In this document: positions 1 through 64,000 of the stretch, piece by piece
Position numbering within the stretch: the stretch's first letter is position 1
How the letters are laid out: the number at the start of each line of letters is the position of its first letter
Source: Synechococcus sp. MIT S9220
GTDB taxonomy: Bacteria > Cyanobacteriota > Cyanobacteriia > PCC-6307 > Cyanobiaceae
Reading direction: 5' to 3'
Assembly: GCF_014304815.1 (NCBI RefSeq)
Contig: NZ_CP047958.1
Location: 1,240,001 to 1,304,000 of the forward strand
Length of the DNA: 64,000 nt
Program-made: the position numbers and the translations under genes
The notes under the pieces: model-generated
Seen by the model: the letters and a program-made list of their open reading frames with translations, nothing else
Told to the model about the DNA's origin: nothing
Database searches by the model: none

Positions 1-319
1 CAATGGCTCCGATTCCAATCAGACAACCGTCTTCAAGGGTGGCCCCATGCACCACGGCCCGGTGGCCGATGGTGACATCAGATCCGATCAACACGGGTGA
101 TCCCGGATCACCATGCAGAACGGCACCGTCCTGCACGTTGCTGTGCGGTCCAATCACGACGGACGACATGTCGCCTCTTGCCACGGCAGTTGGCCAAAGA
201 CTCGCACCTGCTGCAATCTCAACATCACCCATCACCACGGCACTTTCAGCAACCCAAGCCTGAGGATCAATCCTTGGCGAACCGATCTTCAACGGCTCTG
301 GAGTGGACGAACCAGCCAT
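1..319 (-). CDS. Gamma-carbonic anhydrase family protein (partial)
   Basis: Reading leftward from an ATG at 319, 106 codons stay open to the window edge, so only the N-terminal part is present. The protein shows the left-handed beta-helix hexapeptide pattern of the YrdA/CaiE/gamma-carbonic anhydrase family. Three histidines sit where the family binds its metal: His69 in AVLHGDPG, and His86 and His91 in IGHRAVVHG. Family members bind zinc or other metals, and some hydrate CO2 while others have unknown activity, so the ligands support a metal site but not proven catalysis. Nothing upstream shows an operon partner; tRNA-Lys follows at 517 on the other strand. Confidence 0.9.
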   Translation of the reverse strand, partial: MAGSSTPEPLKIGSPRIDPQAWVAESAVVMGDVEIAAGASLWPTAVARGDMSSVVIGPHSNVQDGAVLHGDPGSPVLIGSDVTIGHRAVVHGATLEDGCLIGIGAI

Positions 320-516
320 CAGTTCACAGTCCTGAACTCGAAGCGCTGATTTAAGCGGGTGAGATCAGCAACTGACCAGATCTGGCACTGATGGTCATGC
401 CAATTGAGGCACAAATGGATTCCGGGGAGCTCATGGACGATGGTTCGTCAGGGTGATATTTTTCTTGGGTGCTTGAAGGCACAGCCTGTTCCGGATCGCT
501 TGCTCCGGCTCAAGGG

Positions 517-588
517 GGGTCGCTAGCTCAGCGGTAGAGCACTCGGCTTTTAACCGATTGGTCCTGAGTTCGAATCTCAGGCGACCCA
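517..588 (+). tRNA. tRNA-Lys (anticodon UUU)
   Basis: The 72 bases fold as a cloverleaf. The acceptor arms GGGTCGC and GCGACCC pair fully, the D arm is GCTC/GAGC, the anticodon loop is CTTTTAA with anticodon TTT, and the T arm CTGAG-TTCGAAT-CTCAG is perfect. The first anticodon-stem pair is mismatched. The discriminator base is A, and CCA is not encoded, as is common in cyanobacteria. Confidence 0.96.
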
Positions 589-643
589 TTTCACCGACAG
601 CCTCTTTCCCGGTCATGATTGGTGTCATTGGCCAGGGTTGAAC

Positions 644-1036
644 ATGGATGGCAAACCACAGGTTGCTTTCCTCGATGACGATCCACGTCTTCGCAGTCTG
701 ATTGCCGAAGAGTTATTCGATGAAGGCGTTCAGCCTCTCGCATGCAGCACCGGCCAGGAACTGTTCGATTGTTTAGATGTTGAGAAGGTTGACCTGATTC
801 TTCTTGATCTCATGATGCCGGTCATGGACGGACTGACCTGCCTTCGACATCTCAATCAGCGCGCAGAAAAAATTCCGGTCCTTCTTGTTACTTCGTTCAA
901 TGACGAGGCCAAACGACAAGAAGCTATCGATAATGGAGCGACTGATTACATCATCAAGTCAGATCTGTTTGAGCGACTTCCTGAACTGCTCGATCGATAC
1001 CTCATCAAGCCACGGAACAGCAATGACATGGCTTGA
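644..1036 (+). CDS. Single-domain response regulator (receiver protein)
   Basis: This 130-residue protein is only a CheY-like receiver domain with no output domain. The acidic pocket is seen at Asp11-Asp13 (FLDDD), the likely phosphorylated aspartate is Asp55 in LLDLMMPVMDG, a Thr/Ser pair follows in VTSFND, and the conserved lysine is in YIIKSD. I chose the ATG at 644 because CCAGGG lies about seven bases upstream; a TTG at 638 is also in frame. No histidine kinase is nearby, so it is an orphan that probably passes phosphate or protein-protein signals. Its partner cannot be inferred from the neighbours, which are two tRNA genes. Confidence 0.88.
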   Translation: MDGKPQVAFLDDDPRLRSLIAEELFDEGVQPLACSTGQELFDCLDVEKVDLILLDLMMPVMDGLTCLRHLNQRAEKIPVLLVTSFNDEAKRQEAIDNGATDYIIKSDLFERLPELLDRYLIKPRNSNDMA

Positions 1037-1230
1037 ATCAAGCGATATTCGATCCATTCGTTGAAGCTAGCAATCGTCAACAACCCATTTGGGCTCTGTT
1101 CGAACTATCCGATTGAGCAATCTGAAGGATGTGGTTAGCAAACAATCAGTGTGGTTTCAGCGAAGACATCAATCGGCAATGCTGAAGCGGATGGGGGTCG
1201 TGACCTCCAACGACTACTATGCGGGGGTAA

Positions 1231-1304
1231 CGGGGCGTGGCGCAGCTTGGTAGCGCGGGTGCTTTGGGAGCACTAGGTCGCAGGTTCGAATCCTGTCGCC
1301 CCGA
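1231..1304 (+). tRNA. tRNA-Pro (anticodon UGG)
   Basis: Full cloverleaf of 74 bases. The acceptor stem CGGGGCG/CGCCCCG pairs completely, the D arm is GCGC/GCGC, the anticodon stem is GGTGC/GCACT with loop TTTGGGA and anticodon TGG, and the T arm is GCAGG-TTCGAAT-CCTGT. The discriminator base is A and CCA is not encoded. Confidence 0.96.
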
Positions 1305-1375
1305 TTGATGAGCGAAATTCAAACGAGAGCGCAAAGCAGAGTTTTGTTTGCTCCAGAGACGACCTTGGAAAATTC

Positions 1376-1591
1376 TTGAAAACGATCGCCGTGATCTGTG
1401 AAATATCTCTGGCTCTAGTGGCAGGATCTTTCTACGCGCGAGCCATCCAAGATCACATTGACGCGCAAGAAAAACCAAGTGGAGCGATCAACAGCGGTCT
1501 GATGGCCTCCAAAGAGACTGCGAGACGTCAGCTTTCTAGATACCTCATTCACAAGCAATACAAGCGCTACATAAAACCATCAATCAGCTGA
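1376..1591 (+). CDS. Possible small membrane-anchored protein, unknown function
   Basis: A 71-codon frame starts at a TTG preceded by GGAAAA. It would give a short hydrophobic N-terminal segment (about residues 4-21, EISLALVAGS) followed by a charged, lysine/arginine-rich tail ending in YKRYIKPSIS. The pattern fits a small single-pass membrane protein with a basic cytoplasmic or stromal-side tail. The weak start and local AT richness leave real doubt. I do not recognise a family, and neighbours give no functional hint. Confidence 0.4.
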   Translation: MKTIAVICEISLALVAGSFYARAIQDHIDAQEKPSGAINSGLMASKETARRQLSRYLIHKQYKRYIKPSIS

Positions 1592-1828
1592 CAGCAATCT
1601 TGTCAAGCCAACCAAAGACCGTCTAGTTTTATTTTTAGAGCATAGAACTCTTTCTGATCGACAAGAAAGGACCCATCAAGATCGACAAACCTTGACAATC
1701 AGCCTCAGCCGTGGACCTAGGCCAAAGGCTCGGGCTATCGATAGTTTCAAACGCAATTTCGACAAAACCTGAAATGATTGAAAAGCTGAGTTTTCAGACA
1801 TAGACTATCGTTCATATTAAGCGCAAGA

Positions 1829-2533
1829 ATGAAATCATCAGCCAACACTCTCTGTATCGATATTGGCGGCACAGGTGTCAAGCTCATTGTTCTTGACCCC
1901 ACAGGAAGTGAGTTGTGTGATCGACAACGGCAAGAAACTCCTCACCCTGCAACCCCGGAATCAATTCTTGGGGTCATTCAAGAGTTGACCAGCAAAGTGC
2001 CCGAATTTGATCGTGTTGCCGTTGGCTTCCCTGGCGTCGTCAGCAATGGAATGATTGAAACGGCTGCCAACTTAGACACCCATTGGTTAGGCATTAACCT
2101 TGCCGCTCAACTGGAACAGCGCCTAAAAAAACCGACTCGAGTTGCCAATGACGCAGATGTACAGGGATATGGATGTGTTTCCGGAGAGGGTGTTGAAATG
2201 GTGCTGACCCTTGGCACAGGAATGGGATCAGCCTTGTTTCTTGATGGACGCCTGGTACCCAACCTGGAACTTGCCCATCATTTGTTTAAAAAGAAAAAGA
2301 CGTATGAAGACTATATCGGCAGACCGGCACTTGAAGAGATTGGCAAAGAGAAGTGGATTCAGCGTGTTAAAAAAGTCATATCAACAACAAAGCACATCTG
2401 GAACTGGGACTTTTTGCACTTGGGTGGTGGCAACAGCAAGCTTCTGAAAGAAGCGGAGTTATCAAACGACGTGATGTTGCATTCCAACAAAGCTGGTGTG
2501 TTAGGTGGTTATTTTTTATGGGAAGGCAACTGA
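1829..2533 (+). CDS. ROK-family kinase, probably polyphosphate glucokinase-like
   Basis: 234 residues of the ROK/actin-fold kinase family. The N-terminal phosphate loop is at residues 11-18 (DIGGTGVK), the catalytic aspartate region is VANDADVQG near residue 112, and a second nucleotide loop TLGTGMGSAL follows. The LELAHHLF segment and the short length resemble polyphosphate/ATP glucokinases, which phosphorylate glucose using polyphosphate. The cysteine-rich zinc motif of ROK repressors is absent and there is no helix-turn-helix, so this is an enzyme rather than a regulator. The sugar and phosphate donor are inferred from family resemblance. It appears monocistronic. Confidence 0.82.
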   Translation: MKSSANTLCIDIGGTGVKLIVLDPTGSELCDRQRQETPHPATPESILGVIQELTSKVPEFDRVAVGFPGVVSNGMIETAANLDTHWLGINLAAQLEQRLKKPTRVANDADVQGYGCVSGEGVEMVLTLGTGMGSALFLDGRLVPNLELAHHLFKKKKTYEDYIGRPALEEIGKEKWIQRVKKVISTTKHIWNWDFLHLGGGNSKLLKEAELSNDVMLHSNKAGVLGGYFLWEGN

Positions 2534-2738
2534 TTGATTCTTCGCGAATCATCGATGTGTGATGAACTGACTGGTCACCAATCATTTGCTCAGGCGATCG
2601 TTCTGTCGGCCTGATTGTTGTCCCGAACCGAGCCGGTGAATCACGAGGAGCTGCTGTGGGTTCTGGTTGCGCTGGTAACTGTTGAAACCACAGCGATCCT
2701 TTACACAGCGCAAGCTTCCCTGTACACGAAGGTCACTG

Positions 2739-2825
2739 GTGGAAATTCTCACAGCCCTTGCGGTTCTGCCGTTTTTCGCCGCTCTGGTCGTTGGAGCCAG
2801 GGAGGCCGAACAGGATCAACGCTGA
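2739..2825 (+). CDS. Candidate 28-residue single-pass membrane peptide
   Basis: A GTG start preceded by GAAGG at a spacing of about six bases opens a 28-codon frame. It encodes a hydrophobic helix (ILTALAVLPFFAALVVGA) followed by a short charged tail REAEQDQR. The size and layout resemble the tiny membrane subunits common in thylakoid complexes, but I cannot match it to any known photosystem, cytochrome b6f or NDH subunit. A longer frame (2615-2866) overlaps it but turns arginine-rich and looks like the shadow frame. Comparison with related genomes would decide; low confidence. Confidence 0.35.
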   Translation: MEILTALAVLPFFAALVVGAREAEQDQR

Positions 2826-2878
2826 AGCGTGGCATTCGAAGCAGATCCATGGCTATGCCTGAGTAAACGGGCTCGGTT

Positions 2879-3244
2879 ATGCGCTGGCTGCTGGTTTTTT
2901 CCGGACTCATCATGTCCGGGATCTGGGTTGATCTCAAAGCAGAGCAACGTCCACCTGAATTGCAGGCAGGGCAATCGATTTTGGTTGTCGACCAAACCCT
3001 GACTTCCACAGGCTGGAATCCTGCTCCTGAAGGACAAGTACAGACCTTTGAGCAGAAGCTGGCGGGCAATCAACTGTCGTCACTGGCGTCCTGCTCAGGA
3101 ACAGGTGCTGGATACTGCCGTTACGACTACCAACGGAGCAACAAGCGGCTCGTGGTGGTCACGGTGCCAGCGCCTCAACCCAATCAAGCTGGACGCGTGG
3201 CCCGTTGGTGGATGGAGTCTGTGACGCTCAACCCAGCACATTGA
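2879..3244 (+). CDS. Exported or lumenal protein of unknown function
   Basis: 121 residues beginning with a typical signal sequence: MRWLL, a hydrophobic stretch to about residue 16, then a likely cleavage near LKAEQ. The mature part has two cysteines close together (ASCSGTGAGYCRYDY) that could form a disulfide outside the cytoplasm, and a conserved-looking VVVTVPAP strand. No family is recognised. It ends 17 bases inside the convergent membrane-protein gene at 3228-3473, so the two genes share a 3' end. Confidence 0.7.
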   Translation: MRWLLVFSGLIMSGIWVDLKAEQRPPELQAGQSILVVDQTLTSTGWNPAPEGQVQTFEQKLAGNQLSSLASCSGTGAGYCRYDYQRSNKRLVVVTVPAPQPNQAGRVARWWMESVTLNPAH

Positions 3245-3473
3245 TCAATCTCAGGGTTCCCCACAGGTCAAAAACGCAGAAAATCAACCCAATCACAATC
3301 AGGTCCCAAGCACGGTGACGCAACGCCCAGGGAGCAAGAAAGACTTCGGCAACGCCGTGAAGTGCTGTTCCCAGTGCGATGTGTTCAAGCACCAGCAGTC
3401 CATGAGCCAACAAGAAAAGGCCGCTCGCGACGAAGCGCATTAGCACCGACCAGGAGACCGACACTCTTTTCAT
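3228..3473 (-). CDS. Small multi-pass membrane protein of unknown function
   Basis: 81 residues made almost wholly of hydrophobic helices, about residues 8-30, 36-52 and 56-78, with basic residues between them (LRHRAWD). The length and three-helix layout are coherent and the frame has no other explanation, which supports a real gene. The fold resembles small DUF-type thylakoid or plasma membrane proteins, but no family is assigned. It is convergent with, and overlaps by 17 bases, the exported protein gene to its left. Confidence 0.7.
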   Translation of the reverse strand: MKRVSVSWSVLMRFVASGLFLLAHGLLVLEHIALGTALHGVAEVFLAPWALRHRAWDLIVIGLIFCVFDLWGTLRLINVLG

Positions 3474-3698
3474 CGAACGGCAAGTCAGCCTATCGGGTTT
3501 GCCGGCTTGAACCTCGACGGGCTGTTGAGGCTTGTTAAGGCCAATGTCAGATCAATCGGCATGAGGTTCCGCAAAGATCAGCCCTAAAACGCATCCATTG
3601 GCAGTTGACGTCACAGCTCGACTGGCGATTCGTATCAGAAGTCACGCTTGCGACCAGCCAAAGGTGAAAACAACTCGTCAACGAGCACTGGTGTTGAC

Positions 3699-3722
3699 TC
3701 TCAATAGTGCGTACTATTGAGA
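3699..3722 (+). promoter_or_regulatory. Perfect 10-bp inverted repeat upstream of the Fur-family gene
   Basis: TCTCAATAGT and ACTATTGAGA form a perfect dyad around a 4-base centre (GCGT), ending 19 bases before the ATG at 3742. A TTGACT at 3694-3699 adjoins it, so bound protein would cover the likely promoter. The position is that expected of an autoregulatory operator for the Fur-family protein; the sequence is not the classical GATAATGATAATC Fur box. Confidence 0.6.
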
Positions 3723-3741
3723 AACACTGCATTCCGTTTGC

Positions 3742-4194
3742 ATGTCGCCTGCAACCTCTTCTGCTGAAGCGACCGGAACTCTGAAGAAGGGGCTACACCA
3801 GGAAGGGCGTCGGATGACGCCGCAGAGGCGATTGGTGCTGGACCTGTTTGAACAGATCGGCAGTGGTAGTCATCTCAGTGCAGAAGAGGTCCACCGTCAG
3901 CTTGTGGACAATCAGTCGAAGGTCTCGCTGGCAACCATCTACCGCACCCTGCGGTTGTTGGTGGAGATGGATTTTCTTCAGGAGCTGGAACTTCGAGATG
4001 GAGGAAGTCGTTTTGAGCTGGCGGATGAAGAACACATTCACCACCATCACCTTGTCTGCGTGCGCTGCGGCCGTACGGAAGAATTTGAAAATGAGCCTGT
4101 CCTTCAGGCAGGGCGTGATGCTTGCAAGCAATTCGATTTTGAACTGATCGATTCCAGCCTGAATGTGCGTGGCATCTGCCCTGCATGCCGTTGA
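3742..4194 (+). CDS. Fur-family metal- or peroxide-responsive repressor
   Basis: 150 residues with the full Fur architecture. A winged helix occupies residues 20-85 (MTPQRRLVLDLF, recognition helix VSLATIYRTLRLL), followed by a histidine-rich hinge HIHHHHLVCVRC and a dimerisation domain. Two CxxC pairs (Cys106/Cys109 and Cys146/Cys149) make the structural zinc site. Members sense iron, zinc or peroxide (Fur, Zur, PerR). The four-histidine run and two complete CxxC sites fit any of them, and the sequence alone does not settle which. The 3' neighbour is a histidine-rich repeat protein on the opposite strand, hinting at metal handling. Confidence 0.92.
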   Translation: MSPATSSAEATGTLKKGLHQEGRRMTPQRRLVLDLFEQIGSGSHLSAEEVHRQLVDNQSKVSLATIYRTLRLLVEMDFLQELELRDGGSRFELADEEHIHHHHLVCVRCGRTEEFENEPVLQAGRDACKQFDFELIDSSLNVRGICPACR

Positions 4195-4204
4195 TCAGGG
4201 CTTC

Positions 4205-4699
4205 CTAGTGATGGCCCGTTGAATGCTCGGAACAAGGCATCCAGTGACTGCCCATCTGGTGGACTCCCTCACAGCCAATCAGCTTGGCCTGTGCTTCAGC
4301 TTCAGCCTTGGTTGGGAAAGCCAGCAAGCGTGGATCGTCCTCTGACTCAGCGAGAGAATTGCTGTTGTGGTTGGGGCTGCTGTGATTGTGGCCGTTGTGA
4401 TCATGGCTGCCGCGCCCACCCATCTGGACCAAACCCATGCTCATCGGTCCAATCGTCCAGACCCCCATGGTGTTGGCACCGATTGCCAGCAGTCCCATTC
4501 CCACAATGGAGAGGTTGATCACGCCCATAGCGACCACACCGATGGAGACCACCCCCATCGGAACGATGCCGATACAAATCACGCCCATCGGCACGATTCC
4601 GATCGAAACAGTGCCGAGTGGGGCAATTCCAACAGCCAGGCGTTTGGGCTTACTGCCGCAATGAGCTGGCGCCGAATCAGGTGAGGAAGATTTAGTCAT
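4205..4699 (-). CDS. Glycine-pentad repeat protein with His-rich linker and DUF3721-like tail
   Basis: 164 residues in three parts. Residues 24-94 have glycine (serine once, at 64) at every fifth position, in the pattern G-V-V-P/S-M/I; the units alternate between ending PM and SI, giving a ten-residue super-repeat (GIVPMGVICI). Residues 95-115 are Gly/His/Asn-rich (HDHNGHNH). The C-terminus (about 128-158) has FPTKAEAEAQAKLIGC and HQMGSHWMPC, matching the DUF3721 pattern as I know it from marine Synechococcus. Strict period five over 71 residues suggests a beta-solenoid or a packed membrane-associated sheet. The histidines and cysteines suggest metal binding. Function is unknown. It converges on the Fur-family gene and diverges from the SepF-like gene. 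Confidence 0.85.
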   Translation of the reverse strand: MTKSSSPDSAPAHCGSKPKRLAVGIAPLGTVSIGIVPMGVICIGIVPMGVVSIGVVAMGVINLSIVGMGLLAIGANTMGVWTIGPMSMGLVQMGGRGSHDHNGHNHSSPNHNSNSLAESEDDPRLLAFPTKAEAEAQAKLIGCEGVHQMGSHWMPCSEHSTGHH

Positions 4700-4754
4700 C
4701 TCTGCATGGTGACGGTTGCTGCGACTTTCCTCCAGCCTCGCCAGGCTGAGAGTA

Positions 4755-5015
4755 ATGAATCAATTCACTCCAGAGCAATTACGGGAACTGCTTGTGATCC
4801 GTCCGCAAGACGTGACGGAGGGGATGGCAGCTGTTCTGGCTGTTCGCAGTCAAAGAACAGTGGTGCTTGATCTCACGTCCATGGAGATCGCCCAGGCACA
4901 ACGCACCGCTGATTTCGTGTCCGGTGGCGTGAGGGCCGTCGACGGTGAGGAACATCGGCTCGGGGAGCATGTGTTCCTGTTCACGCCAGCTGGCGTTCAG
5001 GTCACTCTTAACTAA
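4755..5015 (+). CDS. Short SepF-like protein (cell-division SepF domain)
   Basis: 86 residues consisting almost only of the SepF domain: IRPQDVTEGMAAVLAVRSQ, VVLDLTSMEIAQAQRTADFV and a C-terminal FLFTPAGVQV strand. SepF tethers FtsZ to the membrane in cyanobacteria and Gram-positives. Here the N-terminal amphipathic anchor and linker of full-length SepF (about 180-200 residues) are missing, so this is probably a second, divergent copy that may bind SepF or FtsZ rather than the main division factor. I chose the ATG at 4755 over an upstream frame start at 4716 because homology begins after it. Its 3' end overlaps arsS by 8 bases, convergently. Confidence 0.78.
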   Translation: MNQFTPEQLRELLVIRPQDVTEGMAAVLAVRSQRTVVLDLTSMEIAQAQRTADFVSGGVRAVDGEEHRLGEHVFLFTPAGVQVTLN

Positions 5016-6039
5016 GAGAACCACCACAGCTGGATCCATTGCCAGCCGTACACCCAAAACAATGGTCTGCGACGGCAATCGGTTGATCCATCAGTCCATC
5101 CGCAGCGCTGAGTAGATCAGCGAGCACTCGAGGGCCAGCGTTGGATGCAAGATTCAATTGCTGATTGAAATCGCAGTCGTAGAGCGCTCCGGTCCAGCTC
5201 ACGCTGATCAGGCTTCGGCACATGACCGCAGCAATATTTTCCGGTCGATGGGCCTCACGCAAGATCTGCTGGTACGGCTCGAGCTGACCCTGATGCTGCA
5301 AATCTCGCGCGAATCGCTGAATCGGCATGTTGGTGATCGTGAGTAGGTGAGAGAACGTAATCCCGTGGCTAGACGACAAGGCCTGCCTGTATTGGGCCTC
5401 AAGGGATTCCTGAGCCGGAGGAAGGGAAGGGCCTGAAGGGTTGAACACCAGATCCAGTTGCAAGGGTGATCCGGGTTGGGCGTATCCCAACCGATTCAAC
5501 TGCTTCAAACCTGCAATGCTGCGCTCATAGACCCCCTGGCCTCTCTGTAGATCGACCCTCTCCTGTTCGTAACAGGGCAGAGATGCAACCACCCTCACAC
5601 CCATCACAGCCAGGAATTCAGCAAGATCCTCATGTCCGGGTTCGCTGAGGATCGTGAGATTGCAGCGATCGATCACTTCGACGCCAAGAGCCCTGGCCGC
5701 CGTAACAAGCTCACGAAACTGAGGATGCAGTTCCGGTGCACCACCGGTGAGATCAAGACAACGAAGACCCAGGCGAGCGAGCACCTCAGGAATCAGATCA
5801 ATGAGCTCCCCAGCCATCATTTCCTTCCTCCAGGGGCCGGCATTCACATGACAGTGACTGCAGCTCTGATTGCATCGATAGCCGAGGTTGACCTGCAGAG
5901 TGGTCAATCTGCCTCGGCGAACGGGGGGGAACCTCAGTGTTTCGGGAAAGGTTGATGTCAACGTCGGGGTGCGATCTGAAGCCGTGACCTGTTGGAATTC
6001 TGGCGAATCACCCGCAAAGTGAGGCAGGCGACTGTTCAA
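5008..6039 (-). CDS. arsS: Arsenosugar biosynthesis radical SAM protein ArsS
   Basis: 343 residues. The radical SAM cluster motif is Cys56-x3-Cys60-x2-Cys63 (CNQSCSHCH), followed by the DLTGGAPELHPQFRELV segment typical of ArsS. The C-terminal half carries further cysteines (VMCRSLIS, YDCDFNQQ and the terminal CFGCTAG-SSCGG), matching the DUF3641 region that binds an auxiliary cluster. ArsS adds the 5'-deoxyadenosyl group to dimethylarsenite on the way to arsenosugars. No arsM or other arsenic gene is in the immediate neighbourhood, so the methylated substrate must come from a gene elsewhere. The length is normal for the family. Confidence 0.93.
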   Translation of the reverse strand: MNSRLPHFAGDSPEFQQVTASDRTPTLTSTFPETLRFPPVRRGRLTTLQVNLGYRCNQSCSHCHVNAGPWRKEMMAGELIDLIPEVLARLGLRCLDLTGGAPELHPQFRELVTAARALGVEVIDRCNLTILSEPGHEDLAEFLAVMGVRVVASLPCYEQERVDLQRGQGVYERSIAGLKQLNRLGYAQPGSPLQLDLVFNPSGPSLPPAQESLEAQYRQALSSSHGITFSHLLTITNMPIQRFARDLQHQGQLEPYQQILREAHRPENIAAVMCRSLISVSWTGALYDCDFNQQLNLASNAGPRVLADLLSAADGLMDQPIAVADHCFGCTAGNGSSCGGSLS

Positions 6040-6079
6040 CGATCAGGGCATACACCGAGATCAATCTGGCAAGGATGTT

Positions 6080-7348
6080 TCAGGGTGTGCGTTCGGTCCG
6101 AGTTTCCGACAAAGCGGTGAACCAGTTCACATAGGCCTTGGGACCGCCAGGAATGCAGACATCGAAATGCAGAGGATCCTCAGGGTCACTGATCCCAGCG
6201 AGAGAGCCATCGGTCAACGACGGTCGGTCAACCTCTCCGCCACTGCTGTCGACAAGCACCACCCGGTTTGGACGTCCAAAGCTGCATCCGAGTTCCTGAA
6301 GGAGAGTGAGAAAGCCTCGATCACTGCCTCCTCTCAACCAGCCTTCTCCAGAAGGATTGATCGTTGAAGTAACAGTGTCACCAACGCCGACGAGGTGAGG
6401 CATCTGTTCACGAGGTATCCGTTGCTTGCAGAGAGCCAGCAGTGCTTCATGGTCATTGGGTGCTGTTCTGACGTTGAACGCTTCACCGAGAGGTGCCTTG
6501 CCTGTGCGTGCTGCGATGTGGCGATTGATCAACACCAGCAATCCCGCTTCCTTGATGGCTCCTCGCAACATGAACTGGATATCGGTACTGCCAACATCTC
6601 CCTTAACGGCAGGCTTGAGCCGTTCACAGCCAAGGGGATCACGCCCGAGATTCGGCGCAACATGCAGGAAGAAGGAGTCGTGAAGCCCTTCGGAAACGGC
6701 CATCGCCATCAGTTGCTGCATGAGCGACTCCAGCATTGACTGCAATTGGCGCTGATGCTCAACATCGTCAGGGATTCGACTGAACAGGTGGTTGAGATTG
6801 ATGGTTGGTGAGAGCTGAGTATCTAGAACCGCCAGATCAACCTCAACGGATAGCTCCTGATCGCTCAATTCCGGCATCAAGGCAGGGAGCATGGAACACA
6901 TCAGTGCCTTCATCCGCCCGGGAACCGATGCCAGGAAGCTGATTTCAGCCTCACTGACTCCTGGATGCGTGACGTTGCCGAATTCATCCTGCAGCTGCAC
7001 ACCACCGGCAGCGAGCCCGGGGAGATAGAGACCTTGACTTCGGGCCTTTTCACTGTCACCGAGTGCTTTCTCAACAAGGCGATTGACGCCGCGATGACCT
7101 TCGTGTTCGCCATTGGTCAGAACCACAAAACTGCCACGTAATCGAGCAGCGGCATACACATAATCCGCAGAAAGGCTCCGGGTGAGTGGATCCTTCACCA
7201 GAGGTATGCAGACCCCGTCAAGGTCCTGCACGATCAAAAGGTCTGGACTGGCAACGAGTTCCTGATGCAGTGAAGCGAGATCCATCCCAACCATGCTGTC
7301 GCGAGCTTGGTTCTCACCCTCCCATGCAGCGATTGAATCGCCAATCAT
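6080..7348 (-). CDS. stpA: Glucosylglycerol 3-phosphatase
   Basis: 422 residues matching StpA, which removes phosphate from glucosylglycerol 3-phosphate in the last step of synthesis of the compatible solute glucosylglycerol. A haloacid-dehalogenase-type DxDG motif is at residues 42-45 (QDLDGVCIPLVKDP), followed by VVLTNGEHEG and later VGVGDTVTSTIN, which looks like the conserved acidic motif. Possible internal starts (MVGMDLASLHQ) would shorten it by about 18-21 residues. Its presence marks a moderately halotolerant, marine-type cyanobacterium. It is transcribed alone; the synthase is not in the window. Confidence 0.93.
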   Translation of the reverse strand: MIGDSIAAWEGENQARDSMVGMDLASLHQELVASPDLLIVQDLDGVCIPLVKDPLTRSLSADYVYAAARLRGSFVVLTNGEHEGHRGVNRLVEKALGDSEKARSQGLYLPGLAAGGVQLQDEFGNVTHPGVSEAEISFLASVPGRMKALMCSMLPALMPELSDQELSVEVDLAVLDTQLSPTINLNHLFSRIPDDVEHQRQLQSMLESLMQQLMAMAVSEGLHDSFFLHVAPNLGRDPLGCERLKPAVKGDVGSTDIQFMLRGAIKEAGLLVLINRHIAARTGKAPLGEAFNVRTAPNDHEALLALCKQRIPREQMPHLVGVGDTVTSTINPSGEGWLRGGSDRGFLTLLQELGCSFGRPNRVVLVDSSGGEVDRPSLTDGSLAGISDPEDPLHFDVCIPGGPKAYVNWFTALSETRTERTP

Positions 7349-7373
7349 CGAATAGCGGAACGATGATCAGACT

Positions 7374-7854
7374 TCAGGCAAAACCCATGACCAACCTGAA
7401 GGCAGGCTGGAGATGGGTGCGATCAATCACAGCCTGAATCTCCGGATAGAGGCTGAGATCAAGCTCTGGGAAAAACAATGGCAGGTCACTGAGATGGACC
7501 TCAACAGCGAACTCAGCAGCACCCCAGCAATCGCCAACCAAAGGACGCTCAGGATTTAGTTAATGATTGAACACCTCCATGAGTCGTGCAAATTCACGTT
7601 CACGACTGGAGGAAACGAATCATGCACATGAGGCCGCAGCTATGAGTCTCGGCAAGATGCAAACGGATTGAACCACTTTCGAACAACTTGAGTGGAGATC
7701 CATCCTCAAGCAGGACATCACTGTCGATCAAAGCAGGAAGCTTTCCAAATGGGTTGATGCCAAGGAAATCAGCATGGCGGTCGTGAATTGACTGCAGGTC
7801 CAGTTCAACCAGTTCATGGTTGATCGCTTTGATTTCCATGAACCAGCGGGGCAT
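7374..7854 (-). pseudogene. Glutathione S-transferase remnant
   Basis: Two pieces of one protein lie in order on the minus strand. 7607-7854 encodes a thioredoxin-fold N-terminal half with the recognisable NPFGKLPALIDSDVLLEDG and ESGSIRLHLAET segments. 7374-7562 encodes a C-terminal end (ERPLVGDCWGAAEFAVEV to FRLVMGFA and stop). A stop codon lies immediately before the second piece, the middle helices are missing, and the first about 12 residues of the N-terminal strand look degraded. This fits a glutathione S-transferase gene disabled by deletion and frame loss. Confidence 0.72.
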
Positions 7855-8021
7855 GCGTGCTCATGTTCTTGGACCGCCGAAAAGCTTTAAAGCCAGCGGA
7901 TCACATCACTTGTGGATGATGCTGGCAACGGGCTAGCCCAGATTCAAGCTGCCTGAAAGATCGCCATTAGTTCTGAGGATGTCTTGACAAAAACTGATCC
8001 TGTGATTCCGTGCTCTTAGGC

Positions 8022-8050
8022 TTCATACAATTGAACAATTCAGCTATACT
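8022..8050 (+). promoter_or_regulatory. Possible promoter of the SemiSWEET gene
   Basis: TATACT at 8045-8050 is a good -10 element, and a weak -35 (TTCATA, 8022-8027) lies 17 bases upstream. Transcription would start around 8057, giving a leader of about 30 bases before the ATG at 8086. Prediction by eye only. Confidence 0.35.
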
Positions 8051-8085
8051 AAAAGCTTCAACATTGACCGACGAACATTTTTCGT

Positions 8086-8382
8086 ATGACATTAGATTTG
8101 AGTTCGTCTGAAATATTCGGCTTCGCAGCAGCAACACTTTCAACAATCGCATTTCTGCCACAAGTGATCAAAACATGGAAAACGCGATCTGCCAAAGACG
8201 TTTCTTATGCTTTGCTGCTCACGTTCAGCACAGGCTGTTTTTGCTGGGTGGTTTATGGGGTCCAGACAGACGCCAAACCGGTAATGATCGCAAATGCATT
8301 CACATTGACACTTAACCTGGCAATCTTGGCAATGAAGTTCAGCTTCGAAAACGGAAGCAAAACAGTGTCACAAGAGGATTAA
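8086..8382 (+). CDS. SemiSWEET-family sugar transporter
   Basis: 98 residues forming a three-helix bundle, the half-unit of SWEET transporters, which dimerises to make a pore for sugar diffusion. The PQ-loop signature is at residues 25-31 (LPQVIKTWKTRSAKDVS). The second helix contains FCWVVYGVQTD and the third NAFTLTLNLAILAMKF, both placed as in the family. The C-terminus is a short polar tail. The cargo cannot be read from sequence; sucrose and glucose are known substrates of the family. It ends 4 bases into the convergent hypothetical gene on its right. Confidence 0.9.
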   Translation: MTLDLSSSEIFGFAAATLSTIAFLPQVIKTWKTRSAKDVSYALLLTFSTGCFCWVVYGVQTDAKPVMIANAFTLTLNLAILAMKFSFENGSKTVSQED

Positions 8383-8636
8383 TAGTGACTTTTTAAAACT
8401 TGAAGAATATCCTTGAGCTCATCAATCTGGATAGAACTACGATTTTGATCATCAAGCAAAATCATTTCAAATCCATCCCAGTTTTTAATCAAATCAACTT
8501 CGACAAAATTTTCATTTAATGTCATCCTGATATTGACTCCCCAATCCGCCGAATCCACCAAAAGACCTTCCAACGATCCAATCCGCCCGCTTCCGAGCAG
8601 AGCACGAATTTCGTTCTCCATTTCCTGGCTATTCAT
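8379..8636 (-). CDS. Small acidic protein of unknown function
   Basis: 85 residues with an acidic, well-structured composition: a start helix MNSQEMENEIRALLGSG, a central strand-rich part (GVNIRMTLNENFVEVDLIKN) and a C-terminal helix IDELKDILQVLKSHY. The frame shows protein-like composition and tail-to-tail packing with the SemiSWEET gene, overlapping by 4 bases. No family is recognised and no motif suggests a function. Confidence 0.58.
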   Translation of the reverse strand: MNSQEMENEIRALLGSGRIGSLEGLLVDSADWGVNIRMTLNENFVEVDLIKNWDGFEMILLDDQNRSSIQIDELKDILQVLKSHY

Positions 8637-9053
8637 CGCTCAGAATCTAAACAAAGGCATTAGGTCTTGAAATAAGGATAAGCCATCAACATCATGATCT
8701 CTCGAACAAAAGCAACATTCTCTGGAGCTCTCTGACGCACAGCATTCGATTATCAACGCAAAGTCAGTCTTCAATGATGCACATCTCAACCAATCGATTC
8801 TTCCATCTGTCGTCAGACAAACCATTCACAAACTTGGGGAATGAGATTGTCGGCTGGTGTTTTCAGCCATCGTGCCTGCAGCATGAGCGAAGCTCCCCCT
8901 GACCTGAGAGCAGATAATGGATCAATGCTGAGGTTGAACCGGCTGATCCAACGGTTTGCTCCGAACTCATGACCCTTCCAAAGAAAGCGGTGTAACTCGG
9001 CTGCCATCCCAAGCTTTCCATTCTTTGTTCACCTCATCCTCCCCTTCATTGCA
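8637..9053. other. Intergenic stretch, possible decayed or unrecognised coding
   Basis: Between the small acidic gene and the dehydrogenase-like gene I see no secure gene. A 64-codon minus-strand frame (8813-9007, beginning MAAELHRFLWKG) has protein-like composition but no recognisable family and no partner. A second short frame (8640-8825) is cysteine-rich and looks spurious. No RNA gene or terminator was found. Confidence 0.5.
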
Positions 9054-10595
9054 ATGAGTCTCAGTACTGCAGCACTGTTGAACTCAAACGGATTCTTTCC
9101 TCCAAGCCTCGACAGGGATCAGCTGCGACAGCGGGTCTGGGAGTTGGAAACCGGAAAGGTCGGGTTTTACAGCGTAGGGCTCTATCCCGCTTCCCTTGCC
9201 TACAACTGTGCCATGCAGCAGAAGGACGAAGAGAATCTGCTGCTGGCACCCCGACCCGATCGCGAGCTTCTCGGTGCGTTCACGCAGTCGGCCCTCGACG
9301 GCATGGACCCGAAGCATGTGGCGGTCATGGAACGCATGGGCAGCCATCGAGTTGGGGGTGTACGTCAGCCCAACACCCTGGCTGACTTGCTCAAACGCTG
9401 TGAGCTGGTTGTGCTCAGTGCCAACAGCAATCATGTTGAAGAAGACCTGATCGAAGCGATTCAACTGCGGGATCAATTGGGTCGGCAACACGTGGTTCTG
9501 GCCTGCCTGGCCGGATCATTCAGTCATGACAACCTGATCAACGAGTCGTATGTGTTGTGTGAAAAAGTCCCAAGCCTGGGCTTTTTCTCAGGCTTTCACC
9601 GTCATGGCGCCCTGCGCAATCCGCTCGACAGCTTCACGGCCAATTTCTGCCATCCCAACGCACTGACAGCGCTCCTGGGAGCGCGAATGCTGGATCGACT
9701 GTCGCCGAACATTCAGGTTTCAGCAGGGGTTCACAACATTGAGGGGCAGTACATCAAGGCAGCGAAAAACATGTCGTCGGTGTTCGCCGGGTTTGGTTAT
9801 GCCTATCACCAGGACAACCCTGGAGTGCTTCCAACTCTGCTGACGCTTCTGCTTGACCAGTGTCTGGACCAAGCGGCAACGGTTTCCATGGCTCGGCGCA
9901 ATCGCCAGAGGCTTTACAACCGTCAGCCTTTTGCACTGACGGAGCTCGGTTATGGCGTTCAAAGGATCGAAGCGGCTTTAGTGCGCGGGGGAGATATGGA
10001 GAAGGTGCGCGATCACACCTTTGCGCAACTCACCGCCATGGTGGCTGACGTACGCGGCAGCATGATGTTGCCGGTTTCCGGCACACCGACCCGAAATTTC
10101 CATGCAGGTCAGGTGTTGGCAGAGCACATGCTCGACGAAAAGCGCTGTCCGCACTCGATGGAAGAGCTCGAGAACTGGTGCGAACAGGCAGGCCTGCGTA
10201 AAGGAGGCCTGGAAGGTCTCAAGTCGTTGCGCTACTGGCCACAGATCGTGCGCAAATACGCCATTCCCGTGCACGACGCATCGATGGTGAATCTGCTCTA
10301 CATGGCTATTTATGGCAATTCCACCACCAAAGATGTGGCGTTTTCGGTGATGACCGAAAGCCGTGAGCTCTCCAATTACTGCCAGGAGTCGGTGCGACCC
10401 ACCCACAGCCGGCGGTACGCAGAGGCACTCCAGAATCTTGACCAGCCTGAAGCGATGGATTTGTTGGTGAATGCTGTGATTGCTGATAACGCCCGCCGCT
10501 TGATTCGGGATGACAACGGCATCGAGGAACAGGACACAGCCGATGAACCACCGGCCTATCTAAAAGCCATGAACGTGATCGAAAACGCACTCTGA
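9054..10595 (+). CDS. Conserved cyanobacterial dehydrogenase-like protein (6PGDH/G3PDH fold suspected)
   Basis: 513 residues. The N-terminal third alternates strands and helices in Rossmann style (ELVVLSANSNHVEEDLIEAI, then QHVVLACLAGSFS). The middle contains SAGVHNIEGQYIKAAKNM and GFGYAYHQDNPGVLPTL, reminiscent of the helical C-terminal domain of glycerol-3-phosphate or 6-phosphogluconate dehydrogenases. A textbook GxGxxG nucleotide loop is not obvious. I regard NAD(P) binding as likely, and the substrate as unknown. The ATG at 9054 is the first codon of a long frame and its context is ordinary. It stands alone, convergent with the SbcC-like gene 24 bases downstream. Confidence 0.7.
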   Translation: MSLSTAALLNSNGFFPPSLDRDQLRQRVWELETGKVGFYSVGLYPASLAYNCAMQQKDEENLLLAPRPDRELLGAFTQSALDGMDPKHVAVMERMGSHRVGGVRQPNTLADLLKRCELVVLSANSNHVEEDLIEAIQLRDQLGRQHVVLACLAGSFSHDNLINESYVLCEKVPSLGFFSGFHRHGALRNPLDSFTANFCHPNALTALLGARMLDRLSPNIQVSAGVHNIEGQYIKAAKNMSSVFAGFGYAYHQDNPGVLPTLLTLLLDQCLDQAATVSMARRNRQRLYNRQPFALTELGYGVQRIEAALVRGGDMEKVRDHTFAQLTAMVADVRGSMMLPVSGTPTRNFHAGQVLAEHMLDEKRCPHSMEELENWCEQAGLRKGGLEGLKSLRYWPQIVRKYAIPVHDASMVNLLYMAIYGNSTTKDVAFSVMTESRELSNYCQESVRPTHSRRYAEALQNLDQPEAMDLLVNAVIADNARRLIRDDNGIEEQDTADEPPAYLKAMNVIENAL

Positions 10596-10619
10596 ATTCG
10601 ATCATCCAAATCCAACCAA

Positions 10620-13280
10620 TCAGTGATCGTCGAGGTCGATCACCGCATCAGCAATCTCTCGGTAGGGATCCGGGTCACAACTGAAAAGCACCACCTGAAG
10701 ACCCAGATCAACGGCCTGCCGGAGCATGCTCCCAACCGCTTCAAGTCGCGAGGGATCGCTGTTGGTAAAGGCGTCATCAAACAACAAAGGGAGACAGCCG
10801 TCATGACCATCTCGCAGAGCCTCGGCGATTGCTAAGCGAACAGCTGCGTTGAGCTGTTCCTTGAGTCCTCCGCTGAGTTGTGAAAACTCGAGGCTCTGAC
10901 CTGAGCGCTGAAGTCGCAGATCCTTCAGGCCGTCGCTGGCATCAAAACGCAGCTCAGAGCTGTCGCCGGGATGCTGCAGAAACGGAGCAATGAAACGATT
11001 AATGCTGGTTCTCAATGGTGACGAGTAACGACGTGAAAGGTCCGCACGCGCGTCCTGGAACCGATTGAGAAGCAGAACCCGTGACTCAACCAGCTGGGTT
11101 TCCTGTTCTTCTGCCTGTTGAGCGAGCTCAAGACGATTGGACGTTTCCTCAAGTTCGGCATGGAGTTCACGGCTTCCGAGACGTTCACAGCGCTCGAGCA
11201 ATGAACCCCGTTCACGATTGAGATCGGTGCGTTGACGATTGAGCTTCAGCTCACGATCATCCAGCTCAGCAAGTGATGTCTCCACCTCGGTGCCAGAGGC
11301 CAAACCACAGTCGTCGCTCAGCTCGAGCAGTTGGTCCTGCAACAGCGCACACTGATGCGTGACCTTCTTGAGTTCAAAATCGATAGTTTGCGATGAGCCA
11401 TGCCGCGATTCGATCTCGTGTTGTTGCTGAAGCTGCTGGGCATGCTGAGCCTCATGGCGCTCCAGTCGAATTTGGAGATCCTGAAGCGTCTTGGCAAAAC
11501 CCTTCTGTTCACGTTCCACGCGCTCACAGTCCTCACGCAGTGATCGGACCTGTTGCTGAACCGATTGATAACTCTGGCGGCAGTCGTCCAAAGCCTTCGC
11601 AAGGTCGTCTTCAACAACAATCTCCGGATCAACTGGATGTTGTCGCAGCTCAGCGAGCTGCTGATCGAGTTGTTCGAGGTCTTGATCACCCTTCAGGTTG
11701 CTCTGCTGCTCCATGAGCTGGCGAAGACGTGCATCGAGAACAACAAGCTGCTGTTGAAGCTCCGTGCGCGTCTGCAACAGAGCCTCAGCAGCCTCGAGGC
11801 TGTTGACACCCCAGAGCTTGAGCTTCTGCTCCAACAGAGACCGACACTGTGTCCTCTCGGCCATCAGTGCTGAAAGGCCGGTCCCTTCTCCAGGACTGAC
11901 CAACAGGGTGACGTCTTCACCCACTTCAAGCCGAAAAGCACCAGTCCTTTCAGCAACGTCGCCAATCCCGAGCTGTTCGCCATCGAGGCGCACAGTCATG
12001 TTCGAGGATTGCAATTCGACTCGCGATGCCATGCTTTGAAGACGGATCTCCAACTCACGGAGCTGTGTTTGCTGAGCTTGAAGAGCCGCCAAATCGTTGG
12101 CATCGCGACTTGGCAGTGCCGTCAGCTGTTGCTTGAGCTGGGATTGCTGCTGTTCGAATTTGGCGCGTTGTTCCTTGTGCCGACGCATGTCCAGGATCCT
12201 TTGTTCAATCCGTTCCTGGTCCTGACGACGTCGTAGTGCATGGCCACGCTCTTCAAGCGTCTGACGCTTCAGGTCGAGTTGTTCACACGCACGTCGTTGA
12301 TCAACGAGTGTGCTGGAAGTGGTCTCGGCGGACTGGTTCATGACCTTGAGCTCCTGTCGCAACGCCTTCATCGCCGTTTCAGCAGCCTGGATTTCCTTGA
12401 TCAGACGACTCAGAGCATTGAGTTGTTGTTGCCATTGGCTCTGCTGAAGACGAAGAGGAGCCAGCCGTTGTTGCAGATCCTTGAGAGCGAGAAGCTGTCG
12501 ACGTCGCTTCTGCACTTCCGGTGCACGGCACTCCAGCTGATCAAGAGCCTGCTCATTGGCGTCAAGCTCGATGCAGGCTGCTTCATAACTGAGCAGTCGC
12601 TCCTGTGCTTCGGCTTGTTGCTCTGAAGCTTGTTGAACGTCCCGCCGGCGTTTCCAGAGTTCACTGTTTTGTTTCACGCCCCGACTGGTGAGGCTGGAGG
12701 CCACAAGTTGCTCAAGCTGGTTGTAGACCTGCTGATCCATCGGCGACTGCAGAGATTGCTCAGCCTGGCCTTCCAGAGCAGTGATCAATCCCTTGAGGTC
12801 ATAGTGCTCGCCGCTGAGATCCAGCAGATTGCGACCGGCCAGTCCTTGCATCACCCAGAGGTGAGCCCAACGGGTGGGTAAAACACGGTTCACCTGACGG
12901 CTACCGATGATCTCCTCGACTCCCAAAAGAACAGCCAGCTGATCCTCGGCATCGCCACCGAGCAAAGCCTTCTGACCTGCTCGACTCAAGCGGCTGGTTC
13001 CGCCGGCACCGCTAAAACATTTCAACAACGACCAACGATGCCCAGCAGCATCGAAGTCGATCTCGACCTGGGGATGACCTGCATGTGTGGCCGAGCGCAG
13101 ATCACGAATTGCCGCTCCCGTGGCAGAAGCACGCAGAAACAATGCGCGGTGCATCGCCTCCACAAGCGAGCTTTTACCGGATTCATTGGCACCTCCAATT
13201 AAGGTCAGCCCAGGAGCAAAGGACACCTCAAGAGCTCGATGCCGGCGAATGCTTTCCAGTCGGCAACGAATCAGGCGCAT
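10620..13280 (-). CDS. SbcC/YhaN-like SMC-type ATPase without a zinc hook
   Basis: 886 residues with the Rad50/SbcC layout. Walker A is at residues 29-38 (GGANESGKSS), a very long Gln/Glu/Leu-rich coiled coil spans the middle, the signature QLSGGLKEQL lies near residue 800 and Walker B (LPLLFDDAF) near 834. The CxxC zinc hook that joins Rad50/SbcC arms is absent; cysteines in the coil are single. That and the intermediate length bring it closer to the YhaN group than to E. coli SbcC. It overlaps by 10 bases with the upstream nuclease gene, so the two proteins probably form a DNA-end processing complex. Confidence 0.85.
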   Translation of the reverse strand: MRLIRCRLESIRRHRALEVSFAPGLTLIGGANESGKSSLVEAMHRALFLRASATGAAIRDLRSATHAGHPQVEIDFDAAGHRWSLLKCFSGAGGTSRLSRAGQKALLGGDAEDQLAVLLGVEEIIGSRQVNRVLPTRWAHLWVMQGLAGRNLLDLSGEHYDLKGLITALEGQAEQSLQSPMDQQVYNQLEQLVASSLTSRGVKQNSELWKRRRDVQQASEQQAEAQERLLSYEAACIELDANEQALDQLECRAPEVQKRRRQLLALKDLQQRLAPLRLQQSQWQQQLNALSRLIKEIQAAETAMKALRQELKVMNQSAETTSSTLVDQRRACEQLDLKRQTLEERGHALRRRQDQERIEQRILDMRRHKEQRAKFEQQQSQLKQQLTALPSRDANDLAALQAQQTQLRELEIRLQSMASRVELQSSNMTVRLDGEQLGIGDVAERTGAFRLEVGEDVTLLVSPGEGTGLSALMAERTQCRSLLEQKLKLWGVNSLEAAEALLQTRTELQQQLVVLDARLRQLMEQQSNLKGDQDLEQLDQQLAELRQHPVDPEIVVEDDLAKALDDCRQSYQSVQQQVRSLREDCERVEREQKGFAKTLQDLQIRLERHEAQHAQQLQQQHEIESRHGSSQTIDFELKKVTHQCALLQDQLLELSDDCGLASGTEVETSLAELDDRELKLNRQRTDLNRERGSLLERCERLGSRELHAELEETSNRLELAQQAEEQETQLVESRVLLLNRFQDARADLSRRYSSPLRTSINRFIAPFLQHPGDSSELRFDASDGLKDLRLQRSGQSLEFSQLSGGLKEQLNAAVRLAIAEALRDGHDGCLPLLFDDAFTNSDPSRLEAVGSMLRQAVDLGLQVVLFSCDPDPYREIADAVIDLDDH

Positions 13281-14416
13281 GGATCCATGGAGCAGAGACG
13301 GTGCAACTCGATCAAGGCTTGTTCAACCAGAGGATCAGCACTGCTTTGAAGCTCGTCCTGAAGACCTGCCGCAATGGAGCTGACCAGGGGACTATCCATC
13401 CGAAGCAGCAGCTCATCCCTCTCCTGCGCGGTTGGTTGACGGTGCAGCTTGCCTCGCAGGCGGAGGTGAAGAAGCTGTTCCCCGAGCAGCGCCAGGCGTT
13501 CCTCCAATTGGAGATGCCCCTGCAGACCAAGTTGTCCGTTGAGTTCAAGCCGCATCAGATCGCGACCCACACGACTGCCTACGGATTCGACCAGTGTTTG
13601 CTCAAGCCGGGCCAGATCGGCATCGCCGTTGAGGGTCATGGTGATCCGGTGCCAGCGCAGACGGCCCGTGGGTTTCACCATGACCGTTGGCGGCTGGGTC
13701 CTCTCCACATCAATCACGAGAACCTGTGATCTCAAGTCATCGGGCCCGGTGGGGAAACGATCGGGTTCCGGTGTGCCGCTATACCAGGTTCTGCGATCAA
13801 CCTCCATCAGCGCATGCCAGTCGCCAAGGGCGATGTAATCGATTTGATCACGGGGCAGAGACTCGAGGCAAAGCTGATTGACCTGGCCTTCACCACCGAA
13901 ACCCTGCACCGAGCCATGGGCCAGAACAACGCGCGGTTTCACCGGATCGAGTTGCGTCCAGTTGAGCTGATCGAGCCAGAGAGAAGGACTCTGGCTCATC
14001 CGCTGTCGTTGCAGGGGGCATGGCAGAAGAGTGACACCCGCAACATCAACCGGTTCCGGCTTGAGCAGCAATTGAAGGTTGCCAGCACGCTGCTGCATCT
14101 GCCGGCGGAGATCCTCACGCCTCCAAATCCCTCCGGCACCACCGTGATCGTGGTTTCCAGGGATCGCGACCACAGGTGATGGGATCGATCCCACCGCTTC
14201 CAGCACCTCCATGACCATGGCAGCAGCCACCGTGCTCGAGTCGAACAGGTCACCGGCAACCAGCACAACGTCCACCTCTTCCTGGCTTGCCACTGCAGCA
14301 ATCCTCAGAACGGCATCAACGCGCTCCTGCTGCAAACGAGCCTGTTTCTGAAAATTTTCAATCCAGCGATAGGGCTTGCCGATCTGCCAGTCAGCGGTGT
14401 GAAGAATTCGTGGCAC
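13271..14416 (-). CDS. SbcD/Mre11-like DNA repair nuclease
   Basis: 381 residues of the metallophosphoesterase family that partners SbcC. The metal-binding motifs appear in order: LHTADWQIG (His6, Asp9), VLVAGDLFDSS and IPGNHDHGG, then a later VVLAHGSVQG and ALGDWHAL. Mre11/SbcD enzymes cut DNA hairpins and trim double-strand breaks with manganese. The C-terminal part, containing a glutamine-rich helix, would contact the ATPase arms. It is the first gene of a two-gene operon with the SbcC-like ATPase (10-base overlap). Confidence 0.88.
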   Translation of the reverse strand: MPRILHTADWQIGKPYRWIENFQKQARLQQERVDAVLRIAAVASQEEVDVVLVAGDLFDSSTVAAAMVMEVLEAVGSIPSPVVAIPGNHDHGGAGGIWRREDLRRQMQQRAGNLQLLLKPEPVDVAGVTLLPCPLQRQRMSQSPSLWLDQLNWTQLDPVKPRVVLAHGSVQGFGGEGQVNQLCLESLPRDQIDYIALGDWHALMEVDRRTWYSGTPEPDRFPTGPDDLRSQVLVIDVERTQPPTVMVKPTGRLRWHRITMTLNGDADLARLEQTLVESVGSRVGRDLMRLELNGQLGLQGHLQLEERLALLGEQLLHLRLRGKLHRQPTAQERDELLLRMDSPLVSSIAAGLQDELQSSADPLVEQALIELHRLCSMDPCA

Positions 14417-14515
14417 CGGTGCCGTTCAGACAACGATCACCATGCTGCCGCGTTCCCGCCTGATTTTCCGCACACTGATTGCTGGCAAAGGGCAACAAAG
14501 ACGGCATGTTTCGTG

Positions 14516-15673
14516 ATGAGACCCATGCGATTCGCCGTGTCCTCCCCGCTCTCCAGCTCCAATTCGATCCTGGAGACCATTGCAGGTCTGTTCCATCCAC
14601 CGGAACAGATCGATGGAATCAGCCAGCTCGGGTCTGGAAATGTCAACGACACATTTCTGGTGACACTCAATCGCAGCGCATCACGATCAGCCTTCGTGAT
14701 GCAGCGCCTGAACACTGAGGTGTTCGAACAACCTGAATTGGTGATGCGCAATCTGCTGAAACTGGGCAGCCACGTTGAGCAGCGTCTTGCACAACAACCG
14801 CCAGAACTGTTGGGTCGTCGCTGGGAGGTTCCCAAAGTTCTGCCGACCCTGGATGCCGATGGGCACTGGGTGGAACATCAGGGTGAGTTCTGGAGGTCTA
14901 TCACCCACATCGGTGCCGCCACCACAACGGATGTCATCCAAGACGACCTTCATGCCCGTGAGCTGGGCTACGGGTTGGGGATGTTTCACCACCTGATCAG
15001 TGATCTGGCCACAGACGAACTGGCAGACACGCTTGAGAATTTCCACATTGCGCCGGCTTACCTGGCTGAATTCGACCTGGTGTTCTCCAGATCAAATGAT
15101 CAGATCAGCTATCGCACCACTCAGGCCGTCTCCTTCATCGAGGAGCGAAGACAAGGGATCGATGTTCTTGAGCAGGCCTGCGCACGAGGTGAACTGAAAC
15201 GACGACCGATCCACGGAGATCCCAAGATCAATAACGTGATGATCGATAACGCCTCCGGACAGGCCGTCGGTCTGATCGACCTTGACACGGTGAAACCTGG
15301 ACTGGTTCATTACGACATCGGCGACTGTCTGCGTTCCTGCTGCAACAGATTGGGCGAGGAGACTCTCGATGCAGGAAAGGTCAGCTTTGATCTCAACCTT
15401 TGCCGCGCGATCCTTGAGGGATATCTGTCGATCGGTCGATCATTCCTCACGCCAGAGGATTTCCGCTACCTACCTGATTGCATTCGCCTGATTCCACTTG
15501 AGCTTGGAATCCGATTTCTCACAGATCATCTGTCGGGAGACCGCTACTTCCGAACATCAAGGCCTCAGCACAATCTCGACCGTGCTGAAGTTCAGTTTGC
15601 GCTCACACGATCGATCGAGAATCAATGGAAAGATCTCAACAACCTGATCGAAGAATTATCGCAAGAACGCTAA
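14516..15673 (+). CDS. Phosphotransferase of the aminoglycoside-kinase (APH) superfamily
   Basis: About 385 residues from the ATG at 14516 (another ATG at 14525). The kinase fold is seen in GSGNVNDTFLV (glycine-rich nucleotide loop), PIHGDPKINNVM (catalytic HGD...N) and VGLIDLDTVKPG (metal-binding aspartate). The protein resembles small-molecule kinases such as N-acetylhexosamine or homoserine kinases rather than antibiotic kinases, so the natural substrate is probably a sugar or alcohol. A longer frame begins at 14399 but would overlap the start of the divergent sbcD-like gene, and its extra residues are not kinase-like. No co-transcribed gene identifies the pathway. Confidence 0.8.
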   Translation: MRPMRFAVSSPLSSSNSILETIAGLFHPPEQIDGISQLGSGNVNDTFLVTLNRSASRSAFVMQRLNTEVFEQPELVMRNLLKLGSHVEQRLAQQPPELLGRRWEVPKVLPTLDADGHWVEHQGEFWRSITHIGAATTTDVIQDDLHARELGYGLGMFHHLISDLATDELADTLENFHIAPAYLAEFDLVFSRSNDQISYRTTQAVSFIEERRQGIDVLEQACARGELKRRPIHGDPKINNVMIDNASGQAVGLIDLDTVKPGLVHYDIGDCLRSCCNRLGEETLDAGKVSFDLNLCRAILEGYLSIGRSFLTPEDFRYLPDCIRLIPLELGIRFLTDHLSGDRYFRTSRPQHNLDRAEVQFALTRSIENQWKDLNNLIEELSQER

Positions 15674-16077
15674 GCCTTAGGCACTCACTAGGAGTGTACC
15701 AAAGAGAATAAAACAAACATCTTGACCAACGGATATAACGACAAGGAAAAACCAAAGCTCTTGTAGCTGCTCCTTTGCGACATCCCCCGACAAACAAGAT
15801 CTTTCTGCCAAAAAGTATAAGCTTGCTACCAATCACCTGCGAATCAGGTCAAGGGAATGGGCTACTGAGGATGCCATCAAGAATCAACAGGATGGAAACA
15901 GTCAACCCCACTCCCATGTGGCGCAAAACGTCTGCCTACTGATCCGCCAAAGTCAGCGCTATAAGTTTCAGCCATATTGACAACCAAAAATCACTCAGAT
16001 CTTGGCTGATTAACAATGCATTGGATCAGCCTGCAAAAATCAAGCCCCTCTCAAAAAGTGAAGTAGGATCACGCTTC
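15674..16077. other. AT-rich intergenic stretch with no gene found
   Basis: About 400 bases between the kinase gene and a convergent small gene. Only short frames with unconvincing composition are present. The weak inverted repeat CACTC-ACTAG-GAGTG just after the kinase stop lacks a T-run, so I do not call it a terminator. No tRNA or recognised riboswitch is seen. Confidence 0.6.
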
Positions 16078-16419
16078 TTACTTTAAAATAGTTATATTGT
16101 ATTCCTTGGAGATCAAGATAGAGATCGTCGCGATTGCTTGCTGAACAATAAGATCAGCATATTGATTGGTCTCTTCATTGAAATCAGGAATCAGCACATC
16201 ACAGTTCTGAAGGTCTGGGGATACATTCAGCCTCAGCCGCGCACGATCCTCCTCTGAACAATGATCAAGCACAGTCTCTAGAGCTGCTGAAATCAACCAC
16301 TCCCTGGCTTGCCGATAACCAGGGGAGCGATCATTCTTTCCGGTTTCCTTTGACATCTTCTGCTGCTTGCTTGGTGTCAAACCAGGATGACTCAGCTCAG
16401 CGTGAACCGGTGTCGCCAT
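16078..16419 (-). CDS. Small cytoplasmic protein of unknown function
   Basis: 113 residues with a polar N-terminal part (MATPVHAELSHPG, then a lysine-rich stretch), a helix REWLISAALETVLDHCSEEDR, and a C-terminal helical part NQYADLIVQQAIATISIL. There is no signal sequence or motif I recognise. It lies in an AT-rich pocket and is followed, on the same strand, by the next hypothetical gene 43 bases upstream, so the two may be co-transcribed. Confidence 0.55.
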   Translation of the reverse strand: MATPVHAELSHPGLTPSKQQKMSKETGKNDRSPGYRQAREWLISAALETVLDHCSEEDRARLRLNVSPDLQNCDVLIPDFNEETNQYADLIVQQAIATISILISKEYNITILK

Positions 16420-16462
16420 AGCTGTTCCATCTCAGTCCTTGATTGAGTGTTGAGTCTGTCGA

Positions 16463-17086
16463 TCAATCTTGTTGGTTTGGCTCTTGTTCAGCGTTTGGCT
16501 CTTGTTCAGAGTCTTCATCCTGAGGGTTGGCCAGTTCCAATTGATGGCGCGTGAGTTCCACGGAACAGGATTCGATCAGATCTGCTGCAAGGTCTTGCTC
16601 TTCGCCTTCAAGCCGAAGGTCCTGAGAAATCGGCGCTTCTGGACAGCTGATGGCAGCAACCTGCTGCAGCGCGTTGGTGATGGCAGACAGGTCGTTTTGC
16701 CAGGTGACGGCCAACCCCTCGATTTCAGCAAGCACTTCAGGACTGGCAGCTTTGATCCCAGAGGCAGCATTCACGCGAGCAGCAATTCGGCGCTCATCCC
16801 AGACCGAGGCACCCACTAAATGGGCTGCATGAAGCGTGGCCAGGGAGCTGATGGCTTCGGCCTTGAGGGTTTTAACCGAGCGGCTGATGACACGTTGATC
16901 CAACGAGAGTGGTTCCACGGAAGGCAGATCAGCAGCATCCGCCGAAGCTGGAATCATGAGAGGGTCAGCATCCTCCAAGGGTTCCAACAGCTGTGGCAAG
17001 TCTTCGAATTCGTCGGGACTCACAGGTGGGGCGATGCGGCAGGCAACGCGAATCAACAGATCAGCGAAGTGTTCTCTCAGGCTCAT
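16463..17086 (-). CDS. Conserved-looking acidic protein of unknown function
   Basis: 207 residues. The N-terminus MSLREHFADLLIRVACRIAP starts an amphipathic helix, the middle contains ATLHAAHLVGASVWDERRIA and a second helical part, and the C-terminus is a low-complexity acidic/Gln tail (repeats of QEPN, visible in the DNA as a short duplication around 16480-16505). There are no catalytic motifs. Helical, soluble and probably cytoplasmic. Function not inferable. Confidence 0.7.
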   Translation of the reverse strand: MSLREHFADLLIRVACRIAPPVSPDEFEDLPQLLEPLEDADPLMIPASADAADLPSVEPLSLDQRVISRSVKTLKAEAISSLATLHAAHLVGASVWDERRIAARVNAASGIKAASPEVLAEIEGLAVTWQNDLSAITNALQQVAAISCPEAPISQDLRLEGEEQDLAADLIESCSVELTRHQLELANPQDEDSEQEPNAEQEPNQQD

Positions 17087-17233
17087 GTTTTGTCAGCTGC
17101 CCCTGGTTCCATTCTGACTCTGCTCCTAGTCTGCGAATCTCAACAGGCCGGACTTCACCACTCAACAGTGACGACAAGGCACGCAATAAGGGATCGGGCT
17201 CAAACCGGCACAGCTTGGACGAGGATCTAAGGG

Positions 17234-17809
17234 ATGGGACGACACCCTGTGATGGTGAGGCAGGTCTGCCCACTGATTCCCTTCGACCATGCTCAATGTC
17301 CGGCGGTTTTCGCTACCGCGGAGTTTGTCTGGACCGAAGACGCTGCTCTTGAACTGAGCTTCAGCCTTGGCCCGAAGCTGGCCGAAAGCAGCGTCGATGG
17401 CCTCTTGTTCAACAGCACTAAGGAAGAGAACACGTCACAGAGGCAAGACAACCTCTGGAAGCACACCTGTTTCGAAGCCTTTCTTGCTCGTCCGGGTGAC
17501 GAAGGGTACTGGGAGGTGAATATTGCGCCGAACGGAGACTGGAACCTTTATCAATTCAGCAGTTACCGAACGGGTGGCATGGCAGAGCCACTGGCGGAAC
17601 TCCCTGAAGTGCACTTCAGCATGGAACGTGTTGGTTGCCGCTGCACCATTCAGATTCCACTCCAGCCCTGGTGGCCTCACGCAGAGATTCCTGAAATTGC
17701 CCTGAGCATGGTTCTGGAAGACAAAAGTAAATGCCTAAGTTATTGGGCTTTATCCCATCCAGCAGACAAGCCAGACTTCCATGACCGGAGGGGTTTTCTG
17801 CGTTGGTGA
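17234..17809 (+). CDS. DOMON-like domain protein
   Basis: 191 residues of beta-sandwich type: WTEDAALELSFSLG, DNLWKHTCFEAFLARPGD and YWEVNIAPNGDWNLYQFSSY match the DOMON-like (carbohydrate-binding-like) family found in cyanobacteria and proteobacteria. DOMON folds bind haem or sugars, and the ligand here is unknown. There is no signal peptide, so a cytoplasmic location is likely. The start could be the ATG at 17252 (MVRQVCPL) instead of 17234. Its stop codon overlaps the GTG start of the following transglycosylase gene (GTGA), a sign of translational coupling. Confidence 0.8.
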   Translation: MGRHPVMVRQVCPLIPFDHAQCPAVFATAEFVWTEDAALELSFSLGPKLAESSVDGLLFNSTKEENTSQRQDNLWKHTCFEAFLARPGDEGYWEVNIAPNGDWNLYQFSSYRTGGMAEPLAELPEVHFSMERVGCRCTIQIPLQPWWPHAEIPEIALSMVLEDKSKCLSYWALSHPADKPDFHDRRGFLRW

Positions 17810-18810
17810 ACAGTCATCTGCCTGACACCAGGGTCTGGGTGCGTTGTCTGATGAGCATTGCTGTTCTGCTCAGTCCGATCACCGTGGCCTGCAAGACAGT
17901 TGAAACCATCGAGACGGCTATTGATGCAACGCCAAGCAGCGCAACAATCCCGAACCTGCCAAAGCAGGCAGACCGGCCCGTTGCTCCGAATGGTCGGAAT
18001 TATCCCTTGGTGCCGAAAGAACCAAGGGATATCGCCGCGCTGATTACCGATATCGAGGCTGCCTTAATCACCCCGGAGCTGGCTCAACAAGACCTCGCCG
18101 CTCTGGCACACCAGCAACAGGTGATTTACAGAGTTCTCTCCAAGCGCCCGCAGCTGAGTGAGAACGTCCGCTCCCAAATTGAACCGCGCTGGCGCTGGGT
18201 CTTTGACCAGCACATCGCTGCCCGCAGAGAATTCCTAGCAATGCACCGTGGACCTGCATCGTCCACATTGCCGGCCTGGAGAATCCAGTCACCTGCGTCT
18301 GCTGATCAATTACTTAAGGCCTACCGCAGTGCCTCTGCGGCCACAGGGATCGACTGGACTGTTCTGGCTGCAGTGAATCTGGTGGAAACCGGAATGGGAA
18401 GGATCGATGGCGTTTCCGTTGCCAATGCCCAGGGTCCGATGCAGTTTTTACCAACCACCTGGGCAGAACCAGGCATCGGCAATGGTGGCAATATCCGTGA
18501 CCCGTGGGATGCCATTCATGCTGCAGCTCGCTATCTCGTGAGGCGCGGGGGGTTGAAGGACATCCGCAACGGCCTTTGGGGTTACAACAACAGCGACCAC
18601 TACGGCCGAGCCGTGCTCCATTACGCAGCACTGCTCAAGGAAGAGCCACTGACCTATCGCAGTCTTCACCAATGGCAGATCCATTACGCCTCCTCAGGCG
18701 GTGACCTTTGGCTGCATGAGGGTTATGAGCAACGACAACCGATTGGGGTGAACGACTATCTGCGACAAAACCGCCACAGTGCTCCGCTGAAGGAAGAGCT
18801 CCAGCCCTGA
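17806..18810 (+). CDS. Lytic transglycosylase (SLT domain) lipoprotein-like
   Basis: About 334 residues. The C-terminal half is a soluble-lytic-transglycosylase domain with the catalytic glutamate in AVNLVETGMGRIDG and the following AQGPMQFLPTTW and YLVRRGGLKD motifs, and a typical repeated YNNSDHYGRAVLHYA segment. These enzymes cleave peptidoglycan glycan strands with anhydro-ring formation. The N-terminus has a hydrophobic segment ending in PITVACK, a borderline lipobox (Thr at -3), so it may be an outer- or plasma-membrane lipoprotein. The start is GTG at 17806, with TTG at 17803 possible. It is coupled to the DOMON-like gene. Confidence 0.85.
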   Translation: MNSHLPDTRVWVRCLMSIAVLLSPITVACKTVETIETAIDATPSSATIPNLPKQADRPVAPNGRNYPLVPKEPRDIAALITDIEAALITPELAQQDLAALAHQQQVIYRVLSKRPQLSENVRSQIEPRWRWVFDQHIAARREFLAMHRGPASSTLPAWRIQSPASADQLLKAYRSASAATGIDWTVLAAVNLVETGMGRIDGVSVANAQGPMQFLPTTWAEPGIGNGGNIRDPWDAIHAAARYLVRRGGLKDIRNGLWGYNNSDHYGRAVLHYAALLKEEPLTYRSLHQWQIHYASSGGDLWLHEGYEQRQPIGVNDYLRQNRHSAPLKEELQP

Positions 18811-18914
18811 AACAAGACGCAGACATGGGTTGAAGAAGCTGCAGCAGTGGCCATCCCCCCTGGCCTTTCATCGTCTGGCATCTACGCTTCGGAGATCAGG
18901 ACTCAACAAGCTGC

Positions 18915-19592
18915 GTGGCAAAAGAACTCACCCATCGCGCCGACGAACTGGCCGGTCTCGGCTGGTCTGCTGACGATGTCAGTCGCTACGCCGAACTCTG
19001 GGAGTATCGGCAGCGCTGGGGGGCTATGAACCTGGAACGGGAAGATCGTCTTTTTCTGCGCAAAGCCGAAGCAGCTCTGCCCGTGCTGGCAACCGGCAAA
19101 GCCACTGTCAAAAAGAACACGCAAGACAAGTCGTACTACCGCTGGCTGCGTTTCCACCTGGATGCCATGAGTGCGGCACAGTCCCAGATGCAGCTCACTG
19201 AAGGATCACAGGGAGCGTGGCCGATTCTTCTGGAGGAAGAGTTGCGTCTCTTAGACCATTACCAGCCTGTCCTTGGTCTTCCGGACACGATCAAAGCCAA
19301 GAGCTTTGATGCCTTCCGGGAGCAGATGGCTGAACAGGCTTCTGCGCTGGACGGCAAGGAAATGCAATTACGCAGCCATGACTTTCAGGCCGCGCTGGCG
19401 GAACTGAAAGAAAAGGAGAACAGCAAATGGCGTCATTTACGCGAACTCACTGGGGAACAGCCCTATCCGGTGTTGCTGGGCGGAACGGTCGACAGCTTTC
19501 GCAGTGAAGTGCGCAGCAAGTTGACTCCGCTGCTGCGTCAGACCCTTCCCTCACTGGCGGAAACCGACAAACCTGATCCAGATGCCGGCTGA
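18915..19592 (+). CDS. Conserved cyanobacterial protein of unknown function
   Basis: 225 residues starting at a GTG. It is highly helical and charged: TRADELAGLGWSADDVSRYAEL opens it, followed by QRWGAMNLEREDRLFLRKAEAALP and a middle segment DKSYYRWLRFHLDAM. No signal peptide, membrane segment or known catalytic motif is visible. The structured, low-bias sequence and its place just upstream of metY suggest a real soluble protein. Co-transcription with metY is possible across a 52-base gap. Confidence 0.72.
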   Translation: MAKELTHRADELAGLGWSADDVSRYAELWEYRQRWGAMNLEREDRLFLRKAEAALPVLATGKATVKKNTQDKSYYRWLRFHLDAMSAAQSQMQLTEGSQGAWPILLEEELRLLDHYQPVLGLPDTIKAKSFDAFREQMAEQASALDGKEMQLRSHDFQAALAELKEKENSKWRHLRELTGEQPYPVLLGGTVDSFRSEVRSKLTPLLRQTLPSLAETDKPDPDAG

Positions 19593-19617
19593 GGTCGCTC
19601 GATCGCTGCACCGCTAG

Positions 19618-20973
<1,356 letters not shown>

Positions 20974-20989
20974 TCGGAGATGTTGTGAC

Positions 20990-21883
20990 ATGGCTCTGAT
21001 CCTCCCGGCTAACTATCACAAGATCACCGCCGTTGAACGCAATCGCATTTCCTGGATCAAACCAGAGCAGGCAGAACGTCAGGACATCCGGCCCTTGAGG
21101 ATCGGAATTCTGAACATCATGCCCTTGGGGAAACAGTACGAATTCAACCTGCTGCATCCACTGGGACTTTCAGTGCTGCAGATCGAACCAATCTGGATTC
21201 GTTTGCAGACCCATGCGTACAAGAGCTGGGACCAATCTCACCTTGACGGCCTCTACAAAAGCTGGGACGAGGCCAATGCCAAGGGACCTCTTGATGGATT
21301 AATCATCACCGGCGCACCTGTTGAACATCTCGATTTTGAAGAGGTGACCTATTGGAGAGAATTCGTAAAACTGGTTGATGAAGCACGCATCAGCTGCGCC
21401 AGCACTCTTGGTTTGTGTTGGGCCGGATTTGCATTGGCGTATCTGGCTGGGGTACGCAAAGTGCCACTTCAGCAGAAACTCTTTGGGGTGTTTCCGATGC
21501 GCAGCCTTGTGCCAGGCCATTCTCTGATGGGAACTCAAAACGATCAATTTCTCTGTCCGCAAAGTCGCTACGCGACGCTTCCAGATACCGCGATGGAGGC
21601 AGCCCAACGACAGGGGCGTCTGCGACTACTGGCACATGGAGAGTCGGTCGGCTACACGATCTTCGAAACACCAGATCAACGACAACTGATGCATCTTGGG
21701 CATCCCGAATACAACGTCGACAGAATTCTGGCGGAAATGGAACGAGACAAAGCCCGGGGCGATGTACCGCCACCACAGAACTTTGATTCCGACCATCCTC
21801 AGACTCTTTGGAGATCACACCGAAATCTTCTCTTTCAGCAATGGCTGTGGTTCTGTTATCAACGCGTGAGTTTTCAAGCCTAA
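20990..21883 (+). CDS. metA: Homoserine O-acyltransferase, MetA family
   Basis: 297 residues. The MetA pattern is clear: ILNIMPLGKQYEFNLLHPLG near residue 40, GLIITGAPVEHLDFEEVTYW, the catalytic cysteine at Cys143 in GLCWAGFALAYL, and the C-terminal His/Glu region LMHLGHPEYNVDR. MetA activates homoserine by acyl transfer; whether the acyl donor is acetyl- or succinyl-CoA cannot be told from sequence by eye. With MetY next to it, acetyl-homoserine would be the matching product. The gene follows metY closely on the same strand. Confidence 0.92.
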   Translation: MALILPANYHKITAVERNRISWIKPEQAERQDIRPLRIGILNIMPLGKQYEFNLLHPLGLSVLQIEPIWIRLQTHAYKSWDQSHLDGLYKSWDEANAKGPLDGLIITGAPVEHLDFEEVTYWREFVKLVDEARISCASTLGLCWAGFALAYLAGVRKVPLQQKLFGVFPMRSLVPGHSLMGTQNDQFLCPQSRYATLPDTAMEAAQRQGRLRLLAHGESVGYTIFETPDQRQLMHLGHPEYNVDRILAEMERDKARGDVPPPQNFDSDHPQTLWRSHRNLLFQQWLWFCYQRVSFQA

Positions 21884-21919
21884 TCGAAACGGAAAATATC
21901 GACTCCATAGAAAACATCC

Positions 21920-22162
21920 ATGCATCCTCTTGAAACCTTTAGCCAATGGCGCCGACGCTGGTTTGGCTGGCTGCCGATCCATCAACGATGGGAGCGATCA
22001 GCCGAGGACGTTGCACCAGAACGACATGATGATTGGTTACTGGATCTCATCAATCAACAAGAAGCATCAGCACTGTTTCCACATCTCAGCAAAGAGCGAG
22101 CAATTCTTCAATACCAAAAAATACGGCTCCAGATGCGTGAACAAGAACAGCGCGGTTACTAA
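21920..22162 (+). CDS. Small protein of unknown function
   Basis: 80 residues: tryptophan/arginine-rich N-terminus (MHPLETFSQWRRRWFGWLPI), then a helical and acidic middle (WLLDLINQQEAS) and an EQEQR tail. The tryptophan-rich cationic start could contact membranes. The frame is clean, starts at an ATG and follows metA by 36 bases, so it might be the last gene of that operon. No family identified. Confidence 0.55.
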   Translation: MHPLETFSQWRRRWFGWLPIHQRWERSAEDVAPERHDDWLLDLINQQEASALFPHLSKERAILQYQKIRLQMREQEQRGY

Positions 22163-22509
22163 AAAACTTTAAGCCAATACAGCCGCGTGATCAGAATCAA
22201 TTGCTGAACCTCCTAATAAGATTTAGAGGCCAGATCAGACCAAGCGAAATGAAAGCGAATGAATTCTCGCAATCAATTCTTTGCAATCCTTGAGCAATTC
22301 AACAACCAAAGAACATCACAGAATCAAAAACAGCTCGGGTGTCACAATGTCAACCTGAATGATGACTTTGATACATCATTGACTTCAAGATCAAACACAA
22401 GGAAAAATTTGCACAGGCATCAGGCACCGTCTGGATCAGGATCAAGCTTGTTGATCTCCCACAACGGTCCAGCTCACATCAACTGGATTGAATTCGCCAT
22501 AATTGTGTC
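22163..22509. other. AT-rich spacer, no convincing gene
   Basis: An 84-codon frame (22259-22513) is open but its residue mix (Asn, Ser, Gln, His) looks like translated non-coding DNA, and it overlaps the next start. I see no RNA gene. This spacer opens the AT-richer accessory stretch that continues to about 26.5 kb. Confidence 0.55.
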
Positions 22510-23052
22510 ATGAAAAATCTTCTAGTGAAACTGCTCGGCCCCTTGCTGGCGATCGCAGGCGTGCTCGGGCTTACTGGTTCATCGATTCTCTGGAACTTTC
22601 AGGGTCGCACTCTGGGACTCCCTGCCACGGTTATATCCTTGTTAGTGCTTGCTGTCGGAATTGTTCTGCTACGTCCCCTGCAACCAGCAGCATCAGCAGA
22701 GATCAGTGAAATTGTCGAAGATCAAAGATCCGAAGTCACCACAATTGCCTCTTCGGACGAAAGTTCGGAAGTTCAGAGCGGACAAAACAGCGCAACAACT
22801 GAGTTTGAGCAAAATTCAACTGATTCAAATTCAGTTGATGCGTCCAAAGAGAAAAAGCTGTCGTTAACGACAGCCGAAGCGATCGCAGCTCAACTTGCAG
22901 TAGCAGAAGCGGATCAGCCTGAGCGCGTTCTGGTTAACTTTGCTCCGAATGCCTTACGTCCGGGAAATTCAATTCGGCCTAATAAGAGGGCTCCAGGAAA
23001 AAATTTGTCGGGTTTCCGGGATATGGCTTCTGATTTGTTCAAAACCAATTAA
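22510..23052 (+). CDS. Small two-helix membrane protein with long acidic tail
   Basis: 180 residues: a first helix (LLVKLLGPLLAIAGVLGLTG), a second hydrophobic helix (ATVISLLVLAVGIVLL, about 39-55), then a long Ser/Glu/Asp/Gln-rich region of low complexity and a C-terminal basic segment (RPNKRAPGKNLSGFRD). The disordered acidic region is unusual for a core membrane protein. The domain order suggests a membrane anchor with a cytoplasmic or periplasmic linker that might bind a partner through the basic end. No family recognised. Confidence 0.68.
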   Translation: MKNLLVKLLGPLLAIAGVLGLTGSSILWNFQGRTLGLPATVISLLVLAVGIVLLRPLQPAASAEISEIVEDQRSEVTTIASSDESSEVQSGQNSATTEFEQNSTDSNSVDASKEKKLSLTTAEAIAAQLAVAEADQPERVLVNFAPNALRPGNSIRPNKRAPGKNLSGFRDMASDLFKTN

Positions 23053-23198
23053 CTCACTCTGAAGGATAATAAAGAAATCGTTTTTCATCGATTGCCATAC
23101 GCATCGTAAAATTTTTAATCATTACTGAATCAGTATTGAACAAACACTTCTAGCCAATTAAGTTTACGACAAGCATACTTAGGCCAATATCTTATTTT

Positions 23199-23717
23199 CT
23201 AGGGTCTGCAGTACTTTCTGATAAAAACAATAGATTGAGAATCACCAAGCTGGTCAGCTTGGGCCCAATCCAAACATGCTCGTTCAAGATCGTTTGACAT
23301 TTCCATCGCCATTCCATGATTGAAGTGAGCTGCGCCATCGTTAGGATTCATTTGAATCGCAACATCGAAATCAAGAATGGCACCAGATAGATCACCAGAT
23401 CGCGCCCTCGCAATACCTCGACTGCCATACGTTTCGCTACTTGTTGAGTCAAGCTCTATTGACCTGCTGTAATCAATAATTGAACCCTCAAAATCACCAT
23501 ATCTAGCTTTAGTAACACCACGATATTGGTATGCAGCTGCATTCTCTGGATCCAGCTCAATGGCCCTATTGAATTCAATCAAGGCTCCATGATAATCGCC
23601 GGATTGTAATTTTTCAGCACCATCCTTGAGATAAGAATCAAAATTGGAAGCCAGACCTGGAGGGACAAACGTTAAAAGACAAACCATCAACGAAGCTATA
23701 ATGATCCGTAAAGGCAT
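23199..23717 (-). CDS. Exported tetratricopeptide-repeat (TPR) protein
   Basis: 172 residues with a signal peptide (MPLRIIIASLMVCLLTF, cleavage likely after GLAS) followed by tandem TPR units. Each shows the G-Y-E/N-A pattern: SGDYHGALIEFNRAIELDPE, KARYGDFEGSIIDYSRSIELD, RSGDLSGAILDFDVAIQMNP. TPR proteins form right-handed superhelices for protein contact. Its periplasmic or lumenal location is inferred from the signal sequence. It stands alone in the AT-rich stretch, and the spacing to neighbours argues against an operon. Confidence 0.82.
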   Translation of the reverse strand: MPLRIIIASLMVCLLTFVPPGLASNFDSYLKDGAEKLQSGDYHGALIEFNRAIELDPENAAAYQYRGVTKARYGDFEGSIIDYSRSIELDSTSSETYGSRGIARARSGDLSGAILDFDVAIQMNPNDGAAHFNHGMAMEMSNDLERACLDWAQADQLGDSQSIVFIRKYCRP

Positions 23718-23820
23718 TGTCTGAAATGACTTACTAAAACCAGTTTAGTCAACAGGCTGAGCTCAGCATCTTGACATGAAATCTCAGGGTATTGATCTCA
23801 AGAATCAGAGTCATTAGCCA

Positions 23821-24255
23821 TCAAGCTTGCGTGATCGGCTCCTGATCAATCAAAACCAACTTCCAATTATTCGGATCATACTCACCATCACCAAACATAA
23901 TATTCGAAGCTTCATCCAAGCATGATGCTTCGACTTCCACCGTTTTTTCAATTTTCTGGTTCCAGAAAGAATAGATATGACCTTCCTCGTAATAAGCAAA
24001 CGGCTTTGATGGCATCTGTGAATCAGGGAGCCAATCATCAAGAGCAATAATGTTATTAGTAATTTTTTCAATCATTTTCAACGTATCAATATCACCGTCT
24101 TCGAAATAGCCTTGCCAATTCATCTCAGCCCATTTTCCATTGTCCTCCATATACAAAACATAAGCCTCATCTTGAACCGTCTCACGCATCAAGCAAAAAT
24201 TTTCACCAGAAAACTCATATTCAGCGGATTGTAGCTTGTTACTGTCAGGCATCAT
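23821..24255 (-). CDS. Acidic protein of unknown function
   Basis: 144 residues, strongly acidic (many Asp/Glu, several Trp and Tyr: NWQGYFEDGDIDTLKMIEK, YYEEGHIYSFWNQ). It begins MMPDSNKLQ, with no signal peptide. Aromatic-rich beta segments alternate with acidic loops. The composition resembles host-range or defence-type proteins of mobile regions in some bacteria, but no specific match is possible from sequence reading. Position in the AT-rich stretch supports accessory status. Confidence 0.6.
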   Translation of the reverse strand: MMPDSNKLQSAEYEFSGENFCLMRETVQDEAYVLYMEDNGKWAEMNWQGYFEDGDIDTLKMIEKITNNIIALDDWLPDSQMPSKPFAYYEEGHIYSFWNQKIEKTVEVEASCLDEASNIMFGDGEYDPNNWKLVLIDQEPITQA

Positions 24256-24638
24256 GAGAAATCATCTTGATCTTGTACGAATCAAAAACACGAACTAACT
24301 TTAATTTTATAGGAATTCAAAATCTAGCATCTCAGATGATCCATTGAGTTTCGAGCACTTAGTGTGACGATAGTATCCCTAACACTGTCATGCACGCCAG
24401 ACAGAGCTGATTTGTGGAGGTGGGTTGGAGGGGAGTGCGTGACATGAACAAGTAGCTAACAAACGGTTTTCGATTCGACAGATCTCGAAAGGACTGGATC
24501 CCGATATGAAACCAAGCTGAATCTTCATACAAGCAATTCAGCAGGCATTCATGGAAAAAAGAAACGACATAAGACATGTAAACTTGTAGAATCAAAATAT
24601 CATTTTTGGGGTTCCAAGACCTCAATTTCCAGGCAACC
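24256..24638. other. AT-rich spacer, no convincing gene
   Basis: The only long frame (24359-24640, minus) starts inside the following gene and has an unnatural residue mix, so I treat it as chance. No palindrome, tRNA or riboswitch is visible. Confidence 0.55.
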
Positions 24639-24875
24639 ATGGCAAATTCAAGATTGAAAGGAGCCTGTTATGTTGTGCACCTAAATGACGGCAATCTCTT
24701 AATTGAAGTCGATTGCTTTGAAACCTATGCAGAAGCATTGCAACAGTTCAACCAAACGATTGAACTAGGGTCATTTGGCCGTTGGAAAGAAGTGTATTTA
24801 GAGGGAAAAGATAGAGCAGGTCAATTCGTTGATATTTATCAAGTTCATGACTTTGGCAAGAACAGGTCAGACTGA
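24639..24875 (+). CDS. Small protein of unknown function
   Basis: 78 residues: MANSRLKGACYVVHLNDGNL, then LLIEVDCFETYAEALQQFN (a short amphipathic stretch) and IELGSFGRWKEVYLEGKDRAG, ending in a charged FGKNRSD tail. I place the start at the ATG at 24639; a longer frame opens at 24606 but adds unlikely residues. The beta-rich, mixed-charge composition indicates a soluble fold. No family recognised, and it has no operon partner. Confidence 0.6.
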   Translation: MANSRLKGACYVVHLNDGNLLIEVDCFETYAEALQQFNQTIELGSFGRWKEVYLEGKDRAGQFVDIYQVHDFGKNRSD

Positions 24876-25013
24876 ACTGAACTCTCTCAAATTCGAATGC
24901 GCCTACATGCAAGGTTCTCCAAACACATACCAAGCTATACAGTCAATTTTGTAGACCGATTTGAACATGATCAACAGTCATCAGTTCAATAGCCCGTTAG
25001 AGCCAATCATGCA

Positions 25014-25301
25014 GTGTCATTGGTCTATTTTTGGTACGTATGGGGGAAGACAGCTTCAGCTGCAGAACTGATACTGAGAGCAACTCGCAGTGGAGCAGTG
25101 CTCATCGACTGGCATTGGTACAAAGATCTATCGGATGAGCAGAGGGGTCTCTACGATGAGCTGATTCAGATCGAGACAGAAATTTATTTGAGTCCAAGAG
25201 ACTGCAAGCAACTCGTGAAGGGGCTTACACGGATAGGAGTCAAGACACCAACACAACTCAGAGAATGGTTTACCGCCTTGGCTGAAGCAGAAGATGATTA
25301 G
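25014..25301 (+). CDS. Small protein of unknown function with GTG start
   Basis: 95 residues. The N-terminus has a hydrophobic, aromatic run (MSLVYFWYVWGKTASAAELILRA) and the rest is helical and mixed charge (YDELIQIETEIYLSPRDCKQ, WFTALAEAEDD). The hydrophobic start could be a weak membrane anchor or just the core of a helix. The start is a GTG; an upstream ATG at 25009 is in another frame. No family is recognised. It shares the AT-rich surroundings of its neighbours. Confidence 0.5.
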   Translation: MSLVYFWYVWGKTASAAELILRATRSGAVLIDWHWYKDLSDEQRGLYDELIQIETEIYLSPRDCKQLVKGLTRIGVKTPTQLREWFTALAEAEDD

Positions 25302-25472
25302 CGGAGAAAGGCGCAGCTTCTCATACATTCAAAGAGATAAACAGCATTTCAATTAATCATTGGTTCTATTGAGAGAAATTTATTTAACAACCAATGATGT
25401 CGTTAGCAAAGGCATGAGATCTATACGGGCATCGAACAGAAAAGAGCAAGATGATTCGCTGTTGATCCTCCA

Positions 25473-25901
25473 TCACAATGACGAAGAATCAACTTCTTGA
25501 CAGGTGCCTATTACATTAATTTCCATAGTGATATTCCTTTGTTGAATCCTCTGCGCATAGGTGTACTCACTTACAGGATCAAGACTGATTCGGATTGTTT
25601 CTTCACTTGTACTGAAACCTTGTCCAGACCTGCCTGTACTAGAGAGTACACCGTCAATCATCTCAGCATTCAACCATTGACCGCCCTTGAACATCACCAT
25701 TCTTCTCTGAGGATCAATGATGAATGTCTCGCTTTGCTTGCCTTTGTTTTGCTGAATGATTTCAGAAGTATTTGTATTGGCAACTTTTGAGGTGAGATCG
25801 CCTTTGCAATGGAGATAAATCAGCTCTTCAGCAATCACAGAAGTGCCAGAGGTCAGCAGAACAGAAAACAGAGTGAGAAGAATCATTTCTGTCAGAAACA
25901 T
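25473..25901 (-). CDS. Exported protein of unknown function
   Basis: 142 residues with a clear signal peptide (MFLTEMILLTLFSVLLTSGTSVIAEELI, cleavage likely after VIA). The mature part is beta-strand-like, with two isolated cysteines (LHCKGD and IGTCQE) that could pair, and a Ser/Thr-rich middle. The paired cysteines near both ends of the mature part are typical of small secreted domains. It is followed on the same strand, 20 bases away in the direction of the next gene, by another exported protein, so they may be co-transcribed. Confidence 0.7.
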   Translation of the reverse strand: MFLTEMILLTLFSVLLTSGTSVIAEELIYLHCKGDLTSKVANTNTSEIIQQNKGKQSETFIIDPQRRMVMFKGGQWLNAEMIDGVLSSTGRSGQGFSTSEETIRISLDPVSEYTYAQRIQQRNITMEINVIGTCQEVDSSSL

Positions 25902-25921
25902 AGATTATTTCAGACTATTTG

Positions 25922-26233
25922 CTACTTGACGCCAAATGAATACTGAGGACATCTTTGCTCAATCCCAGGGTAAAATCTACTGTTGATTTGTTGCTCGCTC
26001 ATTGAGGCAAGTTGGTCAATCTTTTCTGGGTATTGACCAATAACCAATCCTATAGCCATTCCTTCATTCATGCCTCGATCATATGAGTTCATAACGCTTA
26101 CATTTTCTCCTTTCATGATTGAGCAATAAGCATCAACCATTTGATTGATCATAAATTCAGAACTCATTACAGGCGCTCCAATGACACATGCTGCTGTGAC
26201 ACCTGAGAGAGAAAGTAAGGAGTTGCGCTTCAT
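25922..26233 (-). CDS. Exported protein of unknown function
   Basis: 103 residues from the ATG at 26233 (a longer frame opens at 26281). The signal peptide is MKRNSLLSLSGVTAACVIGAPVMSS, followed by a helical polar mature part with two cysteines (AYCSIMKG and EQRCPQY). This pairs with the next gene downstream (25473-25901): two adjacent small secreted proteins with two cysteines each. No family recognised. Confidence 0.66.
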   Translation of the reverse strand: MKRNSLLSLSGVTAACVIGAPVMSSEFMINQMVDAYCSIMKGENVSVMNSYDRGMNEGMAIGLVIGQYPEKIDQLASMSEQQINSRFYPGIEQRCPQYSFGVK

Positions 26234-26542
26234 GAGTGATTGACTTTTACCATTAATAGCACTACCTAAAGAACCTGCCATCGTTTGCCATGAGCATAAG
26301 GCTTCAAGACTCCAATCCCCGAGCTGCTAAAAAATAGCCATAGAGATTTTTATCTCCTTCATACTCTGTTGGCCTGAGAATGCTTCATTGGCAGACAAGA
26401 GGCCGAAAAATCTGATCGCAACTTGAACCGGACGGAAAGCGTGAACCGATCAAACCCTTACTGTGTTTCAGGTGGCTTCTAAGGGGATATCAATCAACTG
26501 ATCAACACAACATGAGATCAGCTGAACCTTTGTGATTGGTGC
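26234..26542. other. Spacer upstream of the exported-protein pair, no gene seen
   Basis: About 300 bases at the right end of the AT-rich accessory stretch, before the ccsA terminus. I see no coding frame with good composition and no RNA gene. It probably contains the promoter of the exported-protein pair and the 3' end of the ccsA transcript. Confidence 0.5.
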
Positions 26543-27499
26543 TTACTCGAAAAACCAGCCATAGCTGTGCAATCCGATGCCAAGAAGATTGACCCCGATG
26601 TAACACACAACAATCACAACCAAACCGAAAGCGGCGACAAGTGCCGGACGCCGACCTTGCCAGCCTCTGCTCAGACGTGTGTGGAGATAGGCGGCATAGA
26701 CCAGCCAGCAAATCAACGCCCAAGTTTCTTTGGGATCCCAACTCCACCAACTTCCCCAAGCCTCATTCGCCCAAACGGCCCCACTAATGATGCCGACGGT
26801 GAGCAATAGAAAACCCACGGTGATCGTGCGATAGCTCAAGCTGTCGAGCTGCTCGGTGCGACTGAAATGAATGGATGAAAGCTGAACTTCCGGCGGGTTC
26901 TGGACGGCAACAGCGCCTTGCATCGACAACAGCTTCGGTCGTCGATAAGAACCGGTTCCGATGGAGCTGCTGCGAAGTTCCAACTCTTCACCGCGGTCCG
27001 TCAGCAGCACGGCAACCGACAACAATGACCCCACCATCAGAGCCGCGTAGCTGACCATGATCACGCTGACATGCATCACCAACCAGCTACTGCGCAGGGC
27101 CGGCACGAGTGGTGATGCTTGCTGCAGCTGGTCGGGTAAAGCAAAGCTGGCAAAGGCAATGCAGCCAAGGCCCATCGGGGTTGCGGCAGCTGCCACCAGT
27201 GGCGATGTCCAGTTGCGTTCAACCAGAAGTTGGGTGAGTGTGCAGGCCCAGGCCAGAAAACAGAGCGATTCGTAGAGGTTACTGATCGGGAAGTGTCCCG
27301 ATTGCCACCAGCGCAGCACAAGCTGAGAGGTGAGCAAGAGGTTGGAAAGGGCGATCAGCGAGCGCACACCGCTGGAGCTCCGACCATTGGACAATGCCCA
27401 GAAACTCCACGGCAGAGCGACCAAGAGAAAGGCAAAGGCCATCAGACCCAGAAGCAGAACAGGTTCCGAAACGATCGCTTCCAGACCGGAAAACCCCAT
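26543..27499 (-). CDS. ccsA: Cytochrome c biogenesis protein CcsA
   Basis: About 318 residues from the ATG at 27499 ([10 protein letters not shown]); a longer frame to 27589 overlaps the permease gene. Eight or so membrane helices and the diagnostic tryptophan-rich haem motif [20 protein letters not shown], with the preceding WANEAWGS, identify the CcsA haem handling protein. CcsA and CcsB form the system II haem lyase that attaches haem to c-type cytochromes on the outer side of the thylakoid and plasma membranes. ccsB is not in the window. It follows the LPS-export genes on the same strand. Confidence 0.93.
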
Positions 27500-27548
27500 C
27501 AACCACCTCAAGCAGAGGACGTACTGACATTGATTCTGACGGTCTGGC

Positions 27549-28715
27549 TCATCGACTGGCCTGCCTGAGTAAGAATCCGCCACCAGCAAGTGAGATCAAC
27601 ACAGGACTCCAGGCAGCAAGCAGGGGTGGAAGTGTGCCTTTAACACCGAGGGAACTGAAACTGAAACTCAGCACGTAGTAGACCAAGATCAAAACGACGC
27701 TGATGCCGAAACCCTGGCTTCGACTGGTTCGGCTGTTGGGTTTAGCACCAAGACTCGCACCAATCAAACCGAAGACAAGACATGCCATCGGCAGAGTGAA
27801 TTTCTCCTGAATCCTGACCTGAAGTCGACGGGCCTCTTTAATATCACCTGCATTCAGAAGAAGTTGTTCGGCCTGCAGCGCTTCAGCCACCGTCATGTTG
27901 TTGGCATCCTTGGGAAGCTTGGCAATACGAATTGGAGCAGCACTAAGCGGATAGAGGTACCTGACAAAATCTGCCGAAGTGGTGCTGCCAGAGGGGGTGA
28001 GAGTCAGGATCTGCCCGTTTAGAAACTCCCATTTGCCTTCTCTCTCGTTCCAGTTAGCGCTTTCGGCTACCAACATTTGTGTGAACCCCAACCGGGAAAA
28101 ATCGAGCACTGTTACGCCTGTCATGGTGCCGTCACGAAATTTGCTGGCATAGAACAGCTGAACCAACCCCTTCCCGGTGGAACCGTCAGGTTGCTGGATA
28201 GATCCGAACCGTGAATAAACAATGTTGTCGCCTTTCTCAGTGGCGATCGACTTCCCGAGTGCTCTGCGCAAAGTGATCTCAGCAGAACGATTGCTTCGGG
28301 GCACCACTACGTCATTGAAAACAAATGTCAGACTCGACATAACAAGAGACAAAGCAAGCGCTGGCAGGATCATTCGGGTGGCCGTGACCCCCACGCTGCG
28401 TAAAGCAGTGAGTTCGCTGTTTGCAGATAAACGGCTATAGGCAAGAAGGGTGGCCATCAGGGTGGCCATCGGGAAGGAAATCACCAGAAAACTGGGCAGA
28501 CGCTGCAACAGCACCTGGACAGCAATCAGAACGGGAAGACCAGATTCAACGATCTTTCTCACAAGTTCAAACATCACCCCAACCGACAGCGACACAACCG
28601 TGAAGGCGGCAACTGCAAACAACAGTGGGCTGATCAGCTCGACGATGAGCCAACGATCGAGAAGCGGAATGCGCCGAAGAAGAGTACGGACCCTCTGATT
28701 AATTGATTGCATCAC
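27549..28715 (-). CDS. LptF/LptG-family lipopolysaccharide permease
   Basis: 388 residues of the YjgP/YjgQ family: an N-terminal membrane part ([22 protein letters not shown], then [22 protein letters not shown]), a large periplasmic beta-jellyroll-like domain ([15 protein letters not shown] to [11 protein letters not shown]), and two or more C-terminal helices ([21 protein letters not shown]). It pulls LPS out of the inner membrane with LptB. Only one such permease is present here, so it probably forms a homodimer. It overlaps lptB by 4 bases (28712-28715), one operon. Confidence 0.9.
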
Positions 28716-29440
28716 AGCTGGAATCCCTCGCCGAGGTAGTGACGGCGAACCAATGGGTCAGATGCAACCTGGTCGGAAAGCCCTGAGGCAAGAACGCTGC
28801 CATCCGTGAGGATGTAAGCCCGATCTGTGATCGCCAGAGTTTCCCTCACGTTGTGATCGGTGATCAGAATCCCCATCCCGCGTTGACGCAACGCCTGAAT
28901 CAGTTGCTGCAGGTCAGCCACAGCCAGTGGATCCACCCCAGCGAAAGGCTCATCAAGGAGCAGATAACGCGGTCCTTCAAGCCCGACCGCCAGAGCACGG
29001 GCCACTTCGCAACGGCGACGTTCGCCGCCAGAAAGCTGGAAACCCATGCGATTTAGAAAGGGTTGCAGATGAAAATCATCAATCAGCTGATGTAGGCGCT
29101 CGCGGGCCTGTGGCTTAGCAAGACCGGTCTGGGCAAGAACGAGCTCCAGATTCTCCCGGACAGTTAATTGCCTAAAAACACTGGGTTCTTGAGGCAGGTA
29201 ACCGATCCCGAGCCGTGCCCTCTGAGGCATGGAAAGACTGGCAACAGGATGTCCATCCATCAAAATCTCGCCTTGATCGGGCTTGAGCAGACCGATAACG
29301 AGATTGAAGCTTGTGGTTTTGCCGGCACCGTTTGGCCCAAGAAGACCGATCACTTCACCCGGTTCCAGTGTCAGCGTGAGGTCTTTCACCAGAGGTCGAC
29401 CTCCCAGGGCAAGAGAAACCCGATTGAGACTGAGGCTCAT
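28712..29440 (-). CDS. lptB: LPS export ABC transporter ATP-binding protein
   Basis: 242 residues with all ABC motifs: Walker A GLLGPNGAGKTTSF, the Q-loop in YLPQEPSVFRQL, the signature LSGGERRRCEVARAL, Walker B YLLLDEPFAGVDPLA and the switch His in TDHNVRETLA. The sequence YLPQEPSVFRQLT is typical of LptB. It powers LPS transport with the permease (LptF/G type) that overlaps it by 4 bases, and it overlaps lptA on the other side. Confidence 0.94.
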   Translation of the reverse strand: MSLSLNRVSLALGGRPLVKDLTLTLEPGEVIGLLGPNGAGKTTSFNLVIGLLKPDQGEILMDGHPVASLSMPQRARLGIGYLPQEPSVFRQLTVRENLELVLAQTGLAKPQARERLHQLIDDFHLQPFLNRMGFQLSGGERRRCEVARALAVGLEGPRYLLLDEPFAGVDPLAVADLQQLIQALRQRGMGILITDHNVRETLAITDRAYILTDGSVLASGLSDQVASDPLVRRHYLGEGFQL

Positions 29441-29877
29441 GGCGTCAGCGGGGTCTGCGCTGGCTGATCCGGGCGCAGGATCATGGTTGAGCGCACCTGT
29501 CCGCCAGTAGACGGCAGCGCAACAGCCCGCTCATCCTCAAGGTTGTAAGTCACACGTTCAGCCCTGAGTGTGCTGCCATCTTCCTGCACCACGTCGACAT
29601 CCCCACTCAACACCAAGCGTCCCTCGCGACTGAAGTACTGAGCCTGACGTGAGGTCGCCACCGTTCCGCGGGAGGGGTAAACGATGCGGACATTCCCGAT
29701 AGCAGTGACCACTCCAGTGACGTTGTCGGCTGTCTGGCTGTCGGATTCGATGGTGATCAAACCGTCGTCCGATGGGGGACGCTCAAGAGGTGCAACGAAC
29801 TCCTGGGCAAGAGAAGGTCCGAGCAAGGAAAGGAGCAGACCAGCGCACCAGATCACGGAAGAGCGGAGCAAAGTCAT
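29437..29877 (-). CDS. lptA: LptA/OstA-like periplasmic LPS-transport protein
   Basis: 146 residues from the ATG at 29877 (a frame start at 29943 would extend it). The signal peptide MTLLRSSVIWCAGLLLSLLG with cleavage near SLAQ precedes the OstA domain: IESDSQTADNVTGVVTAIGN, NVRIVYPSRGTVATS and YNLEDERAVALPST. LptA bridges LPS from inner to outer membrane. The gene overlaps lptB by 4 bases, as expected for this export operon. Confidence 0.85.
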   Translation of the reverse strand: MTLLRSSVIWCAGLLLSLLGPSLAQEFVAPLERPPSDDGLITIESDSQTADNVTGVVTAIGNVRIVYPSRGTVATSRQAQYFSREGRLVLSGDVDVVQEDGSTLRAERVTYNLEDERAVALPSTGGQVRSTMILRPDQPAQTPLTP

Positions 29878-29946
29878 CGATCGCTGAAACGCTGGAAACA
29901 CGATCGGTCCAGGGGCTGAGTAATGAATTATCCATCGTCCCACGAA

Positions 29947-30306
29947 TCACTCCGCCGCAACGAGTCGGGGTGGCGGTAGGACCTCCGGGTTTGCTCCGGA
30001 TTGAAGGGCGCTCAGGCGGTCAGCGACAGCCGTATGCAACGCGTCGAGGTCAAGTCCCAACGCTCTAGGCAATGAGGGCCTGAGACGCCCGATGCCTTCA
30101 CCGAGAAGAATGGTTGCACCGCGGGTGTTTCCCCGTTCGAGGTGAACATGGGCGACAGCGATCTGAACGATCGCCTGAATCAACTTGCGGTCGGGATCGA
30201 TCTGTTCATGCCAGATCTCCTCAAAGGCATCGTGGGCCTCATACCAGGCTCCGGAATTGAACAGTTCCAGAGCCTGCGGGAAACGGGGATCGTCGGCCGG
30301 ACTCAA
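29947..30306 (-). CDS. DUF309 family protein
   Basis: 119 residues showing the DUF309 helical bundle signature: FPQALELFNSGAWYEAHDAF, EEIWHEQIDPDRKLIQAIVQ and AVAHVHLERGNTRGATILLG. The family has two or three conserved helices and no established activity. It overlaps the 5'-to-3' neighbour typA (stop region 30303) by 4 bases, so it is transcribed with typA and precedes lptA. The link is positional only. Confidence 0.85.
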   Translation of the reverse strand: MSPADDPRFPQALELFNSGAWYEAHDAFEEIWHEQIDPDRKLIQAIVQIAVAHVHLERGNTRGATILLGEGIGRLRPSLPRALGLDLDALHTAVADRLSALQSGANPEVLPPPRLVAAE

Positions 30307-32105
30307 CGCTTAGCCATCTTCTTCGCAGGAAGTTTGCGCAGACGGATCGATTCCGGAGTGACCTCAAGCATTTCGCCGGGGCCGATGTATTCGAGGGCCC
30401 GCTCCAGCGTCATCTGCACAGGTGCCTGAAGGGTGTCGAGTTCTTCAGCACCCGCAGAACGCATGTTGGTGAGCTGCTTGGACTTGCAGACATTGATCTC
30501 GAGATCCTGAGGACGATTGTTCTCGCCGATGATCATGCCCTTGTAGACCTTTGTTCCTGGAGCAATGAAGAACTGACCGCGGTCTTCAGCATTCTTGAGG
30601 GCATAGAAGGTGGCTGTGCCCTCTTCAAATGCAATCAACACACCGTTGCGGCGGGTGTCGAAATCACCCGTCATCGGGCGGTATTCGAAGAAAGAATGGC
30701 TCATGATCCCTTCACCACGGGTGGCGCGGATGAATTCACCGCGGAAACCAATCAGGCCACGGGAAGGAACGACAAATTCCAACTGCGTACGGCCATCAGC
30801 ACTGGTTTCCATGTTCTGCATCTCAGCCTTGCGTGATCCCAGCTTTTCGATGCAGCTGCCCACAGCGGCTTCGGGGACGTCCATGACAAGGGTCTCAACG
30901 GGTTCGCAGGGTGTGCCGTCGATGGTCCTGAAAATCACCTGTGGCTGGGACACCTGGAATTCGTATCCCTCGCGTCGCATGGTTTCGATCAGGATGCCGA
31001 GGTGCAGTTCACCGCGACCACTTACTGCAAAACGATCCGGCGAGTCCGTGTCTTCGACGCGCAGTGCAACGTTGGTGAGCAGCTCCCGCTGAAGACGGTC
31101 GCGCACCTGACGACTGGTCACAAACTTGCCTTCTTTGCCTGCAAACGGTGAGTCGTTGACCACAAAGGTCATCTGCAGGGTTGGCTCATCGACCTTGATG
31201 AGTGGAAGTGCCTTGGGTTCATCTGGGCAGGCGATGGTCTCGCCAATGTTGACTTCGTCGAAACCGGCAACAGCCACCAGATCACCAGCACTGGCTTCAG
31301 CGATGTCCACACGCTGCAGACCCTCAAAGCCAAGCAGTTTGCTGATCCGGCCCTTCTTGAGGTTACCGTCATCTTTGATCAGGACTGCATTCTGACCCTG
31401 CTTGATCACGCCGTTGTGCACCCGGCCAATGATGATCCGACCGAGAAAATCGGAGTAATCAAGTGTGGTGATCTGAAGCTGCAAAGGCTTGGTGGAATCG
31501 CCAACCGGAGGCGGAACATGGCGCAGGATTGCATCGAAGAGCGGACGCATGTTGTCGCTCTCGGTTTTCATATCGGGCTTGGCGAATCCCCCCAGGCCGC
31601 TTCCAAATAAATATGGAAAATCACACTGATCGTCGTCAGCACCGAGCTCAAGGAACAGATCCAGAACCTTGTCGACAGCTGTTTCAGGATCAACCCGAGC
31701 ACGGTCAATCTTGTTGACGAAAACGATGGGACGCAGACCCTGCTCGAGTGCTTTTTTCAGCACAAAACGGGTCTGAGGCATCGGACCTTCATTGGCATCA
31801 ACGATCAACAGGCAGCCGTCCACCATGCCGAGCACACGCTCCACCTCACCGCCGAAATCAGCGTGTCCAGGCGTGTCAACAATGTTGATACGGGTGTCGT
31901 TGTAAGTGACAGCCGTGTTTTTGGAAAGGATGGTGATTCCGCGCTCACGCTCGAGATCGTTGGAATCCATGACGCAGGTGGGGACTGCTTCGTTGTCACG
32001 GAAAATGCCTGACTGGGCCAGCAGTGAGTCGACCAGGGTCGTCTTTCCATGGTCAACGTGGGCGATGATCGCGATATTGCGAATCGCCTTTTGCTGGGCG
32101 CTCAT
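30303..32105 (-). CDS. typA: Ribosome-associated translational GTPase TypA/BipA
   Basis: 600 residues. GTP-binding motifs are in order: G1 [16 protein letters not shown]2 region [13 protein letters not shown]3 [12 protein letters not shown] and G4 NKIDRA, followed by the elongation-factor-like domains and a BipA-specific C-terminal part. TypA is an EF-G relative that acts on the 50S subunit in stress and cold. The length fits the family. The DUF309 gene lies downstream in the same operon. Confidence 0.96.
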
Positions 32106-32229
32106 AGGAGTCTGTAGGTGGCGGAATCTCTTAGCGCCCGCAGGCGCAGTCGACGCACCTTATCTCAACGTGAGATCGTTTCGGGTCGATGTGGACGGTC
32201 TGGCCGAAGGTTGCTTAAGATCAGGGCCC

Positions 32230-32253
32230 GAGATCAGCGCCAGAGATCAGCGC
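32230..32253. repeat. Two direct copies of an 11-base sequence
   Basis: GAGATCAGCGC occurs at 32230-32240 and again at 32243-32253, two bases apart, in the 5' region of typA on the minus strand. It may be a chance short duplication or a tandem regulator site; no function is inferred. Confidence 0.45.
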
Positions 32254-32302
32254 AAATAACCACTCGAGCAGAACGACTGCCAATCTCATCGAGTTTCAAC
32301 CA

Positions 32303-33055
32303 TCAACCTCCATTGGCCAGGCGACGTGCGGGTTCAAACCTTCGCAATGCATCCGCTGAACCTTCAAATCGCCAGTGCCAAGGCTCGTAGCTGACACCCT
32401 GCGAATTCACCGCAGGGAATGAAAGCGTGAAGTGATAGCTGGCTGCATGATCCTGAAGCCAACTGAAGGCGTCGGTCTGTTCAAACGAGGCAGAGAGATT
32501 CGTGGCTGGATCAGCCCCATCACCGAGGTCGACGGCATAACCAGTGCTGTGTTCGGAATAACCAGGTGGCGCCGAGACCTTGGCCCGCTCTGCAGCCGTT
32601 TGATTTCGCTCTGATTTGACGTCGAAGAAAATACTTTTTTGGAGCTCCTGGGAGCGATAACCGCTCAGCAATCTCAGATCAACACCATCAGCTGCAGCCG
32701 CACGACGCATGGCATCAAGAGAGATAGCGGCGTCTCGATGCAATTCAATGCCCGCCTCCACTGGCACCAATTGATCTACGACAGCTTCTGCATAGGGGAA
32801 ATGACCCAGCAAGCGACCATCTCGTCCTGGCATTTCATCAATGCCTTCCACCACCTGTGTTTTGGAACCGAAGGGCAGCAGTTCCGGAAGGAACATCACT
32901 GTGGCCAACGACAGTGAAAAAACCAACCCACAGGTGAGGAGAAGACCTAAGCCACTCCCCCGCTTCGGTTGAGAGGAACGACTGCGGCGTGCGATGGGGA
33001 TGTCATCGCGGCTGCTGTCACGCTTCCTGCTGCGGGTGGCGACAGCCCGAGACAA
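32303..33055 (-). CDS. M15 family D-alanyl-D-alanine carboxypeptidase (VanY-like)
   Basis: 250 residues. A basic N-terminal segment (MSRAVATRSRKRDSSRDD) and one membrane anchor (SGLGLLLTCGLVFSLSLATV) place the catalytic domain outside the cytoplasm. The zinc motifs are YSEHSTGYAVDLGDG (SxHxxGxAxD) and the C-terminal EPWHWRFEG. This family trims the last D-Ala from peptidoglycan stem peptides. The gene is monocistronic; the downstream typA has its own start. Confidence 0.9.
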   Translation of the reverse strand: MSRAVATRSRKRDSSRDDIPIARRSRSSQPKRGSGLGLLLTCGLVFSLSLATVMFLPELLPFGSKTQVVEGIDEMPGRDGRLLGHFPYAEAVVDQLVPVEAGIELHRDAAISLDAMRRAAAADGVDLRLLSGYRSQELQKSIFFDVKSERNQTAAERAKVSAPPGYSEHSTGYAVDLGDGADPATNLSASFEQTDAFSWLQDHAASYHFTLSFPAVNSQGVSYEPWHWRFEGSADALRRFEPARRLANGG

Positions 33056-33162
33056 AAGAGCATTTCATTGATGTTTCGATCGTAAGGGGGGGCGCCAGTC
33101 CCAGCGGCGAAACAACGGATTGCGGTGTAGCTTCAATTTAGAGTCCAGCGGAGTGTGCTGAG

Positions 33163-34536
33163 ATGCTGAGAGTTGCCGTCATCGGCGGAGGTCCGAGTGG
33201 ATCCTGCGCGGCCGAAGTGCTTGCAAAAGCTGGCATCAGCACCTGGATATTCGAGCGCAAACTCGACAACGCAAAGCCCTGCGGAGGAGCGATCCCTCTC
33301 TGCATGGTCGAGGAATTCGAACTTCCCGAATCGATCATCGATCGAAAAGTCCGCAACATGAAGATGATTTCCCCCTCCAACAAGGAGGTGGACATCCGGC
33401 TGGACCCACTCGGTTACGACAACGATGCCTACATCGGCATGTGTCGTCGCGAGGTTTTTGACGCCTTCCTGCGCAACCGTTCCGCTGAGCTCGGGGCGAC
33501 CCTCGTGAATGCCCTCGTTCAGAAGATTGATACCGGAACCAATCGCCAGGGGCCCTACACCCTGCATTACGCGGACTACAGCAACGGTGGGCCCACCGGC
33601 GAGATGAAGACTCTCGAGGTGGATCTGATCATTGGCGCCGACGGCGCCAATTCCCGTGTCGCCAAGGCAATGGATGCCGGTGATTACAACGTGGCCATCG
33701 CTTTCCAGGAACGCATCAAGCTGCCTGCTGAGGAGATGACCTATTACGAGGATCTCGCCGAGATGTACGTCGGCACCGATGTCTCCCCTGACTTCTATGC
33801 CTGGGTGTTCCCCAAGTTCGACCACGTGGCTGTGGGAACAGGAACGATGCAGCAGAACCAGTCGTTGATCAAGGGTCTGCAGAAAGGCATTCGTGAACGT
33901 GCGCGCAAGCGTCTGTTCAAAGGTGAGGTGATCAAGGTCGAAGCTCATCCCATCCCAGAACACCCCCGTCCAAGACGCGTCGTTGGTCGGATGGCCCTCG
34001 TGGGCGACGCCGCTGGGTATGTCACCAAGAGCTCCGGCGAAGGGATTTACTTCGCTGCCAAGAGTGGGCGGATGTGTGCTGAAGCCATCGTTGAGATCTC
34101 AGCCAACGGCAGCTGCATCCCCACGGAGAAGCAGATCAAGTCCACCTACCTGAAGCGCTGGGACAGAAAGTACGGCGCCACGTACGCGGTGCTCGACATT
34201 CTCCAAAAGATTTTCTACCGGAACGATGCTGCTCGCGAAGCCTTCGTGGAGATGTGCGATGACCGCGATGTACAGAAGCTCACCTTCGACAGCTACTTGT
34301 ACAAACGAGTGGTGATGATGAATCCCTGGCAGCAGGTCAAACTCACCCTGCGAACTGTGGGAAGCCTGTTGCGTGGTCAGGCACTGGCACCGTCGAACTA
34401 CGGATCTGTTCCCTCAGCCGTAGGTCGCTCAGACGGTGACTTCCTTGCCGAGGAAGCGGCCCAGGCGATCAAATCGAAGGCCAGTGAAGACCCAGCTTCA
34501 AATAGCGAGGAGCGTTCAAAAGTCACCAGCAGCTGA
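33163..34536 (+). CDS. chlP: Geranylgeranyl diphosphate/chlorophyll reductase
   Basis: 457 residues. The N-terminal FAD/NADPH loop is VIGGGPSGSCAAEVLAKAG; conserved flavin motifs follow in IIGADGANSRVAKAMDA and LVGDAAGYVTKSSGEGIYFA. The ChlP family reduces three double bonds of the geranylgeranyl chain to make phytyl diphosphate for chlorophyll and tocopherol. ATG start at 33163. It converges with glyS, with a 46-base spacer. The protein is part of thylakoid pigment synthesis. Confidence 0.96.
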   Translation: MLRVAVIGGGPSGSCAAEVLAKAGISTWIFERKLDNAKPCGGAIPLCMVEEFELPESIIDRKVRNMKMISPSNKEVDIRLDPLGYDNDAYIGMCRREVFDAFLRNRSAELGATLVNALVQKIDTGTNRQGPYTLHYADYSNGGPTGEMKTLEVDLIIGADGANSRVAKAMDAGDYNVAIAFQERIKLPAEEMTYYEDLAEMYVGTDVSPDFYAWVFPKFDHVAVGTGTMQQNQSLIKGLQKGIRERARKRLFKGEVIKVEAHPIPEHPRPRRVVGRMALVGDAAGYVTKSSGEGIYFAAKSGRMCAEAIVEISANGSCIPTEKQIKSTYLKRWDRKYGATYAVLDILQKIFYRNDAAREAFVEMCDDRDVQKLTFDSYLYKRVVMMNPWQQVKLTLRTVGSLLRGQALAPSNYGSVPSAVGRSDGDFLAEEAAQAIKSKASEDPASNSEERSKVTSS

Positions 34537-34582
34537 GCCCATCAGCGGCTGAGCTCGGCCGTTGACGGGATCAACCGGTTGC

Positions 34583-36742
34583 TCACGACTGGATGTTGTC
34601 GAAACACGCCAAAACGGAAGCCTGATTGCGCAGTACACCCAGCAGGTTTAGACGGTTGCGTCGCACTGCTTCGTCCTCTGCCATCACCATCACACTGTTT
34701 TCGCCGTCGAAGAAGGCTTCGAGAGCTCGGGCAGCACCCTGGAGCTCTGATGCCAGACCTGCGTAATCACAGGCCTCAGCAAGCGGACTGAGGGTCTCCA
34801 ACTGCTTCAGCAGATCAGACTCACTGGGGGAGCCGAACAACGATGCTTCGATCACGCGATCCGGAACCAGTTGAGAGCTGTCGAGATCTCCTTTCTCAGC
34901 GAGCTTGGATGCTCGTTGAACCACAGCCTGAACCGCTTGAAGCCGGCCATCAGCCCGCAGATCCTGGAGCAACAACAACCGTTCACGCGCATCAATCGGA
35001 TCCTGAAGCAGGCGTGCGCTACTGACGCCCTCTCCGCTCACGGCCTGCACAAGATCGGGGGGAAAACCATCGTCCTCGAACTGAGACACCATGCGTTGGC
35101 GCAACAGCTGTCCCAGATCATTGGCAAGAGAAGTCGCGTCGAACTGAAACGCTGGGAACAACCCTGCCCAGTGATGTGCTGCTTTGCCCAAGAGAGTCTG
35201 CAGCGGTAGGCGCCAGCCACGATCCCAGAGGATCTGAACGATCCCGTTGCCAGCACGGCGAAGCGCATAAGGATCGGACGAGCCCGTCGGGCGCTGACCT
35301 TTGGCGAAAATGCTGAGCAGAAGCTCCAGGCGCTCCGCCAGCGCCAACAGGGCACCGGCATCGCTTGAGGGAGGTGCGTCGCCAGATCCGGCGGGTTGAT
35401 AGTGCTCAGCCACTGCCAAGGCAACATCGCGGTGCTCACCCTCTTCAAGCAGATATTTGCCGCCCATCAGGCCTTGAAGTTCCGGGAATTCACCCACCAT
35501 CTGGCAGACAAGATCGTTCTTGCAGAGATGGGCCGCACGGCGTCCATGGTCTGCCAATGAGTCGCTGGTTGCCAGAGCCTGAACCAGCTGCTCCATCACC
35601 CAACCAATCCGCTCGGTGCGATCCAGCAGGCTGCCGAGACCTTCGGCAAAGGTGACGCGATCGAGCTCCTGACGGCGCTGCTCGCTGGGCTGACGGCGGT
35701 CAACGTTGAGGAAAAACTCCGCATCGGCAAGTCGAGCGCTCAGAACTCGCTGATTACCACTGACAATCGTGTTGGAGGCATCCGGCAGTCCATTGCCAAC
35801 CAGCAGAAAATCAGACCGCAACACATTGCGAGCCTCAAGCTGCAATGGATCGGCAGTCGCGTTCGGTCGTCTGAGCGGGACATAGCGCTGATGCGACTGC
35901 ATCACCGTGACAATCACTTCTGGGGGTAGATCCAGATACTGATCGGCAATTTCACCCTTGAGGACAAGCGGGGCCTCCACCAGATCCACCAGCTCCTGAA
36001 ACAAACTCTCAGGACAATCCGCCTCACCACCGCAAGACGCTGCCTCCGCAGCAATGCAACTGCGAATGGTTTCGGCACGCTGATCGCGATCCACCATCAC
36101 ACCGGCTTCAGCCAGACGCGCGGGGAGTTCATCCGCTGACTTCAGCTCAGCGAGTGAGTCGTGGAGACGGTGGCCACGACTGTGACGACCACTGCGCACG
36201 AGGGGATCAGAGGCATTGAGCGTCACTGGGATCGAGGTCTCACCCAGCAGAGCGACCAGCCAACGCACGGGTCGACTGAACCGCTGCTCTCCACTTCCCC
36301 AGCGCATGAACCGACGACCCTGAAGGCAGTCGATCCACTGGGGGATGAAGTCCTGCAACAGAACGGAGCTCTCTTGACCAGGTGTGCAAACGCTCGCAAA
36401 CAGACAGGGGCCCTTGGGCGTCTCTCGACTTTCGAGCTGCGAAGGGTCCACGCCACAACGCTTGGCAAAACCGATGGCAGCCGGTCCAGGCTGGCCGTCA
36501 ACCAGCGCCTGGGACACAGGAGGGCCCTTTCGATCCTCCTCAAGATCAGGTTGTGAATCGATGAGATCACTGATCTGAACTAGCAAACGACGGGGTGTGC
36601 CGGTAACGGAGAGCTGTCCATGGTCAAGCCGAAGCTCCTTCAGATCAGTGCGAACACGCCGCTCCAACTGCTGGAGCGCTGAGCGCACGAAATCAGCCGG
36701 TAGTTCCTCGGTGCCGATCTCGAGCAGAAACGTGTTTGCCAC
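34583..36742 (-). CDS. glyS: Glycine--tRNA ligase beta subunit
   Basis: 719 residues from a GTG at 36742 (VANTFLLEIGTEELPADFV); a frame to 36895 adds 51 unlikely residues. The beginning and the later GRHSRGHRLHDSL, ADEFFLNVDRRQPSEQRRQ-like and DAGALLALAERLELLLSIFAK segments are diagnostic of the bacterial alpha2/beta2 GlyRS beta chain, which binds tRNA and edits. The alpha subunit glyQ is not in the window. The promoter region is shared with the divergent sir gene. Confidence 0.94.
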   Translation of the reverse strand: MANTFLLEIGTEELPADFVRSALQQLERRVRTDLKELRLDHGQLSVTGTPRRLLVQISDLIDSQPDLEEDRKGPPVSQALVDGQPGPAAIGFAKRCGVDPSQLESRETPKGPCLFASVCTPGQESSVLLQDFIPQWIDCLQGRRFMRWGSGEQRFSRPVRWLVALLGETSIPVTLNASDPLVRSGRHSRGHRLHDSLAELKSADELPARLAEAGVMVDRDQRAETIRSCIAAEAASCGGEADCPESLFQELVDLVEAPLVLKGEIADQYLDLPPEVIVTVMQSHQRYVPLRRPNATADPLQLEARNVLRSDFLLVGNGLPDASNTIVSGNQRVLSARLADAEFFLNVDRRQPSEQRRQELDRVTFAEGLGSLLDRTERIGWVMEQLVQALATSDSLADHGRRAAHLCKNDLVCQMVGEFPELQGLMGGKYLLEEGEHRDVALAVAEHYQPAGSGDAPPSSDAGALLALAERLELLLSIFAKGQRPTGSSDPYALRRAGNGIVQILWDRGWRLPLQTLLGKAAHHWAGLFPAFQFDATSLANDLGQLLRQRMVSQFEDDGFPPDLVQAVSGEGVSSARLLQDPIDARERLLLLQDLRADGRLQAVQAVVQRASKLAEKGDLDSSQLVPDRVIEASLFGSPSESDLLKQLETLSPLAEACDYAGLASELQGAARALEAFFDGENSVMVMAEDEAVRRNRLNLLGVLRNQASVLACFDNIQS

Positions 36743-36770
36743 TCCACGTGCCAATGCAGGTGGCGACTTT

Positions 36771-38627
36771 ATGAGACGCCGCTTCGCTAGTTTCAAATGC
36801 AACAACGGTGCACGTGTGAGCGACGGACTGACAGCCACATCCAATGCCCAGGAGGCCGTCGTGTCTTCTGTGCTGGATGGGCCTGCAGCGCGCACAGAGT
36901 CGATCGATACAGCACTGTCAAAAGCTGAGAAAAGGAAGCTTTACAGCGGTCATCTGCGCGAACCGCTCCAGTCGGAACTGCTAAACGACGACATCCGTTT
37001 CAGTGAGGATGCGGTTCAGCTGCTGAAATTCCACGGCAGCTATCAACAGAACCATCGCGAACTGCGCAAAACCGACAAGGTGCGTTGCTGGCAGATGATG
37101 CTGCGGCTGCGCAATCCAGGTGGTCGGGTTCCAGCTGACCTGTTCGCAGCTCTGGATGACCTCTCCGACCGCTATGGCGACGGCACACTTCGCGCCACCA
37201 CCCGACAGGCCTTTCAGATGCATGGGGTGCCCAAAGGTGACTTGAAGACCGTGATCGGCACGATCATCACCAACCTGGGCTCAACTCTCGCCGCCTGTGG
37301 TGATATCAACCGCAACGTGATGGCGCCCCCTGCGCCGTACGAGAAGGGTGCTTACCCCGCCGCACGTGCGCTCGCTGATCAAATCGCTGATCTGCTCAGT
37401 CCTGAAGCAGCTGAGGGGTCCTATCTGGACATGTGGATTGATGGTGACCACAGCTATCGCTTTCAACCAGCCAAAACGGTGAGCAAGGCTCGCACCCGCC
37501 AGCAAAAGGGAGGCGTCTTCTCGGGCAGCGGAGCGGAACCCCTTTATGGCGACACCTACCTGCCGCGCAAATTCAAGGTCGCCGTCACCGTGCCTGGTGA
37601 TAACTCCGTGGATCTGCTGACGCAGGACATCGGTCTTGTGGCTTTTGTCGATGCCTCAGGAGCACTGAAAGGTTGCAATGTCTACGTGGGTGGCGGCATG
37701 GGCCGAACCCACAACCAGGAAGACACGTTTGCAAGAACTGCCGACGTCCTCGGCTACGTGAAAGCAGAGGACATCTTCGATCTGCTGCAGGCGATCATGG
37801 CTCTGCAGAGGGACCATGGAGATCGGGAAGTCCGCAAGCACGCCCGAATGAAATATCTCCTGCATCAGCGGGGGATCACCTGGTTCAGATCAACTCTGCG
37901 CAAGCACTACTTCAAAGGTGATCTGAAGGGGATCCGCCAGGAACCGGTTGCCAAGCTTCAGGACTATCTGGGTTGGCACCGTCAGAAGAAAGGCCTCTGG
38001 TTCGTTGGCTTACCGATGATGTGCGGACGACTGGAAGGTGCAGTGAAAAAAGGGTTGCGCAAGATTGTGCAGACCTATCAACTGGAGGTCCGCCTCACGG
38101 CCAATCAGGACCTACTGCTCTGCAACATCGGGGCTGCACAGAAAACATCGATCAAGCAGGAACTCGCCGAACTGGGATTTGAACTTCCAGGTGAACCGGC
38201 CCCACTGGCACGTCATGCGATTGCTTGCCCAGCTCTGCCGACATGCGGGCTGGCGATCACAGAGGCCGAGAGAATTCTCCCCGATGTGCTCGATCGCCTG
38301 GATGCGTTACTGCAAAAACTGGGCATCGACCAATCGGTGTTAGTGCGCATGACCGGATGCCCCAATGGCTGCGCCCGGCCTTACATGGCCGAACTCGCTC
38401 TGGTGGGCAGTGGCCTGAATCAATACCAGCTCTGGCTGGGTGGGACTCCGAATCTTCAGGTGCTCGCCAGGCCCTTCCTGCAGAAGATGCCCCTTGATCA
38501 ACTGGAATCAACTCTTGAGCCCTTGCTGATCAACTGGAAACAGTGCGGGGTCAGGCGCAGTTTTGGAGCTCACGTCAACAGGCTCGGAGACGAGTTGGTT
38601 CAACAACTCCTGGAAACGGAGGCGTAG
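36771..38627 (+). CDS. sir: Ferredoxin-dependent assimilatory sulfite reductase
   Basis: About 618 residues from ATG 36771 (AGGTGG upstream); GTG 36816 would give 603. The siroheme-[4Fe-4S] cysteines appear as C-x5-C (ACPALPTCGLA) and C-x3-C (TGCPNGCARP), with the TRQAFQMHGV and GDINRNVMAP segments typical of sulfite/nitrite reductases. The sequence is closer to sulfite than to nitrite reductase. It reduces sulfite to sulfide using ferredoxin, supplying the sulfide that MetY and cysteine synthase use. It is divergent from glyS, only 28 bases apart, and overlaps the convergent dipeptidase gene by 28 bases. Confidence 0.93.
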   Translation: MRRRFASFKCNNGARVSDGLTATSNAQEAVVSSVLDGPAARTESIDTALSKAEKRKLYSGHLREPLQSELLNDDIRFSEDAVQLLKFHGSYQQNHRELRKTDKVRCWQMMLRLRNPGGRVPADLFAALDDLSDRYGDGTLRATTRQAFQMHGVPKGDLKTVIGTIITNLGSTLAACGDINRNVMAPPAPYEKGAYPAARALADQIADLLSPEAAEGSYLDMWIDGDHSYRFQPAKTVSKARTRQQKGGVFSGSGAEPLYGDTYLPRKFKVAVTVPGDNSVDLLTQDIGLVAFVDASGALKGCNVYVGGGMGRTHNQEDTFARTADVLGYVKAEDIFDLLQAIMALQRDHGDREVRKHARMKYLLHQRGITWFRSTLRKHYFKGDLKGIRQEPVAKLQDYLGWHRQKKGLWFVGLPMMCGRLEGAVKKGLRKIVQTYQLEVRLTANQDLLLCNIGAAQKTSIKQELAELGFELPGEPAPLARHAIACPALPTCGLAITEAERILPDVLDRLDALLQKLGIDQSVLVRMTGCPNGCARPYMAELALVGSGLNQYQLWLGGTPNLQVLARPFLQKMPLDQLESTLEPLLINWKQCGVRRSFGAHVNRLGDELVQQLLETEA

Positions 38628-39328
38628 ATCGCTCCGGGGGTCTGTTGTTGCCAGGCCCAGAGTTGATCTCCGTGGCTGAAATGCCACCATTCATTGGGAT
38701 GTCTGGCAAAACCAGCCTTGGTCATCACTTCGTTGAGCAGACAACGACGACCGTGCCAGCGAGCCACCTCACCGTAGGGATTCGCTTCAGCCTCCTTGGC
38801 GTGGTGATCAGGAATGGACTGATCGCCGATGGCATCGATGTCACCACCCATCTCGAGCAGAGCTCCAGAGCTGTCCGCAAGAGTGAGATCGACTGCACCA
38901 CCGGTGCTGTGTGGAGGGGGTGTGCAGGGATCAGGACTCGGAGGAGCCCAGAACTTGGCCACATCGCTTTGCACCTGTTCAAGAGCTGCAGCCATCAATG
39001 GGTCTGAAGGATCAAAACCCTGGGAGCGACATTGCTCCTGAATGGCGTGCTCCACCATGAAGGCCTGCACACGGATGGGTCTCCACGCGTCAAAAATCGC
39101 CAGCTGCACCGTGCCGACCTCAGGGTCACTGCGCATCGACAGAAGGGTTTGTGCGGCAATCAGCCGCTTGAGAACGCCGGAACGCAATCGATAGGGATCT
39201 GCATCTTCGCCATACGGTGCGCCGACGCAGGCATAGGGATGGGGCTCAAGGCACAGGAAACGTGGCTTGAGCGAAACAAGCGGCTCACCACAGTCGTCGA
39301 TCACCACATCGCTCCAGGGACGACGCAT
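38600..39328 (-). CDS. D-alanyl-D-alanine dipeptidase (VanX-like, M15D)
   Basis: 242 residues. The zinc motifs are HSTGGAVDLTL and the C-terminal NEWWHFSHGDQ, and the catalytic arginine region IFDAWRPIRVQAF is present. VanX-type enzymes split D-Ala-D-Ala dipeptide and are found outside vancomycin resistance in peptidoglycan recycling. There is no signal peptide, so it acts in the cytoplasm. Its 3' end overlaps sir by 28 bases on the other strand. Together with the VanY-like gene at 32303, this gives two D-Ala-handling peptidases in one region. Confidence 0.88.
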   Translation of the reverse strand: MRRPWSDVVIDDCGEPLVSLKPRFLCLEPHPYACVGAPYGEDADPYRLRSGVLKRLIAAQTLLSMRSDPEVGTVQLAIFDAWRPIRVQAFMVEHAIQEQCRSQGFDPSDPLMAAALEQVQSDVAKFWAPPSPDPCTPPPHSTGGAVDLTLADSSGALLEMGGDIDAIGDQSIPDHHAKEAEANPYGEVARWHGRRCLLNEVMTKAGFARHPNEWWHFSHGDQLWAWQQQTPGAIYASVSRSC

Positions 39329-39388
39329 CCGACCTCAGAACGCAAGGCAGCCATCGTATGGGGAGATCAACAGCAGCGACGATGGACT

Positions 39389-41923
39389 TCAGTTGAGCTG
39401 AGCCGCAGATGTCACACGACTGCGCTGCTCATCAAGAAGACGCCTGAGCACGGCATAGTCTCTGAGCTCTGGATCTTCACGCAGGATGTCGGCAGCTTCT
39501 TCGCGCGCTTCCTCCAGCACAGATCCATCATCAGCCAGGCTTGCGAGCGCTAGATCCGGAAGGCCGGATTGACGGGTGCCGAGGACCTGGCCAGGTCCAC
39601 GCAAGCGCAGATCCATTTCAGCGATCTCGAAACCGTCGGTGGAACGCACCAGCACCTCAAGACGCTGGCGGGCTAGAGGGTTGCGACTGTCGTTGATCAG
39701 CAGGCAGTGGGAGGCCGCTGCGCCTCGGCCGACACGACCACGCAGCTGATGCAACTGCGCAAGACCGAAACGATCAGCATGGTCGATCACCATCACACTG
39801 GCCTCCGGCACATCCACGCCCACCTCCACCACGGTGGTCGAAACCAGAACCTTGGTCTCCCCAGAAGCGAAGGCTCTAATCACAGCCTGTTTGTCGGCGC
39901 TTGCAAGACGACCGTGCAGAAGACCCACCTGAAGATCAGGAAACACCTCATCGGCAAGCTGTCGGTGCACATCCACTGCTGAGCGCAGATCCATCTTTTC
40001 GGACTCCTCCACCAGAGGCAGAACGACATAGGCCCGCTGGCCCTTGTCCACCTCGTCCCGGATCAAGTCGTAAGCCTCGTCGCGATTCGAACCGGTGATC
40101 ATGGCGGTACGAATCGGCGTCCGGCCGGGTGGCAGTTCATCGATCTGACTCACATCCAGATCACCATGCAGCGAGAGCGCCAAGGTGCGAGGGATTGGCG
40201 TAGCCGTCATGGTGAGCAAATGGGGTTGCAGACCCTTACCGAGCAAACGGTTGCGCTGACGCACACCGAAGCGGTGCTGTTCGTCGACCACCACGAGGCC
40301 AAGACGGGAGAAGGCCACCGGGTCCTCCAGCAGGGCATGGGTGCCAACCAGAATTTTGCACGCCCCAGAGGCAACGTCAGCGAGGATCCTGCGCCGTTGC
40401 TTCTGTGGTGTCGACCCCGTTAACAGCTCAACGGTGACATGCAGCGCCGGCATCCAGCCGCAGAGGCTGCGGTAGTGCTGCTCAGCAAGAACCTCCGTTG
40501 GGGCCATCATTGCCCCCTGCCATCCAGCCTGAATGGCCCTCAACAGCGCAGCCACGGCAACGACCGTCTTGCCGCTGCCGACATCTCCCTGAACCAGTCG
40601 AGCCATGGGTTCCTGGCGGTTCAGATCTGACTCGATTTCCGCCAGCACCCGCTGCTGCGCTGCAGTGAATTCAAACGGCAGCATGGTGAGGAACCGACCC
40701 AGCAACCCGTCACGATCCGAGGCACTGCTGCTCAGGGAGGGAGCGGAGCGCTGCTTCAACGCCGCGCGGCGTTGCATCAAGCCGAGCTGCAGCAACAGAA
40801 ACTCGTCAAAGACCAGGCGATGCCGGGCCTGCTGAAGTTGATCAGATGACTCAGGACGATGAATCGCCACCAAGGCCCGATCCCGACTGAGCAGCTGCCG
40901 AGCATCACGCCGGCCCCGGGGAAGGGGCTCTGGCCACAGACGCACCGAAGGCAGAACGCGTTCGATCAGCGAACGGAAGCGATCCGCGGTCAGCCCCTCC
41001 GTCAGTGGATACACAGGCAGCAGCCGGCCGATGCGGCTGGAACGAAGCGGTGCCTGAGCACTTTCCATCACTTCGATCAGTGGATCTTGAAAACTGATTC
41101 CATAAGGCCCGCTTTTGACCAGACCACTGACGGCCACCGTGGCTCCATTGGGGTACTGACGGGTCTGACCATGCAGATAGGAGGGATTGCTGAACCGCTT
41201 TCCAGCCAGGAACCGGGTCACCTTGATCCGCCCTGTTGGATCCTGAAGCTGCAGCTCAATGATCGACAGGTTGGGATTGCGGGGACTGGTGAAGCCATGG
41301 CAGCGACGCACCGTGGCCACGATCGTTGCTGTTTCACCCGGCACAAGGGCATCAATGCGTCGCAGCGCCGAATAGTCGACGTAATCCCTGGGGTAATGGA
41401 GGATCAGATCACGGACCAGCAATAGCCCCAGACTGGCCAGTCGCTCTGCGAGTTTCGGCCCGATGCCTTTCACCTGAGCGAGTGGACTGTCGAGACCAGG
41501 TGCGGCAGGCGTGGATGCAGCAGACGACGAAGATCGTTGCGCAACCTTCAGGCGCGGTGGAGCCATGGGTGCTGATGGCTCCAGCCGCTGGCGCAGAGCA
41601 TGCAGCCATTGCCTAACCACGGTGACCTGTCGGCGGCGGGCTGCATCATCAAGGGATGCGTAGTCGGCGAAGTCCTTCGCCAAAGCCTGAAGACGAGGCG
41701 GAACATCGCCTGGCAAAGGGATCTGCGGAGGCGTTCCCAGCTCGCGCTGCATGAAGCTGTCAAAGCGTTCGTTGCGGCCCTGAAGATTGCTGAAACCGCG
41801 GTCTACCTCCAATGACAACGCCTGCTGCAGAGGTCGGATCCACACCAGAAACCGCTCAAGAGCCTGATAATCCAGGCCGGCGTTCAACTGAGTTGAGGAG
41901 TCTCCGGCTGGTTGGGCCACCAA
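39389..41923 (-). CDS. recG: ATP-dependent DNA helicase RecG
   Basis: 844 residues. The N-terminal wedge/OB domain (TATIVATVRRCHGF, RIKVTRFLAGKRF) leads to the helicase core: Walker A GDVGSGKTVVAVAAL, DEQH in VVVDEQHRFG, TMTATPIPRTLALS, and the C-terminal motif LHQLRGRVGRG. RecG regresses stalled replication forks. The predicted start overlaps the upstream gene's end by 40 bases, and no later ATG is consistent with homology, so the overlap may be real. It is the last gene of the rpsB-tsf-41884 run. Confidence 0.95.
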   Translation of the reverse strand: MVAQPAGDSSTQLNAGLDYQALERFLVWIRPLQQALSLEVDRGFSNLQGRNERFDSFMQRELGTPPQIPLPGDVPPRLQALAKDFADYASLDDAARRRQVTVVRQWLHALRQRLEPSAPMAPPRLKVAQRSSSSAASTPAAPGLDSPLAQVKGIGPKLAERLASLGLLLVRDLILHYPRDYVDYSALRRIDALVPGETATIVATVRRCHGFTSPRNPNLSIIELQLQDPTGRIKVTRFLAGKRFSNPSYLHGQTRQYPNGATVAVSGLVKSGPYGISFQDPLIEVMESAQAPLRSSRIGRLLPVYPLTEGLTADRFRSLIERVLPSVRLWPEPLPRGRRDARQLLSRDRALVAIHRPESSDQLQQARHRLVFDEFLLLQLGLMQRRAALKQRSAPSLSSSASDRDGLLGRFLTMLPFEFTAAQQRVLAEIESDLNRQEPMARLVQGDVGSGKTVVAVAALLRAIQAGWQGAMMAPTEVLAEQHYRSLCGWMPALHVTVELLTGSTPQKQRRRILADVASGACKILVGTHALLEDPVAFSRLGLVVVDEQHRFGVRQRNRLLGKGLQPHLLTMTATPIPRTLALSLHGDLDVSQIDELPPGRTPIRTAMITGSNRDEAYDLIRDEVDKGQRAYVVLPLVEESEKMDLRSAVDVHRQLADEVFPDLQVGLLHGRLASADKQAVIRAFASGETKVLVSTTVVEVGVDVPEASVMVIDHADRFGLAQLHQLRGRVGRGAAASHCLLINDSRNPLARQRLEVLVRSTDGFEIAEMDLRLRGPGQVLGTRQSGLPDLALASLADDGSVLEEAREEAADILREDPELRDYAVLRRLLDEQRSRVTSAAQLN

Positions 41924-43038
41924 TCGTTCTGGACCTCTCGGACACTGGCGCGACGCTGCCAGTGTCGCTCCTTCAGCAGCAAACTGCCTAGATCACGACG
42001 TTGCAAACGAAGACGACTGCGACTGCGTCTCAGAACATGGTCATCGAACTCAAGCTCGGACGGGCGCATCAAGACGCAGGCCGTGTCCATCGCCTGGTCG
42101 TCGTTGACCATTGAAAGAGGCAGCGTCAGCCTCAGCACATTGGAGGGTGCTGACTGTGATGGCAGCTGACCAGTGTTAACGGCATCCAAAAGCTGAATGG
42201 GAAGCAAGCTGCGCGTGACCCCTGCTCGCATCAGCTCAACATTCACAGCGTGGGACACGTTGCGGAGTCTGCGAATCAAGGCGGAATCCACTGAATCCAT
42301 CCAACTCAACAGACCGCTTGCTGTCGATGGCATCAGCTGATCGCTGGATTGGGCCGCCGGGGGAAGAAGGGAATCGTCGGCTTCGAGACCGCTCTGAAAC
42401 TCCTGGGAGGACTCACCCTGATCCAATGATTCACCGGCCATGACAAACAGCGACCGCAGAATCTCCAGTTCGGACAGCTCGGCCCCTGGATCAGGTGATG
42501 TCAGTGACTGAGGATCGATCGCTTCAGGACGATCCAGCGAATCATCCGCTGAGGAAGGCGGATCGTTCGGTAGCAGACCTTCCAGCAGATCGGGACGTTC
42601 CAGAGGCAGATCCAGGCCCAGCTCAATTCCCTGGGACGGTGCATCTTGGTTCTGTGGCTCGACGCTGCTGGTGGCTCGATCCGCAAGATTTTGAAACTGC
42701 TGAATGCGGGACCGCCGATCTTCGTCCTGAAGGCGCAAGGCCAGAACAAGCAACTGCTCGATCGTGATCATCGATGAAGCACGCTGAACGAGTGCATCAA
42801 TGCGTTGCTGCAACACCGTCTGGCGGTCTGAGAGCGATGCGCGTTGCAGAGGCGAAAGAGAGCAGAGCAGGTGGCGGATCGCCGCTTTGACTGCGGTGGG
42901 CAAGATCCGACGCACCTGTTCCAGATACTGAGCCTGCTCTCTGTAGAGATGAGGTGCCAGAGAGTTACAGCGATCTTCCAGACGTGCAAGCTGCACGCCT
43001 GGATCGTGCGCGTGACGACTCCCAGGCAATCCCGTCAA
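41884..43038 (-). CDS. Conserved-looking protein of unknown function
   Basis: 384 residues. Helical N-terminal half (LEDRCNSLAPHLYREQAQYL, leucine-rich helices), a long acidic, disordered middle rich in Ser/Asp/Pro (about 140-260), and a more structured C-terminal part with basic segments (RRSRSRLRLQRRDLGSL). No signal peptide or catalytic motif. The two-domain shape with an acidic linker could be an adaptor or DNA-associated protein, consistent with its place between tsf and recG, but function is not inferable. Confidence 0.68.
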   Translation of the reverse strand: MTGLPGSRHAHDPGVQLARLEDRCNSLAPHLYREQAQYLEQVRRILPTAVKAAIRHLLCSLSPLQRASLSDRQTVLQQRIDALVQRASSMITIEQLLVLALRLQDEDRRSRIQQFQNLADRATSSVEPQNQDAPSQGIELGLDLPLERPDLLEGLLPNDPPSSADDSLDRPEAIDPQSLTSPDPGAELSELEILRSLFVMAGESLDQGESSQEFQSGLEADDSLLPPAAQSSDQLMPSTASGLLSWMDSVDSALIRRLRNVSHAVNVELMRAGVTRSLLPIQLLDAVNTGQLPSQSAPSNVLRLTLPLSMVNDDQAMDTACVLMRPSELEFDDHVLRRSRSRLRLQRRDLGSLLLKERHWQRRASVREVQNDWWPNQPETPQLS

Positions 43039-43040
43039 GA

Positions 43041-43700
43041 TCAGCCTTTCGACATGGAGGCGACTTCTGCAGCGAAGTCGGACTCTTCAATCTCAATGCC
43101 CTCTCCAAGGGTGTAGCGGGTGAATCGACGCACCTTGACGTTTTCGCCGATCTTGCCTGCTGTCTGTTTGACGAGCTCCGCCACGGTCAAGGAGCTGTCC
43201 TTGATGAAGGGCTGTTCCATCAGAGCCAGTTCCTTGAGGCGCTTGTTGATGCGACCCTCAACAATCTTCTCCTTCATCTGCTCGGGCTTGCCTTCAAGGT
43301 CATCACGACCCATTTCGATCGCTTTCTCACGCTCGCGGATCTCTGAAGGAATCTCATCGGTGGTGACGTACTCCACACCAGGACAGGCAGCCACCTGCAT
43401 GGACACGTCGCGGAGCAATTCCTGGAACATGTCGCCACGCGCAACGAAATCGGTTTCGCAGTTGATTTCGATCAGGACACCAACGCGAGCTCCCGTGTGG
43501 ATGTAGCTGCCGATGGCACCCTCAGCGGCAGTGCGACCAGATTTCTTTTCGGCGCTGGCGATACCTTTCTGACGAAGCCACTCAACGGCTTTGTCGGCAT
43601 CACCATCAGTTGCTGCAAGAGCTTTCTTGCAATCCATCATTCCAGCGCCGGTCTTGTCGCGGAGTTCCTTAACGAGCTTGGCGGATACGGCAGCAGCCAT
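43041..43700 (-). CDS. tsf: Elongation factor Ts
   Basis: 219 residues from ATG 43700 ([20 protein letters not shown]); an upstream frame to 43730 adds residues across the intergenic hairpin. The N-terminal UBA-like domain with [16 protein letters not shown] and the conserved [18 protein letters not shown] segment identify EF-Ts, which reloads EF-Tu with GTP. A terminator-like hairpin precedes it, so expression relative to rpsB is probably set by read-through. No Shine-Dalgarno sequence is evident in the 25 bases upstream. Confidence 0.97.
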
Positions 43701-43728
43701 CGGATGTGTTGGTGGAGGACGTTGGGAC

Positions 43729-43764
43729 AAAAAGATCCGCCTTCCCGCTCTGGCGGGAGGGCGG
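43729..43764 (-). terminator. Rho-independent terminator-like hairpin between rpsB and tsf
   Basis: On the minus strand a 12-bp stem (CCGCCCTCCCGC against GCGGGAAGGCGG, one G-T pair) with a 4-base loop is followed by ATCTTTTTG. It begins 25 bases after the rpsB stop and ends before tsf, so it should cut part of the rpsB-tsf transcripts rather than all of them. Confidence 0.75.
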
Positions 43765-43788
43765 CGTGAACTTAGCGGCTAAGGCGAC

Positions 43789-44505
43789 TCAACCTTGGTT
43801 GTCGGCGCCACGCTGCTCGTTGGAACCATGACGGCCTTCGTTGATGGCATCAGCGAGGCGACTCAGCACCAGCTGCACGGAACGCACAGCATCGTCATTG
43901 CAAGGAATCGGCACCTCGCAGAGATCGGGGTCGCAGTTGGTGTCAAGCATCGACACCAGGGGAATATCGAGCTTGCGGGCCTCGAGAACAGCGTTGGTCT
44001 CGCGACGCTGATCCACCAGGACCACCACATCGGGCAGACGACGCATGTTCTTCAGACCACCGAGGTACTTCTGAAGACGATCAAGCTCCCGGCGGAGCAC
44101 AGCGGCTTCCTTCTTGGGGCGCATGGCGATCGCACCGCTGGACTCCATCCGCTCCAGATCCTTCAGGCGATCAATCCGGGCCTTCATCGTGGTCCAGTTG
44201 GTGAGCATTCCACCCAGCCAACGCTGGTTCACATAGGACGCTCCACAACGTGCCGCTTCATGAGCGATCACCTCGGACGCTTGTTTCTTGGTGCCAACGA
44301 ACAGAAAACGCTTGCCGCTTCTGGCCGCGGTGCGCGTCCATTTGTAGGCGTTGTTCATGCAGACAGCGGTCTGCACAAGATCAATAATGTGAACTCCGTT
44401 GCGCGCGCAATAGATGTAACGCGACATCTTTGGGTTCCAGCGACGGGTCTGGTGACCAAAATGGGCACCAGCTTCCATCATCTCGGCGAGAGTGACGACA
44501 GCCAT
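43789..44505 (-). CDS. rpsB: 30S ribosomal protein S2
   Basis: 238 residues with the S2 family pattern: [20 protein letters not shown] at the start, [19 protein letters not shown], and [21 protein letters not shown]2 is a late-binding small-subunit protein needed for S1 docking. It is the first gene of the rpsB-tsf unit. The leader holds a crossing pair of inverted repeats consistent with a pseudoknot, and no Shine-Dalgarno sequence sits within the last 12 bases before the ATG. This suggests RNA-level control of S2 translation. Confidence 0.97.
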
Positions 44506-44517
44506 GGTTGTGTTGAG

Positions 44518-44599
44518 GTTTCGGGTTCGCCTCCACCTGTCAGGGATGGTGTGGTGAACCGGGGTTCAGATCACATCCAGCACCCGAAACAGACAGGTG
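44518..44599 (-). promoter_or_regulatory. rpsB leader with a possible pseudoknot
   Basis: In minus-strand RNA, CACCTGTC (44599-44592) can pair with GACAGGTG (44541-44534), and GTTTCGGGT (44590-44582) with ACCCGAAAC (44526-44518). The order 1-2-1'-2' means the two helices cross, an H-type pseudoknot topology, with a nested hairpin (GGATG / CATCC and TGAAC-CCCG-GTTCA) in the long loop. The element ends 12 bases before the rpsB ATG. Confidence 0.55.
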
Positions 44600-44640
44600 T
44601 GCGGTTTGAAAGGACCCACCGAATTTAACAAAGTACCGGC

Positions 44641-45579
44641 TCAGGACAGCCCGGCCTGACGCGCTTCTCGAAACAAAGCCTCCACACCGATGCGGTTGAG
44701 CGGAAGTCTCAGCAGCTCAAGTGCCAGGGACGGTTGACCCAGGCGAATCAACCAGGCCAGCACTGGTCGCAAGCTGCGTTCATTGAGCAAGCCCCCCAAC
44801 GTCAGCAGACCCCAGAGCAGACGATGCATCCAGGTGAACTGGATGATCATTCGCACCCTGCGACTGGGATGCTTTCGATAAAACACAAGCCCCATGCGGG
44901 CGCGTTCCCGTTCGACCCTGATGAGATCGGGGATCTGAGCAAGGCGAAAAGCGGGATGCCAGTGATAACCAACGGCTTCAGGACAGCGAACCAGCTGCAC
45001 TCCCATCTGGCGGAGACGTTCACCCAGTTCGAGGTCCTCCCAGCCGTACAACCTGAATCCCGTATCAAACAGGCCAGACTGTTCCAGCACTTGTCGATCG
45101 ATGGCGACATTTCCAGTTGCGAAATAAGCCCAGGACAGATCACGCAGCTTGTGACGCTCTCCTGTTGGATTGTCGAAATCAGCGGTGTTGATCACTGCGC
45201 CGTAGGTGAAGCAGAGACGGTTTCCGGAACGCTGCCATTGCCTCGCAAGAGCCTGCGCATGACTGGCCAGGAATGTCGGCGTGACGACCAGATCACTGTC
45301 GATGAAGACGATCACATCGCCCCGGGCATGAGCAACGCCACGGTTGCGTCCCTCGGCAGGTCCCCCATGGCTCTGCTCAATCAAACGGACCCTGGAGAAC
45401 GCCCCTGCCGATGATCTGAGCCAGTCAGGCGTGCCATCGGTGGATCCGTCATCCACCACGACAACCTCATACTCATCAATTTCTGAACAAGCGCTCTGAC
45501 AATCCAGAGAACGCAGACACTTCTCGAGGATGTCGCGTCTGTTGTAGGTGGGAATCACGACGCTGATGAACATCCGCAC
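44641..45579 (-). CDS. Family 2 glycosyltransferase
   Basis: 312 residues of the GT-A fold: SVVIPTYNRRDILEKCLRSL, VVVDDGSTDGTPDWL, the DxD nucleotide-sugar motif in IVFIDSDLVV, and the acidic acceptor motif GWEDLELGERL. The C-terminal part has aromatic and basic segments near membrane helices (MIIQFTWMHRLLWGLLTLGG). Such enzymes build exopolysaccharide or LPS sugars. Acceptor and donor are unknown. It has its own transcription start region to the right, separated from the 51-residue gene by a terminator, and it lies 135 bases before rpsB. Confidence 0.88.
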   Translation of the reverse strand: MRMFISVVIPTYNRRDILEKCLRSLDCQSACSEIDEYEVVVVDDGSTDGTPDWLRSSAGAFSRVRLIEQSHGGPAEGRNRGVAHARGDVIVFIDSDLVVTPTFLASHAQALARQWQRSGNRLCFTYGAVINTADFDNPTGERHKLRDLSWAYFATGNVAIDRQVLEQSGLFDTGFRLYGWEDLELGERLRQMGVQLVRCPEAVGYHWHPAFRLAQIPDLIRVERERARMGLVFYRKHPSRRVRMIIQFTWMHRLLWGLLTLGGLLNERSLRPVLAWLIRLGQPSLALELLRLPLNRIGVEALFREARQAGLS

Positions 45580-45614
45580 GCACGATGAGCCGTCGTGAGT
45601 CAGCCTAAAGGCAA

Positions 45615-45641
45615 GAAAAAAGGGGGCCTTCAGCCCCCTTT
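45615..45641 (-). terminator. Rho-independent terminator of the 51-residue gene
   Basis: On the minus strand AAAGGGGGC-TGAAG-GCCCCCTTT forms a 9-bp perfect stem with a 5-base loop, followed by TTTTCTT. It lies 23 bases after the stop of the 45664-45819 gene, and the glycosyltransferase begins 36 bases beyond it. Confidence 0.82.
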
Positions 45642-45663
45642 GAACAAGCTGTTTGCAAACAGA

Positions 45664-45819
45664 TCAGTCTGCAGCGCCACCATTGTTGGCAGTGCCTGTC
45701 ACACCGTTGCCGGCACCTTCACCACGGCCGTCATTGCGCATCTTGCGCTTCTTGAATTTGCGCGCGTAGGCGCGATTGCGCTCCTGCTTTTCTTTCTTGA
45801 GGTTTCTGCGCTTGGCCAT
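45664..45819 (-). CDS. 51-residue strongly basic protein
   Basis: Too short for usual gene-length cut-offs but well formed: ATG at 45819, stop at 45664-45666, followed by a strong terminator. Residues 1-28 are almost all Lys/Arg/Gln/Asn (MAKRRNLKKEKQERNRAYAR, then KFKKRKM), and the rest is a Gly/Asn-rich, neutral tail (GRGEGAGNGVTGTANNGGAAD). The charge and small size resemble ribosome-bound or nucleic-acid-binding proteins. Its own terminator and position between an ABC exporter and a glycosyltransferase show it is a separate unit. Function unknown. Confidence 0.8.
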   Translation of the reverse strand: MAKRRNLKKEKQERNRAYARKFKKRKMRNDGRGEGAGNGVTGTANNGGAAD

Positions 45820-45854
45820 TCGGGAGTCCGGAGCTTCTTGAAGTTCACCCCAAC

Positions 45855-46580
45855 TTACTCAATGGGCTGAAGCAAACGGCCATCCTCCATTTTCACCAGC
45901 CTGTCAGCAACATCAAGAATGCGCGGGTCGTGGGTGACCATCAACACCGAACAGGCTTGCTCGCGAGCCAGGAGCTTGAGTAATTCCACAACCTCACGAC
46001 CGGTCCCGCTGTCCAACGCTGCCGTCGGTTCATCGGCAAGCAGCAACTGGGGCCTTGCAGCCAGTGCACGAGCAATGGCCACGCGCTGTTTCTGACCACC
46101 CGAGAGGTCCTGAGGAAGCTTGCTGAGGTGATCCTCGAGCCCTACGGCCCTGAGCCACTCTCTGGCCTGATCACGGCGACCGCGATAACTGAAGCCCTCA
46201 AGGAGATCAGCTCCCATCTGCACGTTCTGCTCGGCCGTGAGGCAACGCAGAAGGTTATGGCCCTGGAAAATCATGCCGATCCGGCGGCGAAGCAACTGTC
46301 GTTGGCCCCGGCCGGCACCCTGGAGCTGCTGTCCAAACACGCGAACATCCCCCTGCTGGACTTGTCGAAGCGCGCCGATCAAGGTGAGCAGAGTGGTCTT
46401 GCCACAGCCTGATGGACCGGTCAGCAGCACCACTTCGCCGGCTGCGATCTGAAGATCAACCGACTGAAGAACCTGCCGGCGCATAGACCCACGTCCGTAC
46501 CAGTGGCTGAGATTTTCAATCTTCACCGTGCTGACGACATCAGCACCTTGGTGTTGAGCTGGATGAGAAAGAACCGTCAT
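45855..46580 (-). CDS. devA: DevA-like ABC transporter ATP-binding protein
   Basis: About 241 residues from ATG 46580. ABC motifs: Walker A TGPSGCGKTTLLTLIG, Q-loop GMIFQGHNLLRC, signature LSGGQKQRVAIARAL, Walker B LLLADEPTAALD, and switch His in MVTHDPRILD. The family is the MacB/LolD/DevA type, which drives substrate export through a TolC-like channel. The devC gene is 4 bases upstream in the operon. DevBCA exports heterocyst glycolipid in filamentous species; here, in a unicellular strain, the substrate is unknown. Confidence 0.9.
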   Translation of the reverse strand: MTVLSHPAQHQGADVVSTVKIENLSHWYGRGSMRRQVLQSVDLQIAAGEVVLLTGPSGCGKTTLLTLIGALRQVQQGDVRVFGQQLQGAGRGQRQLLRRRIGMIFQGHNLLRCLTAEQNVQMGADLLEGFSYRGRRDQAREWLRAVGLEDHLSKLPQDLSGGQKQRVAIARALAARPQLLLADEPTAALDSGTGREVVELLKLLAREQACSVLMVTHDPRILDVADRLVKMEDGRLLQPIE

Positions 46581-46584
46581 GGTC

Positions 46585-47757
46585 TCAGAAGATCTCCGCC
46601 GGATCGGCATCCACCAGACGGCGCATGGCCAAACCTGCCGAAGCCATGCACATGACCAGGATCATGCTGAACACCGTGATGGCTCGACTGAAATCCATCG
46701 CCACAGGGAGTGCGGTGGCACTTCTCACCAGCAGATAGAGACCTTGCCCGGCGGCATAAGCCGGCAAATATCCAAAGAGCGCAAGCAGAAGCCCCTCGCG
46801 CACAACCACACCCAGCAGGGTTCTGAGCTTGTAGCCCATGGCCATCAACGTGGCGTACTCAGGCAGATGGTCACTGACATCGGAATACAGCACCTGATAA
46901 ACGATCACGCAGCCGACAACAAATCCCATGGCAGCACCCAAGGTGAAAATGAAGCCAATCGATGTGCTTGTGCGCCAGTAGTTCTGCTCGAAATCAATAA
47001 AACCCTGCTTGGTGAGAACCGTGACGTCCTCAGGGAGCAGAGCGTTGAGTTTCTGCACCACCGCTTCGGCGTCCGTGCCCTGCTGCAACCGAACCAGTCC
47101 AACTTCGATGCTTCCTGGGGGCGTGTTGGGCAGGAGCTCGAGAAACGTTTCGCTGCTGGTGAGCAAATTGCCATCAGCACCGAAGGAGCTGCCGAGCTCA
47201 ATCAAACCGGCCACCCGCACTCTTTTCCCTGAGATCTCACTTTCAACGGTTCGACCATCTCGGAACCATTCGGCCACCGGCCCAAACTCAGGACGCGACT
47301 TCTCATCGAACAGAACCCGACCTTTCTGAGTCAGCACCTGAGCTTTGGGCGCCAGGGTTGGGTCCACAAACAGGGGATCACCCGGCTCAAAACCAAGGGC
47401 AAGGATCGATCGGGTGCCGCGTGTCTTGGGATTGCGCCAGAGCAGAAGATTCCAGTGCACTGGCGTGATGCCTTCCACCTCAGGCAGGGCCATGGTCTGC
47501 ACCAAACGACGCCGGGGAAAGCCAGCCATGCTCACGGAACTGGTCGAGCGTGGACTGATCAGAACAATGTCAGCGTCGAAGAGGCGATGCACCGTGACGC
47601 TGGCATCAAAGAGGCCGTCGCGGAATCCCAGCTGCATGAACATCAGGATTCCCGCGAAACTGATGCCGGCCAGTGCAACAGCCAGACGAACCGGCTGCCT
47701 GACCAGCATCAGTGAAGCCAGTGGAATCCCTCGCCCGCTCAGGAAGCGACCGATCAT
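46585..47757 (-). CDS. devC: DevC-like ABC exporter permease
   Basis: 390 residues. One N-terminal membrane helix (LAVALAGISFAGILMFMQLG), a large periplasmic MacB-like domain (LFDADIVLISPRSTSSVSMA to KLNALLPEDVTVL), and three C-terminal helices (STSIGFIFTLGAAMGFVVGC, VVREGLLLALFGYLPAYAAG). This is the FtsX/MacB permease fold that passes mechanical force to a periplasmic partner. It overlaps devB by 4 bases (47754-47757) and lies next to devA, forming a three-gene exporter operon. Confidence 0.88.
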   Translation of the reverse strand: MIGRFLSGRGIPLASLMLVRQPVRLAVALAGISFAGILMFMQLGFRDGLFDASVTVHRLFDADIVLISPRSTSSVSMAGFPRRRLVQTMALPEVEGITPVHWNLLLWRNPKTRGTRSILALGFEPGDPLFVDPTLAPKAQVLTQKGRVLFDEKSRPEFGPVAEWFRDGRTVESEISGKRVRVAGLIELGSSFGADGNLLTSSETFLELLPNTPPGSIEVGLVRLQQGTDAEAVVQKLNALLPEDVTVLTKQGFIDFEQNYWRTSTSIGFIFTLGAAMGFVVGCVIVYQVLYSDVSDHLPEYATLMAMGYKLRTLLGVVVREGLLLALFGYLPAYAAGQGLYLLVRSATALPVAMDFSRAITVFSMILVMCMASAGLAMRRLVDADPAEIF

Positions 47758-48779
47758 GAGGATCCGAATCGGGCGATCACCTTCAAGCCCGAGAGTCTTG
47801 AAACACGCTGGGTGGATCCTGAATCCAAGCGGACCAACACTTCAACGATCCTGGCGTCCGCATCACCGGTCGGATCCGTGGACAACACCTGTCGTTGTCG
47901 CACCTGAGGACTGATGCGTGCAACCGTTCCCTGGAGACCCCCTTCGAAACCGCCGTTCTCACTGATCAACGTGACCGCTTCGCCAAGCTTGATGCGGTTG
48001 ATATCTGACTCGTAAACCTCGATCAGAGCCTCCATCGACTGACTCGCTCCAACGTCCAAGACACCGTCGGCGCTAGGTCGCTCACCCACCCGGGCACGCA
48101 GCTTGAGAACCGTTCCATCGATTGGAGAACGAAGTTCGCTGTCGTTCAAATCAGCTTCTAGTTTTCCGCGCTCGGCGATCAGTTCAGCCTTTTTGCGCTC
48201 AAGCAGGGTGAGTTGGTTCTGTTTTTCCTCCAATACAACAACTTCCACCGCACCCTGACCGGCGCCCTGTGCGTAACGGGCAACCTCTCTTCGCTTCAGC
48301 GGTATCTCCGTCTCAGCGGTGAGGATCTTGGCGTCGGTTGCGGCGAGATCCGCTTCAATCTTCGGCCGGTTGTCGAACACAGCAAGAACTTGCCCCTTGC
48401 GCACCGGATCGCCTTCATTCACCAACAGTGAAGACACCCTCGGTGAGCCACCGAAACCACTCACCGGTGCCGCCAGACGACGGACCTCACCAGCAGGTCT
48501 GAGGCTTCCGAGGGCTGCGACCGATTCGGGCTGTCGGCTTGCGACCTGCTCCGAAGCAGCAGCAGGGGTGGGTGGCTGCGGTCGACGCAGCATCAACACT
48601 CCACCAGCAACAGCAAGTATTGCCAGGGCACCGACGCCGAGCCAGATCCGACTTGATCCACTCAGGGACTCGGTGGCTCGTCGAACAGCAGCTCCTCGAT
48701 GTACCGATTCGCCCAGACCGTCCCGAAGGCTTTCTCCAGAACCCGCCGCGTTTTGTCGTTGCGTTTCTGTTGCCGGCAA
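47754..48779 (-). CDS. devB: DevB-like membrane fusion (HlyD) protein
   Basis: 341 residues. One N-terminal helix (IWLGVGALAILAVAGGVLML), then lipoyl/barrel-sandwich halves (PVSGFGGSPRVSSLLVNEGD and RSPIDGTVLKLRARVGE) around a coiled-coil hairpin (LTLLERKKAELIAERGKLEA), the adaptor architecture that bridges inner-membrane pump and outer channel. No later ATG fits, so the start at 48779 appears genuine and lies 118 bases inside the end of pcyA in another frame. The first gene of devBCA. Confidence 0.87.
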   Translation of the reverse strand: MPATETQRQNAAGSGESLRDGLGESVHRGAAVRRATESLSGSSRIWLGVGALAILAVAGGVLMLRRPQPPTPAAASEQVASRQPESVAALGSLRPAGEVRRLAAPVSGFGGSPRVSSLLVNEGDPVRKGQVLAVFDNRPKIEADLAATDAKILTAETEIPLKRREVARYAQGAGQGAVEVVVLEEKQNQLTLLERKKAELIAERGKLEADLNDSELRSPIDGTVLKLRARVGERPSADGVLDVGASQSMEALIEVYESDINRIKLGEAVTLISENGGFEGGLQGTVARISPQVRQRQVLSTDPTGDADARIVEVLVRLDSGSTQRVSRLSGLKVIARFGSS

Positions 48780-49396
48780 TAGGACACCTGTCCGTGATAT
48801 CGAGCCAGAGTAGAAGGAGCACTTGGGTCATCGGGCTCTGCAACCTGCACGGCATCGCCCAGAACCTGGAGGTAATCGTCAACCAGTTCCACGAACCAAT
48901 CTTCTTCCTGTTGATTCACCGGGCGAATGAATCTCACAAACGGCGAGAAGATGGTGGCCCAAGTGGGAAGTTCGCGCACCTGTTCAAAGGCAGGGATCAC
49001 AGCGGCTTCAAGGCCACGCTCAATGCGTTCGGGAAGCTGATCACCAACCGGGGAAAGATCGATGATGGCCGCGGAGATTCCGGCGGGGCTGGCAACGATG
49101 TCGGCGCCGAACACCGGCAGATCAAAGCGAGGATCGGGGAAAAAGACGCAATGAAGGATCTGCAGCCCGAGTCCAAGTCGTGCGATTTCCAGGTGCAGTT
49201 TGCGCAGTCCACGACAGGAATGCACCTCATTGGTGATGAACAGAGCCTCGCCATCCAGCGTGCCGATGATCTCCTCGAGGTCAGTCGACAACATGAGTGG
49301 ATTGAGCTCCGGAAAGCCGTCCCTGCACTGACGAATGCGAGCAGCCAGAGCCATCACCAGCGGGTGCATCTCCTGACCGCTCGGGGACGCTGGCAT
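48662..49396 (-). CDS. pcyA: Phycocyanobilin:ferredoxin oxidoreductase
   Basis: 244 residues from ATG 49396 (MPASPSGQEMHPLVM); a frame to 49726 adds unrelated residues. The PcyA core is clear: the bilin pocket with ALFITNEVHSCRGLRKLH, LQILHCVFFPDPRFDLPVFG and ADIVASPAGISAAIIDLSP, with the catalytic aspartate in FGADIV. It reduces biliverdin to phycocyanobilin for phycobilisomes and phytochromes. It diverges from the peptidase gene at 49421 with only 24 bases between the starts, so they share a promoter region. Confidence 0.95.
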   Translation of the reverse strand: MPASPSGQEMHPLVMALAARIRQCRDGFPELNPLMLSTDLEEIIGTLDGEALFITNEVHSCRGLRKLHLEIARLGLGLQILHCVFFPDPRFDLPVFGADIVASPAGISAAIIDLSPVGDQLPERIERGLEAAVIPAFEQVRELPTWATIFSPFVRFIRPVNQQEEDWFVELVDDYLQVLGDAVQVAEPDDPSAPSTLARYHGQVSYCRQQKRNDKTRRVLEKAFGTVWANRYIEELLFDEPPSP

Positions 49397-49420
49397 CAAT
49401 CCGATCCGTAAGTGCACAGA

Positions 49421-50710
49421 ATGGGACTTTGCCACGGGACCCTGACTGCGATCCCATCCGGTCCGGTGCTCGAACACCGCACTCTTCACAACGGCAGCAA
49501 CCTTGTGACTGCCGCCATCCCCGATGCGGCACTCACCTGCCTCGATTTCTGGTGTCGAGGCGGAAGCGCCTGGGAGAGAAGCGGTGAGGAGGGCATGGCT
49601 CACTTCCTCGAACACATGGTGTTCAAGGGCAGCCGAAGGCTGGGTCCAGGTGAATTTGACCGGAGAATTGAAGCGCTGGGTGGCAGCAGCAACGCAGCCA
49701 CTGGATTTGATGACGTGCACTACCACGTGCTTGTGCCCAGTGCGGAATCGAAGGAAGCACTCGATTTGCTTCTGGATCTCGTTCTCGATCCGGCTCTCGA
49801 GCAGGACAGCTTCTCAATGGAGCGCGAGGTGGTGCTCGAGGAGATCGCCCAGTACCGAGATCAGCCTGATGACCAAGTGCTGCAGACCCTGCTGGAACTC
49901 TGCTGTGCTCCCCACTCCTATGGCAGACCCATTCTCGGTTGGGAGAACAGCCTGCGAGAGATGAGCCCTGGTGGGATGAGGAGTTACCACCATCGCCGCT
50001 ACCAAGGAGCCAACTGCTGCCTCTCGGTAGCTGGAGCCCTCGAGGAGGGTCTGATCAGTCACGTGCTCAGCAGCCCGCTTGCGGCGCTGGACACATTGAT
50101 GGACTCCGATCAGAACACAAGGACCCAATCTTCACTGAGCTTTCACAGCGGACGGCAATGCCGAACGTTCCCTCGACTGGAAGCAGCACGATTGATGATG
50201 GTCTGGCCCGTTGCCTCTGCAGACGACCAGCTGGCAATCGCCGGTGCGGATCTGGCCACCACCATCCTTGCCGAGGGTCGGCGCAGCCGGTTGGTGCAGA
50301 AGCTGCGCGAAGAGCTTCAGATTGTTGAATCCATCGACATGGATGTCACCACGCTGGAACAGGGAAGCCTGGTCATGCTTGAGGCATGTTGCCCCGCCGA
50401 ACAGATCGAAGGCGTGGAGATGGAAATCCACCAACAGCTGAACAGCAGCTTGACCACGGCCATCACGGATGAGGAATTTCATCGCGCGCTGCAACTGGTC
50501 GGCAACGGTCATCGCTTCAGTCTCGAAGCGCCTGGAGCTGTGGCCGCCAGTGCCGGTTCACAGACACTCTGGGGACGACACCGAGACCTTCTGGCTCCAC
50601 TTCAGGACCTGATGCACTGGAATGCTTCAACGTTGCGGGAACGGGTCATGCCCCTCCTGCAACCCCAACACAGCTTCACCCTGATTGCCCGATCGGAGGA
50701 CAACGCTTGA
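49421..50710 (+). CDS. M16 family zinc peptidase (catalytic subunit)
   Basis: About 429 residues from ATG 49421 (a GTG at 49412 is possible). The inverted zinc motif HxxEH is in MAHFLEHMVFKGS, with the distal glutamate in EREVVLEEIAQYRD. M16 peptidases (pitrilysin, processing peptidase) form clam-like chambers and act on short peptides. The second gene lacks the metal site, as in heterodimeric peptidases where one half is catalytic. The genes overlap by 4 bases at 50707-50710. Confidence 0.9.
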   Translation: MGLCHGTLTAIPSGPVLEHRTLHNGSNLVTAAIPDAALTCLDFWCRGGSAWERSGEEGMAHFLEHMVFKGSRRLGPGEFDRRIEALGGSSNAATGFDDVHYHVLVPSAESKEALDLLLDLVLDPALEQDSFSMEREVVLEEIAQYRDQPDDQVLQTLLELCCAPHSYGRPILGWENSLREMSPGGMRSYHHRRYQGANCCLSVAGALEEGLISHVLSSPLAALDTLMDSDQNTRTQSSLSFHSGRQCRTFPRLEAARLMMVWPVASADDQLAIAGADLATTILAEGRRSRLVQKLREELQIVESIDMDVTTLEQGSLVMLEACCPAEQIEGVEMEIHQQLNSSLTTAITDEEFHRALQLVGNGHRFSLEAPGAVAASAGSQTLWGRHRDLLAPLQDLMHWNASTLRERVMPLLQPQHSFTLIARSEDNA

Positions 50711-51987
50711 GCTCCAGCTGTGATCTCGTTCTCGATCCGGTGACCACGACCGGTGTGCTCTCCGCCAAGCTCTGGATCCGGCGGGGAAGCAGTGCTGATC
50801 CGCTCGGGCAGAGGGGCGGGCATCAGCTTTTGGGCTCAGTGCTCAGCCGGGGATGCGGTCCTGTCGATCATCTGCAACTGGCGGATCTCGTTGAAGGCTG
50901 TGGCGCCGGTCTTCGTTGTGACACCCATGAAGACGGAATTCTGATCAGTCTCAAGTGCCGCGACATTGATGCCGATCGTTTGTTGCCTGCACTGGGCTGG
51001 ATGCTGCGCCAGCCGCATCTGGACGAAAGTCAGATCGAACTGGAGCGAGATCTGAGCCTGCAGGCCCTTCAACGACAGAGAGAGGATCCCTTCCATCGCG
51101 CCTTTGATGGCTGGAGACAGCTGGCCTATGGCAAGGGTCCCTACGGGCACGATCCACTCGGAATCGGGATCGACCTCGAACAGCTTCAGAAAGCGCAATT
51201 GACCAGCCTTGCCTCAGATCTCGAAAGCCGAGGCTCGGTGCTGGCTCTGTCCGGAACGATTCCTGATCAGGCCCAAGCGCAACTGGTGGACTGGCTCGGC
51301 ACATGCAAGACCGAATCCAGCTCCTCAGAAGCCGGATCAGCGATCCGAGCATCATTGGAATCGGACCGTGGCGAAAGAGCTTCGCTAGGGCTTCAGTCCC
51401 TCGCCACCGAACAGGTGGTGCTGATGCTTGGGCAAGCCGCTCTGCCCCACGGTCACCCTGACGACCTGGCACTGAGGCTGCTCCAGGCCCACCTGGGCTC
51501 AGGCATGTCCAGCCTGTTGTTCCGACGGCTTCGGGAGGAGCATGGCGTCGCTTACGACGTGGGTGTCCATCACCCGGCACGCGCTGGAGCGGCACCCTTC
51601 GTGATGCATGCCTCAACCGGAGTCGACAGGGCGGAACTATCGCTCGAACTCTTGCTTAAAAGTTGGATTGAGCTGATGGAGACGAGCATCTCTGAGGTCG
51701 ATCTCAAGCTCGCCAAGGCCAAATTCAAGGGGCAGCTGGCTCACGGCTCCCAGACCACTGGCCAGAGGGCGGAGCGGAGAGCGCAACTGCGTGGTCTGAA
51801 TCTCCCTGATGACCATGACCAGAGCTGCCTCAACCAACTGGATCAGCTGCGGGCCAGTGATCTGCGTGACGCAGCAGGACGCCATTTGCAGAGTCCGCAA
51901 CTCAGCTTGTGCGGCCCCGCGGAAACCCTGGCATCTCTGGAGAAACAATGGACCCTCAGCGCTTTTGCTGAAGGCAACGCGCCTTGA
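50707..51987 (+). CDS. M16 family peptidase-like protein, non-catalytic subunit
   Basis: 426 residues with the M16 fold, starting at TTG 50707. At the zinc motif position the sequence reads RGGHQLLGSVLSRG, with no HxxEH, so it cannot bind zinc in the usual way. The Arg/Tyr motif near the C-terminus is kept (FRRLREEHGVAYDVGVHHPA), which in partners helps bind substrate. This is the usual split of a catalytic and a substrate-holding half. Coupled to the preceding gene by overlap. Confidence 0.88.
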   Translation: MSSSCDLVLDPVTTTGVLSAKLWIRRGSSADPLGQRGGHQLLGSVLSRGCGPVDHLQLADLVEGCGAGLRCDTHEDGILISLKCRDIDADRLLPALGWMLRQPHLDESQIELERDLSLQALQRQREDPFHRAFDGWRQLAYGKGPYGHDPLGIGIDLEQLQKAQLTSLASDLESRGSVLALSGTIPDQAQAQLVDWLGTCKTESSSSEAGSAIRASLESDRGERASLGLQSLATEQVVLMLGQAALPHGHPDDLALRLLQAHLGSGMSSLLFRRLREEHGVAYDVGVHHPARAGAAPFVMHASTGVDRAELSLELLLKSWIELMETSISEVDLKLAKAKFKGQLAHGSQTTGQRAERRAQLRGLNLPDDHDQSCLNQLDQLRASDLRDAAGRHLQSPQLSLCGPAETLASLEKQWTLSAFAEGNAP

Positions 51988-51991
51988 TCAG

Positions 51992-52012
51992 TCAGCCGGA
52001 TCAGTCGGCTGA
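51992..52012. other. Perfect 7-bp hairpin between convergent genes
   Basis: TCAGCCG-GATCAGT-CGGCTGA forms a 7-bp perfect stem with a 7-base loop between the M16 gene end (51987) and the sipA stop (52001-52003). It could end transcription in either direction, but no T-run follows. It may instead be a protein-binding or simple structural element. Confidence 0.4.
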
Positions 52013-52318
52013 ATCAGCAGATGCATGCGTCTCTGATGAAGCATCGGAGTCCGATAAGCCTGCTGAGTCCGATGGGGCATCCTGATCCGAGACCGTGTTC
52101 AAGTCTTCGCTCACAAGCGTGAGTTGCTCGATCGACAGCAGAAACGTGCCCCTGGCAAAGCGCACCGCCGCAGTTTCCGCCGGCTGCAGTGCCATGACCC
52201 TGCCGATCTCGTTGTGGGCCACAAGATCAGGAGGTCTGAGCATCGGCATTGGATCAGCTGTCTTCAAAAAGGTCTGAGGGCGAACCAGTCGCACCTGGTC
52301 ACCAATGGAAACGGACAT
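52001..52318 (-). CDS. sipA: SipA (NblS-interacting protein) with Ser/Asp-rich tail
   Basis: 105 residues from ATG 52318. The first about 65 residues match the SipA/DUF3148 fold: MSVSIGDQVRLVRPQTFLKT, ADPMPMLRPPDLVA and VRFARGTFLLSIEQL. SipA binds the histidine kinase NblS, part of the light/nutrient stress network that controls high-light genes. The last about 40 residues are an acidic, low-complexity Ser/Asp/Ala tail (DQDAPSDSAGLSDSDASSE), which I do not expect in the family. Divergent from bioY. Confidence 0.86.
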   Translation of the reverse strand: MSVSIGDQVRLVRPQTFLKTADPMPMLRPPDLVAHNEIGRVMALQPAETAAVRFARGTFLLSIEQLTLVSEDLNTVSDQDAPSDSAGLSDSDASSETHASADSAD

Positions 52319-52374
52319 CTCTGCTGGGCAATGCATCTCTCTTACAGCAGGATGGTGCGAGCTGACGATTGCCC

Positions 52375-52947
52375 GTGCGGGCACTGGCCACCTGGAGCGG
52401 CGCTCTTGCCGGATTGCTTCTGATCCTGGTTGGAAGCCTGATTCCGACTGCCCTGCTTCTGCCGCTGCCTGAATTACCCCCGGCACTGCTGGGTCTACCC
52501 AGCACCTGGCAGGTTCCGGCACTACTCGTCTGTGCCCTTGTCGCGGGTCCACGAGCGGGCGTGATCGCTTCAGTGGCTTATCTGACCATCGGCTTGGTGG
52601 ACCTGCCTGTATTCCATGGAGGTGGTGGTTTCGCTTACGTACTGAATCCTGGATTCGGATATCTGGCTGGATTCGTCCCTGCCGCCTGGTTGACCGGTCG
52701 GCTGGCCCAGCAGAACGGCATGAATGACATCGCCAGACTGACTCTGGCAGCCATGGCCGGCCTGCTGACCATCCAGGTCTGCGGTCTGCTCAATCTTGTT
52801 CTGGGAGCTGCACTGAATCGCTGGAATGAACCCCTGATCGAGCTTGTGTTCGGGTACAGCCTCGGGCCCCTGGCAGCCCAGCTCGCCCTGTGTTGCGCCG
52901 CTGGGCTGATCGCACGCGTGACCCGTCGTGTGCTCTGGGTGGAATGA
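52375..52947 (+). CDS. bioY: Biotin transporter BioY
   Basis: 190 residues with six membrane helices. The BioY signature is seen in FAYVLNPGFGYLAGFVPAAW, plus PSTWQVPALLVCALVAGP and RAGVIASVAYLTIGLVDLP. BioY is the S-component of the biotin ECF transporter and can work alone at high expression. The start is GTG 52375 (TTG 52369 possible). Its TGA stop overlaps the lspA ATG (ATGA), so both are co-translated. Confidence 0.92.
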   Translation: MRALATWSGALAGLLLILVGSLIPTALLLPLPELPPALLGLPSTWQVPALLVCALVAGPRAGVIASVAYLTIGLVDLPVFHGGGGFAYVLNPGFGYLAGFVPAAWLTGRLAQQNGMNDIARLTLAAMAGLLTIQVCGLLNLVLGAALNRWNEPLIELVFGYSLGPLAAQLALCCAAGLIARVTRRVLWVE

Positions 52948-53450
52948 GCCGGAACCATGCCATGAACAGCCGACCAGCTCAAAGCATGCGACGCGGCAGC
53001 GTCGTTGCGCTCAGTGTGCTCATGGTGGTGCTGGATCAGCTCAGCAAGCACTGGGCCCGAGGAACCCTGCTCCCAGGGGAGACGAGGCCCTTCATTCCCG
53101 GATTGCTGCAACTGAATCTGGTGCGCAACACCGGTGCTGCCTTCAGTCTGTTCCGAGATTCCTCCCTGATCCTGGGGATTCTCAGCCTGGTGGTCGCCAT
53201 CGGCGTGAGCATCTGGATCTGGCGGGAGGCCAGACGAGGTCTCTGGATGGGGCTGGCCCTCGGCTTTCTGCTCGGAGGCACGATTGGCAATGGCATCGAC
53301 CGCTGGCGTCTTGGCCATGTGACCGATTTTCTCGAACTGGTGCCGATCCAGTTTCCGATTTTCAACTGGGCGGATATCGCCATCAACCTGGCAGTCCTCT
53401 GCTTTGCCATCGACGCACTTAGCAACAGACATGAGCAGAGCGACGGCTGA
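52944..53450 (+). CDS. lspA: Lipoprotein signal peptidase (signal peptidase II)
   Basis: 168 residues from the ATG at 52944 overlapping bioY. Four membrane helices and the two catalytic aspartates are in GNGIDRWRLGHVTDFLEL and FNWADIAINLAV, with the preceding NTGAAFSLFRD motif. LspA cleaves the signal of diacylglyceryl-modified prolipoproteins. The 3' end overlaps the following penicillin-binding protein gene by about 20 bases. Confidence 0.95.
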   Translation: MSRNHAMNSRPAQSMRRGSVVALSVLMVVLDQLSKHWARGTLLPGETRPFIPGLLQLNLVRNTGAAFSLFRDSSLILGILSLVVAIGVSIWIWREARRGLWMGLALGFLLGGTIGNGIDRWRLGHVTDFLELVPIQFPIFNWADIAINLAVLCFAIDALSNRHEQSDG

Positions 53451-55590
53451 ACCAAGTGGGTTAGCCCTGCTGACGATTCATCAGCAGGATCGTTCTGAGC
53501 GCACCCTGCCTCTGCACGGCGAGGGCTATCGGATTGGACGCGATCCAGACGTGGAGATCCGCATCGACCATGCGGCAGTCAGTCGCCTACATGCGCTGCT
53601 ACAGAAGCAAGGCCGACACTGGATTCTCAAAGATCAAGGGTCAACCAACGGAGTGTGGTGGCAAGGGCGACGTGTGCAACAGCTGGTGCTCCAGAACGGC
53701 GATTGCATCAGGTTTTCCCCGACCCAAGACACCGATACCCCCTGGATTGGTTTTGAGAACCCGAGCCAACGATTGCATCAGCGCATTCGGAAGTCATTGG
53801 GGATCTGCATCCTGGGCTGCCTGGGCGGGGCAGGACTGCTCCTCGCTCTGGCCACAATCAACGTGCCGGTGCGTGGACGACTGGCCAGCGTTCGCGGACC
53901 ACTGGCCATCTACGACGGCAACAACAAACCGCTCAAGTCGGTGGATTCCAATCGACACCGTGAACTGAACAGCCTCGACGCATTTTCTCCGTTGTTGGTC
54001 GATGCCTTGCTCAGCAGTGAGGACAACCGCTTCTGGTGGCATCCAGGGGTTGATCCGATCGGAAGCTTGCGTGCCTTCGCCGCCAACCTGGCCGGCGGAC
54101 GAGTTCTCGAAGGTGGCAGCAGCCTCACCCAGCAATTAGCTCGGAGCCTCTACCCCAACCTGGTCGGAGAGGGCGACACACTGGGCCGTAAATGGCGCGA
54201 ACTGCTCGTGGCGCTGCAGCTGGAAAGCCGTTTCAGCAAAGGCGAGCTGCTGCTGAGCTACCTCAACAGGGTCTACCTCGGGGTGGGCTGGGGATTCGAA
54301 GACAGCGCTCAAACCTTTTTTGATCAATCAGCGTCTGATCTGAGCGTTGAACAAGCCGCTCTGCTGGTGGGACTATTGCCATCACCCAATGGTCACGATC
54401 CCTGCCGTCACCCCCAGCGAGCCCTTGAAGCTCGCAACCGCGTGCTCAACAAGATGGCGGATTCCGGTCGACTTTCACTCGACGCCGCTCGTCTGGCACG
54501 ACGTCAACCCATCCAGCTCGCACCCCAGGCCTGCAGCAGGACTACTCTGACCCGATCAGCACCCTTTTACACCGATCAGGTGCGCAGGGACCTGACGGCA
54601 CTTGTGGGTCCGGAGGTTGCCGCTGAAGGGAATTTCCTGATCGAAACCCACCTTGACCCCGTGCTGCAGTCGGTTGTTGAACGACAACTGCGCAATGTAA
54701 TCAGCAATGCCGGAGGACTCGGCGTGAGTGAAGGGGCCGCCGTGGTGATCGACAGCAGCACAGGCGGAGTCCTGGCGATCGCCGGCGGACGTGACTATCG
54801 CTTCAGTCAGTTCAATCGAGCCTCCATGGCCCTGAGGCAGCCAGGCAGCACCTTCAAGCTGATGACTTACCTGGCGGCCCTGGAAAGGGGAATCAAACCC
54901 AGCGAAACCATTGACTGCAGTCCTCTGAACTGGAGAGGGCAACGCTTTGAAAGCAGCTGCAAAGGTCGCCTCAGCCTCACCAACGCCTTTGCATCCAGCA
55001 ACAACACTGCGGCTCTGCGACTGGCACAGCGGGTGGGACTTGAACAGGTGGTTCGCCAAGCCAGAGCCCTGGGCATCACCACACCGCTTGATCCAGTTCC
55101 TGGACTCGCACTCGGCCAGAGCGAAGTGCGACTGATTGAGCTGACTGGAGCCTATGCAGCCATTGTCAACAAGGGGGAATGGAGACCCCCCAACACGATT
55201 CGTCGTCTGCTCGATGCGGAAACATGTCGCGAGGACAATCTGCGTGGCTGCGGAAGCCTTGCTGGCGACGATCAGCGCCAGGTGAACACTGGACGCCAGG
55301 CTGTCCGCAGCGACAGTGCGGCTCAGATGCAGTCCTTGCTGCGCGCGGTTGTGCGCAGTGGCACCGGCACTGCTGCATCGCTAGGGGGACAGGAAGGAGG
55401 CAAAACCGGAACCACCAATGAAGGCCGGGATCTGCTGTTCGTGGGCTATGAACCCTCGCGGCGCTGGGTGCTTGGCATCTGGCTCGGCAATGACGACAAC
55501 AGCCCCTCCAGAAGCTCCAGCGCCCTTGCGGCATCGCTCTGGGCTGACATCATCCGCGCGGCGGGACGAGGAGGGCTCAACGAAGGATGA
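53431..55590 (+). CDS. Class A penicillin-binding protein with N-terminal FHA domain
   Basis: 719 residues from ATG 53431. An FHA domain occupies about residues 10-100 (GYRIGRDPDVEIRIDHAAVS and QGSTNGVWWQGRRV), then a membrane helix (LGICILGCLGGAGLLLALA). The glycosyltransferase part has SSEDNRFWWHPGVDP and EGGSSLTQQLARSL. The transpeptidase part has SxxK in PGSTFKLM, SxN in SSNNTAAL, and KTG in GGKTGTTNEG. It polymerises and cross-links peptidoglycan. The cytoplasmic FHA domain binds phosphothreonine, suggesting kinase control. Overlaps lspA and the GTPase gene. Confidence 0.94.
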   Translation: MSRATAEPSGLALLTIHQQDRSERTLPLHGEGYRIGRDPDVEIRIDHAAVSRLHALLQKQGRHWILKDQGSTNGVWWQGRRVQQLVLQNGDCIRFSPTQDTDTPWIGFENPSQRLHQRIRKSLGICILGCLGGAGLLLALATINVPVRGRLASVRGPLAIYDGNNKPLKSVDSNRHRELNSLDAFSPLLVDALLSSEDNRFWWHPGVDPIGSLRAFAANLAGGRVLEGGSSLTQQLARSLYPNLVGEGDTLGRKWRELLVALQLESRFSKGELLLSYLNRVYLGVGWGFEDSAQTFFDQSASDLSVEQAALLVGLLPSPNGHDPCRHPQRALEARNRVLNKMADSGRLSLDAARLARRQPIQLAPQACSRTTLTRSAPFYTDQVRRDLTALVGPEVAAEGNFLIETHLDPVLQSVVERQLRNVISNAGGLGVSEGAAVVIDSSTGGVLAIAGGRDYRFSQFNRASMALRQPGSTFKLMTYLAALERGIKPSETIDCSPLNWRGQRFESSCKGRLSLTNAFASSNNTAALRLAQRVGLEQVVRQARALGITTPLDPVPGLALGQSEVRLIELTGAYAAIVNKGEWRPPNTIRRLLDAETCREDNLRGCGSLAGDDQRQVNTGRQAVRSDSAAQMQSLLRAVVRSGTGTAASLGGQEGGKTGTTNEGRDLLFVGYEPSRRWVLGIWLGNDDNSPSRSSSALAASLWADIIRAAGRGGLNEG

Positions 55591-57185
55591 AGGGATCGAC
55601 ACGCTGGATTCTGTTTGGAGCCGCCGGTCTGATCGCCCTCATGGTGATTGGCCTTGTGCTGCAGGGAATCCGAAACCTGCTCTGGGATCTGAGTTACTGG
55701 CTGCCTCCCTGGCTGGTCGGCCCGGTGCTGCTGATCGGAACGGTTCTGCTGGTGGCGGTCGTCATTCAGGTTGGCCTGCCATGGCTGCGTCAGTGGCGCA
55801 CACAGCGTCAACGTCGGGACGCGTCAACGCCTCAGAACAGACCGGCACCGACGAGCAGTCGAGATGCAGCAGAACAGAGCCTGTCAAGCGTGGATCGTCT
55901 GCTGGAACGACTTCAGAACGATGTTGCACGTGAGTCTCTCCTGCAGGAACGGCAACGGGTCGCCAGGGAACTGGAACGCGGTGATCTCGTGCTTGTGGTC
56001 TTCGGTACCGGCTCCAGTGGCAAAACGTCTCTGATCCGTGCCCTGCTCAAAGAGATCGTCGGTGATGTCGGTGCCGCCATGGGCTCCACCAGTGAAAGTC
56101 GCAGCTACCGGCTTCGGCTCAAAGGTCTCGAGCGTGGGGTGCTTCTGGTGGACACGCCGGGAATCCTTGAAGCAGGTCAGGAAGGGAGGGGACGCGAGCA
56201 AGAAGCACGTCGCCAAGCCAGCAGAGCCGATCTGATGATCGTTGTGGTGGATGGCGATCTGCGCAAGAGCGAACTCAATGTGGTTCAGAGCCTGTCAGGA
56301 CTGGGCAAGCGTCTCGTGCTGGTGCTCAATAAATGTGATCTCAGAGGTGAGGAGGAGGAACGCCGGTTGCTCCAGCTGTTGCGGCAACGCTGCACGGAAT
56401 GGCTGCAACCGAACGATGTCATTCCTGCCAGTGCACGCCCCCAGTCTCTGCCTCGCCCTGGCCAACGGCCCGTTCAGCCACCAGCCGAGATCGGGCTGCT
56501 GGTGAGACGGTTAGCCGCAGTGCTGCATGCCGATGGCGAGGAACTGCTGGCAGACAACATCCTCTTGCAATGCAGAGATCTGGGCTCGGCCGGTCGGGAT
56601 CTTCTCGACCGACAGCGCACCGATGAAGCCCAGAGAATCATTGATCGCTACACGTGGATCAGTGCGGGTGTCGTCGCCGCCACGCCACTGCCTGGAGTGG
56701 ATTTACTGGGCACCGCTGCTGTGAATGCCCAGATGGTGATGGAAGTGGGAGCGGTGTATGGCATCCAACTGACGCGGAGCAGGGCTCAGGAGCTGGCCGT
56801 CTCGGTGGGTCGGACCCTTGCGGGGCTGGGTGTGGTCAAAGGCGGAGTGGCTCTGATCGGCACCGCACTGAGTGTGAACCTGCCGACCCTGTTACTCGGT
56901 CGGGCGGTGCAGGGTGTGGCAGCCGGATGGCTCACCAGAATCGCGGGTGCCAGTTTCATGACCTATTTCCAACAGGATCAGGACTGGGGCGATGGCGGAG
57001 TTCAGGACGTGGTTCAGCACCACTACGAGCTCAACCAGCGGGATCGCTCCCTGCAGGACTTTCTGCAGGCGGCACTGCGGCGGGTTGTGGAGCCCCTCCA
57101 GCAGGAGGCAAAGAAACGACTTCCGCCCCGGCCAGGGCCTCGGGCGGCGGAGGACGCATCGGACCGCGGCTATCGAGAACCGTGA
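55587..57185 (+). CDS. Membrane-anchored GTPase with DUF697-type C-terminus
   Basis: 532 residues. Two N-terminal helices (IALMVIGLVLQGIRNLLWDL; LVGPVLLIGTVLLVAVVIQV), then a GTPase domain: G1 GTGSSGKTSLIRAL, G3 VDTPGILEAG and G4 VLNKCDLRG. The C-terminal half has the DUF697 hydrophobic helices (AATPLPGVDLLGTAAVNAQM, VKGGVALIGTAL). Known relatives in cyanobacteria are uncharacterised. The last 50 or so residues turn proline/arginine-rich and overlap an antisense gene, so this tail may be poorly conserved. Overlaps the penicillin-binding protein gene by 4 bases. Confidence 0.88.
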   Translation: MKGSTRWILFGAAGLIALMVIGLVLQGIRNLLWDLSYWLPPWLVGPVLLIGTVLLVAVVIQVGLPWLRQWRTQRQRRDASTPQNRPAPTSSRDAAEQSLSSVDRLLERLQNDVARESLLQERQRVARELERGDLVLVVFGTGSSGKTSLIRALLKEIVGDVGAAMGSTSESRSYRLRLKGLERGVLLVDTPGILEAGQEGRGREQEARRQASRADLMIVVVDGDLRKSELNVVQSLSGLGKRLVLVLNKCDLRGEEEERRLLQLLRQRCTEWLQPNDVIPASARPQSLPRPGQRPVQPPAEIGLLVRRLAAVLHADGEELLADNILLQCRDLGSAGRDLLDRQRTDEAQRIIDRYTWISAGVVAATPLPGVDLLGTAAVNAQMVMEVGAVYGIQLTRSRAQELAVSVGRTLAGLGVVKGGVALIGTALSVNLPTLLLGRAVQGVAAGWLTRIAGASFMTYFQQDQDWGDGGVQDVVQHHYELNQRDRSLQDFLQAALRRVVEPLQQEAKKRLPPRPGPRAAEDASDRGYREP

Positions 57186-57276
57186 TCAGTCCGAGATACA
57201 ACACACCAATCAGCACTGACATGGCTCCGGTCACGATGGCAACCCAGCGTCCTCGCTTGTTCTGAGCTGCTGGCAT
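57031..57276 (-). CDS. Small membrane protein, coupled to the decarboxylase and antisense to the GTPase gene
   Basis: 81 residues from ATG 57276. One helix (WVAIVTGAMSVLIGVLYLGL) is followed by ITVLDSRGPMRPPPPEALAG, a motif that I associate with a small conserved cyanobacterial membrane protein; the rest is a Pro/Ala-rich tail. The decarboxylase stop TGA and this ATG share a base (TGATG), so the two are translationally coupled. The final 155 bases lie on the opposite strand of the GTPase gene. Confidence 0.68.
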   Translation of the reverse strand: MPAAQNKRGRWVAIVTGAMSVLIGVLYLGLITVLDSRGPMRPPPPEALAGAEVVSLPPAGGAPQPAAVPPAESPAGSDPAG

Positions 57277-58724
57277 CACACCATCTCCCGTGAGCAATCG
57301 TTCAGATCGGCCGCCAGTTGGTCGATCAGAGCATTGGAGGTGTGGGGGTTACCGAGCACGACTTTGATGCGATGCCGCCCTTGATAAACGGGCCTGGACA
57401 CCATGATCTGCCGATCCAGCAGCCGTTGTCGCACAGCCGCGGTCCAGTGATCGCAACGCGCTGGATCAGCTCCAAGCGGAGCACAGGCCAGCAAATGCAG
57501 GGGACCTGATGTGACCTCCAAGACAGAGGAGTCAAGACCCTGTTCCAGGCGCTGACGTCTCAACAGAGCCTTCTCCAGCACTGCATTGATCCCCTGCTCA
57601 CCCAGTTGACGCAACCCAAGCCAGAGCTTGAGGATCTCTGCAGGGCGACTGCCCTGCAGACCCAGTTCACCGCCATGGGCAACGGCGAAGGCGGGCTCCA
57701 TGTAGGGGAGGCCGGTGTGGAATGTCTCCTGAAGAGCTGACTGCTCTCGCACCAGCAGGAGCGACGAGGTCTTGGCGATTCCGAGCAGCTTCTGAGGGTT
57801 CACCGTGATGGAATCGGCCTGGCCAAGCCCAGCCATCAGGTTCGCGGTGTCAGGACACAGTGCAAAAACAGCACCAATCGCTCCATCCACGTGCAGCCAG
57901 AGGCCCTGGTCCTTGCAGAACTGAGCCAGAGCGGGAATCGGATCGATCGCTCCACGCACGGTGGTGCCCGCTGTCGCCACCACTGCGATGCAAGGCCGGT
58001 TGTTCTGCTTCAGCTCCTGCAGGTGCTCTTGCAGGTCTGCAATCAGCATGCATCCCCGGGAATCCACAGGAACACGCCGTATGCCGTCAGGCCTGAGCCC
58101 CATGACTCTGGCCGCCTTCTCCAGTGACACGTGGGCGTCATCACTGATCAGGATCACCGCATTGGGGTCATGGTCCAGCCCCATCCGATGACGGGCCGTC
58201 ACCAGGGCGGTGAGATTGCTGAGGGAGCCTCCGCTCGCGGCGACTCCACCAGCGCCATCGGGCAATTCAAAACGGGCAGCAAACCAGCTGCAGAGTTGAC
58301 GCTCCAGTTGACTGAGGCTTGGTGAGAGTTCCTCTGCCAGCAAGTTGTTGTTGAGTCCGGCACAGATCAGTTCGGCAGCGATCGATGCCGTGTTCGGAGG
58401 AGGGTCGAGATGCGCGAGGGCGCCAGGATGGTTGGGCTGGTAAGCACCATCCATCAACTGCTGAAGATCATCCAGCAAACGGTCCGCCCCGACACCCTGA
58501 GGCTCTGGAAACGCCTCGGGGAGCAGCCGCAGAGCTGGCAGCGGCGATCGTTTGGAGGCTGAACCGAGCCACTCACACAGGCGAGCGCTGGCGTCCTCCA
58601 GGAACCGCTGCAACTGCGGATCCAGGGCCTCTGAAGAGGCAAATGCGGACAGTTCCGTCGCAGTCGATGCCGCCGATGAAGTCCTGGAGGATCCGAACAA
58701 GGAGGAAGCGGAAGGAACAGCCAT
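57276..58724 (-). CDS. PLP-dependent group II decarboxylase
   Basis: 482 residues from ATG 58724 (MAVPSASSLFGSS). The fold-type I decarboxylase motifs are present: PNTASIAAELICAGLNNNLL, ASGGSLSNLTALVTARH, VVATAGTTVRGAIDPIPALA, WLHVDGAIGAVFALC and the PLP lysine in NPQKLLGIAKTSSLLLV. The group contains decarboxylases of diaminobutyrate, aspartate, tyrosine and related amino acids; the substrate cannot be chosen here. Expected to make an amine or a beta-alanine-type product. Coupled to the small membrane protein. Confidence 0.86.
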   Translation of the reverse strand: MAVPSASSLFGSSRTSSAASTATELSAFASSEALDPQLQRFLEDASARLCEWLGSASKRSPLPALRLLPEAFPEPQGVGADRLLDDLQQLMDGAYQPNHPGALAHLDPPPNTASIAAELICAGLNNNLLAEELSPSLSQLERQLCSWFAARFELPDGAGGVAASGGSLSNLTALVTARHRMGLDHDPNAVILISDDAHVSLEKAARVMGLRPDGIRRVPVDSRGCMLIADLQEHLQELKQNNRPCIAVVATAGTTVRGAIDPIPALAQFCKDQGLWLHVDGAIGAVFALCPDTANLMAGLGQADSITVNPQKLLGIAKTSSLLLVREQSALQETFHTGLPYMEPAFAVAHGGELGLQGSRPAEILKLWLGLRQLGEQGINAVLEKALLRRQRLEQGLDSSVLEVTSGPLHLLACAPLGADPARCDHWTAAVRQRLLDRQIMVSRPVYQGRHRIKVVLGNPHTSNALIDQLAADLNDCSREMV

Positions 58725-58760
58725 TCTCACCTGCGATGGCACATTGGACGCCTCTGCACG

Positions 58761-59294
58761 ATGGGGTTGGAGGTGCGACTGACACCAGTCGAACTGGAGA
58801 ACACCGAGATCCATGCCTGGATGCAGCGCCTGCTCAAGCGAGCAGAGCGTCTTGGTGAATCGGGAGAGATCCCTGTCAGTGCGGTGGTGCTGGATGCGCA
58901 AGGACGATGCATCGGCCACGGCAGCAATCGACGCGAATGGGCTTCAGATCCACTCGGGCATGCGGAACTCGTGGCTCTGCGCCAGGCATCCTTAATCCTT
59001 GGCGACTGGCGACTGAATCAATGCACGTTGATCGTGACGCTGGAACCCTGTCCGATGTGCGCAGGAGCTCTGGTACAGGCACGCATTGGTCAGGTGATCT
59101 ATGGAGCGCACGATCCCAAACGTGGTGGCATGGGAAGCACAATTGACCTCTCCAAACATCCCAGTGCGCACCATCACATGCAGGTGATTGGGGGCGTGAT
59201 GGAACCTGAAGCATCCGCTTTGCTGGGGCGCTGGTTCAGGCAGCGACGGCAGCGTTCTGGCGGAACCGAGGCAGTTCGGTTTCGAACAGATTGA
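58761..59294 (+). CDS. tadA: tRNA(adenine-34) deaminase
   Basis: 177 residues with the cytidine-deaminase zinc site: HAE in GHAELVALRQA and PCPMC in LEPCPMCAGALVQARIG, preceded by GEIPVSAVVLDAQGR. It deaminates A34 to inosine in tRNA-Arg. It overlaps the 3' end of the convergent aminotransferase gene by 59 bases. Its start lies 36 bases from the divergent decarboxylase start. Confidence 0.93.
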   Translation: MGLEVRLTPVELENTEIHAWMQRLLKRAERLGESGEIPVSAVVLDAQGRCIGHGSNRREWASDPLGHAELVALRQASLILGDWRLNQCTLIVTLEPCPMCAGALVQARIGQVIYGAHDPKRGGMGSTIDLSKHPSAHHHMQVIGGVMEPEASALLGRWFRQRRQRSGGTEAVRFRTD

Positions 59295-60414
59295 GCAGAC
59301 GATCCACATTTTCAGGAGTGGAGTTGTAGCCCATCAGACCGATCCGCCAGATCTTGCCGGCAAGCACACCGAGTCCACCACCGACTTCGATGCCGTGGCT
59401 GTTGAGAAGGTGAGAAGAGAAAGCTTTGCCATCCACATCCTCGGGAATGCGAACCGTGGTGAGCGTCGGCAATCGCAGCTCTTCAGGCACATGCATTTCC
59501 AGACCGAGTGACTCAAGGCCAGTCCAGAGGGCTTGCGCATTGCGGCGGTGACGGGCCCAGGCGTTGTCCAGTCCTTCTTCGGCCAGAAGACGAAGCGCTT
59601 CACGCATGCCGAAGTTCATGTTGACGGGGGCGGTGTGGTGGTACACGCGGTCGCTCCCCCAGTACTGGTTCAACAGAGATACATCCAGGTACCAGTTGGG
59701 GACTTTGTCTTGACGTGCAGCCAGCTTGGCCTCGGCACGCGGACCCATCGTGAAGGGACCGAGGCCTGGAGGGCAGCTGAGACCTTTCTGGCTGCAGCTG
59801 TAGGCCAGATCAACCTTCCAAGCATCCAGGTAAAGCGGAACGCCACCGAGGGAGGTCACCGTGTCGAGCAGGAGCAAGCAATCGTGCTCTCGGCACAGAT
59901 CACCGATCCCTTCCATCGGCTGACAAATGCCGGTGGATGTTTCGGCATGGACCATCGCCAGGATCGCAGGCTTGTACTTCTTGACCCCCGCTTCGATCTC
60001 TTCAAGAGTGAATGCCTCACCCCAGGGCTTCTCAATCACCTGAACGTTGGCGCGGTAACGACCGGCCATATCCAACAGGCGATTCCCGAAGTATCCCTTC
60101 ACAGCCACCAGAACCGTATCCCCGGGTTCGATGGTGTTAGCCAGCGTGGCTTCCATGGCTGAACTACCAGTACCGCTCATCGGCAGAGTCAGGCGGTTGT
60201 CGGTCTGCCAGGCGTACCGCAAGAGCTCCTGCACCTCTCCCATCAACTCCACGTAAAGCGGATCGAGGTGACCGATTGGCGTGCGAGACAGCGCTTGAAG
60301 AACCGTGGGATGGGCATTGGAGGGTCCGGGACCCAGCAACAAACGGTCAGGTGTGTCAATCGGACCGATGGAGGATCGATGGCACGAGTCAACCGAAGGA
60401 TGAGGGTGTGTCAT
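59236..60414 (-). CDS. Alanine--glyoxylate/serine--pyruvate aminotransferase family
   Basis: 392 residues of the class V aminotransferase family: LLLGPGPSNAHPTVLQALS, MSGTGSSAMEATLANTIEPG, VHAETSTGICQPMEGIG, the PLP lysine in YSCSQKGLSCPPG, and the C-terminal IWRIGLMGYNSTPENV. Plant and cyanobacterial members act in photorespiration as serine-glyoxylate or alanine-glyoxylate aminotransferases. Amino donor not determined. Overlaps tadA at its 3' end. Confidence 0.9.
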   Translation of the reverse strand: MTHPHPSVDSCHRSSIGPIDTPDRLLLGPGPSNAHPTVLQALSRTPIGHLDPLYVELMGEVQELLRYAWQTDNRLTLPMSGTGSSAMEATLANTIEPGDTVLVAVKGYFGNRLLDMAGRYRANVQVIEKPWGEAFTLEEIEAGVKKYKPAILAMVHAETSTGICQPMEGIGDLCREHDCLLLLDTVTSLGGVPLYLDAWKVDLAYSCSQKGLSCPPGLGPFTMGPRAEAKLAARQDKVPNWYLDVSLLNQYWGSDRVYHHTAPVNMNFGMREALRLLAEEGLDNAWARHRRNAQALWTGLESLGLEMHVPEELRLPTLTTVRIPEDVDGKAFSSHLLNSHGIEVGGGLGVLAGKIWRIGLMGYNSTPENVDRLLNLFETELPRFRQNAAVAA

Positions 60415-60525
60415 CGGCGAAGCCCGAACCGGAAATCAATGGCGAGAAGCCTACGCATCAATCGGTGAGAAATTGGCCCCAAACGGATACTCCGACGCCG
60501 CTTGAAATGATTCGGAGACTTTCGA

Positions 60526-61050
60526 TCAGCGCTGACGCACGTCACTGGCCGCAAGACCGGAGGCCATGTGCTCAAACGGCTGACGCACAAGCCCGCAACG
60601 ATCCTGAGGAACACCATCATTCAGAAGGCGTTCACACAGGACATCAGCCAGAAGCACCATGCTCCTGACGGTCGGTCCTGTTGGAACACCAAGACTCTTG
60701 TAGGTGTCGTCCAGACCGTTCAGGACGCGCTCGTTGAGAATCGTGCTGTCGCCAGCGATTAAGGAGTAGCTGGCGTAGCGGAGGAAATAATCCATATCCC
60801 TCAGACAGGCAGCGAGACGACGGGTTGTGTAGGCATTCCCGCCAGGAAGTAACAGTTCCGGATCCGCCTGGAAGAGTCTCTGACTGGCTTCACGCACCAG
60901 ATCAGAAGCTTCACGGTTGATGATTTCAACGGCCAAAACACGCACTTCGGCTTCATCGAAGTAGCTCTCGATGCGATCGATCGCAGAACGATCGAGATAG
61001 CGACCCAGCTGGTCGTACTGCCCGATCAGCCCGGTGATGGCATCGCGCAT
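60526..61050 (-). CDS. apcF: Allophycocyanin beta-18 subunit
   Basis: 174 residues from ATG 61050 (MRDAITGLIGQYDQLGRYLD). The phycobiliprotein fold is clear: VLAVEIINREASDLVREA, PGGNAYTTRRLAACLRDMD with the bilin-binding cysteine, and LRYASYSLIAGDSTILNERVL. ApcF replaces ApcB in core cylinders and helps pass energy to photosystem II. The family is normally about 169 residues; here the C-terminus is somewhat longer (RQPFEHMASGLAASDVRQR). Divergent from glnA. Confidence 0.92.
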   Translation of the reverse strand: MRDAITGLIGQYDQLGRYLDRSAIDRIESYFDEAEVRVLAVEIINREASDLVREASQRLFQADPELLLPGGNAYTTRRLAACLRDMDYFLRYASYSLIAGDSTILNERVLNGLDDTYKSLGVPTGPTVRSMVLLADVLCERLLNDGVPQDRCGLVRQPFEHMASGLAASDVRQR

Positions 61051-61264
61051 GCAAGCCCTGTCCACGTTGGTTGGAAGGTAACACCGACAAAGCGATGAAA
61101 CCTGCTTCAGCAAAGGCGATCAAAGCAATCTGACAGAAACGGTTACTAAGTGGCTCTCTGAAGCCACCAAGGGAGAAGGAAGGCAAAAAGGTGCCCGTTG
61201 ATACAAAACAGCTGCGGATCGATATCTACGGTCGGTGCGACTTGTATGGGCTCGATTCCCCGCC

Positions 61265-62686
<1,422 letters not shown>

Positions 62687-62745
62687 CCTCTAAGGCCAGG
62701 ACACCACTGGTTGCAACGGGTTTCAGCTTTCAACTGGATAGACAA

Positions 62746-62785
62746 GTGGATAGAGTATCGGTATTACAGCCGGTGCTCTATCTAT
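62746..62785 (+). repeat. Imperfect palindrome over the integrase start
   Basis: GATAGAGTATCGGT (62749-62762) and GCCGGTGCTCTATC (62769-62782) form a 14-bp inverted repeat with three G-T pairs (11 of 14 exact), around a 6-base centre ATTACA. Wobble extends the pairing into the ATG at 62784. TGGATAGA is also repeated directly at 62735 and 62747. The layout matches the core of a tyrosine-recombinase site, or a hairpin hiding the start codon. Confidence 0.6.
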
Positions 62786-63998
62786 GGGGTACATACATCA
62801 GAGGAAGGGACGAAGCGGCTACTACGGCCAGCGGAAGGTTCCACCAGCCCTAAGGGAGCGCATAGGCACGAGCTGCTGGATGCGGAAACTTGGGGCGTCT
62901 CTGGTTGAGGCCAGACGCAACCTGCCTCAGTTCTTGGCGGAAACAGATCTTCTTATTGCAGAGGCGAGGAGAGAGCTTGATCCAGTCCGGAAAATCAGGT
63001 CACTGCTGCCTGACTCTCTGAACCAAGGGGGAGCATTTGACGTGGTGGAGGAGTACACGAGGGTGCCTGCTCATATCGAGGTGGGTCCTGGTGAATGGAC
63101 AGAGAACCCTGAGTTCATCAAGTTGATGGAGCTGGTCCAGGCCAGACGAGATGGCAGTGACAAGCAACCCAGGAGCAAGGACGAGCTACTGCAGCTAGCA
63201 GCGTCACTGAAGCAACCAGCAAGGGCCACAGCAGACCTCTGGAACAGGCATCTCAGTGCATTGATGGAGAGCTGCGGGAAGGAGTCAATCACTGACATCA
63301 CAGAGGACGATGTCCTGAACTTCAGGGCACAGCAGCTAGAGCACATCACCATCAACAGCCTGAAGACCAAGCTCCGCTACATCAGGGCTCTTCTGGAGAT
63401 CGCCAAAGACCAACGGTGGATCGATAGCAACCCAGCCGACGGAGCCACAAAGCACATGGTCTCCAAGGTCAAGATCAAAGAGGTTGTTCGCCTGGACCAG
63501 GCAGACAGTCATTGGCAGGAACTACCCGAGCCTCAGCACCTGCTGTGGCATCTCTGCCGGTGGACTGGTGCCCATATCTCAGAGGTTGCGGGCCTGAAGG
63601 GAGATGACATTGACCTGAAGGAAGGTGTGATCAACATCAGACCCAATGAGTGCAGAGACCTGAAGAATCCATATCGACAGAGGCTTGTTCCAATCCACTC
63701 AAAGCTGCTGCCATATCTGAAGCAGTCGAAGGCAGACATAGACACCAAGGATGGCCTGGTCTTCCCTTGGGCTTACAACGCAGAGCGTGGACGCTGGTGT
63801 GAGGGGATCTCTTGGAAAAGGAAGCTCGGAGTCACACCCAAGGCGACAAGAGATTGGGCAGCATCCTGTCTCAGGGATCAGGGAGTAAATGAGTTCGTGA
63901 TTGGCAGGCTCTTCGGGCACTCACCCAAGACCATCACTGGTCAGTACGGAAGCGTTAGCCAGCAAGCATTAGCCGAAGCCTTAGAACTACTGTCCTGA
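62784..63998 (+). CDS. Tyrosine-recombinase-like integrase with altered catalytic site
   Basis: 404 residues. The N-terminus resembles the DUF6538-type start of phage and island integrases (KGRSGYYGQRKVPPALRERI), followed by a helical SAM-like core-binding domain (about 140-220). The catalytic domain keeps Lys294, Arg356 (PKATRDW), His379 (FGHSPKT) and nucleophile Tyr388 (TGQYG). But the first arginine (usual TGxRxSE) is His264 in TGAHISEVAG, and the histidine of HxxR is Lys353. Arginine AGG/AGA codons are more frequent than in neighbours, suggesting acquired DNA. Probably the edge of an integrated island. Confidence 0.85.
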   Translation: MGYIHQRKGRSGYYGQRKVPPALRERIGTSCWMRKLGASLVEARRNLPQFLAETDLLIAEARRELDPVRKIRSLLPDSLNQGGAFDVVEEYTRVPAHIEVGPGEWTENPEFIKLMELVQARRDGSDKQPRSKDELLQLAASLKQPARATADLWNRHLSALMESCGKESITDITEDDVLNFRAQQLEHITINSLKTKLRYIRALLEIAKDQRWIDSNPADGATKHMVSKVKIKEVVRLDQADSHWQELPEPQHLLWHLCRWTGAHISEVAGLKGDDIDLKEGVINIRPNECRDLKNPYRQRLVPIHSKLLPYLKQSKADIDTKDGLVFPWAYNAERGRWCEGISWKRKLGVTPKATRDWAASCLRDQGVNEFVIGRLFGHSPKTITGQYGSVSQQALAEALELLS

Positions 63999-64000
63999 TC

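Follow-up and report, generated by a model that had tools for sequence, protein, structure and literature searches.

A glycine-decad repeat protein with a DUF3721 domain as a candidate copper-handling protein of picocyanobacteria

The two Pfam families closest to the protein described here, the GLTT repeat (PF01744) and DUF3721 (PF12518), both lack a known function, and our literature search for DUF3721 or the GLTT repeat found no mention of either, in keeping with the original prediction, which had called the protein unstudied. The GLTT profile derives from nematode proteins built on an xGLTT unit. Little is known of how Prochlorococcus and Synechococcus handle copper, scarce or toxic, for plastocyanin. 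In Synechocystis, the BlaI-like regulator PetR and the BlaR1-like protease PetP are described as the copper switch between plastocyanin and cytochrome c6 (PMC7896320).

We analysed a window of 64,000 nucleotides (the whole stretch of DNA under study) from Synechococcus sp. MIT S9220. As originally claimed, its minus strand carries an open reading frame at 4205..4699 (-), which encodes a 164-aa protein with matches to both Pfam families. From the N-terminus, the protein consists of an HCG motif, a glycine pentad (decad) array, a His-rich linker and a DUF3721 domain.

Architecture of the repeat protein

The array spans residues 24-98 (4406..4630, minus strand) and comprises 15 pentads, or 7.5 decads, in which Pfam recognises GLTT in four stretches. 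Glycine occupies 14 of the 15 register positions (24, 29, 34 and onward to 94), with Ser at position 64. The predicted period of one glycine, or in one case serine, at every fifth residue from 24 to 94 is therefore exact; when residues 20-98 were shuffled 200,000 times, the register was never matched (maximum 11). The array matches PF01744 at 60.6 bits against a cut-off of 21, so that an existing profile, overlooked in the original prediction, already catches the repeat. Searches of NCBIfam and of PDB sequences with the window protein returned no matches and no relatives, respectively.

The pentads are of two alternating types, as had been proposed, although their ends conform only loosely to the PM and SI given there. 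Even pentads end in Leu or Met (28L, 38M, 48M, 58M, 68M, 78M, 88M) and odd pentads in Ile, Leu or Met (33I, 43I, 53I, 63L, 73I, 83I, 93M). Ten residues make up the true unit of the array, which reads G-h-h-[PAS]-M-G-h-h-[ST]-I, with a consensus of Gly at position 1, Met at 5, Gly at 6, Ser/Thr/Cys/Ala at 9 and Ile at 10. In the window protein, this arrangement produces a regular series of Met at residues 38, 48, 58, 68, 78 and 88.

The array is flanked by segments that contain candidate metal ligands. Alignment showed that the N-terminal motif [PA]-H-C-G-[ST]-K-P-K is kept in nearly all picocyanobacterial orthologs, and its His13-Cys14 pair (4658..4663, minus strand) may possibly serve as metal ligands. 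The His-rich linker of the original prediction is present at residues 99-111 (4367..4405, minus strand; His 99, 101, 104, 106 and 111); its length and His number vary among aligned orthologs, and it is missing in some. The C-terminal domain (residues 128-160; 4220..4318, minus strand), previously termed DUF3721-like, proved to be a full DUF3721 member, matching PF12518 at 63.8 bits against a cut-off of 27 (E 1.2e-17). AlphaFold2 models it as a helix and a beta hairpin, with pLDDT >90 over much of the domain. Its pattern C143..H147.M149...W153-M-P-C156..H159, that is C-x3-H-x-M-G-x2-W-M-P-C-x2-H, suggests a metal site.

For the array itself, AlphaFold2 gave two different answers. With 30 picocyanobacterial sequences the array was modelled as beta structure with a spacing of about ten residues (pLDDT mostly 52-63), and from the single sequence as one long helix (mean pLDDT 66). 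Because the two models disagree, we claim no fold for the array, and the solenoid or layered sheet envisaged earlier was not borne out by these low-confidence predictions. Structure comparison with the low-confidence first model retrieved middling, unrelated beta proteins only (best Z 5.1). Were the array a beta structure repeating every five or ten residues, position 5 of successive units would stack; in a helix it would not. Residues 21 to 95 contain no charged residue and have a mean hydropathy of 1.57, so membrane association of the protein is possible; as regards the earlier idea of an envelope protein, no signal peptide is evident in it.

Conservation and gene neighbourhood in picocyanobacteria

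All 31 genus genomes matched the query and 30 of them contain the array protein, the match in the remaining genome (G026, 63% complete) being weak and spurious. The array protein also occurs throughout marine Synechococcus and Prochlorococcus (loci L034-L075), and the gene is retained in both genera even when genomes are streamlined. Within the array, dN ranged from 0.013 to 0.071 against a dS of about 1.0-1.9 (five pairs with computable dS), giving a dN/dS of about 0.01-0.05 where measurable. The array is more conserved than the full-length protein, of which it is the best-kept part, and its ten-residue repeat evolves under strong purifying selection. In the ortholog alignment the Gly, Met and Pro columns of the repeat hardly vary, and the glycine register, whose conservation was central to the original reading, is conserved among orthologs.

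In paralogs at 44-55% identity the array is retained and DUF3721 is degenerate; such divergent copies with an intact array occur at five loci (L076, L077, L078, L079 and L085), e.g. GCNTVFKVGNYWKPC. Many Prochlorococcus loci encode a short DUF3721 protein just upstream, often with a lipoprotein-like leader and a His-rich tail, and some encode a repeat-only protein just downstream of the repeat-DUF3721 gene. At six loci (L051, L062, L069, L072, L075, L088) we observed the full tandem of short DUF3721 protein with His-rich tail, repeat-DUF3721 protein and repeat-only protein of ~78 aa. Two contigs labelled Gammaproteobacteria (L036, L038; MAG isolate CPC316) carry the Synechococcus locus and are probably mis-binned or mislabelled.

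DUF3721 profile matches were found in 36 of 292 cyanobacterial genomes, all in the organism's own family. Its own genome holds three DUF3721 copies. One is a secreted-looking protein (L145, own genome C1 1432000-1450000, at 8643-8963) within a cluster at 1450-12425 that also comprises two ZnuA-type binding proteins, ABC transporter genes and an ArsP-type permease; another (L144) adjoins an RND pump.

The neighbourhood of the repeat gene is itself conserved. A Fur-family regulator gene (PF01475; 3742..4194, plus strand) lies tail to tail with it at a distance of 10 bp, confirming the neighbour named in the original prediction. Regulation by this neighbour is unsupported, since the two genes are convergent, and a Fur-box scan found no good box (best 10/19). 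On the other side, a divergent gene for a small SepF-domain protein (PF04472; 4755..5015, plus strand) shares the intergenic region. The next upstream gene on the same strand encodes ArsS, an arsenosugar biosynthesis radical SAM protein (TIGR04167, 439 bits against a cut-off of 300; 5008..6039, minus strand). Marine Synechococcus keep ArsS as the upstream neighbour of the repeat gene, and in some of them it directly abuts that gene in the same orientation. The Fur / SepF / ArsS order is kept in most marine Synechococcus loci, with the SepF gene missing in some. We recognised no copper gene within the window and no BlaI/PetR-type regulator gene in the organism's own genome.

The wider cyanobacterial family and its copper-gene neighbours

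An array-only profile matched 97 of 386 genomes, about a quarter of the cyanobacterial genomes, and 20 distant loci with matches were examined individually. The distant relatives are short proteins with no domain besides the repeat, mostly ending in a His-rich tail, and score 50-90 bits against PF01744. Many of them have P-H-G or A-H-G in place of the P-M-G of the window protein, typically in three decads ahead of those with Met. Across six units of 25 homologs, 110 Met and 29 His were counted; 106 of the former and all of the latter stand at position 5 of the decad, the only place where His replaces Met. Position 5 is thus reserved for Met or His across a large phylogenetic span. General copper chemistry leads one to expect a Met-to-His exchange confined to a single position at a soft-metal ligand site, and the exchange observed here would fit such a site. 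Two queries of viral contigs found no relatives, and none were found on plasmids, where the low-complexity filter may hide repeats.

Genes of copper and heavy-metal systems adjoin several of these relatives. Directly downstream of the repeat gene, BlaI-type and M48/M56-type protease genes occur in families f12 (L137, L142, L150) and f23 (L135), and f27 (L157), from a second draw of genomes, has a BlaI/protease pair within 2 kb. Judging by domain make-up and gene order rather than by a tree, we infer that these pairs are PetRP orthologs; the L142 regulator scored best against CopY/TcrY, below the cut-off. The gene order in f25 is cytochrome c, repeat, DUF1775 and CopC/CopD. DUF411, multicopper oxidase and HMA P-type ATPase genes adjoin the repeat gene in f14, as do an HMA ATPase and a multicopper oxidase gene in f57 (L164). 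P-type ATPases and a DUF326 protein are encoded nearby in f23 (L151), an ATPase about 5 kb away in f44 (L163) and an RND pump 1.8 kb away in f13. At a further locus (L131), possibly of the genus Synechocystis, the homolog adjoins a recR-like gene, and we recognised no copper gene out to about 8 kb from the repeat gene in the genomes examined from family f6. Within the heavy-metal gene island of L151, a frameshifted array gene (7200-7500; pseudogene or sequencing error) lies between metal ATPases.

About 45 genomes have both a BlaI-type gene and the repeat gene; in 5 of them the two lie within about 2 kb of each other, where about 0.04 would be expected by our own arithmetic from genome sizes, relatedness reducing the five genomes to three families. 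In the second draw, 120 genomes were searched and 12 new loci were compared with 8 random control regions. Copper-type genes occurred at three of the 12 loci (L157, L164, L163) and at none of the controls, numbers too few to decide alone; the copper-gene list was drawn up after the first loci had been seen, and only these 12 loci were new to it. Collectively, membership of the repeat family in the copper economy is moderately supported.

Functional interpretation and comparison with known systems

Probably the window protein is one that handles metal (copper) and has so far gone undescribed; this reading draws its metal binding from ligand pattern and gene context. More precisely, we put about even odds on its belonging to an undescribed cyanobacterial family of proteins that handle metal, with Cu(I) as the likeliest one. 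The original suggestion of a metal-related protein gains indirect support from the Met/His ligand pattern and the copper-gene neighbours of relatives. Those distant relatives make copper a likelier metal than iron or zinc, which the Fur neighbour had suggested.

Under this proposal, the array would fold so as to arrange its Met/His residues in one or two soft-ligand ladders, which would bind or pass Cu(I), while the His-rich segment would capture metal and DUF3721 would add a second metal site in picocyanobacteria. The protein may then buffer, store or deliver copper, for example for plastocyanin, or protect against it. We infer Cu(I) binding by the ladder from the residue pattern and assume its alignment in space.

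Met is also a common hydrophobic residue, and this could count against copper binding by the array: the repeat could instead be a hydrophobic structural or membrane-embedded element, of beta sheet or helices, with Met in packing or turn positions and metal bound only by the His-rich segment and DUF3721. The uncharged, hydrophobic composition of the array and the long helix of the single-sequence model agree with such an element. However, the exchange of Met for His in distant homologs, at position 5 only, would be odd for a lipid-facing or packing residue, and an alpha helix does not fit a five- or ten-residue period; we regard this explanation as rather unlikely. It is very unlikely, in our view, that the protein belongs to the ordinary pentapeptide-repeat (Rfr) proteins, its consensus having diverged, and plays no part in metal handling. 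Its five-residue period and a small residue followed two places on by a hydrophobic one (G-x-V, resembling A-x-L) recall these proteins, and distant homologs match Pentapeptide_2 weakly (17-18 bits, under the cut-off of 26.4), yet the PF00805 profile (A-[DN]-L-x-x) found no match in the window protein at E up to 1, in agreement with the earlier exclusion of the classical repeat. Moreover, outward positions would be hydrophobic, and the Met/His rule and the copper neighbours would be left unexplained.

The picocyanobacterial neighbours Fur, SepF and ArsS include no copper gene, which counts against the copper reading. The protein might instead serve zinc or iron under Zur or Fur regulation, an alternative that we hold to be unlikely. 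It is favoured by the conserved convergent Fur gene, by the ZnuA-type binding proteins clustered with the DUF3721 paralog of the same genome and by the missing BlaI/PetR-type regulator, whereas convergent neighbours need not share regulation, the Fur-box scan was poor, Met/His/Cys ligands favour soft metals and copper genes adjoin the relatives. Because the genome is without a BlaI/PetR-type gene and the window without a copper gene, the picocyanobacterial version could have shifted to a zinc or iron function.

The copper proposal also has a stronger form, possible but on the unlikely side: a new cuproprotein class with a glycine-decad fold, widespread in cyanobacteria, whose regular Met/His ladder would hold or conduct several Cu(I) ions in the plastocyanin/cytochrome c6 copper economy. 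If the copper reading is right, the GLTT repeat and DUF3721, both domains of no known function so far, would gain a testable role, and a one-dimensional soft-ligand ladder in a simple repeat would offer a novel architecture for storing or transferring metal. For mutagenesis, the Met/His rule gives a sharp prediction.

Four described systems come closest to the protein. It matches the GLTT repeat formally and shares its glycine at every fifth residue, but PF01744 is without the ten-residue unit and the Met/His rule. Its C-terminal domain is a full DUF3721 member; DUF3721 elsewhere stands alone in short, often secreted-like or lipoprotein-like proteins, whereas here it forms one protein with the array. 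A five-residue period and a small residue with a hydrophobic one two further also mark the pentapeptide repeat proteins (PF00805, PF01469; Rfr beta helix), but their consensus differs, PF00805 remaining unmatched and PF01469 sub-threshold only. With the Met/His-rich copper proteins (CTR Met motifs, CopC, CusF, CopM) the family has in common exchangeable Met/His soft ligands, His-rich tails and copper-gene neighbours, but Pfam and PDB searches found no sequence relation to the window protein, and we know of no regular ten-residue Met/His spacing inside a glycine repeat in CTR, CopC, CusF or CopM.

Follow-up and report, generated by a model that had tools for sequence, protein, structure and literature searches.

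A tyrosine recombinase with histidine at the first catalytic arginine position in a genomic island at the glnA end of Synechococcus sp. MIT S9220

In tyrosine recombinases the first arginine of the pentad of catalytic residues (Arg-I) counts as essential, and its presence is used to call these enzymes live or dead. The CTnDOT integrase, IntDOT, has serine at this position, and its replacement arginine lies two residues before the catalytic lysine. According to PMC8138268, an arginine located farther downstream takes over the function of the absent first arginine in the CTnDOT integrase, and in the IntDes enzymes of Desulfovibrio the first arginine of the pentad is shifted. A lysine may also stand in the second box: R...KxxR...Y is a described consensus or variant of tyrosine recombinases, and SSV1-type integrases with this pattern carry lysine for the box-II histidine (PMC8371274). 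Among picocyanobacteria, the tycheposons of Prochlorococcus are said to have tRNA genes at their borders (PMC10872708).

The locus considered here belongs to Synechococcus sp. MIT S9220. The window, that is, the whole stretch of 64,000 nucleotides that was analysed, covers positions 1240001-1304000 of the closed 2,424,175-bp genome (labelled G000), and the window features given below all lie on its forward strand. At its right border stands int (62784..63998), an intact ORF encoding a tyrosine recombinase of 404 amino acids in which Arg-I is replaced by histidine. The reading that we favour, at a probability of roughly 0.7, is that a site-specific element of 6.77 kb at the glnA end has int as its integrase, with the role of Arg-I taken by Arg298.

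Several described systems come close to this arrangement. As in IntDOT, Arg-I is absent and an arginine stands elsewhere, with arm sites (here putative) at both ends; IntDOT, in contrast, comes from a Bacteroidetes family and has serine at Arg-I, whereas int has histidine and its candidate arginine lies four residues past Lys294. The IntDes enzymes share the shifted pentad arginine (PMC8138268) and differ at the first histidine, which is replaced by tyrosine there and by lysine in int. SSV1-type integrases have the same lysine in box II, but they keep Arg-I, belong to archaeal viruses and have an integrase gene that splits on integration. Elements of the lambda/Tn916 type resemble this one in having a core with paired tandem repeats inside both ends, and in the catalytic-domain fold of the enzyme; here, however, the target is the end of a protein gene, Arg-I is missing, the element is small and no conjugation genes were recognised in the proteins searched. 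Tycheposons are likewise tyrosine-recombinase islands of picocyanobacteria, but the border here is not the tRNA gene described for them: the core is the glnA end, and no tRNA gene was found near the left end of the element within the window.

An integrative island at the end of glnA

The host gene, which we take to be glnA (glutamine synthetase; 61265..62686), the name also used in the earlier note, is an ORF present in all 31 genus genomes searched, and the element targets its 3' end. The attL core consists of the final 22 bp of the gene including the stop codon, CGTGATGTACTATGACGCCTGA (62665..62686), as identified by empty-site comparison and genome pattern search. The partner, attR, lies outside the window at genome C1:1309433-1309454 (window-equivalent 69433-69454), which gives a repeat-to-repeat span of 6,768 bp with int at the left end. 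Allowing up to three mismatches, the core was found at exactly two places in 2,424,175 bp, and the reversed-pattern control at none. The ends of the element were located by comparing the locus with genomes in which glnA lies near the same methyltransferase gene. In both of the closest genomes (G301 and G322, 2/2) the site is empty: aligned with them by BLAST, the G000 locus splits in two, and the pieces overlap by 22 bp exactly at the glnA end. The GC content of the element is 0.48 against 0.57-0.60 in the flanks. With its att direct repeats and an empty site in relatives, the element is an integrative genomic island. The earlier note had suspected an island edge beyond the window and an insertion after glnA, and the second att copy downstream and the empty glnA sites bear out both. 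It had also named the outcome that would speak against it, a conserved chromosomal gene in every strain; this is ruled out by the empty sites together with the distribution of int: at E 1e-5, only 55 of the 400 family genomes hold any match to it, and the matches are mostly distant, with broken copies among them.

The surrounding interval varies across the genus. In 27 of the 31 genomes glnA and the methyltransferase gene are on one contig, separated by 405-546 bp in 11, about 1.1-1.2 kb in four, 1.9 kb and 3.5 kb in one each, and 4.3-6.8 kb in seven; the longest intervals are 7.3 kb (G000), 8.7 kb (G277) and 17.6 kb (G289).

Where does the crossover fall? The attR copy has the allele of G301 and attL has that of the element, which places the crossover in the shared CGTGATGTACTA, to the left of the first mismatch between attL and attR. 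The element would thus supply its own glnA tail. The codon changes between attL and attR (TAC to TAT and GCT to GCC) are both synonymous, so the C-terminus of GlnA is still VMYYDA. In the mechanism that we envisage, int would recombine a short core on the circle of the element, a presumed circular intermediate, with the conserved glnA 3' end, and the crossover within the shared segment would leave the host protein intact.

The glnA end is also occupied elsewhere. In G289 (L096, G289:C1:1455500-1474500), two copies of the core are found 17.1 kb apart. The integrase of this element has 599 amino acids and keeps Arg-I, and it is accompanied by a terminase large subunit (PHROG 38, 6.8e-39), a replication-type protein and a further recombinase-like ORF that matches no family; the element looks like a phage satellite. 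Since the G000 and G289 integrases differ, the glnA end is a hot spot for at least two different integrases. In G277 (L097, G277:C12:449000-459500), three copies of the glnA tail stand in a row (at 811, 5377 and 8981), the last degraded, which indicates two units side by side; the ends resemble those of the G289 element, and no integrase was seen at this locus. The remaining 12 of the 14 loci examined have one core copy each. A limited literature search returned no account of glnA as an integration target.

Tandem repeats and a hairpin at the start of int

The int gene starts 97 bp past the glnA stop codon and is co-oriented with glnA. In the space between them lie two tandem 12-bp direct repeats, CAACTGGATAGA and CAAGTGGATAGA (62731..62754), which are putative arm-type sites. 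The same pair recurs inside the right end in the same orientation (C1:1309347-1309369), and a pattern search places it at exactly these two positions genome-wide, while the reversed pattern gives no hit. The direct repeats TGGATAGA, which the earlier note had assigned to a core site, are real and consist of these two tandem 12-bp units, but they are paired, subterminal and repeated inside the right end; to judge from their sequence and placement, they look like paired subterminal arm-type sites of the integrase. Relatives have tandem repeats of their own at the corresponding place, such as the GTGACTAAAG units that the G131 element carries at its two ends. As in integrases of the lambda/Tn916 type, the N-terminal part of int would probably bind the tandem 12-bp repeats present inside both ends.

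The second repeat unit and the start codon of int are overlapped by a hairpin of 17 base pairs with a 6-nt loop (62746..62785), which extends over the A and T of the ATG and is built partly from the second repeat unit and its inverted partner. Its stability corresponds to z = -5.8, and none of 200 dinucleotide shuffles was equally stable. The imperfect palindrome reported earlier over the start codon is real, and stronger than described, with 17 base pairs in place of 14. It had been read as a recombination core, with a second copy of its centre expected elsewhere in the genome as an att pair. Strong as it is, and adjoining int, the palindrome is present in a single genome copy inside the element; the insertion border is some 60 bp distant, at the end of glnA, where the core of the att pair is found, and no such palindrome was seen at 12 other family starts. 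The single copy and the position of the border rule out this role, to which we give almost no credence.

What might the hairpin do? It is possible that it acts as a translation lock, hiding the int start in transcripts reading through from glnA and so damping the integrase while the element is integrated. The position of the hairpin over the first two ATG bases and the co-oriented position of int just past the glnA stop codon would suit such a lock. However, none of 12 other int starts folded in the family, several of them placed roughly, fell below z = -3 (the next values being -2.3 and -2.0), and one arm of the hairpin also copies a repeat unit. A lock is compatible with the favoured reading of int as the integrase of the glnA element, and on the sequence evidence we regard it as a rather doubtful function. 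Alternatively, because the hairpin arm is a copy of the repeat unit, the palindrome may include a third, inverted arm site. As a feature conserved in the family the hairpin was rejected, only one of 13 folded starts being below z = -3.

Loss of Arg-I in an integrase clade

The catalytic domain of int identifies it by sequence and fold as a tyrosine recombinase of the integrase family. The protein matches PF00589 (Phage_integrase) at 1.3e-8, above the Pfam cut-off, and PHROG 1 at 5.1e-33, and its match to DUF6538 (24.3 bits) is under the cut-off of 27. The predicted model of the catalytic domain (pLDDT 83.8) has the fold of solved tyrosine recombinases, with Z 15 to 5vfz and 4a8e; the full-length prediction is poor (pLDDT 67). 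A second, weak match to int in its own genome (26%; G000:C1:1417024-1417404) lies within a 409-aa open frame.

Profile alignment to XerD pairs His264 (CAT, 63573..63575) with the arginine of TGLRVSEL and Lys353 (AAG, 63840..63842) with the histidine of SPHVLRH. With respect to the RKHRH pentad, Arg-I is thus replaced by His264, and the remaining catalytic positions are present: Lys294 (63663..63665), which is invariant in the clade alignment and was matched by eye to the GKGNKER segment of XerD, Lys353 in the KxxR box, Arg356, His379 and the nucleophile Tyr388 (63945..63947). Codons and alignment agree with the earlier account of an intact integrase ORF carrying His264, Lys353, Arg356, His379 and Tyr388. 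That account counted two altered catalytic residues. His264 is indeed unusual, but Lys353 is an ordinary KxxR variant, found in most Arg-I-bearing relatives of int's own group, which rules it out as a catalytic oddity.

Is the histidine peculiar to this protein? Residues were compared over 30 aligned rows (29 distinct), leaving out four fragments (L014, L026, L028 and L030) and L032, in which no ORF was found. Position 264 is histidine in nine rows and arginine in 21. The nine are the intact members of one clade (9/9) and come from eight genomes, two of them from G216, with three genus codes; identity to the window protein is 37-49% among the seven other clade members aligned. Relatives share His264 and the gene is not in every strain, which agrees with the divergent recombinase lineage suggested earlier. 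Position 298, four residues past Lys294 (CGA in int, 63675..63677), is arginine in all nine His264 rows and in none of the 21 Arg-I rows, which have serine (15), lysine (three, two of them the same gene), glycine (two) or a gap (one). The broken member L014 has Tyr264 and Ser298.

A tree was built without columns 264 and 298. With seven distant rows further left out, positions 264 and 298 change once each, the clade support of 79/77 not being strong; with these rows in, the best tree has three label changes, of which the starred branches force only one. Since His264 and Arg298 then represent one evolutionary event, their pairing could be hitchhiking. Altogether, 17 clade-specific positions are listed for the His264 clade.

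From the residue pattern, we infer that the catalytic role of Arg-I has moved to Arg298, much as it moved in the CTnDOT integrase, though the new position is probably not the same. In terms of the compensating arginine of the IntCTnDOT subgroup, Arg298 is the candidate in nine of nine members, and its place probably differs from that in IntDOT; the two arginines might converge on one spot from adjacent strands. Arg298, which follows Lys294 by four residues, would take up the phosphate-contacting role of the lost Arg-I. It is also possible that the lineage is active and that the loss is made good by His264 itself, which could contact the phosphate as a charged residue, or by Arg259 or Arg291. 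Arg259 is enriched in the clade (8/8 in one clade comparison) and Arg291 is invariant in the clade alignment. Yet L111 has lysine in place of Arg259, some Arg-I rows have Arg259 as well, Arg291 is common in Arg-I relatives too, and of the three only Arg298 splits the His264 and Arg-I sets completely. We consider such a substitution by another residue conceivable and on balance unlikely.

With Arg298 as the replacement, the clade as a whole would be an active picocyanobacterial integrase clade in which Arg-I has moved from its helix to just after the catalytic lysine (Lys+4), a proposal that we regard as serious and somewhat short of probable. To our knowledge, no other case of a relocated Arg-I at Lys+4 has been described. 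If true, the Lys+4 clade would be a natural experiment on how far components of the tyrosine-recombinase active site can be moved, and which of them. A spreading clade without Arg-I, with a candidate replacement fixed nearby, is also a clean swap system (His264/Arg298 versus Arg264/Ser298) for active-site rebuilding.

Mobility, distribution and cargo

A direct repeat between the int 5' region and downstream DNA was sought in eight of the nine His264 members, the ninth (G256) ending at a contig border. It was found at the expected distance in four of the eight: at glnA (G000), at the 3' end of glyS (G216a), in the 5' region of hfq (G216b) and at the 3' end of yajQ (G054), the names glyS, hfq and yajQ, like those of further host genes, being the ones that the protein ends suggest to us. 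In G225, G101, G222 and G319 no repeat rose above background within the 11-20 kb examined. Control maxima for att-like repeats reach 16, so that scores of 15-16 taken alone are near chance. This applies to the bare repeats of G000, glyS and hfq, and the att assignments there rest on the empty sites. The two pieces join up at glyS in 10 of 12 relatives and at hfq in eight of 12; the junction logic is the same as in G000, which shows that His264 elements move. The yajQ repeat, of 26 bp, is above its controls, no relative being suited to an empty-site comparison, and the yajQ end is probably an integration target. The ends of glnA, glyS, hfq and probably yajQ are thereby added to the integration targets of picocyanobacteria, whose described islands centre on tRNA genes.

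These junctions bear on whether an integrase without Arg-I can be alive at all. It might be that int, lacking Arg-I, is catalytically dead or impaired, and that the insertion was the work of an ancestor, or of another recombinase in trans, and has since become fixed. Across the family Arg-I hardly varies, decay is seen in the clade (R356H in L008), broken copies exist, and the attL/attR mismatches would tolerate an old insertion. However, the int ORF is intact with all other catalytic positions kept, and nine diverged members have retained His264 while sitting at different sites, with empty-site junctions for two of the nine. One would hardly expect a dead lineage to go on reaching new sites, and we hold a dead int to be improbable.

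An active integrase, as we favour, also accords with the Arg-I relatives. All four that were tested (4/4) are at a class V aminotransferase gene with long repeats. That integration follows so similar a pattern whether Arg-I is present or not speaks for working His264 enzymes.

Several loci add detail to this picture. The four Arg-I integrases (L118, L119, L120 and L121) lie in the region of the 5' end of the aminotransferase gene, with repeats of 29-54 bp, and some of their elements have tandem arm-like units at both ends. In the glyS region of two further genomes (L142 in G207 and L150 in G279), element-end DNA is kept at the glyS site, apparently as remnants or as other occupants of the same site. 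The G225 member (L008/L112, G225:C1:1726324-1727529) has lost Arg-II as well (R356H), shows no att repeat in 20 kb and is probably decaying.

The int matches are confined to a narrow group. In a phylum sample of 386 genomes, nine have matches, all within the same family, and no His264 member was found outside the family in that sample. Among named genome contigs, a protein-only scan gave no int relatives and an alignment-based scan gave three, from Synechococcus. Three scans of viral contigs yielded no relative and a phage collection yielded one weak match (26%), and a phage origin by sequence was accordingly rejected. Transfer by phages, which the terminase of the G289 element might suggest, is only a guess.

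Neither conjugation nor packaging genes were recognised among the proteins of the G000 element that were searched. Its cargo includes an HNH-endonuclease-like protein (PHROG 3322, 9.9e-22) and otherwise consists of small secreted or membrane-like proteins, mostly with no known function. One of the cargo proteins, of 131 amino acids and encoded past the window (L003:12930-13325; C1:1307930-1308325), has a signal-peptide-like start and contains a segment of about 30 residues three times over, in nearly the same sequence.
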